Assembly: GCA_029781035.1 (NCBI GenBank)
Contig: JAKOXK010000084.1
Span: forward strand, 1-42,499
Length of the DNA stretch: 42,499 bases
Origin: Armatimonadota bacterium
GTDB taxonomy: Bacteria > Armatimonadota > Fimbriimonadia > Fimbriimonadales > Fimbriimonadaceae
Reading direction: 5' to 3'
Shown here: in pieces, positions 1-42,499 of the stretch
Numbering within the stretch: the first letter of the stretch is position 1
How the letters are laid out: each line of letters starts with the position of its first letter
Position numbers and translations under genes: made by a program
The notes under the pieces: model-generated
The model's database searches: none
Seen by the model: the letters and a program-made list of their open reading frames with translations, nothing else
Told to the model about the DNA's origin: nothing

Positions 1-137
1 CGGAAGAGTTTGTCCTTTTCTGGCCGCCAGTCTGACTTCACCCAGTCTGGATAGTGATCGGGGCCGGACCACTCGTGTCCTTGCTGTAACGAGTTCGGAG
101 AGAAGAGAATCACTGATGCTGCAATTGTTGTAAGCAT
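1..137 (-). CDS. Secreted protein of unknown function, 3' part outside the window
   Basis: An open frame begins with ATG at 137 on the minus strand and runs off the left edge without a stop, giving 45 residues. The N-terminus (MLTTIAASVILFSPNSLQQG) looks like a short signal peptide, followed by a Trp/Asp-rich segment (WSGPDHYPDW). The start is only 8 bases beyond the stop of the upstream minus-strand gene, and that stop overlaps an AGGTGA ribosome binding site placed 3 bases before the ATG, so the two genes are probably co-transcribed and coupled. No family can be named from this fragment. Confidence 0.6.
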   Translation of the reverse strand, partial: MLTTIAASVILFSPNSLQQGHEWSGPDHYPDWVKSDWRPEKDKLF

Positions 138-145
138 GTGATCAC

Positions 146-1945
146 CTACTGAGGTTCCGGCCCATGGTTTGGCTGCGGCAAAGGGATACGGTGTCTGAAG
201 ACGTAGAGTCGAGCGCTCTCAGTAGGCTGGTCGGAGTACTCGAATCTATCCTCGACCTCTTGGCCCAGGTAGCCGTTGGCACCCCACACATCAAGGACAA
301 CAGGAAAAACCCACGTCCTTGGCTTGTAGTTAACCTTCCAATGGAATTCAGGGTACTGGGTTGGAAAACGGGGATCGCCGAGGGGTTCAGTTCGCCATGT
401 GTAAGCCGAGTACTCGATCTTTAGCACCTGCTTCACCTCGTCGGGAAAAGACGGCAACGATACCTCAACGTTCAATAAGGCGCAAAGCATCGCAACGGTA
501 CCGGGAGCATCGTAGATCGCACTAAGAACCCCGCCTATAGCAGCGGCGAATTGTACGACCCTGGCGGCAACGGCCTCCACCTGGTGCGACTGCACGGTGA
601 TGTCAGAGACGCCGTCGTCGAAAGCCACCCAACCGTTCTGCATGTCGTTCAAAGGCAAGACCTGCCATTCCAAGTCGGCGCGCGGGTCGCAGATGTAGTC
701 CAGGACCTGGTCTTTCTCCCGCTGCTTGTGGAAGTGGACCTCCCGCCTCGCTTCAGCACTCACTCCGTCGGACCACGAGTCGTCTAGGCCCACGGTCGTG
801 ACCGTGGCCGCGTCGTTGTCATAGATGTCGGTGTGCGGGTAGCCCGGAGGTGGGAACAGATAGACAGATGTGACCAGCTTCACGGGCGCCACGTAGTCGC
901 GGAGCATCGACGGAACGATCCACGAGCCACCCTGGGGCAGATCGCCGGAGGGCCCTTGTAGCCAGGCGTAGTGCTCGTGGGGGATGCAGTCATGAGCTGC
1001 GTAGGGGATGTATTCGATGGTCACAGGAGGGAGGTATTTCGGAGAGTAAGTCCAGGTGTCCCCGTCAAAGCTGAACTCCTGCTCCGTCAAGGGAAGACCG
1101 ATGTCCCACCGTCCGCTCACCGTGGCCCAGTTCGGGTGCACCACGGGATTCAGTTCGGCTTTGAACTTGTTGTACTGCCTCTCCACGGCCTGGCTCGTGC
1201 CCCGTAGGAGGTAAGCGTACGTGCCTATGCCATCGGGAACCTTGCCGTAGTTCGCCTGCGAGCCCGAGCACCCGATGTCCACACTCCGGATGTCGATGAC
1301 TCCTATCAGGCTTCTGGCGTCGGCATACGCCCTGACCGTCTCACCCGTCACGACCGCTTCTGCAAGCGTGTGGAACGCCATCTCGCCATGCCCGTTGCTG
1401 ACGTCGAACTGGCGAATGTGCTTGCCGGAGGAGACAAACCCAGGAACGTCGAGAAAGCTAGCAGGAACAGGGGCGTCGCCCATGGCATCGTCCACGATCA
1501 AGCTGCCGCCGATCGTGCTTTCGGCCTCGCTCCTTGTGCTCAGGAACATGCGCGTCTTGTCTGGGGCGACACCGATTCCGATCCAGTCGACAAGCACCTT
1601 GCAGTTTCCCTCGCTGTGGACGGCCAGCATCAGCATAGGGGTCGATGTCGAATTGAAGAAGGGCAGGGCTGGCGCACCTTGAATGGGGACTCCGTCTCTC
1701 TTCCATAAGCCGGATGCCCAATCGTAGGTGTAGACCACGTTGACAGGCTGGTTGTTCTGCCAGTCCAGCCAGGTGCTAGCGGAGGTCAAGCCGTCGAACG
1801 CGTAGCTGATTGCCCAGTTGTCGGCATTGAAGGGGTTTCCGTCCCTTTCGAACGCATGGGTTGCTGAAGAAACGAGGGCTATGACGCCCATGAAGACAGT
1901 CCGCAGATGCAGATGGGCGCCGTGGTCCAGTGATCTGAATGGCAT
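146..1945 (-). CDS. Large secreted protein of unknown function
   Basis: The 599-residue protein starts at an ATG preceded by a strong GGGAGAAGAGA ribosome binding site. Its N-terminus has a basic stretch followed by a hydrophobic segment (FMGVIALVSSATHAF) typical of a Sec signal peptide, so it is predicted to be exported. The mature part is rich in Trp, Tyr, Pro and Asp and has scattered Cys, which suits an extracellular beta-rich fold; no catalytic motif was recognised. A second secreted-protein gene follows after 8 bases. The reading frame is real: it is long, uses codons like its neighbours, and has a proper start region. Function unknown. Confidence 0.8.
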   Translation of the reverse strand: MPFRSLDHGAHLHLRTVFMGVIALVSSATHAFERDGNPFNADNWAISYAFDGLTSASTWLDWQNNQPVNVVYTYDWASGLWKRDGVPIQGAPALPFFNSTSTPMLMLAVHSEGNCKVLVDWIGIGVAPDKTRMFLSTRSEAESTIGGSLIVDDAMGDAPVPASFLDVPGFVSSGKHIRQFDVSNGHGEMAFHTLAEAVVTGETVRAYADARSLIGVIDIRSVDIGCSGSQANYGKVPDGIGTYAYLLRGTSQAVERQYNKFKAELNPVVHPNWATVSGRWDIGLPLTEQEFSFDGDTWTYSPKYLPPVTIEYIPYAAHDCIPHEHYAWLQGPSGDLPQGGSWIVPSMLRDYVAPVKLVTSVYLFPPPGYPHTDIYDNDAATVTTVGLDDSWSDGVSAEARREVHFHKQREKDQVLDYICDPRADLEWQVLPLNDMQNGWVAFDDGVSDITVQSHQVEAVAARVVQFAAAIGGVLSAIYDAPGTVAMLCALLNVEVSLPSFPDEVKQVLKIEYSAYTWRTEPLGDPRFPTQYPEFHWKVNYKPRTWVFPVVLDVWGANGYLGQEVEDRFEYSDQPTESARLYVFRHRIPLPQPNHGPEPQ

Positions 1946-2198
1946 TCTCTTCTCCCGTAACTCATAAAAATATCAGTCCTTGTACGTTACGAATGCGGGA
2001 AAACCTGTCACGTATAGAAACGTCCGATTACCTCTGGGACACCGCCGCAACTCGAGCGTTCGTGCAGGGCTCTGGTCTGGGCTTTTGTTCGGTAAGAGCC
2101 TCTGGAGGGCTTATCCTTACCCGCTGACCGTAACCCATCCGATCGGCACCAGTCCTATCAAGCAATCGGTAGCGGACTCTACGAACCGGTAGGCAGTC

Positions 2199-2621
2199 AT
2201 GTGGGGGCTTGGCCGCACGTCGACCGAGATCAACAACCGTGGAGAGGTTTGCGGATGGTCGTCGTCCGTCCTCTTTACGCCGCAGCTCAGGGAGCCTGAC
2301 GGCACGTGGGTCTATCTTGGCGGGATCCCCAGCAAGTTGGACTATTCCGGCGGTGCGTCCGACATCAACGACGACGACAGGGTGGTTGGGGTGGGGGTTT
2401 CGGGCGACTTGCCCCGCGCCTTCCTCTGGCGCCCGGGCTTGGGCATCGCTGTGCTTGACGACTTCGTGGACGACTCGGGCAAGGGCTGGTCGTTCGGGTA
2501 CGCCAAGGGCATCAGCAAGCACGGCATGATCACGGGCAGCGGGCGCAAGAAGGGTGACACCGGCACCCGCGCCTTCCTGCTCGTGCCCCACCTGAGGCCG
2601 TCCGCGAAAGATTCTCCTTAG
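2199..2621 (+). pseudogene. Remnant of a HAF-repeat extracellular protein
   Basis: The 140-residue frame contains two or three HAF-type repeat cores, visible as EINNRGEVCGWS, DINDDDRVVGVG and GISKHGMITGSG, each followed by an FLW/AFLL-type strand. HAF proteins are normally exported and carry a signal peptide and several more repeats. Here the frame opens at a stop at 2190-2192 with no signal peptide and starts directly in the middle of a repeat, so it looks like the 3' end of a larger gene whose front is lost. The 250 bases upstream show no recognisable start of such a gene. It could still be expressed as a short cytoplasmic protein, but a decayed gene is more likely. Confidence 0.5.
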
Positions 2622-2660
2622 GAGCGCGCGCTCGGCGGAAGGTTTGATAGAATAGGCGGA

Positions 2661-4142
2661 GTGGAACGAGACCTCTTCGCCCTCCAGGACCGATTCAACC
2701 GCCGAACCTTCATGAAACGGACGGGTGGTGTCGGGCTCGCCGCGCTCGCCAGCATCATCGGCGACGAGGCGTTTGGTGCCCTCGTTCCGAGGGGAACAAC
2801 CCCCGGCGACGAGAAGCGGTTCGGCGGACTTCCTCAGTTCCCCAACTTCGCACCAAAGGCTAAACGCGTCATTTACCTCTTCCAGTCCGGCGCTCCCAGT
2901 CAGATGGAGCTCTACGACTGGAAGCCCAAGCTCCTTGAGCGTCGCGGTGAGGACCTGCCAGCCAGCATTCGCAACGGTCAGCGCCTCACTGGCATGACGA
3001 GCGGCCAGGCGAAGTTCCCGGTCGCACCCAGCATCATCAAGTTCAACAAGTACGGCAAGAGTGGAATGGAACTGGCAGAGATCCTTCCCCACCTGGGTGA
3101 TGTCGCCGACGACCTGTGCCTGATCCGCTCGATGTACACCGATGCCATCAACCACGATCCGGCCGTTACGTTCTTCCAGACGGGAAGTCAGTTGGCGGGT
3201 CGGCCCAGCATCGGTTCCTGGCTCAGCTACGGCCTTGGCACCTTCAACAAGGATCTGCCTGCGTATGTCGTACTTACCAGCATCGGTAGCGGACGCAAGG
3301 ACGACCAGCCCCTCTACGACCGACTCTGGGGCAGCGGATTCCTGCCGACCGAACACCAGGGCGTCAAATTCCGAAACACCGGCGATCCCGTCCTCTTCCT
3401 CAGTGACCCGCACGGCATCGATCGCGAAACCCGACGAGAGATGCTTGACGACCTCATGGGCCTCAACCAAGAGCGCAAAGCCGTCATGGGCGATCCCGAG
3501 ATCGACACCCGGATCGCGCAGTACGAGCTTGCGTTCCGCATGCAGACCTCTGTGCCTGAATTGCTCGACATCAGCAAAGAGCCTGCTTCAGTGCTTGAAA
3601 TGTACGGCCCGGCGGTCAAGACCCCCGGCACCTACGCCTACAACTGCCTTCTCGCTCGCAGGCTCGCCGAACGGGGCGTGCGGTTCGTGCAGCTCTTCCA
3701 CATGGGTTGGGACCAGCACTTCAACCTCCCGAACGCGATCAAGCTGCAGGCGCAGGACACCGATCAGCCGTCGGCGGCTTTGATCAAGGACCTGAAACAA
3801 CGGGGGATGTTCGATGAGACGCTCATCGTCTGGGGCGGCGAGTTCGGACGGACGGTCTACTCGCAAGGGGACCTGACCGAGACCAACTACGGCCGCGACC
3901 ACCACCCGCGCTGCTTCTCGGTCTGGATGGCCGGAGCCGGCGTGAAGGGCGGCCTCACCTACGGCGAGACGGACGACTACTCCTACAACATCGTCAAGGA
4001 CGATGTCTCCGTGCACGACCTGCACGCGACGATGCTTTACCTCCTCGGCATCGACCACACCCGGCTGACGTTCCGGTACCTGGGTCGCGATTTCCGTCTG
4101 ACCGACGTGTTCGGGGATGTCGTGAAGGATCTAATCCGCTGA
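2661..4142 (+). CDS. DUF1501 family secreted protein (sulfatase-like fold)
   Basis: The 493-residue protein starts at a GTG. An N-terminal twin-arginine signal is visible (NRRTFMKRTGG, residues 13-23, then an Ala/Leu-rich stretch), so it is probably exported folded by Tat. The body shows features of the DUF1501 family: FQSGAPSQMELYDWKPKL near residue 75, HDPAVTFFQTG near 165, and the C-terminal WGGEFGRT and GRDHHP motifs. DUF1501 proteins are related to alkaline phosphatase/sulfatase enzymes and in Planctomycetes and Armatimonadota usually stand next to a DUF1553/DUF1549 cytochrome-type gene; none is present here. Substrate unknown. The 1-kb REP/RAYT element begins 3 bases behind the stop, and a second diverged copy of its last 32 codons lies beyond the element. 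Confidence 0.9.
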   Translation: MERDLFALQDRFNRRTFMKRTGGVGLAALASIIGDEAFGALVPRGTTPGDEKRFGGLPQFPNFAPKAKRVIYLFQSGAPSQMELYDWKPKLLERRGEDLPASIRNGQRLTGMTSGQAKFPVAPSIIKFNKYGKSGMELAEILPHLGDVADDLCLIRSMYTDAINHDPAVTFFQTGSQLAGRPSIGSWLSYGLGTFNKDLPAYVVLTSIGSGRKDDQPLYDRLWGSGFLPTEHQGVKFRNTGDPVLFLSDPHGIDRETRREMLDDLMGLNQERKAVMGDPEIDTRIAQYELAFRMQTSVPELLDISKEPASVLEMYGPAVKTPGTYAYNCLLARRLAERGVRFVQLFHMGWDQHFNLPNAIKLQAQDTDQPSAALIKDLKQRGMFDETLIVWGGEFGRTVYSQGDLTETNYGRDHHPRCFSVWMAGAGVKGGLTYGETDDYSYNIVKDDVSVHDLHATMLYLLGIDHTRLTFRYLGRDFRLTDVFGDVVKDLIR

Positions 4143-4145
4143 CCA

Positions 4146-4174
4146 CATGCCTCGGCACGCCCCGTGCCGAGGCT
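4146..4174 (+). repeat. REP palindrome, left boundary copy
   Basis: A perfect 11-bp inverted repeat (GCCTCGGCACG / CGTGCCGAGGC) with loop CCC, at 4149-4173. With its flanking CAT and T it is the exact reverse complement of the copy at 5123-5151. It can form a strong hairpin 6 bases behind the DUF1501 stop, so it may also act as a terminator or mRNA 3'-end stabiliser. Confidence 0.85.
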
Positions 4175-4453
4175 CAAGAACCGCCGCCCCGTGCCGAGGC
4201 TAAAAGGCCATAGCGACCCGTGCCGATGCTAAAGGAGCCCCACCACGCCACCCATGCCTCGGCACGCCCCGTGCCGAGGCTCAAGAACCGCCGCCACGTG
4301 CCGAGGCTAAAAGGCCGGAGCGACCCGTGCCGAGGCTAAAAGGCCGGAGCGCCACGTGCCGAGGCTAAAAGTCAGGAGCGCCACGTGCCGAGGCTAAAAG
4401 TCTGGAGCGCCACGTGCCGAGGCTAAAAGTCTGGAGCGCCACGTGCCGAGGCT
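4163..4453 (+). repeat. Tandem array of REP half-palindromes, mainly 29-bp period
   Basis: The core CGTGCCGAGGCT (one copy has GATGCT) occurs ten times, starting at 4163, 4190, 4219, 4270, 4297, 4326, 4355, 4384, 4413 and 4442. The last six are at 29-29-29-29-29 spacing after a 27-base step; units end in TCAAGAACCGCCGCC or TAAAAGTCTGGAGCG types. The units differ from each other only by a few bases and there are no unique spacers, so this is a tandem array and not a CRISPR. Confidence 0.85.
4256..4280 (+). repeat. Second complete REP palindrome inside the array
   Basis: The full palindrome (11-bp arms, loop CCC) is repeated here in the same orientation as the left boundary copy. It divides the array into a first block of three half-units and a second block of seven, as if the block had been duplicated and then extended. 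Confidence 0.8.
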
Positions 4454-4536
4454 CAAGAACCGACGCCCCGCTGACAAGCTCATGTCAGCAAAAATAGCGA
4501 CTCCCAGCCGCCGCCGCAGCGAATAGACTTTGATCC

Positions 4537-5124
4537 GTGCGGTACCGGCATTGGAAGAACTGGGCCACGAACGGCGAGACCGCTTTCGTGACGACGACCT
4601 GCCTCGACTTCGTGCACGCGTTCCGGCGGGAAGAGATGCGCGAACTGATATCCGCCTTGTTGATCGCTGACTGTAGCCGCTATCGGTCACCGCTCTACGG
4701 CTTCGTCGTGATGCCGCACCACGTCCATTACATCGTCCAATGTCCCCCTGCCAAGACCGTGTCCTGGCTGGTACAACGGTTCAAGTCCAACAGCGCGAAG
4801 CTCGTGTTGCCGCGCCTGACCCCCGAGGAGCTGGCCTGTTTCGACCAACAAAGGGGCCTCAACCGGAGATCCTTCTGGATGGACGGCTTTCGGAGCGTCG
4901 TCCTGGACAACGACGCGATGTTCGACCAAAAGCTCGATTACGTGCACTGGAACCCAGTCGAAGCCGGGTACTGCGAGCAACCCGTACAATACCGTTGGTC
5001 GTCAGCGCGGCTCTACGCCCAAGGGGGGCTGGAACACGAGTCAGGGCTGCGCCTCGATCTGTGCCTTCCCTACTTCGACGTGTCTCCAGAGAGCCTCCTT
5101 GTGGCCAAACCGCTCAGTGGATAG
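4537..5124 (+). CDS. REP-associated tyrosine transposase (RAYT, Y1/TnpA-IS200-like)
   Basis: The 195-residue protein starts at GTG 4537. It has the HUH-type metal motif HVH (residues 62-64, in [11 protein letters not shown]) and a Tyr at 135 in the family motif [10 protein letters not shown], the expected nucleophile of Y1 transposases. FRREEM near the N-terminus and the SFWMDGFRS segment before the Tyr helix are also typical. RAYT proteins nick and join single-stranded REP hairpins and are usually domesticated single-copy genes. Here REP palindromes and a REP array surround the gene, and the stop codon (5122-5124) lies inside the right-hand palindrome. The catalytic residues are intact, so activity is plausible. 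Translation could be limited by the upstream hairpins. Confidence 0.92.
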
Positions 5125-5151
5125 CCTCGGCACGGGGCGTGCCGAGGCATG
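5123..5151 (-). repeat. REP palindrome, right boundary copy (inverted)
   Basis: Exact reverse complement of the left boundary repeat: arms GCCTCGGCACG / CGTGCCGAGGC at 5124-5148 with loop GGG instead of CCC. It overlaps the RAYT stop codon and marks the right end of the element. Confidence 0.85.
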
Positions 5152-5176
5152 TAAGGGGCTTGCCAAGCCTCGTCCA

Positions 5177-5275
5177 CTCGGCCTCGACCACACTCGGCTA
5201 ACGTACCGGTACCTGGGCCGCGATTTCCGTCTGACGGACGTGTTCGGGGATGTAGCGAAGGATCTGCTGAAATAA
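5177..5275 (+). pseudogene. Orphan 3' end of a second DUF1501 gene
   Basis: These 33 codons, ending with TAA at 5273-5275, encode [20 protein letters not shown] followed by [12 protein letters not shown]. This matches the C-terminus of the DUF1501 protein ending at 4142 ([20 protein letters not shown] then DVFGDVVKDLIR) at all but five residues. Most DNA differences are synonymous, which indicates descent from a functional paralogue and not a recent copying error. The similarity starts abruptly near 5177, about 25 bases after the REP/RAYT element. No start codon or rest of the gene is present. Confidence 0.85.
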
Positions 5276-5462
5276 CACGACGTGCTAACCTAGGTTCCAA
5301 ACGACGGAGCTGGGCGCACACCCACAACTATCGCTCGCACCACGACCAAACTTCCGGTCGGCTACATTCACACCTCAGGCTCTCATCGAATAGAACTGCG
5401 CCCTGCCCGCGCCTGTCTGCCCTGTGGTACTTTCACAACGCACAACAAGGTAGCCTCCACAG

Positions 5463-6671
5463 GTGGCTGAAAGAGACCCTAACCTGCTCGACCAGATCGA
5501 TGAGGAGGAACTGTGGGAAGAGATCGAAGGCGCTGACCGAGCTCCAAGGCGAGCAACTCCTGAGGACCTCGTACGTAAGTACTCCTCTCAAGATGGCAGA
5601 ATCCTTGTGCAGCGCAATGATTTCTTGATCCCCAACATACTGTCAATGATTGACAATAGGGAGGTCATGGATCTAGCGCCGCAATACCAACGGAGGTACC
5701 GCTGGAACAACCGCAAGCGATCACAACTGATCGAATCCCTTCTGCTTAATATACCAATCCCCCCGATCTTCTTGTATGAGACTGACTACGCGAGGTACGA
5801 AGTCATGGACGGCCAACAGAGATTGTCAACCATAAAGCTTTTCTTCGGCAACTCATTCAAGCTAAACCAACTAACAGAGTGGCCCGAACTCAATGGGAAG
5901 TATTTTCGCGATTTACCTTCTCAAATTCAGAACGGCCTACGACGCCGAGGACTTGCGGCAGTCATTATCCTAACCGAGAGTGGGCAAAATAAAGAAACTG
6001 CTATGCGCTTGCGCCAGTATGTCTTTGAACGCCTCAATACTGGCGGGCAGCCCCTGAATGCTCAAGAAGTTCGCAACTGTCTCTTCGCTGGGCCGTTCAA
6101 CGACCTGCTCATTGACCTGTCCAGATGTCCGGAATTTACCCAAGCGTGGGACATTCCACCGAGAGAGCCCGACGAGCCGTACCAGATTTCGCGGTTACTC
6201 GAGAGAAATCGTCTCTACTCTTACATGCTAGATTGTGAAATTGTGCTCCGCTTCTTCGCATTTCGGGATCTAAGCTTCTTCTCGTCCGGGGTTAAGCGTA
6301 CGCTCGACGCCACAATGAATCGCTTCCTCAATGTCACCCAGGGCTGGATTGACGACGAAAGAGCCAACTATCTCGCAATCCTGAGGCTGGCCTTGGGAAT
6401 TTATGGTGCAGCGCTCTTCCGGCTGCCAGATGAGAGCGGCGAGCTCAGTGGCCGTCGTTCGGTTGCATTTGCCGATGCAGTACTTGTGGGCCTTCAGTTC
6501 AATCTTGGCAAGGCACAACACCTCCTTGCCAAGGCAAAAGAGATTCGACAGCAAACGAAGCTCCTGCTGGAAGACGAGGAATCATACGCTCTTATTGTAG
6601 GGCGTGGAAATACTAAGTCAGAGACTGAGTCAAGAATCAGATTAATGGCTAACTTGTTTGAGACCATCTAA
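5463..6671 (+). CDS. DUF262 (ParB/GmrS-like) protein, partner of HEPN protein
   Basis: The 402-residue protein starts at GTG 5463. The DUF262 signature DGQQRLSTI is at residues 116-124, preceded by QRRYRW (76-81) and IPIPPIFLYE (97-106), and followed by FERLNTGGQPLNAQEVRN (188-205). DUF262 domains are ParB-like folds with predicted nucleotide-hydrolysing or nuclease activity; in GmrSD the same domain recognises and restricts modified DNA. The usual C-terminal DUF1524 HNH nuclease of GmrSD is absent here. The HEPN gene follows after 2 bases, so the two are one transcription unit. Base composition is clearly more AT-rich than the neighbours, which suggests acquisition by transfer. A defence role is inferred from the domain pair. 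Confidence 0.88.
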   Translation: MAERDPNLLDQIDEEELWEEIEGADRAPRRATPEDLVRKYSSQDGRILVQRNDFLIPNILSMIDNREVMDLAPQYQRRYRWNNRKRSQLIESLLLNIPIPPIFLYETDYARYEVMDGQQRLSTIKLFFGNSFKLNQLTEWPELNGKYFRDLPSQIQNGLRRRGLAAVIILTESGQNKETAMRLRQYVFERLNTGGQPLNAQEVRNCLFAGPFNDLLIDLSRCPEFTQAWDIPPREPDEPYQISRLLERNRLYSYMLDCEIVLRFFAFRDLSFFSSGVKRTLDATMNRFLNVTQGWIDDERANYLAILRLALGIYGAALFRLPDESGELSGRRSVAFADAVLVGLQFNLGKAQHLLAKAKEIRQQTKLLLEDEESYALIVGRGNTKSETESRIRLMANLFETI

Positions 6672-6673
6672 CA

Positions 6674-7459
6674 ATGGGAAGTGCCTCTGCTGGCTTCAAG
6701 CGCTCGGCGCGACAACTCAGGACGTGGCTGGATGTATATGCCACGGCGCGCCAACTTGCCGGATCCAATTACAGCGCTATCACTACAAGACATCCGGTTG
6801 GTGCGTTGGCACGGAAGATCCGTGACGCAGTTCGGAAGGGTGGATCTACAGGCGTTACTTTCGCACTTGAAGGGGCGTATCTAAGTGCGTACGCAGAGTA
6901 TGAACTTGCTGTTCGTGGGATGATTGAGGACTCTGCGCAGCATATTTCTCGACGCCTCAAGCCGTACGCAAAGTGCCCAGATAGTTTCAAGAGCGCTCAC
7001 GAGAAGGGATGCGCTACGATTTTGCAGAGAATGGACTGGGATCAGTTTGCTCACCTAACACAGGTACAGGTAATCGGTGACCTGCAATCCTGCCTCCTGT
7101 CGGCGTCTAAGGGCGACGTGTTTTGTATACGGCCCGAGGCAATTTCGTACTCGGACAGAAATTTCGTGCATAGCGTTGTTCAAGAGAAGATCTCTTCTTT
7201 GGGGCTGAATAGTCTATGGCCGAAGGTTGCGGCGCGTAAAGAGGTGTTGTCTTTCTATGGCACGAAGAACTCGTCGATTGCTCAGCAGATGCTCACGCAA
7301 GAGTTGGATCGAATTGTAAAGCAGCGCAATACGATTATTCACCGTGGACGCACAGCTTATACCCCATCTGACGCTGATGTGAGACGGTGCCTTGAGGTGT
7401 TTGAGCTATTGCTGACTGCTTGTGAAGCAGTTGTAAGAGCGTATTGTAGAGCATTGTGA
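6674..7459 (+). CDS. HEPN domain protein, predicted RNase (MAE_28990-like)
   Basis: The 261-residue protein ends in a helical domain carrying RNTIIH at residues 218-223. This is the RNxxxH (Rx4H) motif that forms the active site of HEPN ribonucleases, followed by the helix ADVRRCLEVFELLLTACEAVV. The N-terminal half (residues 1-200) is also helical, with FALEGAYLSAYAEYELAVRGM suggesting a second HEPN-like helical pair. The overall pattern recalls the MAE_28990/MAE_18760 type of HEPN proteins, which I recall as being linked to DUF262 genes; I cannot verify the family assignment. The ATG is 2 bases behind the DUF262 stop. Likely role: RNA cleavage on phage or stress signal, held in check by the DUF262 partner. 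Confidence 0.75.
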   Translation: MGSASAGFKRSARQLRTWLDVYATARQLAGSNYSAITTRHPVGALARKIRDAVRKGGSTGVTFALEGAYLSAYAEYELAVRGMIEDSAQHISRRLKPYAKCPDSFKSAHEKGCATILQRMDWDQFAHLTQVQVIGDLQSCLLSASKGDVFCIRPEAISYSDRNFVHSVVQEKISSLGLNSLWPKVAARKEVLSFYGTKNSSIAQQMLTQELDRIVKQRNTIIHRGRTAYTPSDADVRRCLEVFELLLTACEAVVRAYCRAL

Positions 7460-7807
7460 TGCTGTCAGTCGGCTGGGTGGCTAGGCTATGGCGTGGCTCT
7501 CGGCTGGGCGGTGTTTCTATGGTCCACAGGTGGTCAGTCAACTGCCGCTCTGGCGGCCACAGCCATGTCCGGAGGACTTTCCTTGCCCGCGGGGTCGCCC
7601 TAACGGCTCGCTGCGCTCAGTTGGCGGCTGAACCCGACAGGAGCAGACGTCTCCGACAGGCCCGTCGAGGCGCCGGGCACCAAAAGGAGCGCGTCGGTGC
7701 CTCTTGGCGCACCGTTAGTTCATGAGGATGGGCCGTCAGAACGAAAGGACGGTGCTCCCAATCGGCACGAGCATGTTCAATTGCCGCCGTCGGCGGCCCG
7801 AGGTTCA
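7460..7807. other. Intergenic stretch after the DUF262-HEPN pair, with attC-like ends
   Basis: No gene is supported in these 348 bases; the open frames have no recognisable protein features. GC rises sharply again from about 7540. The outer motif CTAACGG at 7600-7606 is complementary to CCGTTAG at 7712-7718, with a GC-rich imperfect palindrome between them. The 119-base spacing and the outer AAC/GTT trinucleotides resemble an integron attC site. The match to the full consensus ends (RYYYAAC / GTTRRRY) is incomplete and no integrase is in the window, so this is only a possibility. Confidence 0.25.
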
Positions 7808-8263
7808 CTAGCCGATCGGCCAATAGACCTCGGTCCGGCATTGCTCCTGACTGACTTGGTTGGGGTCATCGATGTAGACTTCAAAGGCTGGCCCTGTCAT
7901 CCGCAGGTTGTTCTCCTCGAGGTACGACCTGACGCCGTCGTGCGTTTCTCCGAGACGCGAATACGGACCGACGTGCACAGCCTTGACCGCCCGGATCCCG
8001 CCGAACGTGCCGGCGTCGACCTCGGTCGTTCCCATCACCGGCGACTCGACCGGAATCCCAACCTCAGCCACGCAGACCCCGTCGCGAAGGTCGAGATACC
8101 GGGCAAACGGTGGACCCGCAGAGCCCCCGTTCGCCATCGCATGCTGATGAGCCTTCTCGAGCGCCATCGACATGCGTTTGGGGATCGCCTCCATCGGACA
8201 GCGGAAACTGACAGTGACGCACGGTCGCAAGGGCAGCGACACGATCTCAACTTCGAAGGCCAT
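7808..8263 (-). CDS. GyrI-like small-molecule-binding domain protein
   Basis: The protein starts at ATG 8263 and has 151 residues, the usual length of a stand-alone GyrI-like (AraC effector-binding) domain. The N-terminus MAFEVEIVSLPLRPCVTVSF is the first beta strand pair of the fold. The duplicated strand pattern continues with ARYLDLRDGVCVAEVGIPVE, then AVHVGPYSRLGETHDGVRSY and the C-terminal FEVYIDDP...TEVYWPIG, which is highly characteristic. No DNA-binding domain is present. A longer frame extends upstream to 8416 but runs into the preceding apbE gene, so the start at 8263 is preferred. Such proteins bind hydrophobic ligands or buffer toxins. It lies 34 bases behind apbE on the same strand. 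Confidence 0.85.
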   Translation of the reverse strand: MAFEVEIVSLPLRPCVTVSFRCPMEAIPKRMSMALEKAHQHAMANGGSAGPPFARYLDLRDGVCVAEVGIPVESPVMGTTEVDAGTFGGIRAVKAVHVGPYSRLGETHDGVRSYLEENNLRMTGPAFEVYIDDPNQVSQEQCRTEVYWPIG

Positions 8264-8297
8264 GATTGATTGTGGCCTCATCGCCAGGCCCAGAAGG

Positions 8298-9191
8298 CTA
8301 TCGCTCATGCGTAACGAACACTTCTGCTCCGGTCTGAGACTTGAGTGAGGCGGGCAACGAGCCCAAGACGCATGCCGCCGTTGCGAGCGGGTCGGTAAAG
8401 GCACCCAGACGGGCAATGACGGTCGCCTGAAGGCGGTTCGTCAGTCCGAGACCTGTCTTCGGGTTCACGATGTGTGAGTAGCGCACACCGCCGATGTCGA
8501 CAAACTGCTCCAAATCGCCGCTCGTGGACACAGCCTGGTCAGACAGGACGAACGGCGGGTGGTCAAGCCCGTGAACCACGATCCTCCAACCATTCTCACC
8601 AGGCGGCGCACCGGAAACGGCAATGTCGCCTCCAGCCTCGACCATGGCGCGGTCCACGCCTTCCTTCTTCATGATGGCTAGCGCGGCGTCACAGGCGTAA
8701 CCTTTGGCGATGCCTCCGAGATCCAGAGTCGTTCCCGCATCAAGTCTGACCGTGCGTCGCAAGCGATCCAGACCGATGCGCCGCCAACCGACTTTCGACA
8801 ACGCCTCCTTGAGCAAATCGGGATCGGGCACCGCGCTCACCTTTCGAGACGCTCGCCAAAGCTTGACGACCGGCGCCACCGTGACATCGAATGCCCCATC
8901 GGTCAGCGTCGAAAACCAAGATGAAAGTTGGAGAACGTCGAGAAGGTCGTCACTGACTTGGACTGGGCCTTGCCCAGCCCTTGCACAGAGCTTGTTGAGC
9001 TCGCTCGCTTGCTGGTAGTCGCTCATGACCGTGTCGAGCTGGGCGAATCGGTCAAAAGCAGCCGTGCCAGCCCGTTCGGCGGTGGCGCGGTCGGTCGCAA
9101 AGAGGGTAAGACGCACAGCAACCCCCATGTGCATTTGGGTGAATTGGAAGCGGGTCAGCGAAGTCGCTGCCAGAACCACCGTCAGGAACAT
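8298..9191 (-). CDS. apbE: FAD:protein FMN transferase (ApbE)
   Basis: The 297-residue protein covers the full ApbE family. It has a short hydrophobic N-terminus (MFLTVVLAATSL), the opening strand MGVAVRLTLFA, then LNKLCARAG, FDVTVAPVVKLW, the LDLGGIAKGYACD motif, the GGDIAVSG motif, and HIVNPKTG near the C-terminus, all expected for flavin and magnesium binding. ApbE attaches FMN covalently to Thr in Nqr, Rnf and related electron-transport proteins outside the cytoplasmic membrane, consistent with the export-type N-terminus. No Nqr or Rnf gene is in the window. The 5' end overlaps the start region of the divergent FGE-like gene; a start at 9134 or 9128 would remove the signal sequence. Confidence 0.93.
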   Translation of the reverse strand: MFLTVVLAATSLTRFQFTQMHMGVAVRLTLFATDRATAERAGTAAFDRFAQLDTVMSDYQQASELNKLCARAGQGPVQVSDDLLDVLQLSSWFSTLTDGAFDVTVAPVVKLWRASRKVSAVPDPDLLKEALSKVGWRRIGLDRLRRTVRLDAGTTLDLGGIAKGYACDAALAIMKKEGVDRAMVEAGGDIAVSGAPPGENGWRIVVHGLDHPPFVLSDQAVSTSGDLEQFVDIGGVRYSHIVNPKTGLGLTNRLQATVIARLGAFTDPLATAACVLGSLPASLKSQTGAEVFVTHER

Positions 9192-9948
9192 CGTTGTCCT
9201 ATTGTGCCTGTCGACAGCATCGCTGGCACAAGCCCAACAGGAGAGCTTTGAGGAGAGCCTGCCTTACAACCTGATCAAGATAAGGATGATCAAGGTGCCC
9301 GACGGCGAAGTCACCGTGGACGGAAAGAAGACCGAGATCAAGGGCCTTTGGGTCGAAGAGACCGAAGTGCCCTTCCAGCTCTTCGAAGTCTGGTCGGCGC
9401 GCCTCGACCTGCCTCCTGAGAAGGTGGCCCAAGGGGCCGAAGCGGAGTCGCGACCGAGCAAGCCGTACGCGATCATGTACACCAACTTCGGCAACCAAGG
9501 CTTTCCTGCGATCTGCATGTCGTTCAAGGCAGCCAACGACTTCTGTGCTTGGCTGTCGGCCAAGACGGGGAAGCACTACCGCCTGCCCACAGAAGCCGAA
9601 TGGGAGTACATGGCCCGCGCCGGGCAACCCGATCCGTCCAATCTGGACGAGGTGGCTTGGTTTTGGGACAACTCTGACGACACGACGCACAAGCTGGGCA
9701 GCAAGAAGCCGAACGCCTGGGGAATCAAGGATGTCCTCGGCAACGTGGCCGAGTGGTGCACGGTGCAGTCGGGGGCACCCGTTGTCAGAGGCGGGTCGTG
9801 GCGCACGAAATCCAAAGACTTGAAGATCGGCCTGCGAGAGGCCGAGACCGAGGAGTGGAACGAGGACGATCCACAACTCCCCAAAAGCAAGTGGTGGTTG
9901 GCGGACGGCCAGTTCGTCGGCATGCGGCTTGTTTGCGACCGCAAATGA
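9127..9948 (+). CDS. FGE-sulfatase domain (SUMF1-like) secreted protein, no catalytic Cys seen
   Basis: The C-terminal two thirds carry the formylglycine-generating-enzyme fold: VEETEVPFQLFEVW, then FPAICMSFKAANDFCAWLS, YRLPTEAEWEYMARAG, GNVAEWC and VVRGGSWR, ending with GMRLVCDRK. The catalytic Cys pair that follows the RGGSW motif in true FGEs is not visible, so the protein is probably a non-enzymatic or differently acting member. The N-terminus has a signal-like stretch (NIVVLLCLSTASLAQAQ), so export is likely. The start is uncertain: ATG 9127 or GTG 9139 both overlap divergent apbE. The stop overlaps an in-frame ATG of the following oxidoreductase (ATGA at 9945-9948), which suggests coupled translation. 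Confidence 0.85.
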   Translation: MCIWVNWKRVSEVAARTTVRNIVVLLCLSTASLAQAQQESFEESLPYNLIKIRMIKVPDGEVTVDGKKTEIKGLWVEETEVPFQLFEVWSARLDLPPEKVAQGAEAESRPSKPYAIMYTNFGNQGFPAICMSFKAANDFCAWLSAKTGKHYRLPTEAEWEYMARAGQPDPSNLDEVAWFWDNSDDTTHKLGSKKPNAWGIKDVLGNVAEWCTVQSGAPVVRGGSWRTKSKDLKIGLREAETEEWNEDDPQLPKSKWWLADGQFVGMRLVCDRK

Positions 9949-9965
9949 ACGAGCGAGACACAACG

Positions 9966-11210
9966 ATGATGACACGCAGGGACTTCATGAAAAAGACGGC
10001 CGTGACGAGTGCGGCCATGGTGGCGCCAGGCGCCTTCGCTTTCACTCAAGACCAGCCAACGCTCAAGGTCGGGCTGATCGGGTGTGGCGGACGCGGAACT
10101 GGCGCGGCGGTGAACTGCTTCCGCTCATCGCCGGGCGTCGTGCTTTGGGCCATGGGCGACCTCTTCGAAGACCACATGACCAACAGCCAGAACCAGCTGC
10201 GGGACAACCTCAAGGACGCTTTTCAGGTGACCAAAGAGCGGACATTCGTCGGCTGGGACGCCTATCAGCACGTCTTAGCGAGCGGGATTGACTACGTCAT
10301 CCTAGCGACACCTCCGACGTTCCGTCCCCAGCACCTTGCCGCCTGTGTCGAAGCCGGCAAGCACATCTTCACTGAAAAGCCGGTCGCTGTTGACGGGCCG
10401 GGCATCCGAGCGGTCCTGGCAACGGCCAAGAAGGCAGACGAGAAGAAGCTCTGCATCATTTCGGGTACGCAGCGCCACCACGATGTCGCTTACAACCAGT
10501 GCATGGACTTGATCCATAACGGGGCGATCGGCGAGATCACGGCGTGCTACGCGTATTGGAACCAGGGAGGCCTCTGGAGCATCCCCCGCCAGCCGGGTTG
10601 GTCTGACATGGAGTGGCAGTTGCGGAACTGGCTGTACTTCACATGGATCAGCGGGGACATCATCGTCGAACAGCACATCCACAATCAGGACGTCTGTAAC
10701 TGGGCGATGCAGGCTCACCCAGTCAAGGCGACTAGCCTAGCGGGGCGTCAGGTGAGGGTCGATCCCGCATACGGCATGGTCTTCGACCACTTCGCGACGG
10801 AGTTCGAGTATGAGAACGGCGTCAAGATGCTCAGCATGTGCCGGCAGATCGACGGCACCGCAGTCCGGGTGTCCGAGCAAATCGTTGGTACAAAGGGTGT
10901 GTCGAACGCTAACACATCGATCAAAGGCGAGAAGCCATGGCGCTTCGACGGCGATCGACCGGACCCGTATGTCCTCGAGCACAAGCACCTGATCGAGCAC
11001 ATTCGCGGCGGCAAACACGTGAACGAGCTGGTTCGGGTGGCCGAGAGTACGATGACAGCTATCATGGGCCGCATGGCTGGCTACACCGGACAGGAAGTGA
11101 CGTGGGAGCAGGCCCTTGCGTCTGAGGTCAGTCTGATGCCTGAGAAACTTGAGTTCGGCCCCTTGCCGGTCGCACCTGTGGCGATGCCTGGCCAGACGAA
11201 ACTCATGTGA
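9966..11210 (+). CDS. Gfo/Idh/MocA family oxidoreductase, Tat-exported
   Basis: The 414-residue protein starts with MMTRRDFMKKTAVTSAAMVA, a twin-arginine signal. After it comes the Rossmann motif KVGLIGCGGRGTGA for NAD(P) binding, and then EAGKHIFTEKPVAVDGPGI, the Gfo/Idh/MocA signature with the EKP catalytic Lys. HIHNQDVCNWAM in the C-terminal half matches the usual metal or substrate helix. These enzymes oxidise or reduce sugars and inositols; exported members are common in Planctomycetes and Armatimonadota, where the cofactor is carried through Tat. An alternative ATG at 9945 overlaps the FGE-like stop. I chose 9966 because it puts the RR motif at the normal place. Substrate unknown. Confidence 0.9.
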   Translation: MMTRRDFMKKTAVTSAAMVAPGAFAFTQDQPTLKVGLIGCGGRGTGAAVNCFRSSPGVVLWAMGDLFEDHMTNSQNQLRDNLKDAFQVTKERTFVGWDAYQHVLASGIDYVILATPPTFRPQHLAACVEAGKHIFTEKPVAVDGPGIRAVLATAKKADEKKLCIISGTQRHHDVAYNQCMDLIHNGAIGEITACYAYWNQGGLWSIPRQPGWSDMEWQLRNWLYFTWISGDIIVEQHIHNQDVCNWAMQAHPVKATSLAGRQVRVDPAYGMVFDHFATEFEYENGVKMLSMCRQIDGTAVRVSEQIVGTKGVSNANTSIKGEKPWRFDGDRPDPYVLEHKHLIEHIRGGKHVNELVRVAESTMTAIMGRMAGYTGQEVTWEQALASEVSLMPEKLEFGPLPVAPVAMPGQTKLM

Positions 11211-11228
11211 GTCCTGTCGTGCGGAACT

Positions 11229-11259
11229 CGTGGGCCCGATGTTGATCGCCGGGCCCACG
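11229..11259 (+). terminator. Hairpin behind the Gfo/Idh/MocA gene
   Basis: Perfect 10-bp inverted repeat CGTGGGCCCG / CGGGCCCACG with an 11-base loop, 18 bases behind the stop at 11210, followed by TTGATCATCGTT. No long T run, so efficiency is uncertain. Confidence 0.6.
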
Positions 11260-11461
11260 TTGATCATCGTTCCCGGGTATGAATGGGGCAAGAGGCGAAC
11301 CGTTCAATCGTTAGTCGCCCTAGTCTGATGTCAGTCAGAAACTTGACCCATGCCTCGCGTCCGCAAAACACTGTTCCTCACGCTTCAAGTTGCTGGGTTG
11401 AAAAACTTCGCAAATAATTCGAGCAAGAGACTGGAGATGACTGAGGAAACTGCCGACAGCA

Positions 11462-11740
11462 ATGTTGAGGGTACCGGCATTGAAGAAGAAGCCCCTACCG
11501 CCGTCCGTGAGGCTTGTGGCCTCCTTGATGGCGTTGGTGGCGCTCGGTTCGTCGCTGTTGGCTGGGGTCGATCCCCTGAACTGCCTGATCCGCGGCGCAG
11601 TCGCCTTCATTGTCGGACGGTCTGTAGCCGGATTCTGGTGCGTCATCTTCCCGCCGAAAAACGTCGAGAAGAGTGGCGATCCCGATTCGGCATCGTCGGG
11701 AGTCGATGTCGCCGAAGCTGCTGACAGGGCTGCGGCGTAG
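11462..11740 (+). CDS. Small membrane protein upstream of the sigma factor
   Basis: The 92-residue frame has a basic N-terminus (LRVPALKKKPLPPSVR) and a strongly hydrophobic centre, LVASLMALVALGSSLLAG and AVAFIVGRSVAGFWCVIF, separated by DPLNCLIRG, consistent with two membrane helices. A charged tail follows. It stops 14 bases before the sigma factor gene, so the two are probably co-transcribed. An alternative reading in another frame from ATG 11437 begins with a plausible acidic N-terminus (MTEETADSNVEGTGIEEEAP) before losing coding character, so the true gene may start there with a frameshift near 11500. No family recognised; flagellar operons often have such small membrane genes before fliA. 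Confidence 0.55.
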   Translation: MLRVPALKKKPLPPSVRLVASLMALVALGSSLLAGVDPLNCLIRGAVAFIVGRSVAGFWCVIFPPKNVEKSGDPDSASSGVDVAEAADRAAA

Positions 11741-11754
11741 AGGGAACGTTATTT

Positions 11755-12537
11755 ATGCCATTGTCGCAAGATCAACTCCAGAGGGCATGGATCGAGTACA
11801 AGGTCTACAAAGACCCGCGCGCGCGGGTCGACCTCATCAATCACTATTCCTATCTCGTCAAGATCACATCGGGTCGGCTCGTCACCAACACCCCAAACGG
11901 TTTGGATCGGGACGATCTGATCAGTGCCGGGGCGATCGGTCTCATCAAGAGCGTGGACCAGTACGATCCGTCTCGAGACGTCAAGTTCGAAACCTACGCC
12001 ATCGCCCTCATTCGGGGCGCGATCCTGGAGATGCTCCGGGACGAAGACTGGGTCCCGCGATCGGTCCGAGAGAAACTCAAGGCTTTGGAGCGGGCTCAAC
12101 AGAAGCTAGAGACGGCGTTCGGCCGTCCCGCCAGCGTCCGAGAGTTGGCCGACTTCCTCGGCATCTCGGACGGCGAGGTCGATGAACTTCTCGTCAGGGC
12201 CGGTAGGACGAACGTCTACTCACTGGACGATGTCGTCGGGGGCACGAGCGACGGTGAGGAGCACATCCACTTCATCGAGATGATCGTTGACGAAGACGCC
12301 AACCCAAGCGGTGAAGCCGAAGGGAAAGACCTCCGTCGTATCCTGGCCAGCGGTGTGGACGTGCTGCCGGAGCGCGAGCGGCTCGTCGTCGCCCTGTACT
12401 ACTTCGAGGGACTGACCTTCAAGGAAATCGGAAAGGTTCTCGGAGTCAGCGAGAGCCGTGTCTACCAGCTTCATACTCAGGCAATGGGCCGGCTCCGCAG
12501 TCACATGAGAGAGCACGGCGCCGCGCAGGTCGCCTGA
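11755..12537 (+). CDS. fliA: RNA polymerase sigma factor, FliA/WhiG (sigma-28) type
   Basis: The 260-residue protein has the sigma-70 region 2 (HYSYLVKITSGRL, then DLISAGAIGLIKSVDQYDPS, then FETYAIALIRGAILEMLRD), region 3 (RPASVRELADFLGISDGEVDELL) and region 4 (LPERERLVVALYYFEGLTFK with EIGKVLGVSESRVYQLHTQA). The DWVPRSVRE segment after region 2 is characteristic of FliA/WhiG factors, and the length fits. It directs RNA polymerase to flagellar and chemotaxis promoters. Sigma-28-like -10 elements are found before cheW-CZB (16779-16786) and, weaker, before cheC (34074-34081) in this window, so those units may be its targets. An anti-sigma factor FlgM gene was not seen. Confidence 0.92.
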   Translation: MPLSQDQLQRAWIEYKVYKDPRARVDLINHYSYLVKITSGRLVTNTPNGLDRDDLISAGAIGLIKSVDQYDPSRDVKFETYAIALIRGAILEMLRDEDWVPRSVREKLKALERAQQKLETAFGRPASVRELADFLGISDGEVDELLVRAGRTNVYSLDDVVGGTSDGEEHIHFIEMIVDEDANPSGEAEGKDLRRILASGVDVLPERERLVVALYYFEGLTFKEIGKVLGVSESRVYQLHTQAMGRLRSHMREHGAAQVA

Positions 12538-12650
12538 GCCCTTCATCCTCCGTCACGGGTGACCCCGCGTCCTCAAGGCGCAGAGACGCCCGTGGTTCGT
12601 ATGTGGAAAGTTCTCTCGAACCTGAAGTGATGTGGCAAATACCGCTGTCA

Positions 12651-12666
12651 TGGCACGAATGATGCT
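12651..12666 (+). promoter_or_regulatory. Sigma-54-type -24/-12 promoter
   Basis: TGGCACG-AATG-ATGCT matches the sigma-54 consensus TGGCACG-N4-TTGCA/T with one difference, with GG and GC separated by exactly 10 bases. It lies about 87 bases before the parvulin lipoprotein gene. No sigma-54 activator gene is in the window. Confidence 0.4.
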
Positions 12667-12752
12667 GGCAATCGGTTGAACTCGATGGCCTCGAACTCCT
12701 CGTTGCGAGCGGGTAGCATGGCCTGCGAATCACTCTGAGTTGCGTTTGAACC

Positions 12753-13823
12753 ATGAAGATAAAGACTATTTGGTCTGTGGCCGGGCTCGCGGCTTTGTCG
12801 AGCGTCATCGGTTGCAGCGGCGGTAACGACCAGGAGCTCCTGGCGACTGTCAACAACGATCCGATCACAGTCGGAGAATTCACGAACTACCTCCAGATCA
12901 AGCCCAGTGTCCGCGTTGTGGCAAACGGCCAAGTCGCCGAACTGCCGGTTTCCGACACGCTCGCGTTCCAAGCGATGCAGGATCTGGTTCAGAGGGCCAT
13001 CATCTTCCAGCTGGGCAAAGAACAAGGGGTCATGCCCACTGAGGCTGAGATCGACAAGGAGGTCAAGTTCCAGTCCGACCTCAATAAGGACTTCATCAAG
13101 AACCTGCAAGTCCGTGGGCTCAACCTCAAGCAGATCCGCGACGAGGTCAAGTACAGCCTCGTTCAGGAGCGCTTGGTCAGCAAGGGCCAAAACGTGACGT
13201 CGGCCGATGTGGACCAGTGGCTGAAGGACAATCCCTCTGCCCTGGTGAACCCAGCGAGCGTGAGCCTGAGTTGGATCGCCGTCAGCTCCGATGCGAAGAA
13301 GAAGCAGGTCGATGAGGCTCTGAGTGCAGGCACGAAGTTTTCTGACGTCGCGCTCAAGATGAGCGAAGATCCCAACGTCGCCGTCACGGGCGGCCGCTAT
13401 CAGCCTCAGCGCGGCCCTCTTGCCATCGCATCCTTGCCAGACGAACTCAAGAAACCAGTCGAAGCTGGAAAGGTCGACGACGATCTCGACTGGGTCAAGG
13501 TCGGCACGGGTTGGGCCAAGTTCCACATCGATGCGAAGACGCCGGAGTCCAAGCGGGAACTGACCGATGCGATGCGAGAAAGCTTGAGAAGGAACCTCGC
13601 GGTCCAGCGAGGGAGCCGCGCGACCGACTTGCGCAAAGAGGTGTTGGACAAGTTGGAGAGCGCCGACATCGTCGTACGCCGCGATTCCCTCAAGGAAGCT
13701 TGGAGCAACTTCGCCTCGCAACTCAAGTCGCAAGCCAAGCAAGCCGCTTCCCAGCCGACTGGGGCCAGCGCACCTGAGGACACCGGAAAGACCGACAGCA
13801 CAAAAACACCAGAGAGCAAGTAG
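12753..13823 (+). CDS. Parvulin-type peptidyl-prolyl isomerase lipoprotein (PrsA/SurA-like)
   Basis: The 356-residue protein has a lipoprotein signal ending in the lipobox VIGC (Cys at about 21), so it is anchored to a membrane facing the periplasm. The SurA-type N-terminal part follows, with LATVNNDPITVGEFTNYL and then QEQ/VMPTEAEIDKEV-like helices. A parvulin-like domain begins near residue 168 (SLSWIAVSSDAKKKQVDEAL, then FSDVALKMSEDP, and TGGRYQPQRG). A charged, Ala/Lys-rich C-terminal tail ends the protein. It helps fold exported proteins. The parvulin core is shorter than usual, so catalysis may be weak and chaperone function dominant. A sigma-54-like promoter precedes it and a strong hairpin follows it. 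Confidence 0.85.
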   Translation: MKIKTIWSVAGLAALSSVIGCSGGNDQELLATVNNDPITVGEFTNYLQIKPSVRVVANGQVAELPVSDTLAFQAMQDLVQRAIIFQLGKEQGVMPTEAEIDKEVKFQSDLNKDFIKNLQVRGLNLKQIRDEVKYSLVQERLVSKGQNVTSADVDQWLKDNPSALVNPASVSLSWIAVSSDAKKKQVDEALSAGTKFSDVALKMSEDPNVAVTGGRYQPQRGPLAIASLPDELKKPVEAGKVDDDLDWVKVGTGWAKFHIDAKTPESKRELTDAMRESLRRNLAVQRGSRATDLRKEVLDKLESADIVVRRDSLKEAWSNFASQLKSQAKQAASQPTGASAPEDTGKTDSTKTPESK

Positions 13824-13842
13824 CCACTCTCCGGACTTAAGG

Positions 13843-13872
13843 CGCGGGGCTCCTCAGACGAGAAGCCCCGCG
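13843..13872. terminator. Bidirectional hairpin between convergent genes
   Basis: CGCGGGGCT and AGCCCCGCG form a perfect 9-bp stem, extended by CTC/GAG pairing, with TTCATTTC following on the plus strand. It lies between the parvulin stop (13823) and the stop of the convergent small gene (13879), so it can serve both. Confidence 0.65.
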
Positions 13873-13878
13873 TTCATT

Positions 13879-14208
13879 TCAAGCACCTCGCCTGAAAAAC
13901 GCACGTAACTCAGAAGCCAGCGCTTCGACGTCGCCTGTGGTCATTTCATCAGACCGAACGTATTCTTGGAGGTCTTGTTCGAGACCTGGGAACTCCGGCG
14001 AACACCACGAACCTAGGGACGGCCGGTCAGAGTCCGCAAGGACAAGGTTAAGTCGAAAACGCGCCCGGCCAGCAACTCCGTCGTGCCACTGCACACCCTT
14101 TTCTAGGAGGTCATGGATCGATGTGTAGACGCCACCGATGCCCGAGTCCCCATCACGCGAAAGCTGCTCGGTGACCCAATACAAATGCCGAAAACGCATG
14201 GCGAACAA
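13879..14208 (-). CDS. Small protein of unknown function
   Basis: The 109-residue frame (an alternative start is 14199) reads like a soluble globular protein: RHLYWVTEQLSRDG, then YTSIHDLLEKGVQWHD, then FRLNLVLADSDRPSLGSW and a C-terminal helix VEALASELRAFF. No family was recognised. It stands alone, 177 bases beyond the speE stop on the same strand, and converges with the parvulin gene. Balanced amino-acid use and a downstream hairpin argue that it is real, but the short length leaves some doubt. Confidence 0.6.
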   Translation of the reverse strand: MFAMRFRHLYWVTEQLSRDGDSGIGGVYTSIHDLLEKGVQWHDGVAGRARFRLNLVLADSDRPSLGSWCSPEFPGLEQDLQEYVRSDEMTTGDVEALASELRAFFRRGA

Positions 14209-14385
14209 GTTTACGCGGACGGACCGGTATCAAGGTTCCGCAATGTCGGCCAGAGACAGGAACCGAAGGCGGAAACAAGCAGACAGTGCGCAGACCGTAT
14301 GTCGAGTAATCCGCCGATCTCCCATCCGGCAATCTGCCGATGGGCTTACCCGGCTTCCTCCGTAGAGATCAGACGTGAAGAGAAG

Positions 14386-15327
14386 CTAGGCCGTCCACAG
14401 GAACGGCTCTGCGTCCGTCAGAACCTTGCCGTGCTGCTCAATCGCCCGCAACATGTACTCTGGTAAGACGAACATCGACGGCATGAACCGTGGTGTGGCG
14501 TATCGGTTCATGACTCCACGCGATGCGAGCCTTTGGGACAGCGCAGCGGCGTCAAGTTCCAGTGGATCGTGTTCCTTGCTCGCCAAAATGAATCCCCAGG
14601 GCATCTGGAACGTGGTCACCAGTCCGTAGTAGCCCCGGACAATAGGGAATGTGTCCTTCATCGAGTCAAGTGTCGCGTGGATCTGCGCGAACAGATACGG
14701 GTACGTCTCGTTGCACGCCCCGCTCTGCAACACAAACAGCCCGTCGTCTGAGAGAGCGTTGGCGATGTGCTGGAAGTACTCGCGCGTGTAGAGCATCCTT
14801 GCTGGAGAGCCCTCGTGGGGACCAGGCAGGTCACTCAAGATGACGTCGTAAGCGAACCCCTTGTGATCTTCAACCCACCGTCGGGCGTCTTGATGGACCA
14901 GCGAGACTCGGGGATCGTCGAAACAGCCCTTGTGCCACTCCGTCATGTGGACTTTGACCCACTCGATGAGTTCCTCATCCAGGTCGACCATGTGGGCCTC
15001 CTTGACCGTGTTGTGCTGAAGGGCCTGCCATAGGGTCGCACCCTCACCACCTCCGCAAACAAGCACCTTCTTCGGATCTGGATGAGTGACCATGGCCGGC
15101 TGAACCATGCTCTCGTGGTACACGTACTCGTCCAACAGACTGCTCTGTATCTTGTAGTCCAGGAAGAGAGTCTTGCCAAATACAGGGATCTCAACGATTT
15201 GGTACTGCTGGAACTGGCTCTTGCCTTCGACCAGGAATCGATCGACGGAGAAGAACCAAGTCATCCCCTCTGTGTGCGTCTCGGCTATGAACATGCCGGT
15301 GGATTGGGAGAACAAGCGTTCGGACAT
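14386..15327 (-). CDS. speE: Spermidine synthase (polyamine aminopropyltransferase)
   Basis: The 313-residue protein starts at ATG 15327 (MSERLFSQSTG); the open frame continues upstream but without family features. It has the N-terminal beta-strand region (WFFSVDRFLVEGKSQFQQYQ, then LFLDYKIQSSLLDEYVYHES), the AdoMet-binding motif VLVCGGGEGATL, HMVDLDEELIEWV, and the active-site segment VILSDLPGPHEGSPARMLYT. It transfers the aminopropyl group from decarboxylated AdoMet to putrescine. The acceptor motif reads DLPGP where spermidine synthases usually have DSSDP, so the preferred amine acceptor may differ. The supplier of decarboxylated AdoMet, a SpeH-type enzyme, is encoded at 22260-22829. The doxX-like gene lies 104 bases upstream on the same strand. 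Confidence 0.92.
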   Translation of the reverse strand: MSERLFSQSTGMFIAETHTEGMTWFFSVDRFLVEGKSQFQQYQIVEIPVFGKTLFLDYKIQSSLLDEYVYHESMVQPAMVTHPDPKKVLVCGGGEGATLWQALQHNTVKEAHMVDLDEELIEWVKVHMTEWHKGCFDDPRVSLVHQDARRWVEDHKGFAYDVILSDLPGPHEGSPARMLYTREYFQHIANALSDDGLFVLQSGACNETYPYLFAQIHATLDSMKDTFPIVRGYYGLVTTFQMPWGFILASKEHDPLELDAAALSQRLASRGVMNRYATPRFMPSMFVLPEYMLRAIEQHGKVLTDAEPFLWTA

Positions 15328-15431
15328 GGAGCAGGTTCGGAGGATACCGGGACAGAGGACCGGGCTCAAGGAACGTTCCCCGTCGGTCAACCTCGGGCAC
15401 CTGAGACCGGCGTCCCGAAGACCCGGCCCGG

Positions 15432-15857
15432 TCAAGCGGCAGCCGACGGTCCGTCCTCGCCACGGCCTTTGAGCCTGAACATGAGGTGGTCGAGGCTCCA
15501 CTCCCCGCCTCCCACAAAGACCAGGAACAAGAACGCGAAGCAGAAGAGCACCGCCAGCTCTCCTTTGTTCAAGATCGGCCAGAACCCATGCGGAGCATGT
15601 TGTTGAAAGTAGGCAACGGCAAGCTCGCCACACAGGAGGAAAGCGACAGGTCGAGTAAACAACCCGACGAGGATCAAGAAGCCCCCGAACGTCTCCAGAA
15701 TCCCCGCCAATCCCATTTGGGACACGAGCGGCATGCTATGAGGTACACCAAAGCCCCCAAACAGCTTGCCGATGCCATGCGGCATCAACATGAATCCAAA
15801 CACTGCGCGGAACAACGACAGGGCCCTGGGCGACCAAGCGTCGAGTGACTGCTTCAC
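15432..15857 (-). CDS. DoxX family membrane protein
   Basis: The 141-residue protein has four hydrophobic segments: LFRAVFGFMLMPHGIGKLFG, AGILETFGGFLILVGLF, VAFLLCGELAVAYFQQH and ELAVLFCFAFLFLVFV. The HGIGKLFGGFG loop and FGGFLILVGLFTRP are typical of DoxX/SURF4-like proteins. Members are linked to sulfur oxidation or redox stress, but most are uncharacterised. It sits 46 bases behind the cheW-CZB gene and 104 bases ahead of speE on the same strand, so it could be co-transcribed with both, although the functions show no obvious link. Confidence 0.9.
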   Translation of the reverse strand: MKQSLDAWSPRALSLFRAVFGFMLMPHGIGKLFGGFGVPHSMPLVSQMGLAGILETFGGFLILVGLFTRPVAFLLCGELAVAYFQQHAPHGFWPILNKGELAVLFCFAFLFLVFVGGGEWSLDHLMFRLKGRGEDGPSAAA

Positions 15858-15903
15858 AAGCTCTTAGACGGATTCCGGCGCGTCTTGTTTGGCCCGAAAT
15901 CGC

Positions 15904-16740
15904 CTATGCAGCCCTTGCGCCTACAAGGACGTGCTTGGCGATCCTTTGGACGTCGAGTCTCAAGACAATGTCGTGGCCGTCGTTGATCGTGTGCGTCACA
16001 AAGCCACCCGAACTTTGGGCGATGCCTGGCGATTCGTCAAACGACTCCTCCGGGTATGAACACACCGCTTCCACCTGATCCACGACGAGGGCGAAGCGAA
16101 ACCCGGGCAAGCCAATGATGAGGAGCGAGGGAAGCCGCAGCTTCCGATAGGCCTCATAGTAGGTATTGAACTTGTGGACCAACTCCTCCAAAACGGTGTC
16201 CCTCGCACTGTTCACGAGTGCCACCGCTTCATGGATCCTACCTGTGGTCGCAAGGCCCAAGACCTCTTCAGCCAATGCATGAATCCGTCGGTGGGGGTGG
16301 TCGAACGAGTCAATGATCGCTGCCAGAGACACAGAGCCTCCGATCAAACGCTCACGTTCGGGACCATCGGTCCGGATCGTCTCATACCACTGGCCGAAGG
16401 CACACTGCTTGGGATCAAGTGCCAGCTTGAACGGATCGCCCGTACTGGCGCACCGCTTGAGTTCGTCGAGCCACAGAACATGGTCTCGTTCGCGCTGCTC
16501 GACAAACTCCTTGGCCGCTCGGATCTCGCCGCGAAATGAGTTGTATCCAAGGAGCTGGCGCACCTCGATCAGCGGGAGAACGTCCCCACGAAAGTCAGTC
16601 AGGCCAATGCAACCGCGTGTCCCCGTCCCGACCCGAGCGACGTTGCAGTCTTCCAGTCTTGCCAGCTCGACGACGTGCTCGGCAGAGACAGTCAGGTGAT
16701 CGGATCCGACCATGACCCGGACAAAACGATCGTTATGCAA
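15904..16740 (-). CDS. CheW-like scaffold with an inserted CZB zinc-binding domain
   Basis: The 278-residue protein is a CheW fold split by an insert. Residues 5-70 are the first CheW half (FVRVMVGSDHLTVSAEHVVE, then RGDVLPLIEVRQLLG). Residues 75-200 are a CZB (chemoreceptor zinc-binding) domain with the ligands His87 (RDHVLWLDELK), Cys113 (QCAFGQWYE), His150 and His154 (HPHRRIH). Residues 203-275 are the second CheW half (SLLIIGLPGFRFALVVDQVE, then DIVLRLDVQRIA). CheW couples chemoreceptors to CheA; CZB domains bind zinc and can sense oxidants such as HOCl. The protein may therefore make the scaffold itself zinc- or redox-sensitive. It is separate from the main che operon, and a sigma-28-like promoter precedes it. 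Confidence 0.88.
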   Translation of the reverse strand: MHNDRFVRVMVGSDHLTVSAEHVVELARLEDCNVARVGTGTRGCIGLTDFRGDVLPLIEVRQLLGYNSFRGEIRAAKEFVEQRERDHVLWLDELKRCASTGDPFKLALDPKQCAFGQWYETIRTDGPERERLIGGSVSLAAIIDSFDHPHRRIHALAEEVLGLATTGRIHEAVALVNSARDTVLEELVHKFNTYYEAYRKLRLPSLLIIGLPGFRFALVVDQVEAVCSYPEESFDESPGIAQSSGGFVTHTINDGHDIVLRLDVQRIAKHVLVGARAA

Positions 16741-16778
16741 AGTGCCACTCCCAAGAGGACTCGATAGCCCCTTCTTTA

Positions 16779-16806
16779 TAATCGGCAGAACAAAAGAATG
16801 GAGTTA
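16779..16806 (-). promoter_or_regulatory. Sigma-28-type promoter of cheW-CZB
   Basis: On the minus strand TAAC (16803-16806), a 16-base spacer and GCCGATTA (16779-16786) match the FliA consensus TAAA-N15-GCCGATAA at 3 of 4 and 7 of 8 positions. A start site near 16770 would give a leader of about 30 bases. Confidence 0.5.
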
Positions 16807-16909
16807 CACAGCAGAATAGGAATTTCTTGTCGGGAATTCAGGTTCAAGGGAGTGCTTCATCTGACGAACGTCACAACAAAACGGCCGTTTGCCCGGTAAT
16901 CTTGCCCCG

Positions 16910-18043
16910 ATGACGCTCATTTCCATGCTTGCTTCGGTTGGAATGGTGCCAGTTCCGACACCTGTCGCGGACGATGACTTTGAGTCACTCCTACTTGGAC
17001 CACTGCCACAAGTGAGCAGTCCTTTCGAATCGTGGCCGAAGAGCAAGAGCTGGCCCTCGGATCCCCGAGAGAAGCATCTGAAGAACATCCGTCAACTAAC
17101 CTTTGGCGGCCAAAACGCCGAGGCCTATTGGAGCGCAGACGGCCGGTGGCTGACGTTCCAGTCTCGGCAAGCCCAGTGGCCCGACGAACAGATCATCGTC
17201 ATGCGGCCCGACGGAAGCGGCAAGACTCTCATGAGCACGGGCTTGGGACGTTGCACCTGTAGCTATTTCTCACCCGACCTGCATTGGCTGTACTTCAGCA
17301 GCACTCATGAGCGGAACACCGGCCCCCAGCAGGCCGTGGACATGAGCAAGGGCTATGTGTGGCGCGTCAATCCCGACTTTGCCCTCTACCGGCAGAGGCT
17401 GGGAGCAAAGGCGAACACCAAGGCCAAGATGGCCCTTCAGGCAGTGATCAAGAAGCCCGGCTATGTGGCTGAGACCACGATTGATCCGAGAGGCCGGTAT
17501 ATGACCTTCACAGGAGACTGGCAGGGCGACATCGACATCTACCGCGCCAACACTGACGGAACGGACATTCAGAGGCTCACGACCGAGAAAGGGTATGACG
17601 GCGGCCCGTTCGTCAGTTGGGACGGAAAGGTGATCGTCTATCGACGGGGAGCGTTCGAAAACGCCGAGGATGAGAAGGCCTATGACGAGCTCCATGCCCA
17701 GCACTTGGTCCGACCGTCTCGCATGGATCTGTGGATCATGGACTCCCACGGCAGGTACAAGCGACAGGTCACGCACCTTCCAGGAGCGTCGTTCGCACCG
17801 TTCATGCACCCCGACGGAAAACACATTATCTTCGCCAGCAACTACGAAGATCCGCAGGGCCGTGAATTCGACCTCTACATGATCAACAAAGACGGTACGG
17901 GTCTCGAGCGGATCACATGGACGCCAGACTTCGACGGTTTTCCCATGTTCACTCGAGATGGCAAACACCTGGTCTGGGGATCCAACCGACATGGTTCGGT
18001 TCCTCACGAGACGAACATTTTCGTCGCCGACTGGGTGGACTAA
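16910..18043 (+). CDS. TolB-like beta-propeller (PD40) protein
   Basis: The 377-residue protein starts at ATG 16910 and opens with a hydrophobic stretch (MTLISMLASVGMVPVPTPVA) that may be a weak signal peptide. It then shows repeated WD40-like PD40 blades: AEAYWSADGRWLTFQSRQ, FSPDLHWLYFSST, IDPRGRYMTFTGDWQGDIDI, FVSWDGKVIVYRRG, FMHPDGKHIIFASNYED and FTRDGKHLVWGSNR. The pairs xxPDGxxIxF and DIYxxNxDGTxxxRLT are diagnostic of TolB-type propellers. Without the N-terminal TolB domain it is probably a periplasmic binding or scaffold protein, not TolB itself. A TTG start at 16889 is possible. The stop overlaps the stop codon of the convergent AraC gene by 3 bases. Confidence 0.85.
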   Translation: MTLISMLASVGMVPVPTPVADDDFESLLLGPLPQVSSPFESWPKSKSWPSDPREKHLKNIRQLTFGGQNAEAYWSADGRWLTFQSRQAQWPDEQIIVMRPDGSGKTLMSTGLGRCTCSYFSPDLHWLYFSSTHERNTGPQQAVDMSKGYVWRVNPDFALYRQRLGAKANTKAKMALQAVIKKPGYVAETTIDPRGRYMTFTGDWQGDIDIYRANTDGTDIQRLTTEKGYDGGPFVSWDGKVIVYRRGAFENAEDEKAYDELHAQHLVRPSRMDLWIMDSHGRYKRQVTHLPGASFAPFMHPDGKHIIFASNYEDPQGREFDLYMINKDGTGLERITWTPDFDGFPMFTRDGKHLVWGSNRHGSVPHETNIFVADWVD

Positions 18044-18873
18044 GACTCCTGTCGGGTTCCCGGCGCGGCGTGCGTGACGGCATGGATATCGAGCGAGCGG
18101 CGTTCGAACCTGAGCTGTCGCGGTGAGCTTCCTGTCGCGGCCTTGATGATGCGGCTGAACTGGTGCAGGTCGGGGATCCCGACCCGGTTCGCGATGCTCT
18201 TGACCGAGTGGGTGGTCGTCGTTAGAAGTCGGCAGGCAGCCATTGTCCGCTGGATCCGTATGTACTCCTGTATGGTCGTGTCATGTTCCGCCCGGAACAG
18301 CCGGACCAACTGCGAATGTGAGATCTCCAGTTCCCTGGCCAGACCCAGAACGCTGATCTTCTCAGACATCCTTTCTTGGATGATTCTCTCGGCCGCTTCG
18401 ACGTAAATGTTCTTCCTCACGTTCTCTGGTCCACTGCTCACGTGCCAAAGCACGTCCCAGAGCCAGGCGACCACTCCCGTTCTCGTGAACTGGATCCGGT
18501 CAAATGCTCGACTCCAATGAGCCTCCCAGGCATCGAAGACGCGGCTCACGTCGGACGCGAGGGGCAGCCCCACCTGGGATTCCGGACTCTCCGACAGCGA
18601 AAACCAGGCGAAGATGTGTTCGTACGCAGTCAGACCTTGCCGCTCAAGACGGCACCGCGACCGTGGTGGAAAGACAAGGGCTGCCCTTGGCCCGTAGGGC
18701 AGGACACGGCCATCGCAACTCAGGACGCCCCTGTGACTCACGATGAGCAACTGCCACTTGTCCACGGGCTGATGCCACTCCAAGGTGTTGTGAGGGCTGG
18801 GGAACGCGCCATATCCGTGCAAAACCGGGGGTTCCAACAAAGAGGCGCGAAAGTGAGGCACTCCGGTCAGCAT
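18040..18873 (-). CDS. AraC family transcriptional regulator
   Basis: The 277-residue protein has an N-terminal cupin-like ligand domain (residues 1-150, with LIVSHRGVLSCDGRVLPYGP and the basic strand ALVFPPRSRCRLERQG) and a C-terminal double helix-turn-helix domain (residues about 160-260: ISVLGLARELEISHSQLVRL, FRAEHDTTIQEYIR, and AACRLLTTTTHSVKSIANRV followed by GIPDLHQFSRIIKAATGSSP). The second HTH signature FSRxxKxxxGxSP is well preserved. Such regulators usually answer to sugars or other small carbon compounds. It is transcribed divergently from the tail-fibre-like secreted protein gene; the AT-rich space between them holds an inverted repeat that could be its operator. Confidence 0.92.
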   Translation of the reverse strand: MLTGVPHFRASLLEPPVLHGYGAFPSPHNTLEWHQPVDKWQLLIVSHRGVLSCDGRVLPYGPRAALVFPPRSRCRLERQGLTAYEHIFAWFSLSESPESQVGLPLASDVSRVFDAWEAHWSRAFDRIQFTRTGVVAWLWDVLWHVSSGPENVRKNIYVEAAERIIQERMSEKISVLGLARELEISHSQLVRLFRAEHDTTIQEYIRIQRTMAACRLLTTTTHSVKSIANRVGIPDLHQFSRIIKAATGSSPRQLRFERRSLDIHAVTHAAPGTRQES

Positions 18874-18972
18874 CGAATCGGGTCCTTCCGCTTCTCATTA
18901 TAGACGAAAAATAGCTCTAAATTGATCTTATTGCTCTTTCTCAACAAGTAATGCGTGAATAATGCAACTTAT

Positions 18973-19002
18973 ATAAACCATACTATCGGTAAATTGGTTT
19001 AT
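18973..19002. promoter_or_regulatory. Inverted repeat in the AraC / secreted-protein divergent region
   Basis: ATAAACCA (18973-18980) and TGGTTTAT (18995-19002) are perfect 8-base inverted arms separated by 14 bases in an AT-rich 160-base divergent region. The 22-base centre-to-centre spacing, about two helical turns, fits a dimer binding site; the AraC-type protein is the natural candidate, but direct proof is absent. Confidence 0.4.
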
Positions 19003-19037
19003 GAGACGAGCCACGCCGTTCGTCACAGGAATCGACC

Positions 19038-20336
19038 ATGAAGACTTCGTTGACCATCGTTGCGGGCGGCCTTGTGCTCGCCGGCGCCTCCGTCATCCTG
19101 ACGACACCGGCCCACTCACAATTGCAGGAGACACCGATCGGTTTTGTTCGGCTCCAAAAGTCCACCCCGGGAACAGCCGACAGCGGCAACGCCAACCTCA
19201 CCGGTACCTTGATCGCTGGCAACATTCAAGGTTCCGGCACAGGTCTCACTGACCTCGACGCGACGAAAATGACGACCGGCACGTTGCCTGATGCCAGGTT
19301 GTCGGCGAACATCCCGACGCTCAGCGCCCCCAACGTCTTTTCGGGATCGTCCAATTCGTTCTCAAAGTACTTGGGCGTAGGCCGGACACAACCCCTCTCC
19401 GGTACCGAGCTTTTTGGCGTGCGGGCCAGTGCGACCGGATTCGCCGGAATGAACATCGATGGCCCTAGCGGCACCAAGCCTTACTACGGCTTTGCGAGCG
19501 CAGGTTCCATCCGAGCCTGGACCGAATACGACGACGCAACCAGCTCATGGCGCCTCTACAACAACGGTTACCAACTTTCGGTGAGTAACGGCGGTTTTCT
19601 TGGTGTCGGATGTCTGCAACCGAACGCCAAGTTGGACGTCAGGAACGGAAACTTCGCAGTCACGAATTCAGCCGGCAACCGTCGTGTCGAGGCATCCATC
19701 AACAACTCGACGTTAGCAGGGCAGGTCGAGGTCAACGGACCCAACGCCAGCACGAACTGTTTCTTTGCTTCATCATCGGCTTCGCCGGACTACGGTTACT
19801 TGGGCATCTGTGACGACACGGGATCGACGGCAGCATGGATCTACGTCGACAACCTTGGGCGCGGAAACGTTGTGGCCGACGTCAAGAACTTCCGCGTCCC
19901 TGACCCGCATGACGCATCGCAAGACATCTACTATGCGTCATTGGAGGGTCCCGAGGCGGGAGCCTATATTCGCGGAACCGGGACATTGGTCAACGGTAAG
20001 GCCCATATTGATCTGCCCGGCCACTACACCGATGTCACGGTGAGCGACGGTATGACCGTCCAACTGACTCCGCGTTCGCCGGAATCCAAGGGAATCGGCT
20101 ATTGGCACGGCACGAACCAAGGGTTCGATGTCTTCGAACTCAGTGCCGGCAAGGGCACGTACGATTTCGACTGGGAAGTAAAGTGCGTCCGAAGAGGTCA
20201 CGAGGACTATAAGCCGGTTCGGTCCTGGACCGAGTCGCTCCCCAATGGCGCGGACAAGCAGAAAATGTGGGAAGCCCGGCTGCAGAGCATCGCAAACCGC
20301 AGGGCCCACGCCGCCAAAGCGGCCTCCAATCCCTGA
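19038..20336 (+). CDS. Secreted tail-fibre-like surface protein
   Basis: The 432-residue protein has a clear signal peptide (MKTSLTIVAGGLVLAGASVI ending near AHS). Then follow segments seen in tail-fibre or endosialidase-chaperone type proteins: GNANLTGTLIAGNIQGSGTG, LTDLDATKMTTGTLPDARLS, LGVGCLQPNAKLDVRNGNFA and, near the C-terminus, YYASLEGPEAGAYIRGTGTL with KAHIDLPGHYTDV. The last block, covering roughly residues 290-380, is a repeatedly seen C-terminal module of secreted proteins in Planctomycetes and Armatimonadota. No autoproteolytic endosialidase chaperone motif was recognised. It is probably a trimeric or beta-rich cell-surface or extracellular protein. It is divergent from the araC-type gene. 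Confidence 0.8.
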   Translation: MKTSLTIVAGGLVLAGASVILTTPAHSQLQETPIGFVRLQKSTPGTADSGNANLTGTLIAGNIQGSGTGLTDLDATKMTTGTLPDARLSANIPTLSAPNVFSGSSNSFSKYLGVGRTQPLSGTELFGVRASATGFAGMNIDGPSGTKPYYGFASAGSIRAWTEYDDATSSWRLYNNGYQLSVSNGGFLGVGCLQPNAKLDVRNGNFAVTNSAGNRRVEASINNSTLAGQVEVNGPNASTNCFFASSSASPDYGYLGICDDTGSTAAWIYVDNLGRGNVVADVKNFRVPDPHDASQDIYYASLEGPEAGAYIRGTGTLVNGKAHIDLPGHYTDVTVSDGMTVQLTPRSPESKGIGYWHGTNQGFDVFELSAGKGTYDFDWEVKCVRRGHEDYKPVRSWTESLPNGADKQKMWEARLQSIANRRAHAAKAASNP

Positions 20337-20492
20337 TTCCACGGAGTGTGCCGGACGGGAGCAGCAACGAGGCGAGCTACTTCTCTCGACGGCTCCTCCT
20401 TTGGATTCGATCCGTTAAGGCACAACCAGACCTCAAAGACTCCGACCGATCGAGCCGAGGCTGTTCGCCAAGCTCGATGACCTTTCACAGCA

Positions 20493-21563
20493 ATGAGAAG
20501 AAGACACTATTTTCGAACAACTTTCGTCAGCATAGCCACTGGACTGTTGGCCACCGCCCATGCCCAGTGGGCTGTGACAGACTTGCACCCACAGGGGGCC
20601 GATGCAAGCTCGGCGAACTTGGCCGCAGGAGGCTATGCCTATGGAGCCGTGGAGTCAGGTGCCAGCTGGCAAGCGGAGCGGTTTGGACAGGGGCCCGCCG
20701 TCAACTTCAATCCATTGGGAGCAACCGCTAGCGGCATTGCGGGAGTCGACGGTTCCTACCAGTACGGCAGCGCAACGTTCGACCAAGTCCATGCTGGCCG
20801 CTGGAACGGATCCGCCGCAACTTTCGAGGACTGGAATCCACAGGGTGCCGACTGGAGCATCATCTACGCAGCGGAAAGCGGCGTTGCGGGAGGCTACGCA
20901 GCGTACGGAGGAACCGAGAAAGCGATATTGTGGAACGGCGGAGGACCGAACGACATCACGAGCCTACACAACGACAATTGGCTCAATAGTAGCGTTGACG
21001 CGATCGACGGCGGCGTTCAATACGGCGACGCCAACTTAAGTGCTGGCGTTTACCACGCAATGAAGTGGACGGGTTCGGCAGCGAGTTACGAAGACATGAA
21101 TCCGATCGGCTCACAGGCCAGTCAGGTCATCGACTCGACTGCAGGAACCCAGGTTGGCTTTGCCGACTTCGGCACAGGCAACACCGCAGTCGTATGGCAC
21201 GGATCTGCGCTGTCCGCAGCCGCGGTTGGACCGAGTGGATTCGATGCGAGCGTCGCCTTTGGCACGACGGGCCAGTACGTGGCCGGAATCGTATGGAAGA
21301 ATGGTGTCTCTCACGCCGGTTTCTGGGACCTGTCGACCAACCTGTTCACAGACCTCCAACCGTTCCTCTCGGGATACCAGTCGTCCAGCGCGTACGACGT
21401 ACAGGTCTACGGTGGGCAGATTCAGGTCTTTGGCGTCGCGAATCCGAACACTGGAGACGGCGGTCATGCCGTCATGTGGACCATGCCAGTGCCAGAACCC
21501 GGGTGCATGCTCGGACAGGCCTGCCTGCTGTTACCCCTGGCCCGTCGGCGAAAGGCGAGATAG
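20493..21563 (+). CDS. PEP-CTERM surface protein with HAF-like repeats
   Basis: The 356-residue protein has a signal peptide (FRTTFVSIATGLLATAHAQ) and a C-terminal PEP-CTERM-type sorting tail: VPEPGCMLGQACLLLPLARR and then RKAR, that is the PEP motif, a hydrophobic segment and a basic end. In between are about five repeats of roughly 50 residues with the pattern AxxWxGSAAxxEDxNPxGxxxS, best seen at HAGRWNGSAATFEDWNPQG, HAMKWTGSAASYEDMNPIGS and TAVVWHGSALSA. PEP-CTERM proteins are recognised by exosortase and released or anchored at the surface; no exosortase gene is in the window. The stop codon overlaps the GTG of the following regulator gene by one base. Confidence 0.85.
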   Translation: MRRRHYFRTTFVSIATGLLATAHAQWAVTDLHPQGADASSANLAAGGYAYGAVESGASWQAERFGQGPAVNFNPLGATASGIAGVDGSYQYGSATFDQVHAGRWNGSAATFEDWNPQGADWSIIYAAESGVAGGYAAYGGTEKAILWNGGGPNDITSLHNDNWLNSSVDAIDGGVQYGDANLSAGVYHAMKWTGSAASYEDMNPIGSQASQVIDSTAGTQVGFADFGTGNTAVVWHGSALSAAAVGPSGFDASVAFGTTGQYVAGIVWKNGVSHAGFWDLSTNLFTDLQPFLSGYQSSSAYDVQVYGGQIQVFGVANPNTGDGGHAVMWTMPVPEPGCMLGQACLLLPLARRRKAR

Positions 21564-22219
21564 TGTCTAAACTCAGTCTGATGAGTGACGGGCCCGAATG
21601 GAAAGGCCAGGTCGAAATGCTCCATTTCGACCTGGAACAGGTGACCGCGATCGCTTCTGCCACCCGCTCCGACATCTTCTGGTCTTTCAGTGCCGACAAG
21701 CCAATGTCGGCCCAAGACGTGGCCAAGGAGGTGGGCAAGTCTGCCCAGGCTGTCCGATACCACATCAACGAACTCGTCAAGGTGGGTCTGCTCCTGCCAG
21801 TGGAGCACCGAAAAAAGCGATCAAGGACTGAGGAAGCATACGTGCAAGCGGCACGGGCCATGTACTACGAGCCCAAGTTTGTCTCCGAGGCCTACGAAGA
21901 GCAGATGATCCGCGGGTTCGATTCAATGACGCGGTACCTTGCCAAGGAGCACGCCGCCGGTATTCGGGCTCGAAATCTGGATTCGAACCGGGGTGCTTTC
22001 CAGGCATTCGTCCGATGGAGCGTCCATCTGAACCCGGAACGGGCACGGCAAGTCAAGCAGATCCTACTCGAGGCGCTCCGCGAAGCCGGGAGTGTGGACG
22101 AGGACAAGGGGACACGCGTGACCATGGCCGTGTACATGTCGGCATCCTTGGGTGAAAGTCGTCGGTTTCTCGCCTTTCGGTCCGCGCTGGGCCGTGGATC
22201 CCAAGACAAGAAGGAGTGA
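21563..22219 (+). CDS. Helix-turn-helix transcriptional regulator (ArsR-like)
   Basis: The 218-residue protein starts at GTG 21563 in the context TAGTG, sharing one base with the stop of the PEP-CTERM gene; GGCGAG lies just before it as a ribosome binding site. Residues 25-80 form a winged helix-turn-helix: ATRSDIFWSFSADKPMSAQD, VAKEVGKSAQAVRYHINELV and KVGLLLPVE. The C-terminal half is helical, with RGFDSMTRYLAKEHAAGIRA and FQAFVRWSVHLNPERARQVK, a pattern seen in PadR- or ArsR-related regulators with an effector or dimer domain. Translational coupling to the surface-protein gene suggests it responds to or controls the same condition. A perfect 15-bp hairpin follows its stop. Confidence 0.8.
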   Translation: MSKLSLMSDGPEWKGQVEMLHFDLEQVTAIASATRSDIFWSFSADKPMSAQDVAKEVGKSAQAVRYHINELVKVGLLLPVEHRKKRSRTEEAYVQAARAMYYEPKFVSEAYEEQMIRGFDSMTRYLAKEHAAGIRARNLDSNRGAFQAFVRWSVHLNPERARQVKQILLEALREAGSVDEDKGTRVTMAVYMSASLGESRRFLAFRSALGRGSQDKKE

Positions 22220-22220
22220 G

Positions 22221-22253
22221 TGCGCGCCTTTGAACGGTGTTCAAAGGCGCGCA
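22221..22253. terminator. Perfect 15-bp hairpin between convergent genes
   Basis: TGCGCGCCTTTGAAC (22221-22235) and GTTCAAAGGCGCGCA (22239-22253) pair perfectly around a GGT loop, in the 40 bases between the regulator stop and the speH stop. No T run on either side, but the stem is long enough to act in both directions. Confidence 0.7.
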
Positions 22254-22259
22254 TGCCGT

Positions 22260-22829
22260 TCAGCCTTCGACTTCGCTCTGGATGCCGCGCCTGACGACAA
22301 GAAACTTGAGACGGGTCGGTTTGAACCGCTCTCGAAGGGCATCCAGGGCCCGATCGACGTGAACAGTACCGCCGCAGTAGAAGAGGTCCACCGCAGCGTA
22401 TCCATGCTCGGGCCATGTATGAATCGTGTAGTGCGACTCTTGGATAATCACGGCGCCGGAGACGCCCCAAGGCTTGAACTCGTGGAACGACTCAGCGACG
22501 ATAGTGGCATTGCTGTCCACGGCCGCCTGTCGCATCGCAGACCCGACCGTCCTCTCGATCTCAAGAGACTCTCGGTCACATCCAAAGAGCTCGATCAGCA
22601 CATGCGAACCAAGCGAACTGGCTTCTCCCTCGAGAGTCGGCAGACCCTCCGAGTCCTTCATGAGCCACTGACGGAAGAGGTCCGAGTCTTCTGAGTGGAT
22701 CAACTGCCAACCAGCATCGTTGACGATGCGGGGAGGTTCTGCGACCACCATGTGGGGTTGTCGCCTACGCTTCTTTAGACGCTCTTTCCAGGAAGCGCGT
22801 CCCTGTGCCAACGGAACCATCACGGCCAT
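22260..22829 (-). CDS. speH: S-adenosylmethionine decarboxylase proenzyme, SpeH type
   Basis: The C-terminal 120 residues are a complete SpeH-type enzyme: SSLGSHVLIELFGCD, the self-cleavage site ESHYTIHTWPEHGYAAVDLF (cleavage expected between Glu131 and Ser132 in this numbering, Ser becoming the pyruvoyl group), His137 and Cys152 in YCGG. The enzyme makes the aminopropyl donor used by the spermidine synthase at 14386-15327. Known bacterial SpeH proteins are about 120-140 residues; this one has about 70 extra N-terminal residues including a basic run (RLKKRRR) and a Trp-rich segment. The start is uncertain: ATG at 22829, 22820 or 22751, or a TTG at 22868, are possible. The C-terminal part is secure. 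Confidence 0.88.
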   Translation of the reverse strand: MAVMVPLAQGRASWKERLKKRRRQPHMVVAEPPRIVNDAGWQLIHSEDSDLFRQWLMKDSEGLPTLEGEASSLGSHVLIELFGCDRESLEIERTVGSAMRQAAVDSNATIVAESFHEFKPWGVSGAVIIQESHYTIHTWPEHGYAAVDLFYCGGTVHVDRALDALRERFKPTRLKFLVVRRGIQSEVEG

Positions 22830-23249
22830 GCAGGCCGAGCTAAGTAAATCTGTCCATATTGTAGCCAATCAAGTTTCCCTCCGCGGTTGTCGTACCGACC
22901 TTGCTTTCGCGAGATCGGGAGAAACCCGACCGAACGACTCAACGGGACGCCTGCAGGCCGTTCGTGTACCCGACGTACTGGGGCACCGCCGTACGTTACG
23001 CACCTGTACCCCAGCCCGTTCCGACCGCGCTTCCGGTCGAATGGCGTTCCGGTTGTTGGCGCCGGCTACCGGTTGTCCGATGGCTTATGGCGCAGCTTGG
23101 CAATGATACCGCGCCCCTTTGGGCCTGTCAAGGACGAACTCGCTAGGCCCGGGACGTAGCATCTTTGCTTAATCTTCCACACCGAACCGACAACTGAGAC
23201 ATTTGTCAGCCGTAGGTCGCAGTGACGGTGAACGGCCCAGCCCCGGGAT
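22830..23249. other. Intergenic stretch of about 420 bases, no gene supported
   Basis: This space separates speH from the DinB-like gene, both on the minus strand. Open frames exist on the plus strand but show no protein features. A TACAAT -10-like box lies at 22858-22863 on the minus strand, correctly placed for an upstream promoter of speH, without a convincing -35. CCGGTTGT occurs twice near 23050-23080. No tRNA or riboswitch was recognised. Confidence 0.3.
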
Positions 23250-23265
23250 GGCCCGGAGCCGGGCC
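23250..23265 (-). terminator. Hairpin behind the DinB-like gene
   Basis: GGCCCGG and CCGGGCC pair around a two-base loop, 5 bases behind the stop at 23271 on the minus strand, followed by ATCCCGG. Tight loop and no T run, so only a weak terminator candidate. Confidence 0.35.
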
Positions 23266-23270
23266 GCAAT

Positions 23271-23747
23271 TCAGTGCATGTCCTTGTCCCCGTAGAGGGT
23301 CTGGATGAAGGCGATCTGGCCGAGATGGTAATTGAAGTTCCATCGGGGATAGTCCATCATCTCTTCGACTGTGAAGTCGCGGCCGCCGTCATAGGGAAGC
23401 CATTTGGTGTCACTGAGCTTCGCGTCGGAGAGCCCTCGGAACAGGTCGAACAGCTTTTCGAGGCGCCGGTTGCACTCGGCTTGGCAGTCCTCTGTTGTCT
23501 TCCACTGCTCTTGCTCTTTCTTGATGGCCGCCATCGTTTCCTCGTTCCACTCAGGTTGCTCTTTGCCGGTGATGATGTCTTCGGCCCAGCCAGGGCACAT
23601 GGCCATCTCTCGACACAAGTCCAGCACGGACCGTCCCACGTCCAGTGGCTTCCAGTCAAGCTTGTCGGCAGGCACGGCCCGTGCGTAGCGGAACGCCTCG
23701 TCGGCCGCCTTTCGTGTCTCGTCGATCATCCGGTCTTGAAATCTCAT
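23271..23747 (-). CDS. DinB superfamily protein
   Basis: The 158-residue protein has the four-helix DinB layout: MRFQDRMIDETRKAADEAFR, then the conserved KLDWKPLDVGRSVLDLCREM, a third helix with CNRRLEKLFDLFRGLSDAKL, and the C-terminal WNFNYHLGQIAFIQTLYGD. The typical metal-site His residues are only partly present: the C-terminal His (YHLGQI) is there, while the first and second usual His positions are not evident. DinB-family proteins are thiol-dependent or metal-dependent transferases or structural relatives, mostly uncharacterised. It stands alone, about 110 bases beyond the pst genes on the same strand. Confidence 0.8.
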   Translation of the reverse strand: MRFQDRMIDETRKAADEAFRYARAVPADKLDWKPLDVGRSVLDLCREMAMCPGWAEDIITGKEQPEWNEETMAAIKKEQEQWKTTEDCQAECNRRLEKLFDLFRGLSDAKLSDTKWLPYDGGRDFTVEEMMDYPRWNFNYHLGQIAFIQTLYGDKDMH

Positions 23748-23855
23748 GATGCAGTCTCCATTTCACGTCGTAAGTAGACGTGCGTCTGCTATTATATCAG
23801 GACAGGCGACAAAATGGGATGTATTGACTCCCTCGTTTTCCTCAAATGCGCAGGG

Positions 23856-25895
23856 TCAGGACGCCGCGAACCGGTTGCGGACGGCAAATCGAGCCACGCT
23901 GCTGATCACCAAGATGATGACCATGAGGACGAGTGCCCCAGCCCACGCTTGGTCTACCCAATCGTTGTAAGGCGAGATCGCATACTGATAGATCTTGAGC
24001 GTCAAGGCTGAGACCGCCTCGGCTGGGCTCTTCGCCATTTGATCGCTGCCAAAGGCTGTGAACAGCAGGGGTGCGGTCTCTCCTGACACGCGGGCGATTG
24101 CCAGCATCAATCCGGTTACGATCCCGCTCTTGGCCGCAGGGATGACGACCGACCGGATGGCCTGGGCACGCGTCGCGCCAAGGGCCAGCGCCCCTTCGAG
24201 ATACGTGTTCGGCACCAGTCTCAACATCTCCTCCGTGGTCCGGAGGATTGTGGGAACCATGATGATCGCCAAGGCTGCACCGCCTGCCCAGGCCGAAAAG
24301 TGCTTGACGGGTAGCACGAAGGCAGCGTAGGCGAAGAGCCCAATCACGACCGAAGGGATACCATTGAGGACGTCTGCCGAGAACCGCACCGTGCTTCCAA
24401 GCCGCTTCGACCCAAAGTGGGCGACGTAGACTCCCCCGAGCAGTCCCAATGGGATCCCGATGACTGAGGCGATACCGACTACGGTGAACGTTCCCAGAAT
24501 CGCGTTCTTGATGCCCCCTCCAGGTATCCCGGCCGGTCGAGGGAGCTCAGTGAACAAGTTGAGGTTGAGCCCCTTCGCGCCCCTGGCGATGACGTAGAAG
24601 AGCAGGGCCCCCAGGACGAAGCAAGCGCCGAACGCGAGCAGGGCCAAGACTGACTGCATGACGATGCTGCTGAACCTTCGCCACTTGCTCCCCAGCAGCG
24701 TCCCTTTGATCCTGGACACAACGAGCGACGCAAGAACAGCGAGGAACGTCGCCAATTCAACCGGCCTGAAGAGTCCTGCTACGCCATATGCCTTGATGTC
24801 GACAAAGAACTGGACTCCCAGCAGTAGCGCAGTAAAGCCACCGAACACGAAGGGTGCCCCTTTGTCTGCAAGAGACCTCAGACCCTTCAGCACTCGGCCT
24901 TTCCGGTCATCGTCCTCGGGCTGAGTTGGACGTTGCGTCAAGAGTAGGACCAGTCGTGCGAAGGCGTTGACAAGAACGGTCACGACAAAGAGGATCAGCG
25001 CGATCTCAAGGAGCGCCGAGCGATGGACTTCGTCGTTGAAGGCCTCGTTGAACTCGTTCGCCAGGAGGGCAGGCATCGTATAGCCGGACTGGAGGATCGA
25101 TGCGACGATCTTGGGCGTGTTGCCGACGACCATCACGACCGCCATCGTCTCGCCGAGCGCCCTGCCCAACCCGAGTATGACCGCGCCGACGATGCCCGCT
25201 TTCGCCTCGGGAAGGACGATCCGCCAGATCGTCTCCCACTTAGTGGCTCCCAGTGCCATCGAGCCCTCACGCTGCAGTGTGGGAACCGTCCGAAGCACCT
25301 CCCTCGAAATGGAAGTGATCACGGGCAGAACCATGATCGCCAGGATCACGCCCGCGGCGAGCATGTTGGTCAGGAAAGGCGGGCCCGCGAATATCGGGTT
25401 CGCACCCAGATTGGCTGCGATCCAGGGGCTTACGTGCGCCTGCAAGAACGGGCACAAGACGAGAAAGCCGCACAGTCCAAAAATAACGCTCGGAATAGCG
25501 GCCAGAAGTTCGATCACATAGGCGATCGGGGTGGCCAACTTCCTGGGTGCAACTTCACTCAAGAAGAGTGCGGCTCCGACTCCAAGAGGAACAGCGATCA
25601 CCAATGCCAAGACCGACGAAACAACCGTTCCAAAAATATAAGGAAGGGCCCCGTAAACCTCATGAGGCACATCCCACACGGTTCCCGTGAGCATTGAGAA
25701 CCCGTAACGTTCCCGCGTCAGTTGGCAATCAAGGTAAAGCTTGACCCCGATCCATACGATCAGGCTGAGCACGATCAACGCGAAGAGCAGCGCCGACCGC
25801 TCGAAGGCCATGTCTTTGAGCCCCTCGAGCGTGAACCGCTTCGAGGGGCGCGCGAACACCCTCCGCTTCCCAGCGACCGCCGTGAAGTTCTCCAT
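23856..25895 (-). CDS. pstCA: Fused PstC-PstA phosphate ABC transporter permease
   Basis: The 679-residue protein joins both permease subunits of the Pst transporter. Residues 30-320 are PstC (signature ALFLSEVAPRKLATPIAYVI, then LLAAIPSVIFGLCGF, EAA loop GATKWETIWRIVLPEAKAGI at 216-235). Residues 350-679 are PstA (GGIKNAILGTFTVVGIASVI, then VLNGIPSVVIGLFAYA, EAA loop GATRAQAIRSVVIPAAKSGI at 573-592). About a dozen membrane segments are visible, with a charged linker (QRPTQPEDDDRKGRVLKG) near 320-340. It forms the channel for phosphate from PstS. It lies 21 bases behind pstS. The ATPase PstB and regulator PhoU are not in the window, although they usually follow. Confidence 0.93.
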   Translation of the reverse strand: MENFTAVAGKRRVFARPSKRFTLEGLKDMAFERSALLFALIVLSLIVWIGVKLYLDCQLTRERYGFSMLTGTVWDVPHEVYGALPYIFGTVVSSVLALVIAVPLGVGAALFLSEVAPRKLATPIAYVIELLAAIPSVIFGLCGFLVLCPFLQAHVSPWIAANLGANPIFAGPPFLTNMLAAGVILAIMVLPVITSISREVLRTVPTLQREGSMALGATKWETIWRIVLPEAKAGIVGAVILGLGRALGETMAVVMVVGNTPKIVASILQSGYTMPALLANEFNEAFNDEVHRSALLEIALILFVVTVLVNAFARLVLLLTQRPTQPEDDDRKGRVLKGLRSLADKGAPFVFGGFTALLLGVQFFVDIKAYGVAGLFRPVELATFLAVLASLVVSRIKGTLLGSKWRRFSSIVMQSVLALLAFGACFVLGALLFYVIARGAKGLNLNLFTELPRPAGIPGGGIKNAILGTFTVVGIASVIGIPLGLLGGVYVAHFGSKRLGSTVRFSADVLNGIPSVVIGLFAYAAFVLPVKHFSAWAGGAALAIIMVPTILRTTEEMLRLVPNTYLEGALALGATRAQAIRSVVIPAAKSGIVTGLMLAIARVSGETAPLLFTAFGSDQMAKSPAEAVSALTLKIYQYAISPYNDWVDQAWAGALVLMVIILVISSVARFAVRNRFAAS

Positions 25896-25916
25896 GTCCA
25901 GAGTTGGGTCGCTTAG

Positions 25917-27059
25917 CTACTGAGACGCCTTCACGTCCGCGAGAGCCGTCTTATTCAGACCAACGACCGACTCGGGCAACGGGGCGTACTGCAGCTCGGC
26001 AGCCATCTTCTGACCGTCTGCGAACACCCAGTCAAGGAACTCGTTCAGGGCCTTGGCTTTCGCCGCGTCTTTCGGTGCCTTGGACACCAGCAAGTACGTG
26101 AACCCAGCGATGGGATAGGCATCCTTACTCTCACCATTCACGATGGAGGTGCGGATGTCCTTCTTCATGGCTTCGACCCCGGCGTTCGCTGCAGCAGTCG
26201 TGCTCTCGATCGACGGCTCGACGTACTCTCCGCTCTTGTTCTTGATCGGCCCGTAGTTGAGCTTCGTTTGAACTGCATAGGCCAGTTCGACATAGCCGAT
26301 GCAGCCAGGAGTCTGCTTGATCAAGCCAGCCACGCCCTCGTTGCCTTTGCCTCCAACTCCGACCGGCCAGTTGACCGATTTTCCCATTCCCGGGCCAGAC
26401 TTCCACTCAGGGGATACCGAGCAGAGGTAGTCCGTGAAGATGTAGGTGGTACCCGAACCGTCGGAACGGTGCGCGACTGTAATGTCAAGGTCAGGGAGCT
26501 TGAGGCCCGTGTTCTGGGCCACGATCAGTGGGTCGTTCCACTTCTTGATCTTGCCGAGGTAGATCCCGGCCACGACGTCGGACGAGAGCTTTAGTCCGTT
26601 TTGGACTCCGGGCAGATTGTAGGCCATCACCGTGCAGCCCGCGATCACGGGTACGAGCACGGTAGGAGTCGGCATTTCAGACAGCTCTTTGTCCGAAAGG
26701 GGCGCGTCTGTGGCACCGAAGTCGACGGTGCCAGCCTTGTACTGAGCGATGCCTGCGCCCGAGCCAACGGACTGGTAGTTGATCGAAACGTCGGCATGGT
26801 TCTCATGGTAAGTGTATGTCCACTTGCTCATTGCAGGGTTGACGAATGTTGAACCTGCGCCGGTGAGAGAGACGGTCGCGGCGGCCCCATTTCCAGAGCT
26901 GTTGCTGGCACTCCCCGAAGCACCAGTCGTTCCGCTTGAGCTGTCGCCACCACTGCATCCAACGAGGGCACCCATGGCGATCGCCAGGAGGCCCAGAAAG
27001 GCTACGCCGCGCTTGCACTGTATTCCCGCGGCGAAGGAGCTTGTCGCCTTAATCTTCAT
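25917..27059 (-). CDS. pstS: Phosphate-binding lipoprotein PstS
   Basis: The 380-residue protein has a lipoprotein signal with the lipobox LVGC, then a Ser/Gly-rich linker (GDSSSGTTGASGSASNSSGN). The binding domain follows: LTGAGSTFVNPAMSKWTYTY (phosphate-binding SGAGST-type loop), YQSVGSGAGIAQY, DFGATDAPLSDKEL, AHRSDGSGTTYIFTDYL, and GGKGNEGVAGLIKQTPGCIG with YVELAYA. All are standard PstS motifs. The protein is anchored in a membrane and hands phosphate to the fused permease encoded 21 bases downstream. A possible PhoP-like repeat and a strong hairpin lie in the 60-75 bases ahead of the start, so phosphate control is likely. Confidence 0.95.
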   Translation of the reverse strand: MKIKATSSFAAGIQCKRGVAFLGLLAIAMGALVGCSGGDSSSGTTGASGSASNSSGNGAAATVSLTGAGSTFVNPAMSKWTYTYHENHADVSINYQSVGSGAGIAQYKAGTVDFGATDAPLSDKELSEMPTPTVLVPVIAGCTVMAYNLPGVQNGLKLSSDVVAGIYLGKIKKWNDPLIVAQNTGLKLPDLDITVAHRSDGSGTTYIFTDYLCSVSPEWKSGPGMGKSVNWPVGVGGKGNEGVAGLIKQTPGCIGYVELAYAVQTKLNYGPIKNKSGEYVEPSIESTTAAANAGVEAMKKDIRTSIVNGESKDAYPIAGFTYLLVSKAPKDAAKAKALNEFLDWVFADGQKMAAELQYAPLPESVVGLNKTALADVKASQ

Positions 27060-27090
27060 GTTAAGATCCTTCAGGCCCGATGTTACTTCT

Positions 27091-27117
27091 CGGGCTCAAG
27101 GGCAAGCCTTGAACCCG
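27091..27117 (-). promoter_or_regulatory. Hairpin in the pstS leader
   Basis: CGGGCTCAAGG and CCTTGAACCCG form an 11-bp stem with one mismatch or wobble around a 5-base loop, 32 bases before the pstS start codon. It may protect the mRNA or control readthrough into pstS; no T run follows on the minus strand. Confidence 0.4.
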
Positions 27118-27134
27118 TGTTATCGGAATGTTAA
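27118..27134 (-). promoter_or_regulatory. PhoP-box-like direct repeat before pstS
   Basis: On the minus strand TTAACA-N5-ATAACA occurs about 60 bases before the pstS start. The spacing (11-base period) and the TTAACA hexamers match the direct-repeat form of PhoP boxes known from Bacillus. Only two hexamers are seen and no PhoBR genes are in the window, so the assignment is tentative. Confidence 0.35.
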
Positions 27135-27142
27135 GACCGAAT

Positions 27143-27163
27143 GGCCGAGTTCAACACTCGGCC
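27143..27163 (-). terminator. Hairpin between the lipoprotein gene and pstS
   Basis: GGCCGAGT and ACTCGGCC form a perfect 8-bp stem around a 5-base loop, 61 bases behind the stop of the upstream lipoprotein gene on the minus strand. It is followed by ATTCGGTCTT, so it is a moderate terminator candidate. Confidence 0.5.
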
Positions 27164-27223
27164 CTCAGCAAGGATCCGGCAGGCACGGGGCTGGGCAAGG
27201 AGGCCCAGGCTGAGATTCAGCGC

Positions 27224-28090
27224 TTATGCCCCTTGCCAGCCAGCGAGCCGCGCGAACAGGTGCCACGCCGCATAGGCCTTCAGGTTCCCGTTCAAGGGTT
27301 GACTATGAGCCGGGTTGCAGGCGAAGACCTTGCCCGGATTTCGACGGGCCCACTCGATGGCCCAGTTTCCACCTTGGTAGTCACAGTTGTCGTTTGCCCC
27401 TCGGTCGAGGAAGTCGTTCCCGTCCGGATCGTAGCGCTCGATGTCGGCGAAGTCATAGAGGACTTTCCCGTTGGCCCGACAGAAGCTTCGGATCTGCTCG
27501 TTCCTTTGATGGGTGGCGCCGCGAGAGCCTGTCCCATCCAAATGGCCGGTCATGTAGACAAACTTGACCTTGGGGAAGGACTGCTCCAACTTGTCCATGA
27601 GGCCCAAGTAGGTGTCAATGTCTTGAGGGTTCGGTGTCGCACACTGGCCACACCAGGACCACATGACCACGTTGACTTCGGGATGCTGGCCAAGAAAACG
27701 CCGCGTCGCTTCAGACCAAGCTGTCCGATCCGGGTTGCCCAAATCCGAGGCCCCTTGGAAAGGGCTGTCCATTAACCGAAGCCCTTCTTGCGAGTTGACA
27801 GAGACCCGGTATGCGTTTCCTTTGGCCTTCTGTAACGAGGAGAGCCCGTCGACAAGCTGGCTCCCGTGAGACGTGTGCCCGTAGGCCACCACCAAGGTCT
27901 CGCAAGCCTTCTTGATTGCTGAGAGGGGAATCTCACTCAGTCGGGTCGAACGATGATCCACGATCAGGGCGCCATCCTTGCCACCAGGAACGGGCAAAGT
28001 AGACGAACCTGAGGTCGCTTCGATCACAGCCGGTCGGCATCCAACCAGGATGATCCCTGCCGCGAATGACAATAAGAAAACCCTGAACAT
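27224..28090 (-). CDS. Lipoprotein of unknown function, possible hydrolase
   Basis: The 288-residue protein has a lipoprotein signal ending in the lipobox LVGC (Cys18). The exported part contains several strongly patterned motifs: VVAYGHTSHGSQLVDGL (residues 67-83, with His72 and His75), VVMWSWCGQC, KFVYMTGHLDGTGSRGATHQ, and NCDYQGGNWAIEWARRNPG. The order, strand-ending motifs with small residues followed by a GH/GHLDG strand, resembles SGNH-type hydrolases, and the surrounding Cys may form disulfides. I do not recognise a named family, so enzyme activity is only suggested. It stands alone with hairpins behind it; atpD lies upstream on the same strand with a gap of about 44 bases. Confidence 0.75.
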   Translation of the reverse strand: MFRVFLLSFAAGIILVGCRPAVIEATSGSSTLPVPGGKDGALIVDHRSTRLSEIPLSAIKKACETLVVAYGHTSHGSQLVDGLSSLQKAKGNAYRVSVNSQEGLRLMDSPFQGASDLGNPDRTAWSEATRRFLGQHPEVNVVMWSWCGQCATPNPQDIDTYLGLMDKLEQSFPKVKFVYMTGHLDGTGSRGATHQRNEQIRSFCRANGKVLYDFADIERYDPDGNDFLDRGANDNCDYQGGNWAIEWARRNPGKVFACNPAHSQPLNGNLKAYAAWHLFARLAGWQGA

Positions 28091-28134
28091 GGCCCATTAT
28101 GGGCCAGTGTCCAGGGCATTACAGATTCTCGCGT

Positions 28135-31039
<2,905 letters not shown>

Positions 31040-31051
31040 GTTGACGAAATT

Positions 31052-31639
31052 CTACCTGTCTGACTTGATGACCCAGCGGGCTGACTTGGAATCCGAGCCT
31101 GCAGGCGATGGTTGGGGCAGTTCCACTTTCTTCTTCCGCCGCGTTGGCCGGAGAACCGGTTCCTCGGGGGGTGTCCAGTCGGCTTTGGGACTTGACTTAA
31201 GCGCCTCGGCCAAGACCCCGTTGACGAACCGTCCGCTGTCCGCCGTGCCGTAGGACTTTGCCAAGGCGGTGTACTCACTGAGCGTGACTTTGGGAGGCAC
31301 ATCGGGCATGCCCCAGAGCTCGCAGCAAGCCATGCGCAGGATCAGCCTGTCCACGACGGCGAGACGGTCGAGAGGCCACTGCTTTGGCAAGAGCGATTCG
31401 AAGCATCCGTCCCAGGCGGCGACACCGGTGACAGTCGCGGACACGAGTTCTGACACGAAAGCCAGGGTTTCGGGTGCGAACTCGCAACCAAGAACTTCTG
31501 GGCTGAGGCACTGTTCGGCCGCAAGACCGCCAACGGAAGCGGCATAGACGGCTTTGAACGCAGCCTCACGGGCCAGTCGCCGGGAACGGACCTCAGACTT
31601 CAACCGGGGTCTCTCTTTCGCTGAGGAAACGGGGGACAA
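31052..31639 (-). CDS. nusB: Transcription antitermination factor NusB
   Basis: The 195-residue protein has the helical NusB core: RRLAREAAFKAVYAASVG, then FVSELVSATVTGVAAWD, PLDRLAVVDRLILRMACCEL, then VTLSEYTALAKSYGTADSGR and FVNGVLAEAL. The last two are the most characteristic NusB motifs. About 45 extra C-terminal residues are Lys/Arg/Pro-rich (RPTRRKKKVELPQPSPAG), longer than usual. NusB with NusE binds boxA in rRNA leaders. The start lies inside the end of accC with a 47-base overlap; a start at a later TTG (near 31602) would reduce it. The operon continues into rarA. Confidence 0.92.
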   Translation of the reverse strand: MSPVSSAKERPRLKSEVRSRRLAREAAFKAVYAASVGGLAAEQCLSPEVLGCEFAPETLAFVSELVSATVTGVAAWDGCFESLLPKQWPLDRLAVVDRLILRMACCELWGMPDVPPKVTLSEYTALAKSYGTADSGRFVNGVLAEALKSSPKADWTPPEEPVLRPTRRKKKVELPQPSPAGSDSKSARWVIKSDR

Positions 31640-32963
31640 ATCCAGTGTTCACGTTCCCTGAAACGTAGTCCCGGTGTGCGCACAACTCGCGAAGGAACGG
31701 AATATTGGTCTTGATTCCCTCGACGTGGAACTCGCGCAACGCGACTTGAAGTTGGCGGACGGCTTCTGCGCGGTCAGTCCCGTAAACGACGAGTTTTGCG
31801 ATCATGGGATCATAGAAGGGACTTATGGTGAACCCAGCATAGACGTGGGTGTCGAGGCGGACACCACCAAAACCCGGTGGGTTCCAGACAGTGATCTTGC
31901 CCGTGCTCGGTGCGAACTCGCGGTGCGGATCCTGCGCGGTAATCCTGGCTTCGATCGCATGGCCCTTCAAGTTGATGTCTCCTTGGGTCAGCGTAAGCTG
32001 CTCACCGGCAGCGATCTTTATCTGCCATTCGACCAGATCCAGGCCGGTGATGAACTCGGTGACAGGGTGTTCGACCTGGATCCGAGTGTTCATCTCCAGA
32101 AAATAGAACTCCTCGCTCTTGTCATCGTACAGAAACTCGACCGTGCCCGCGTTCGCGTAGCCGACCGATCGCGCGACCCGGACCGCGGCTTCTCCCATCT
32201 CCATTCGCTTGTCTTCGCTGAGCACGACACACGGAGCCTCCTCGACGATCTTCTGATGCCGGAGGTTCTGAACGGAACACTCGCGTTCACCGAGGTAGAC
32301 CATGTTCCCGTGCTCGTCCCCCAGCACCTGAATCTCAACGTGGCGCGGGTTCTGAACGCACTTCTCCACGAGCATTTCGCCATTTCCGAAGCTCGCCTGT
32401 GCCTCGCTCTGACAGAGCTTCCACAGCCGTTGGAGGTCGTCGGGAGACTCAACACGGCGAATGCCACGGCCACCGCCTCCCGCGACCGCCTTAAGGAGAA
32501 CCGGATAGCCAATGCCCTCCGAGAGCCGCAGCGCTTCCGTCTCCGTCTCTACAGGACCCTCAGAACCGGGCACGACGGGGCAGCGTGACTCCAAAGCGGC
32601 GCGTTTTGCCTTGGCCTTGTCACCCATGGCTCTGATGGCCGTGACTGGCGGGCCAATGAACTTGACACCCATGCGACCGACCTCCTCAGCGAATGTGGCG
32701 TTCTCGCTGAAATAGCCAAAGCCCGGGTGGACGGCATGAGCGCCGGTGATCTCAATCGCGGAGAGCACATTGGCGATATTGAGATAGCTGTCCTGGTTAG
32801 TCGCCTCTCCTACACAGAAAGCCCGGTCTGCTATCTGAACGTGACGGCTGTCGCGGTCGGCTTTCGAGTAAATCGCGATGGTTTCGATGCCCAGGAGGCG
32901 ACAAGCCCGGATGACGCGGCATGCGATTTCGCCTCGGTTCGCAATGAGAATCCTGTCGAACAT
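31593..32963 (-). CDS. accC: Acetyl-CoA carboxylase, biotin carboxylase subunit
   Basis: The 456-residue protein starts at ATG 32963 (MFDRILIANRGEIACRVIRA), the classical N-terminus. Also present are YFSENATFAEEVGRMGVKFI, the ATP-grasp glycine loop VAGGGGRGIRRV, QVLGDEHGNMVYLGERECSV, the EMNTRIQVEHPVTE motif with the catalytic Glu/Arg, and RITAQDPHREFAPSTGKI. It carboxylates biotin bound to a carrier protein, using bicarbonate and ATP. Its start codon shares one base with the stop of the pseudopilin-like gene upstream (TGATG), so translation is coupled. The AccB-like gene further upstream lacks the biotin site, so a second biotin carrier is probably needed. Confidence 0.96.
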   Translation of the reverse strand: MFDRILIANRGEIACRVIRACRLLGIETIAIYSKADRDSRHVQIADRAFCVGEATNQDSYLNIANVLSAIEITGAHAVHPGFGYFSENATFAEEVGRMGVKFIGPPVTAIRAMGDKAKAKRAALESRCPVVPGSEGPVETETEALRLSEGIGYPVLLKAVAGGGGRGIRRVESPDDLQRLWKLCQSEAQASFGNGEMLVEKCVQNPRHVEIQVLGDEHGNMVYLGERECSVQNLRHQKIVEEAPCVVLSEDKRMEMGEAAVRVARSVGYANAGTVEFLYDDKSEEFYFLEMNTRIQVEHPVTEFITGLDLVEWQIKIAAGEQLTLTQGDINLKGHAIEARITAQDPHREFAPSTGKITVWNPPGFGGVRLDTHVYAGFTISPFYDPMIAKLVVYGTDRAEAVRQLQVALREFHVEGIKTNIPFLRELCAHRDYVSGNVNTGFVPRFLSERETPVEV

Positions 32964-33340
32964 CAGTACTTCTCGTGTCCAGGGTGCACACAGTGCACCT
33001 TTCCTGTCGTGGGATCGTACTCGTATGGCTCGCCACCCACGGGACACTTGTAGAAGTCGGCACCAAGCCCCGTGTCTTTCAAGCTCTGAGGATGGGTGTT
33101 GTCGACGGGGTCGGTCTTGGTCTCGATCGAGAGTCTCAGCTCTTGCAGGTCGCTCCTACAGACCTCGTCCTTAGCACGATAAAGGGCTTTGCCGACCACA
33201 GTCGTTCCCTTCCCGTCTGGCCGGGCAGGCTCTGACTTCCCGGCCAGTGCGCCAGAACCGACAGTGAACACGATGGCGAGGACGATGACGATGGCGACGG
33301 CCACCAGGATCCCGATCATCGATTCTCCTTTCTGTCTCAT
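32963..33340 (-). CDS. Pseudopilin-like small membrane protein between accB and accC
   Basis: The 125-residue protein begins MRQKGESMIGILVAVAIVIV, which aligns position by position with the type IV prepilin pattern (G, then FTLIELLVVIAII). The +1 residue is Glu in place of Phe or Met, and the conserved +5 Glu is Gly. A single hydrophobic helix is followed by a mature domain that ends with FYKCPVGGEPYEYDPTTGKV and HCVHPGHEKY, like the C-terminal end of pseudopilins that carry a Cys-rich calcium- or zinc-binding turn. It might equally be an unrelated single-helix membrane protein. Its ATG overlaps the accB-like stop by 4 bases, and its stop overlaps the accC start by one, so the three genes are tightly coupled. 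Confidence 0.7.
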   Translation of the reverse strand: MRQKGESMIGILVAVAIVIVLAIVFTVGSGALAGKSEPARPDGKGTTVVGKALYRAKDEVCRSDLQELRLSIETKTDPVDNTHPQSLKDTGLGADFYKCPVGGEPYEYDPTTGKVHCVHPGHEKY

Positions 33341-33753
33341 AGGGGCTTCACCTTGGCCAAGACTTGACCATACTCCACCGGACTTCCCGGCTCCACAAGA
33401 AGTTCGACAACTTCACCTGATGCAGGGGAGACCACGTCGTTGGCGAGTCCCAGTGCGACGATTTCGGCAACCGTCTCACCTGCGTCGACTTTTCGTCCGA
33501 CTGCCAATGGGGTGGCGACCTCCCGCAGGTAGCCTACGACGGGAGCTGTCAACACAAACCCCTCATCGTTGACCGCTGACTCTTCAAACGTTTCGAGCTC
33601 TCGTACTTCCGGATCCTCGTCCCACGGCCCATCCTGAGCGGAAAGCACGGCCTCAAACCGCATGTCGCCTTCTCGCAGGCGCACCTTTCGGTACCCGTGT
33701 CTCTGTGCCAGGTTGAGTGCGTGGCGCAAGGTCTCAGGATCCAATCCGGGCAT
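33337..33753 (-). CDS. AccB-like biotinyl-domain protein lacking the biotin lysine
   Basis: The 138-residue protein starts at ATG 33753. Residues 68-138 form a biotinyl/lipoyl domain of acetyl-CoA carboxylase carrier type: LTAPVVGYLREVATPLAVGR corresponds to SPMVGTFYRTPSPD, then VDAGETVAEIVALGLANDVV, and SPASGEVVELLVEPGSPVEY. In all active carriers the turn reads AMKM with the biotinylated Lys; here it reads ALGL (residues 100-103), so the Lys is replaced by Gly102 and biotin cannot be attached. The codon is GGA, so a sequencing error of one base would not restore Lys. The N-terminus is short and helical. It heads the accB-pseudopilin-accC-nusB operon. A longer frame reaches 33942 but lacks family features. 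Confidence 0.82.
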   Translation of the reverse strand: MPGLDPETLRHALNLAQRHGYRKVRLREGDMRFEAVLSAQDGPWDEDPEVRELETFEESAVNDEGFVLTAPVVGYLREVATPLAVGRKVDAGETVAEIVALGLANDVVSPASGEVVELLVEPGSPVEYGQVLAKVKPL

Positions 33754-34073
33754 CTCAGTGATTGTACCGTCGCAGTTTCGCAAGAAAAAGCGGGGCACGG
33801 CTGGAGAGGAGCAACGCCGTACCCCGAACGATGTTGAAGTTGTCGTGGCCGCCACCTCGCCCTCGATTTCAGCAGGCGGCTCTTGTTGCCCTGTTACTTC
33901 TACCGGGCGATTTAACCACAATCGGCGCGCAATTTGATACACCGGAAGCTAGTTTTTTCCTCAATTCCTCCACAGGTTGTTCCCAGCACATGCACTTGGG
34001 GGCCGAGCGGCTATTGGTGGAACCACTCAATCGGTGCGTTTGGGAACCTGGCCTTGATTAAGTTCTCAGGCTC

Positions 34074-34081
34074 GCCGACAA
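34074..34081 (+). promoter_or_regulatory. Sigma-28-like -10 element before cheC
   Basis: GCCGACAA matches the FliA -10 consensus GCCGATAA at 7 of 8 positions and lies 20 bases before the probable cheC start. The -35 region is poor (TTAA or TGAT at off-consensus spacing), so support is moderate only. It would give a leader of about 12 bases that includes the ribosome binding site. Confidence 0.35.
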
Positions 34082-34101
34082 TTCTGGGGAAGGCGGGCTT
34101 C

Positions 34102-34734
34102 TTGAAAGAAAAGGACGAAATCTCACTGGGCTTGATGGAGGCGTCGGCCGTTCGCGAGCTTGCGAACATAGGGTTGGGACACGCGACGACCTCGCTGTCT
34201 GAACTCCTTGGCCGACCGTTCAACATGCAGGTGCCCAACGTCGAGACTGTGGGCTTGAGCCGTGTGTCCGAACTCATGGGCGACCCTCTGGATCTGGCGG
34301 TCGGCATCTATATGCCGATAAGTGGCGATATCACCGGCCACCTCGTCTTCCTGTTCCCTTGGGGCAGCGCCCAGTCCCTTTGGAAGAGCCTCGTCGGCTC
34401 GTCACCAGACTCTCCTTCGGACGTGGACGACCTCTTCGCGTCTGCAGCCTTGGAGATCGGCAACATCATCAACTCGAGCTTTTTGAACGCCATCGCGGAC
34501 ATGACCGGACTGGCGCTCCACGCGACTCCTCCGTTGGTCTCGATCGACCTAGGCGCCACGATCGTGTCGAGCGTCGTCGCAGAAGCTGAACTTGAGGAGG
34601 TCGTTGCCCTCAGTATCGAGACGGAGATCTTCGACACGACCGACACGGTGACGCACGGGTACTTCCTCTGTGTCCCGACTTTGGGCGGCCTCAAGCTGAT
34701 CTTCTCACGACTTGGAATCCCGGAGGCGGCCTAA
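34102..34734 (+). CDS. cheC: Chemotaxis protein CheC, CheY-P phosphatase
   Basis: The protein has both CheC phosphatase motifs: SAVRELANIGLGHATTSLSE and, later, SAALEIGNIINSSFLNAIAD, each with the Ser-x3-Glu-x2-Asn pattern and a Pro further on. It removes phosphate from CheY-P and binds CheD. The start is uncertain: the open frame has no good ATG, and TTG 34102 (MKEKDEISLGLMEASAVREL) with GGGGAAGG upstream seems best; it gives 210 residues, close to the family length. Its stop (TAATG) shares one base with the cheD start, so the pair is translationally coupled. This is the first gene of a seven-gene chemotaxis operon. Confidence 0.9.
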   Translation: MKEKDEISLGLMEASAVRELANIGLGHATTSLSELLGRPFNMQVPNVETVGLSRVSELMGDPLDLAVGIYMPISGDITGHLVFLFPWGSAQSLWKSLVGSSPDSPSDVDDLFASAALEIGNIINSSFLNAIADMTGLALHATPPLVSIDLGATIVSSVVAEAELEEVVALSIETEIFDTTDTVTHGYFLCVPTLGGLKLIFSRLGIPEAA

Positions 34735-35264
34735 TGGCCTCCGTCCCGCAGATCATCGTGAACATGGCCGAGATCCAGTACGCGCAGGGCCCTGCTGTCT
34801 TCAGTTGCCTGGGTCTGGGCAGCTGTATTGGTCTGGTCGTCTTTGATCGGGGACTGGAAGTCTCTGGGATGATCCACATCATGCTCCCCGAGGCGTTCAA
34901 GGACCGCCCGGTCGACAAGCTGGGGAAGTTCGCCGATACAGGGATCGAGGAACTGCTTCGCGGCATGCAAGAGCGCGGTGCGGATCGGCGCCGGATGGTC
35001 GCCGCGTACGCCGGGGGGGCTCAAGTCTTCAAGTTTGGTTCGGCAGGTGAAGGGCGGTTGGACGTCGGCGCGCGCAACGTGGCAGCGGTGGCCAGTCTCG
35101 TGAAGAGCCTCGGTCTGAGAGTCCTCGCCACCGACGTGGGCGGATCGAGTGGCCGTACCGTGACCGTAGACATCGCGGCTGGTTCGGTCAGCGTCCGCAC
35201 GCTCAACGAAGGGACGAAGATCCTTTGCAACCTCCGAAGTGAAAGGGCTCAGGTGGCAGCATAA
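34734..35264 (+). CDS. cheD: Chemoreceptor glutamine deamidase CheD
   Basis: The 176-residue protein carries the CheD signature: VFSCLGLGSCIGLVVFDRGL with the catalytic Cys, GMIHIMLPEAF with the catalytic His, and GGAQVFKF and NVAAVASLVKSLGLRVLATD, then VGGSSGRTVTVDIAAGSVSV. It deamidates Gln in chemoreceptors and stimulates CheC. It overlaps cheC by one base (TAATG) and the following HDOD gene by one base (TAATG), so the three are translated as a coupled block. Confidence 0.95.
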   Translation: MASVPQIIVNMAEIQYAQGPAVFSCLGLGSCIGLVVFDRGLEVSGMIHIMLPEAFKDRPVDKLGKFADTGIEELLRGMQERGADRRRMVAAYAGGAQVFKFGSAGEGRLDVGARNVAAVASLVKSLGLRVLATDVGGSSGRTVTVDIAAGSVSVRTLNEGTKILCNLRSERAQVAA

Positions 35265-36127
35265 TGGGCACGACCATTACCCTTGAAGAGATCGTCAAGC
35301 GGACTCCGGATCTTCCGAGCCTCCCCGCAGCGGCGATCAAGGTCATGCGCGAAACGGAGTCGACGACCAGCAGCGCCGCGAGCATCGCTCAGATCCTCGC
35401 CCAAGACCAAGCTCTGAGCGCGCGTGTCCTCCGGTTGGCGAACAGCGCCTATTACGGCCTTTCGCGAAAGGTCTCGAACCTCCAGGAATCGGTCGTGGTC
35501 CTTGGCATGCGATGTGTGCGCAACTTGTGCTTGGTCGCGGCGACCTACCCCTGGATGTCTCGAAAGCTCGATGGGTACTGTCTCGGGCCCAAGGAGCTTT
35601 GGACCCATAGCTTTGCCACGGCGCTTGGGGCGCAGCTGTTCGCACGGTTGAGCCGGCGCTGCAACGAAGAGCAGGCGTTCACGGCTGGGCTGCTGCACGA
35701 CATCGGCAAGGTAGCCCTTGCCGTATGGCTCGAGAACAAAACGACGCTGATCTGCGAGTACGCCAACAAGGCTGGCATACCGTTCGACGAAGCCGAACGG
35801 CGCACCTTGGGATTCGACCATTGCCAAGTCGGCGAATTCCTTGCCAACAGTTGGAACTTGCCTGAGGAGATCACGATGTGTATCCGGTGGCACCATCAGC
35901 CGGACTGCGCGCCGAACGTCCCCGCAGTACTCGACTGTGTGCACCTCGGCCTCTATCTGACGATGTCGATGGGCTTTGGGCTGGGGGCCGACGGGCTTCA
36001 CTATCGGTTCTGCGAAGAGAGCCTGGATCGTCTCGGCATCAAGCCGGAAGACATCGACCAGGTCACGGACGCTTTCGTCGAAGGCTACGAAGCCTACGAG
36101 AAGCTGTTCCAGGAGCTAGCAGCGTGA
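35264..36127 (+). CDS. HDOD domain protein in the chemotaxis operon
   Basis: The 287-residue protein is a full HDOD domain: LPSLPAAAIKVMRETESTTS, ILAQDQALSARVLRLANSAY, YGLSRKVSNLQESVVVLGMR, then GLLHDIGKVALAVWL with the HD pair, and FDHCQVGEFLANSWNLPEEI with RWHHQ. HDOD proteins are non-catalytic or weakly catalytic HD relatives used in signalling, often with c-di-GMP or chemotaxis systems, and the pairing with CheC and CheD suggests an adaptor or timing role. It overlaps cheD by one base and cheB by 4 bases (GTGA). Confidence 0.92.
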   Translation: MGTTITLEEIVKRTPDLPSLPAAAIKVMRETESTTSSAASIAQILAQDQALSARVLRLANSAYYGLSRKVSNLQESVVVLGMRCVRNLCLVAATYPWMSRKLDGYCLGPKELWTHSFATALGAQLFARLSRRCNEEQAFTAGLLHDIGKVALAVWLENKTTLICEYANKAGIPFDEAERRTLGFDHCQVGEFLANSWNLPEEITMCIRWHHQPDCAPNVPAVLDCVHLGLYLTMSMGFGLGADGLHYRFCEESLDRLGIKPEDIDQVTDAFVEGYEAYEKLFQELAA

Positions 36128-37158
36128 AGCACAGGGTCTTGATCGTTGACGACTCGCCTTTCATTCGCCGGATGTTGAGCGATTGGCTCAAGGACACGCC
36201 AGACTTTGACGTTGTTGGCACTGCCAGGGATGGAGCCGAAGCGGTCTCCCAGGTGAAAGAACTCAAGCCGGACATCGTCACTCTGGACGTGGAGATGCCA
36301 GTCAAGGATGGGTTAGCCGCTCTTGATGAGATCATGGGAAGCTGTCCGACCAAAGTGCTCATGGTGAGTAGCGTGACCTTGCGCGGTGCCGAACAGACGA
36401 TCCGCGCGCTCGAGCTCGGCGCCCTGGATTTCGTGACGAAGCCAAACGGGGGCGCGAGCCTTCGGTTCGTCGATGCCAGGGACGAGCTTTTGAAGAAGCT
36501 CCGAGCGGCAGCTTTGGCACGAGTGCCGGGAAGAGCCCCCGTGCGTAAGCCGCTTGCGACCATGTCTCAGGTGGGCACCGACAAAGTCGTGGTCGTCGCT
36601 AGTTCGACGGGTGGACCCAAGGCCCTGGCAGCGTTGTTCGAAGGGCTGCCCAAGCCGTTCAACGCCCCTGTCTTGATCGTCCAGCACATGCCTGCTGGGT
36701 TCACCGCGAGCCTCTCAAAGCGCCTTGACCTGGTCGGATGCATGTCCGTCCGCGAAGCTCAGACCGGTGACTCGATCAAGGCAGGACAGGCCTTGGTAGC
36801 TCCTGGTGGAAAGCACCTCGTCGTCGGTGCAGACGGCCGTATGAAGCTGACCGACGAGGAACCGATTCATGGTGTCCGACCTGCGGCGGACTTCCTCTTC
36901 CACACAGCAGCGAAGGCTTGGGGACCCAAATGCCTTGGTGTCGTCCTCACAGGGATGGGACGGGACGGTGCCGAAGGGGCCGTAGCGATCCGAAAGGCGG
37001 GCGGGGTGGTCTTGGGTGAGAGCGCTGAGTCGTGCATCGTCTATGGAATGCCGCGTGCAGCCAAGGACGCTGGAGGAGTCGATGCCGAATTCACGATCGA
37101 CGACATGCCCACCGCCATCGTCGCCAACCTGACAGGGAGGTTGCAGCGTGCTTCCTAG
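36124..37158 (+). CDS. cheB: Chemotaxis response regulator methylesterase/deamidase CheB
   Basis: The 344-residue protein starts at GTG 36124, overlapping the HDOD stop by 4 bases. Residues 1-120 are a receiver domain (LIVDDSPFIRRML; phospho-acceptor Asp55 in LDVEMPVKDG; switch Lys in FVTKPNG). After a linker, residues 150-344 are the methylesterase with Ser161 (ASSTGGPKAL), His188 (VQHMPAGFT) and Asp281 (GMGRDGAEG), the complete catalytic triad. CheB removes methyl groups from, and deamidates, chemoreceptors once phosphorylated by CheA. cheR follows with a small overlap. CheA is not in the window. Confidence 0.96.
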   Translation: MKHRVLIVDDSPFIRRMLSDWLKDTPDFDVVGTARDGAEAVSQVKELKPDIVTLDVEMPVKDGLAALDEIMGSCPTKVLMVSSVTLRGAEQTIRALELGALDFVTKPNGGASLRFVDARDELLKKLRAAALARVPGRAPVRKPLATMSQVGTDKVVVVASSTGGPKALAALFEGLPKPFNAPVLIVQHMPAGFTASLSKRLDLVGCMSVREAQTGDSIKAGQALVAPGGKHLVVGADGRMKLTDEEPIHGVRPAADFLFHTAAKAWGPKCLGVVLTGMGRDGAEGAVAIRKAGGVVLGESAESCIVYGMPRAAKDAGGVDAEFTIDDMPTAIVANLTGRLQRAS

Positions 37159-37960
37159 CCAACAAGAATGGGCTGACTTCTACGCTCAAGTGAAGAGGGC
37201 AACTGGGCTCGACTTTGCGCACTACAAAGCCAACCAACTCCAGCGTCGCATCCTGTCGATGGCGGAATCGAAGAACGTTCTCAGTCTGAGCGACTTCTGG
37301 CAGTGGCTCAACTCGGACAAAGATAATCTCAGGTGGTTCCTCGACAAGATGGCCATCAACGTTTCAGAGCTCTTTAGAAACCCCGAGAAATGGGACGAGC
37401 TGCGGACGAAGGTCATACCTGAATTGCTCGCACGCTCGAAGACTCTGAAGTGCTGGAGTGCCGGGTGCAGTTATGGTGCCGAGGCCCACACGTTAGCAAT
37501 GATCCTCGACCGCAACTACTCGGGACAACACACCATCACGGGAAGCGATATCGACGACGCCGCCTTGAACCAAGCCCGAGAAGGAAGGTTTTCCGACGCT
37601 GACGTCAGGAACGTTCCGGTGGACTATCGGTCGCGATATCTCACCAAGAACGGTGAGTCTTGGACGGCGGACGCGAAGCTCAAGAAGTACCTGGACTTCC
37701 GCAAGTCCAACTTGTTGGCGGACAAATTCGAGAGTGGATACGACCTCATCCTGTGCCGAAACGTCGTGATTTACTTCACCGACGAGGCCAAAGACACGCT
37801 TTACCGGAGGTTCTACGAGGCCCTGAAGCCTGGTGGAGTCCTCTTCATCGGCAGCACTGAACGGATCTTCGGGTCTCAGCAGATCGGATTCGAGTCGTTC
37901 GTGCCGTTCTTTTACAAAAAACCCGTGCTGAGAGACCAACAATGGCGAAACGCATCTTAA
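37148..37960 (+). CDS. cheR: Chemotaxis protein methyltransferase CheR
   Basis: The 270-residue protein starts at GTG 37148 within the end of cheB (11-base overlap). It has the N-terminal helical domain (FYAQVKRATGLDFAHYKANQ, then LQRRILSMAES), the linker INVSELFRNPEKWDEL, the AdoMet-binding CWSAGCSYGAEAHTLAMILD, ITGSDIDDAALNQAREGRFS, and YDLILCRNVVIYFTDEAKDT, all in the family order. It methylates Glu residues of chemoreceptors and is opposed by CheB. The stop lies 19 bases inside cheY. Confidence 0.96.
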   Translation: MLPSQQEWADFYAQVKRATGLDFAHYKANQLQRRILSMAESKNVLSLSDFWQWLNSDKDNLRWFLDKMAINVSELFRNPEKWDELRTKVIPELLARSKTLKCWSAGCSYGAEAHTLAMILDRNYSGQHTITGSDIDDAALNQAREGRFSDADVRNVPVDYRSRYLTKNGESWTADAKLKKYLDFRKSNLLADKFESGYDLILCRNVVIYFTDEAKDTLYRRFYEALKPGGVLFIGSTERIFGSQQIGFESFVPFFYKKPVLRDQQWRNAS

Positions 37961-38307
37961 TCACCGACGATGCCCTCTTCATGAGGGTGACTCTGAAGAA
38001 CATTCTTATCCAAAACGGCTTTGACGTTTGTGGCGAAGCCCAAAACGGAGCCGAGGCGATCAAGCTCTATCAAGAGCTGAAGCCAGACTTGGTGACCATG
38101 GACATCACGATGCCCGAAATGGACGGCATTCAGGCTCCTAAGGAGATCAAGAAGGTCGATCCGGGAGCGAACGTCGTGATGTGTACGGCCATGGGGCAGA
38201 AGAGCATGGTGGTCGAGGCCATCCAGTCCGGGGCGAAGGACTTCATCGTCAAGCCGTTCCAACCCGAGCGCGTCATCGAGGCCGTCAACAAACTCCTCGC
38301 TGCGTAA
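37942..38307 (+). CDS. cheY: Chemotaxis response regulator CheY
   Basis: The 121-residue protein is a single receiver domain: ILITDDALFMRVTLKNIL, DLVTMDITMPEMDG with the phospho-acceptor Asp, TAMGQKSMVVEAIQSGAKDF and the switch Lys in IVKPFQPE. Single-domain length and position in the che operon identify it as CheY, the diffusible signal from CheA to the flagellar motor. CheC and CheX, encoded on either side, are its likely phosphatases. The start overlaps cheR by 19 bases. Confidence 0.95.
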   Translation: MAKRILITDDALFMRVTLKNILIQNGFDVCGEAQNGAEAIKLYQELKPDLVTMDITMPEMDGIQAPKEIKKVDPGANVVMCTAMGQKSMVVEAIQSGAKDFIVKPFQPERVIEAVNKLLAA

Positions 38308-38333
38308 GGCAAGAAGCGACCCAAGAGGATGAA

Positions 38334-38813
38334 ATGAAAGTCGAGTACGTCCTACCCTTTGTGCAAGGCTGCATCAACGTGGTTCAAAGCGTGCTTCATG
38401 TGACCCCGGAGCGAGGGCAGTTGAGCGCTCGGCCTCAAATGTTCACTTCTCAGCAACTGAACATCGTGTGCGGGATCACGGGAGACGTCGCCGGGCAGGT
38501 GATCTATGGCATGTCCCTGGTTGCCGGCGACAGGATCGCGAGCAAGATGATCGGACACACGGTCGTGTCGTTCGACCAACTGGCTGCATCGGCGATCGCC
38601 GAACTCGGCAACATGATCAGCGGAAACTCGCTTGCTCTCCTCGCGACGGAGGGCTATTCCTGCGACATCACCCCGCCAACGATCGTCAAAGGTTCCAACG
38701 TCAAGATCTCCACACTGGACATCCCCGCGCTAGTCATTCCGATGGCGATCCCTGACTTCGGCAATTTCGAGATCAACGTGAGCGTCAAGGACGTTCAGCG
38801 CCGGGCCGCCTAG
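38334..38813 (+). CDS. cheX: Chemotaxis phosphatase CheX
   Basis: The 159-residue protein starts at ATG 38334 with a good AGAGGA ribosome binding site 4 bases ahead. It contains the single phosphatase motif of the CheX family: ASAIAELGNMISGNSLALLA (Glu and Asn), with Pro further on (ITPPTIVKGSNV). The N-terminal MKVEYVLPFVQGCINVVQSV and the central GDVAGQVIYGMSLVAGD are typical of CheX. It acts on CheY-P as a dimer. Having both CheC and CheX in one operon with CheD suggests layered signal termination. A strong hairpin follows, so this is the last gene of the operon. Confidence 0.92.
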   Translation: MKVEYVLPFVQGCINVVQSVLHVTPERGQLSARPQMFTSQQLNIVCGITGDVAGQVIYGMSLVAGDRIASKMIGHTVVSFDQLAASAIAELGNMISGNSLALLATEGYSCDITPPTIVKGSNVKISTLDIPALVIPMAIPDFGNFEINVSVKDVQRRAA

Positions 38814-38839
38814 ATCCAGACCAATCCGCAGCACGGTCG

Positions 38840-38871
38840 GGCCGTCCGAGAGAAACGTCTGTCGGGCGGCC
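38840..38871. terminator. Hairpin at the end of the che operon
   Basis: GGCCGTCCGA (38840-38849) and TCGGGCGGCC (38862-38871) form a 10-bp stem with one G-U pair and a 12-base loop, directly before the stop of the convergent phzF-like gene. It probably ends transcription from both sides. Confidence 0.65.
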
Positions 38872-39666
38872 TCAGTCTGTCAACTGGCCGACGAGTGCCG
38901 TTCTCGCCCGGCCGGTCATCAGGACTCGGTCGCCTTTGGCCTCCACTCTGACGTACCCGCCCCGACGTGAGGCCTGATACCCCCGTAAGCTCGCCCTCCC
39001 GAGCCGTTCACTCCAATAGGGAGCCAGTGCGCAGTGGGCAGAGCCCGTTACGGAGTCTTCAGGAACACCGCATTGGGGTGCGAAGAAGCGCGAGACGAAG
39101 TCGACTCCGTGCGAAGCGCTAGGTGCGGTGAGCAGAAGTCCCCGCATCCCGAGTCCGGCAATGACGCTGAAGTCAGGCTCGAAACCCCTGACTTCCTGTT
39201 CACTGGCAAGCTGGACGAACCAGTCCATGCGGTTGCGCCCGAGCCAGACCCACCCCTTTGGCAACAGTTCGCTCATTCCCAAAGGTGCCGGTGACTCAAC
39301 CGGAGGTTCGGATGGAAAGTCCATTCGGACCTCCTCGGAATCTAGCGAGCAGACAAGTAAGCCACTCCGGGTGTTGAACATGGCTTCCGAACGAGGCTCA
39401 AGGTACCCCGAAGACCAGAGGACGTGTGCCGTCGCCAGCGTGGCATGACCGCAGAGGTCCACCTCGACCGCTGGGGTGAACCATCGCAGACCGTATTCCG
39501 TGCCACTGGGCCAGACAAACGCGGTTTCGGCCTGTTTCATCTCTTCAGCGACGTTCTGCATCCATCCAAGCTCTGGCTCATTCGGCACGATACAGACGCC
39601 CGCCGTGTTGCCCGTGAATGGAGCGTGGGCAAAGGCGTCGACTATGAACAAGGGACAACTCGGCAC
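38872..39666 (-). CDS. PhzF family isomerase-like protein
   Basis: The 264-residue protein has the PhzF/YddE signature: FIVDAFAHAPFTGNTAGVCI, the catalytic Glu in AEEMKQAETAFVWPSG, LRWFTPAVEVDLCGHATLAT, and near the C-terminus RFFAPQCGVPEDSVTGSAHC with ALAPYWSERL. PhzF isomerises dihydrohydroxyanthranilate in phenazine synthesis, but most relatives act on unknown substrates; no other phenazine gene is here. It is transcribed on the minus strand, convergent with the che operon, and 112 bases from the divergent M48 protease gene. Confidence 0.93.
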   Translation of the reverse strand: MPSCPLFIVDAFAHAPFTGNTAGVCIVPNEPELGWMQNVAEEMKQAETAFVWPSGTEYGLRWFTPAVEVDLCGHATLATAHVLWSSGYLEPRSEAMFNTRSGLLVCSLDSEEVRMDFPSEPPVESPAPLGMSELLPKGWVWLGRNRMDWFVQLASEQEVRGFEPDFSVIAGLGMRGLLLTAPSASHGVDFVSRFFAPQCGVPEDSVTGSAHCALAPYWSERLGRASLRGYQASRRGGYVRVEAKGDRVLMTGRARTALVGQLTD

Positions 39667-39778
39667 GCTCGCAGTCTACTGACCATGCGGAGGCGGCACC
39701 TGGACGTGGGTCAGTCCTTCACGGGGAGGCACGATTCGGCAACGGATCACTGCCAGATCGCGTAACCTATGGTCAGTC

Positions 39779-40630
39779 ATGCCAGAGCGCAAGAGGTTCC
39801 CCGGACTCACGTATCAGTCGTTCGCCAGTGAGACAGACCAGAAGGCCATGGAGGCGCTTCAAAGGATCCCGCTCTTGCCCAAGGTCGTCTCCAAGTTCCA
39901 TGAGGTCGGGTGGGACCGATGGATGTACGCCTTCAACATGGCGACGTCGGTCAGTTGTGGGCCAAAGCAGTTCAGCAAGCTGTACGACATCATGCGGGAG
40001 TGTTGCGAAGTGCTCGACATGGCAGAACCGGAGCTCTACCTCACCAGCAACCCGTTTCCCAACGCCTTTGCAGGCGGCGTGGAACGCCCTTACATCACGA
40101 TCCGGAGCGGAATGGTCGATGCCCTGAATGATGAACAGCTGTACCACCTGATGGGACACGAACTCGGCCACATCAAAAGCGGCCACATCCTGTACCACTC
40201 GATCGCCGCGATCCTGATTCCTTTGCTCGACGCCTTGGGTCGCCGAACGTTAGGTGTCGGCGACGCGTTGACACTCGGGCTCGTCCTTGCCTTTCTCGAG
40301 TGGTCGAGGCAAGCTGAGCTCTCCGCAGACCGGGCTGGGCTTCTCTGCAGCCAGGACTTTCAACTTTCCGCGCAAGCGAACCTGCTCTTGTGCTCCGGAC
40401 CCACGAGAATGAACGGCGATGCCAGCGTCGACGCGTTTCTCGATCAGTCACGCACCTATCAAGACATGAACGCCCTGGACTCGATCGGCAAGCTGCTCGT
40501 CTTCTTCTTCTACGGCTCTCAGTCCACGCACCCGATGCCGGTCCACCGCACGAAGGAACTCGAAAAGTGGTTCCAAGGTGGCGGATACGAGAGGGTGCTC
40601 AAGGGCCAGTACGAGCGCAGGTCGGCATAA
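39779..40630 (+). CDS. M48 family zinc metallopeptidase
   Basis: The 283-residue protein has HELGH (residues 127-131, in YHLMGHELGHIKSGHIL), the M48 zinc-binding helix, and the third ligand in QAELSADRAGLL. The segment before it, ELYLTSNPFPNAFAGGVERP, is a typical M48 substrate-cleft strand. Only one hydrophobic stretch (IAAILIPLLDALG, then VGDALTLGLVLAFLEW) is present and no signal peptide, so it may be peripheral or singly membrane-associated. M48 members handle misfolded or membrane proteins; the substrate here is unknown. The YbjQ-type gene follows after 13 bases, probably in one operon. Confidence 0.93.
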   Translation: MPERKRFPGLTYQSFASETDQKAMEALQRIPLLPKVVSKFHEVGWDRWMYAFNMATSVSCGPKQFSKLYDIMRECCEVLDMAEPELYLTSNPFPNAFAGGVERPYITIRSGMVDALNDEQLYHLMGHELGHIKSGHILYHSIAAILIPLLDALGRRTLGVGDALTLGLVLAFLEWSRQAELSADRAGLLCSQDFQLSAQANLLLCSGPTRMNGDASVDAFLDQSRTYQDMNALDSIGKLLVFFFYGSQSTHPMPVHRTKELEKWFQGGGYERVLKGQYERRSA

Positions 40631-40643
40631 CGCAGGAGAGCCC

Positions 40644-41009
40644 ATGCAATATCAGAACCCTCACCCACACCAGCAGGGCGGAATCCACCAATGGGTCACG
40701 ACGGCGAACAGCTTTGAAGGCTACAAGATCGTCCGGCATCTCGGACTCGTCCGAGGCGTGACGGTCCGTAGCCGAAGTGCCCTTGGCAACCTCGGCGCGT
40801 CCATTCAGACGATGTTCGGTGGCAACATCACGATCTTCACCGAACTGGCAGAACAAGCGCGCCAAGAGGCATACGATATCATGGTCGACCATGCCGCAGC
40901 CATAGGCGCCAACGCTGTCGTCGCCATGCGATATGACGCCAACGAGATCATGGAAGGCGTGACCGAAGTCTTGGCCTACGGCACCGCCGTGGTTATCGCT
41001 CAGCCCTAG
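40644..41009 (+). CDS. YbjQ family protein (UPF0145)
   Basis: The 121-residue protein starts at ATG 40644 with CAGGAGAG as ribosome binding site. It shows the YbjQ core: FEGYKIVRHLGLVRGVTVRS, then ARQEAYDIMVDHAAAIGANA, and VVAMRYDANEI with ending VLAYGTAVVI. Members form decamer-like homo-oligomers and have been tied to heavy-metal or stress response, but the exact function is unknown. It is 13 bases behind the M48 protease gene and converges tail to tail with a lipoprotein gene, stops separated by 3 bases. Confidence 0.93.
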   Translation: MQYQNPHPHQQGGIHQWVTTANSFEGYKIVRHLGLVRGVTVRSRSALGNLGASIQTMFGGNITIFTELAEQARQEAYDIMVDHAAAIGANAVVAMRYDANEIMEGVTEVLAYGTAVVIAQP

Positions 41010-41012
41010 GTT

Positions 41013-41519
41013 TCATTTCTTTTCCGCCGAGGCAGCCGCCTTCGCCAGGTTTAACTTGCCTGAGCCTTTCATACCAGGCGCGTCGCCCGTCAACGACTTG
41101 CCCTCCTTGTCGGCTGTGAACACGATCGGTTCGAACTGCGCCTTGACCATCGGGGCCATGCTCGGTGGCGCGATTTTGAGGATCTCTTCTTGAGTCTTCC
41201 CCATCGCCTTGGTTGGGGTCATCGTGACCTTTGAATCAGCGAAAGCCCATGTGCCCTCCAGAGTCCCGACGCCTTGGCCGATAGAACACGTTTTGTCGGA
41301 CTTGAGTTCGAGCGTCAGGGTCTCCTTCTCTGCTTGCTGGGCGACCTGATCGGCCATTTCGGCCGTTCCGCCTTGTCCCTTCATCTGCTTTTCGAAGGCC
41401 GGCTTGTCGATGGTCACGTGGCCAGTCCAGTTCCCAACGAAGTCCTTTTCGGTCAAGCTCTTTTGGCAACCCGCCACGGACAGCGCCACAAGAGCCACGA
41501 GGGCGAGTGAATATCGCAT
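41013..41519 (-). CDS. Lipoprotein of unknown function
   Basis: The 168-residue protein has a signal peptide ending in the lipobox VAGC (Cys18), so it is a membrane-anchored lipoprotein facing out of the cytoplasm. The mature part contains KDFVGNWTGHVTIDKPAFEK, then LTLELKSDKTCSIGQGVGTL with EGTWAFADSKVTM, and is rich in Lys and Ala at the end. The repeated GxW/GTW strand pattern suggests a small beta-barrel similar to lipocalin-type or META-like lipoproteins, without certainty. It stands alone, divergent from asnS with an 80-base space. Confidence 0.8.
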   Translation of the reverse strand: MRYSLALVALVALSVAGCQKSLTEKDFVGNWTGHVTIDKPAFEKQMKGQGGTAEMADQVAQQAEKETLTLELKSDKTCSIGQGVGTLEGTWAFADSKVTMTPTKAMGKTQEEILKIAPPSMAPMVKAQFEPIVFTADKEGKSLTGDAPGMKGSGKLNLAKAAASAEKK

Positions 41520-41599
41520 GGTCGTCTATTGTGGCTTACATCCCATGTGCCCGCCGGGTTTCGTCCTGCTGGTGCCACCACCGGTAAACTCGAACCTGG

Positions 41600-42499
41600 A
41601 TGGACTACCGTCGGACTTATTTGCGAGACCTGTTTGAGGCTGCTCCTGGCACCAAGACTTCGGCGTTTGGATGGGTGAAGACCCGCCGCGACAGCAAGGG
41701 CGTCAGCTTCGTCCAGGTCAACGACGGTTCCTGCTTCAAGGATCTCCAAATCGTGATCGAGGCCGGCACGATCGCAGAGGAGACGTTGAAGCGCGTGACG
41801 ACCGGTGCCAGCGTCCGGTTCGATGGCGAGATCGTGGAGTCGCCCGGCGAGGGGCAGGCGGTCGAGTTCAAGGCGACTGGCATCGAGATCTACGGCGAAG
41901 CTGATCCAACGACCTATCCCCTCCAAAAGAAGGGCGCGACGATGGAGTTCCTCCGCGAGATCGCCCACCTGCGCATGCGAGGCAACACCTTTGGCGCCGT
42001 GACCCGCGTCCGCAACCGGGCCGCCTGGGCCGTCCACAAGTTCTTCCAGTCGCGGGGGTTCGACTGGATCCACACCCCGATCATCACGGCCAGCGACTGC
42101 GAAGGGGCCGGGGCCATGTTCGCCGTCTCGACCCTGATGGAGCATTCACCGGAAGGTGGATTCCACCTGAAGTCTCAAGACCCGGCGCAGGACTTTTTCG
42201 GCAAACCCGCCTACCTGACCGTCAGTGGGCAGTTGAACGTCGAGAGCTTCGCCCTTGGCATGACGAACGTGTACACCTTCGGCCCAACGTTTCGAGCCGA
42301 GAACTCGAACACGCCCCGCCACCTCGCCGAGTTCTGGATGATCGAGCCCGAAATGGCGTTCTGCGACATCGAAGGCGACATGAACCTCGCCGAAGAGTTT
42401 GTCCGCGAAGTGATTCAGGACATCCTCGACGGCTGCGCCCCTGACCTCCAGTTCTTCAACCAGCGCATCGAGCCCGAACTGCTGTCGACTCTCGACCAT
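41600..42499 (+). CDS. asnS: Asparaginyl-tRNA synthetase, N-terminal 300 residues
   Basis: A frame opens with ATG 41600 and stays open to the window end (300 codons, no stop), so the gene is cut by the right edge. The N-terminal OB-fold reads [20 protein letters not shown] and [10 protein letters not shown]. The class II core begins near residue 115 with [20 protein letters not shown], motif 1 [40 protein letters not shown], and motif 2 [20 protein letters not shown]. The reading of motif 2 and the [20 protein letters not shown] context fit AsnRS better than AspRS or LysRS. It charges tRNA-Asn in the cytoplasm. Confidence 0.95.

Follow-up and report, generated by a model that had tools for sequence, protein, structure and literature searches.

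The window, a 42,499-nucleotide stretch (positions 1 to 42,499) of contig JAKOXK010000084.1 of an Armatimonadota bacterium (assembly GCA_029781035.1, family Fimbriimonadaceae), carries at positions 5463 to 7459 a cassette of two genes on the same strand. The first encodes a DUF262 protein and the second a HEPN protein, and only 2 nt separate the stop codon of the one from the start codon of the other. These coordinates and the gap agree with an earlier note on this DNA, and the DGQQR and RNTIIH motifs that it had picked out are present and intact in the DUF262 and HEPN proteins, respectively. The features of the locus are as follows.

5463 to 6671, plus strand: DUF262/GmrSD_N (ParB/Srx-fold) protein of 402 amino acids with a GTG start, recognised by PF03235 (E 6.5e-30), by PADLOC and by its predicted structure
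6674 to 7459, plus strand: RiboL-PSP-HEPN family protein of 261 amino acids with an ATG start, recognised by PF18735 and all-helical in its model
5688 to 5693, plus strand: QR motif (Q76 R77) of the DUF262 protein, invariant in 70 of 70 relatives
5808 to 5822, plus strand: DGQQR motif (D116-R120) of the DUF262 protein, a putative nucleotide pocket, invariant in 70 of 70 relatives
6024 to 6038, plus strand: FxxxN motif (F188ERLN192) of the DUF262 protein, its F and N unchanged in every one of 70 relatives
7325 to 7342, plus strand: predicted catalytic motif R218-N-T-I-I-H223 of the HEPN protein, its R and H kept in each of the 69 partners that cover the site
5456 to 5466, no strand assigned: left copy of the 11-bp direct repeat TCCACAGGTGG, overlapping the GTG start
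7523 to 7533, no strand assigned: right copy of TCCACAGGTGG, which brackets the cassette together with the left copy

The two genes have GC contents of 0.508 (DUF262) and 0.518 (HEPN) and GC3 values of 0.57 and 0.52, all below those of the other window genes checked (GC 0.58-0.62, GC3 0.61-0.80), and the cassette is therefore AT-richer than its neighbours, as had been claimed. Promoter and terminator scans yielded no useful site.

GmrSD_N is the sole Pfam domain of the first protein, and the second scores 45.5 bits on HEPN_RiboL-PSP, whose cut-off is 28.4. A DUF262 domain and a HEPN domain had both been anticipated in the earlier note and both were found; the HEPN family, for which it had named MAE_28990/MAE_18760 as the profile to search, proved to be RiboL-PSP-HEPN and not mainly that one. 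Neither chain has a DUF1524 His-Me nuclease domain in Pfam, and the predicted structure of the DUF262 protein (pLDDT 87.8) agrees with the view that this usual companion is missing. In VIA-align its residues 49-402 align with residues 1-421 of the 580 of BrxU (Z 8.2), at an rmsd of 14.8 Å that reflects differing domain positions; below BrxU come SspE (Z 6.4, 3.7 Å) and then ParB and sulfiredoxin (Srx). Since the BrxU match is confined to residues 1-421, the model indicates that a GmrSD-type sensor and its helical linker are retained in this chain and that the DUF1524 nuclease is absent. The HEPN model is all-helical (pLDDT 94.7), and the top rows of its VIA-align comparison are HEPN toxins, including MntA-HepT (Z 8.9, 127 residues, 3.7 Å), SO_3166-SO_3165 and HEPN-MNT, with Csm6 lower; VIA Z scores of about 8-9 are modest for helical bundles (below about 13), and these alignments count as agreement with the profile only. 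A Foldseek search of the PDB returned nothing significant for the two models, and neither family was matched in a sequence search of solved structures.

A five-sequence alignment served as query for the closest relatives of the DUF262 protein in 84,980 species genomes. In 78 of the 80 best loci, a count that takes in a few HEPN genes that are broken or cut off by a contig end, a HEPN gene lies directly downstream on the same strand, and the gaps are mostly between -20 and +20 nt. The two exceptions are a locus that runs off its contig (L086) and one with a methyltransferase-like gene in the place of HEPN (L044). The pairing is near-obligate and far beyond chance, and on this point the proposal of the earlier note, which had looked for the two genes to be joined across genomes, stands. 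PF18735 is matched by 68 of the 70 partner proteins scanned, and 53 of the 70 match PF18737 as well. HEPN played no part in finding the loci, so the fact that every one of the 69 partners that cover the site keeps R218 and H223 counts as unbiased evidence for an active site; the invariance of the DUF262 motifs in the 70 relatives is partly biased, one search pattern having covered the DGQQ stretch. The distance matrices of the two proteins are correlated at r = 0.946, and 0 of 5000 permutations exceeded 0.31. Within the window's phylum a DUF262 gene stands beside 10 of the 15 HEPN_RiboL-PSP loci that pass the Pfam cut-off (window included). The relatives were found through DUF262, which is better conserved than HEPN; with HEPN itself as query, none were found in plasmids, class-level relatives or viral contigs.

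The genes nearest to the pair were compared in about 70 relatives, and no conserved third gene (a methylase, for example) recurs there; methylases stand beside single examples only, so two genes seem sufficient. DNA methyltransferase genes do lie upstream of the pair on a Tabrizicola plasmid (L026, 1704-3830) and on a Bradyrhizobium plasmid (L035, 567-2216). The HEPN partners of loci L039-L115 fall into two size classes, one of about 260 amino acids, to which that of the window belongs, and one of about 345 amino acids, whose C-terminal extension is uncharacterised. In L024 (6156-7190), L059, L072, L073 and L094, stops or frameshifts interrupt the HEPN gene that follows an intact DUF262 gene; these genomes are mostly cyanobacterial, and the breakage fits a costly effector, in a search that is biased towards intact DUF262.

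The cassette is an acquired insert at a variable spot, since it is AT-rich, missing in a congener, patchy in its phylum and closest to relatives in other phyla. At the same locus in a congener that is 99% complete (G042), unrelated genes lie between shared flanks, which are DUF1501 (81% identity) on one side and ApbE, SUMF and Gfo/Idh on the other. DUF262 relatives (at E 1e-20) occur in 13 of 291 genomes of the phylum and in none of three congeners, and the nearest of them within the phylum is 41% identical; DUF262 proteins that are 54-56% identical are found in Hymenobacter, an uncultured MAG and an Acidobacteriales MAG, and the most similar HEPN partners, at 26-30% identity over their full length, are in these same three. 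Elsewhere the pair travels on plasmids (Shewanella, Tabrizicola, Bradyrhizobium, E. coli) and in prophages, P2-like ones in Vibrio and E. coli and another in Klebsiella, and it also occurs on IMG/VR contigs. The P2_4B2 pair, annotated as a DUF262 protein and a HEPN-like nuclease, is present in 3 of 5426 complete E. coli genomes. The suggestion in the earlier note that this is an acquired candidate defence cassette thus gains support from the profiles, the predicted folds, the pairing, the composition and the absence from the congener. The 11-bp repeat might possibly be an insertion scar, a direct repeat as long having arisen in 13 of 400 sets of randomised flanks (a chance of about 3%).

Next to the cassette, at positions 4537-5124, lies a REP-associated tyrosine transposase (RAYT; NF047646) in an element whose ends are perfect 30-nt inverted REP-like repeats (4145-4174 and 5123-5152) and of which the genome holds no other copy. 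A 29-nt tandem array is present on the left side of this element (4145-5152). The 3' end of DUF1501 at 4044-4132 is duplicated across it at 5177-5265 (91%), and in G042 the locus contains a tandem pair of DUF1501 genes. The RAYT element was considered as carrier of the cassette and rejected, because the cassette lies outside its inverted ends; it is a separate element that probably did not carry the two genes. A defence-island setting is not supported: no island was found in the window, where the other open reading frames matched only three PADLOC families and most of the other genes checked by Pfam are housekeeping genes. Of the setting described in the earlier note, the adjoining transposase is real, and its adjacency is no evidence that it moved the cassette.

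Associations of this kind are on record. Anantharaman et al. (2013) reported RiboL-PSP-HEPN in an operon with ParB and MAE_28990 HEPN in operons with a ParB nuclease and a methylase (PMC3710099); the cassette shares the Pfam HEPN family of the former and has a partner that is likewise ParB-fold (DUF262), and it differs from the MAE_28990 operons in that no DNA methylase adjoins it. Vassallo et al. (2022) found the PD-T4-2 system in E. coli ECOR65, where its deletion restored T4 plaquing, and it protects E. coli from T4 in both native and K-12 contexts, its effect on T-even phages being documented in the same paper (PMC9519451); a 2023 review enters it under both DUF262 and PF18735 HEPN (PMC10952713). 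The earlier note's statement that HEPN-DUF262 pairings had been noticed before is thus confirmed by the 2013 operon record and extended by an experimentally tested system. No mechanistic study of a DUF262-HEPN pair, PD-T4-2 included, turned up in the literature searched.

Kinship with PD-T4-2 was judged by PADLOC profiles and domain content. Both consist of two genes, DUF262 and then a PF18735 HEPN, and the PD-T4-2_A profile (PDLC04027) matches nearly the whole DUF262 protein, residues 65-397 aligning with positions 48-359 of 363. In contrast, the 168-position PD-T4-2_B profile (PDLC04028) has no match up to E 1 in the 261-amino-acid HEPN protein of the window, which moreover comes from a different phylum; among the relatives scanned, only the partner on an E. 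coli plasmid (L030) matches it, weakly. Since the PD-T4-2_B profile does not match its HEPN protein, we class the cassette as a divergent relative of PD-T4-2 and not as PD-T4-2 itself, within the DUF262 + RiboL-PSP-HEPN group to which both belong.

We favour, as the probable reading, a two-gene anti-phage module in which a DUF262 sensor and an RNase of the RiboL-PSP-HEPN group are joined, the sensor releasing the RNase. The DUF262 protein would bind and hydrolyse NTP and sense an infection cue, probably some feature of foreign or modified DNA as with GmrSD, BrxU and SspE, and before the trigger it would keep HEPN inactive. Once triggered, HEPN would cleave RNA through R218 and H223 and so halt phage growth, most likely by arrest or death of the infected cell. 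HEPN enzymes cut RNA and DUF1524 cuts DNA, so a different outcome is expected from the two. In GmrSD, BrxU and SspE the DUF262 domain is believed to recognise modified DNA and to exert NTP-dependent control over DUF1524 (PMC10952713; PMC12137116). Like these type IV restriction proteins, the cassette has a DUF262 domain that bears the QR, DGQQR and FxxxN motifs, together with the helical region that extends to residue 421 of BrxU; unlike them it has no DUF1524 His-Me nuclease and has a separate HEPN protein, which would take the place of the DNase that in GmrSD-type proteins is part of the one chain. Cleavage may have been handed over from DUF1524 to HEPN.

The same operon could instead be a plain toxin-antitoxin pair, in which HEPN is the toxin and DUF262 solely its antitoxin, stabilising a mobile element with no phage sensing. 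The tightness of the two-gene operon, its presence on plasmids and prophages and the toxins of HEPN-MNT toxin-antitoxin pairs as best fold matches of HEPN would all suit such a pair, as would the several relatives with a broken HEPN beside an intact DUF262 (a count biased by the requirement for a readable DUF262). The cassette resembles MntA-HepT in its predicted HEPN toxin fold, its R-x4-6-H type of site and its paired regulator gene; its regulator is a ParB-fold DUF262 protein, and no minimal nucleotidyltransferase adjoins HEPN. Against a toxin-antitoxin pair, antitoxins are usually small, whereas this DUF262 protein has 402 amino acids and nucleotide-pocket motifs fully kept, as in sensor enzymes, and PD-T4-2 defends against phage and is not among the systems that its authors termed TA-like. 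We therefore regard this explanation as unlikely. Less probable still is direct immunity, with DUF262 guiding HEPN to phage RNA or to transcribed phage DNA and the infected cells surviving. GmrSD-type DUF262 proteins recognise modified phage DNA (PMC10952713; PMC12137116) and 9 of the 21 systems of the PD screen act directly, but HEPN RNases are usually unspecific, and the HEPN chain showed no nucleic-acid-targeting part.

There remains the reading of the locus as a degraded or variant Menshen or GmrSD locus that has lost its original effector and has HEPN as an unrelated neighbour. It draws on the PADLOC scores of the DUF262 protein, which are 217 bits for NsnA and 115 bits for PD-T4-2_A. We take NsnA to be the DUF262 protein of Menshen, and in support of this its profile matches a DUF262-DUF3696 locus at 376 bits. 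The cassette thus shares an NsnA-type DUF262 as first gene with the Menshen examples on plasmids (L033 and L034), whose partners, unlike those here, are a DUF3696/OLD-like protein and a third gene. That score of 376 bits is what a true Menshen-type DUF262 attains, with DUF3696 as its partner, and neither DUF3696 nor DUF1524 is found at the cassette, where the second gene is a PF18735 HEPN. The HEPN neighbour is, furthermore, kept in 78 of the 80 relatives, a few of its copies being broken or truncated. This pairing largely refutes the degraded-locus reading, and we give it almost no credence.

Returning to the sensor-released RNase, its kind is not novel: the cassette is a further member of a widespread, known DUF262-HEPN phage-defence pair. 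Together with its closest relatives (L036-L038), it may form a branch of its own, marked by a short HEPN that carries an RNxIIHRGRxxYxP-type signature, in which the ParB-fold NTPase possibly senses a cue other than that of PD-T4-2 and works as a nucleotide-controlled RNase switch; this we put forward tentatively, as a possibility with the odds against it. The pairing itself had been recorded before, and what is added here is that it is near-obligate across many phyla with both active sites retained, which agrees with a defence switch that couples the same sensor domain to an RNase in place of the usual DNase. The E. coli pairs borne on P2 and on plasmids, such as those of P2_4B2 and plasmid pLR-27_3, are handy laboratory versions of the system. 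If the tentative reading of a separate branch with its own cue is true, DUF262 would be a general sensor that swaps effectors, among them DUF1524, OLD-like proteins and HEPN.

Follow-up and report, generated by a model that had tools for sequence, protein, structure and literature searches.

Can an adaptor of the chemotaxis arrays be a sensor in its own right? The question is raised by a gene in the window, by which is meant the whole 42,499-nucleotide stretch of DNA analysed here, contig C6 of a 3.42-Mb Armatimonadota genome (98 contigs, 96% completeness). The initial annotation had read its product as a CheW whose two halves enclose a complete CZB domain with His, Cys, His and His ligands, a reading now borne out by Pfam, by the invariance of the ligands, by a structural model and by superpositions. 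The features of the gene, all on the minus strand, are:

15904-16740, minus strand: cheW-CZB gene, 278 aa, TTG start (open reading frame, Pfam, genome profile search)
16748-16752, minus strand: GGGAG, candidate ribosome-binding site 7 nt 5' of the TTG (sequence inspection)
16546-16737, minus strand: CheW N-terminal half, residues 2-65 (model strands, Pfam CheW, match to 2ch4_W)
16138-16536, minus strand: CZB insert with entry and exit helices, residues 69-201 (Pfam CZB, model, match to 3t9o_B)
15922-16134, minus strand: CheW C-terminal half, residues 203-273 (Pfam CheW, model)
16480-16482, minus strand: predicted zinc ligand His87 (invariant in 70/70 aligned sequences)
16402-16404, minus strand: predicted zinc ligand and redox residue Cys113, in CAFGQWY (invariant in 70/70)
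16291-16293, minus strand: predicted zinc ligand His150 (invariant in 70/70 aligned sequences)
16279-16281, minus strand: predicted zinc ligand His154 (invariant in 70/70 aligned sequences)

Domain architecture and predicted fold

Pfam matches CheW (PF01584) in two stretches of the protein, with E = 1.2e-13 and 51.3 bits against a gathering score of 23.5; the better stretch is residues 204-270 (profile positions 69-136), and a genome profile search places the other half at 16537-16725 (profile 2-62). CZB (PF13682) is found at residues 87-161 with E = 7.5e-11 and 42.7 bits against a gathering score of 29.4, covering profile positions 1-64 of 64, so that the order is first CheW half, CZB, second CheW half. 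The 3His/1Cys ligand set is complete (H87, C113, H150, H154), and the Cys motif, CAFGQWY, has Ala at position 2. Up to E 10, Pfam recognises no family besides CheW and CZB: there is no GGDEF or EAL domain and no match to the MCP signalling domain PF00015. A C-terminal CheR-like domain is likewise absent from the Pfam matches and the model, in which the protein ends with its CheW half and a helix. Both CheW and CZB are found by Pfam in all 70 aligned relatives.

An AlphaFold2 model built from 70 aligned sequences (pLDDT 95.7, pTM 0.87), superseding an earlier one from four sequences (pLDDT 78.8, pTM 0.68), has strands over residues 5-59 (5-11, 14-19, 23-28, 33-35, 44-50, 53-59), helices over 69-201 (69-100, 114-123, 127-133, 137-144, 147-165, 169-201) and strands over 205-262 (205-211, 214-220, 222-228, 248-253, 258-262), then a closing helix. 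Structure prediction had been suggested at the outset as the check on the nested fold, with flanks that fail to form one CheW as the outcome speaking against it; this outcome did not appear, and in the model the flanks (within residues 2-273) align as one CheW to 2ch4_W over 137 of 139 residues (2.2 Å, Z 18.0; VIA-align). Insert residues 72-200 align to the CZB domain of DgcZ, 3t9o_B, over 116 of 120 residues (2.5 Å) with a Z of 12.2 that is near the scores of generic helical bundles; this match is trusted solely because the sequence evidence agrees with it. Vinculin head, designed bundles and receptor ligand domains, which also came up as structural matches, were rejected as common four-helix arrangements.

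Where in CheW does the insert sit? By profile alignment, the first half corresponds to residues 13-75 of E. coli CheW and the second begins at residue 83, and the insert (about residues 66-203, in the linker following the sixth CheW strand) therefore stands in place of a short loop. It is this loop that connects CheW's two beta-barrel subdomains. The first proposal, of a CheW interrupted by CZB, accordingly holds for the interruption, and has to be amended for its position, which is between two subdomains and not inside a single barrel. In the model, two long helices (69-100 and 169-201) carry CZB out of CheW and back into it.

Distribution, insertion site and origin

The combination had been implied to be rare. 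A scan of genome_contigs, with a query made from the nested form and CZB motifs and so biased toward that form, instead returned 295 pattern matches and 222 related stretches, from which 79 loci were kept. Together with the window and the matches in its phylum these make 84 CheW-CZB records, or 81 distinct proteins after three same-gene repeats (L009/L020, L010/L056, L011/L080). The nested form is found in 80 of the 81, across many phyla, with the insert at the same junction of CheW. When a profile built from 32 ordinary CheWs is applied, CheW halves are recognised on both sides of CZB in 66 proteins, and in the other 15 just the first half; a second-half profile, partly circular in being built within the same family from these 66 and two clostridial proteins, recovers 14 of those 15, at 11.3 to 57.6 bits where shuffled decoys reach at most 6.9. 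The single exception is L089, which is truncated where its locus ends.

One clostridial class provides a less biased sample. CZB family matches occur in 45 of its 391 genomes; loci were available for 30 of the matches listed, a motif filter retained 16 of the 30, and among these 16 six CheW-CZB proteins were recognised (L139, one of the six, being L084 again), all six with CheW before and after CZB. An N-terminal or C-terminal CZB arrangement was found in none of the CheW-CZB proteins checked.

In the window's own phylum, CheW-CZB is carried by four of 291 genomes searched, the window's included; the same-family relative G156 has the gene. In a whole-protein tree the window protein pairs with L009 (98*), and three Phycisphaerae join the two in a starred group of five (98*). 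Transfer between the Armatimonadota and Phycisphaerae groups, or heavy loss, is likely, because so few genomes of the phylum have the gene. For the CheW part only (68 nested and 32 ordinary rows), a tree with the nested rows held together beat the free search (p-AU 0.812), although few of its forks are resolved; a single origin of the nested form is not rejected by this test.

Variants were also seen. L039 has two tandem CheW-CZB genes (3796-5433 and 5839-6693), and one of their products, like the L073 protein (5053-6690), has about 270 extra N-terminal residues with no Pfam match.

Genomic context

The window's genome encodes CheA and CheW on contig C68, a second CheW on C71, eight MCP matches and four flagellin matches. 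One of the eight MCP matches, on C9, is an MCP-CZB and the second CZB protein of the genome (C9:28784; L001 670-1839, G000:C9), 389 aa long in a frame without an upstream sensory domain. No che gene lies beside the window's cheW-CZB gene, and the link to the arrays is for this reason one of homology alone. Motif searches around the 79 related loci (flanks up to 6 kb, often shorter) found CheA in one, an MCP in one and GGDEF in nine, counts made without a background control. Further CheW-domain matches are present in all 36 genomes that were selected among the hosts of these 79 loci (the best in G322 being partial), and in 20 of the 36 CheW-CZB is the sole CZB match.

The nearest downstream neighbour is:

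15432-15857, minus strand: DoxX-family gene, 46 nt downstream of cheW-CZB on the same strand (Pfam DoxX, E = 4.2e-10)

DoxX is linked to oxidative stress, and the two genes are possibly co-transcribed. The pairing was not found beside the relatives in a flank comparison of the 79 loci. A conserved neighbourhood with DoxX or with spermidine synthase was rejected: no reading frame from the window's flanks recurs in more than two of the 79 loci, a count that excludes the cheW-CZB gene and the frames overlapping it.

Conservation of CheW interface positions

Residue counts were made for 68 nested CheWs, ignoring relatedness, and compared with 32 ordinary CheWs, most of them their genome's best CheW and so inflated in conservation, and with 19 lower-ranked CheWs from the same hosts (20 fetched, 19 passing the filter). 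Fold residues are kept in the nested proteins (G46 in 66/68, D221 in 67/68), as in most is the arginine of the NLRG motif (55/68; R51 in the window protein, R62 of E. coli CheW by alignment). Other positions have drifted. The Glu corresponding to E38 (window E25) is present in 30/68 nested CheWs versus 31/32 and 17/19 controls, the Pro corresponding to P120 (window P238) in 18/68 versus 31/32 and 16/19, and the Glu corresponding to E27 in 5/68 versus 7/19 lower-ranked controls and 31/32 best CheWs. A Gly at window position A217 is kept in 17/68, with mostly Ala in its place, and one at H250 in 20/68. The window protein itself retains E25, R51 and P238. R117 and F122 of E. coli CheW lie in the same loop as the drifted Pro, and changing both impairs interface 2 (PMC5181776).

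Possible roles of the nested protein

The reading we prefer, with a probability of roughly 0.6, is that the protein is a soluble CheW adaptor that acts as a cytosolic zinc or oxidant sensor set into chemoreceptor arrays, with CZB grown into the subdomain junction. Its CheW part would dock into arrays of chemoreceptors and CheA, and zinc would be held in the CZB site; the helices may then change when zinc is lost or Cys113 is oxidised, and because both long helices are anchored in the two CheW halves, the change could be passed on to receptor-CheA coupling. The outcome would be kinase output or array packing tuned to the cytoplasmic zinc or oxidant state without a dedicated receptor. Consistent with this are the high confidence of the predicted nested fold; the co-occurrence of CheW, CZB and all four putative ligands in 70/70 aligned proteins, with Ala at the second Cys-motif position; the mostly kept NLRG arginine; and the CheA, CheWs, MCPs and flagellins of the genome, along with the other CheWs of all 36 hosts and the 20 in which no other CZB was matched. 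Analogy with CZB domains elsewhere also points this way, as two of their three sequence clusters are described as having representatives shown to sense HOCl (PMC8262984). Counting against it are the lack of an adjoining che gene, the drift at the E38-like Glu and P120-like Pro, and the small number of carriers in the phylum. The original suggestion that the scaffold itself could sense zinc or oxidants is a reasonable one; it has already been published for CheW-CZB (PMC8262984, PMC10653840).

The same drift could be read differently: the protein may keep its receptor binding and have lost the networking of core units, so that a zinc- or oxidant-dependent form competes with ordinary CheW, loosening or dispersing arrays and lowering cooperativity under stress. 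The relaxed R117/F122 loop, with its near-fixed Pro so often replaced, and the scarcity of the E27-like Glu are what would be expected of such a switch, but the window protein keeps the Pro, the E27 gap to the lower-ranked controls is small, the counts take no account of relatedness, and the drift may merely reflect different partner CheA and MCP sequences; we regard this switch as rather doubtful. Quite unlikely, in our view, is a divergent adaptor working outside chemotaxis arrays, for instance by zinc-dependent binding of a diguanylate cyclase or another partner: the distance of cheW-CZB from che genes and the GGDEF-motif proteins in nine flanks would fit it, whereas the further CheW matches in every host examined, the uncontrolled GGDEF count and the unconserved neighbours do not favour it. 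That the gene is an artefact, either an assembly or annotation fusion of two genes or a chance CheW-like reading, has a negligible probability; the window is a draft contig, but a domain order and insertion site shared by 80 of 81 proteins, together with the high-confidence model, speak against this, and the conserved architecture rules it out.

The adaptor-sensor reading also has a more ambitious form, which we hold only tentatively and think improbable as a whole: in a widespread group of CheWs, a sensor at a single fixed position would link the two subdomains, and its zinc or oxidant state would reshape the adaptor directly and, together with a weakened networking surface, toggle arrays from coupled to uncoupled and back with no receptor involved. 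Should the preferred mechanism be true, chemotaxis arrays would take cytoplasmic zinc or oxidant input via the adaptor itself, and the breadth of the family (many phyla, and sole CZB in over half of the hosts examined) merits testing in a cultured host. Reporters might likewise be built into the arrays of laboratory strains at this site, a defined place where CheW tolerates a whole domain.

Relation to known systems

CheW-CZB is one of seven CZB groups, making up 1.4% of 10,140 CZB sequences; among the classes compared it is most abundant in Clostridia, and it has Ala or no conservation at Cys-motif position 2 (PMC8262984). The window protein resembles this subgroup in having CheW and CZB in one polypeptide and Ala in the Cys motif; compared by text and not by figure, the portion of that article consulted does not state nesting and does not name the window's phylum. 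Fusions of CheW to sensor domains, CheW-CZB included, are discussed as sensors in PMC10653840. One described there, CheWS of Treponema denticola, is likewise a CheW adaptor with a sensor domain acting from within the array, but there the sensor, a CheR-like SAM binder, is at the C-terminus, whereas the window protein has an internal zinc domain.

No description of a nested CZB topology, a fixed site or interface drift was found in the article texts consulted, and no further paper recognisably on CheW-CZB came up in the literature searches. The window protein is thus genuine but unexceptional within a family that has received little study: the combination itself is already named, and the topology, the fixed insertion site and the interface drift are modest additions.

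DgcZ of E. coli (CZB-GGDEF, 3t9o) has the CZB fold and ligand set in common with the window protein, but there an N-terminal CZB controls a cyclase, in contrast to a CZB inside CheW. TlpD-like and other MCP-CZB chemoreceptors, such as the one on C9, have CZB in the same signalling pathway; theirs lies near the receptor C-terminus, that of the window protein in the adaptor. Near the CheW-CZB gene of L087 is a chemoreceptor of 1039 aa (8410-11526) with dCache, HAMP, MCP signalling, CZB and C-terminal hemerythrin domains, placing two metal sensors on a single receptor tail.
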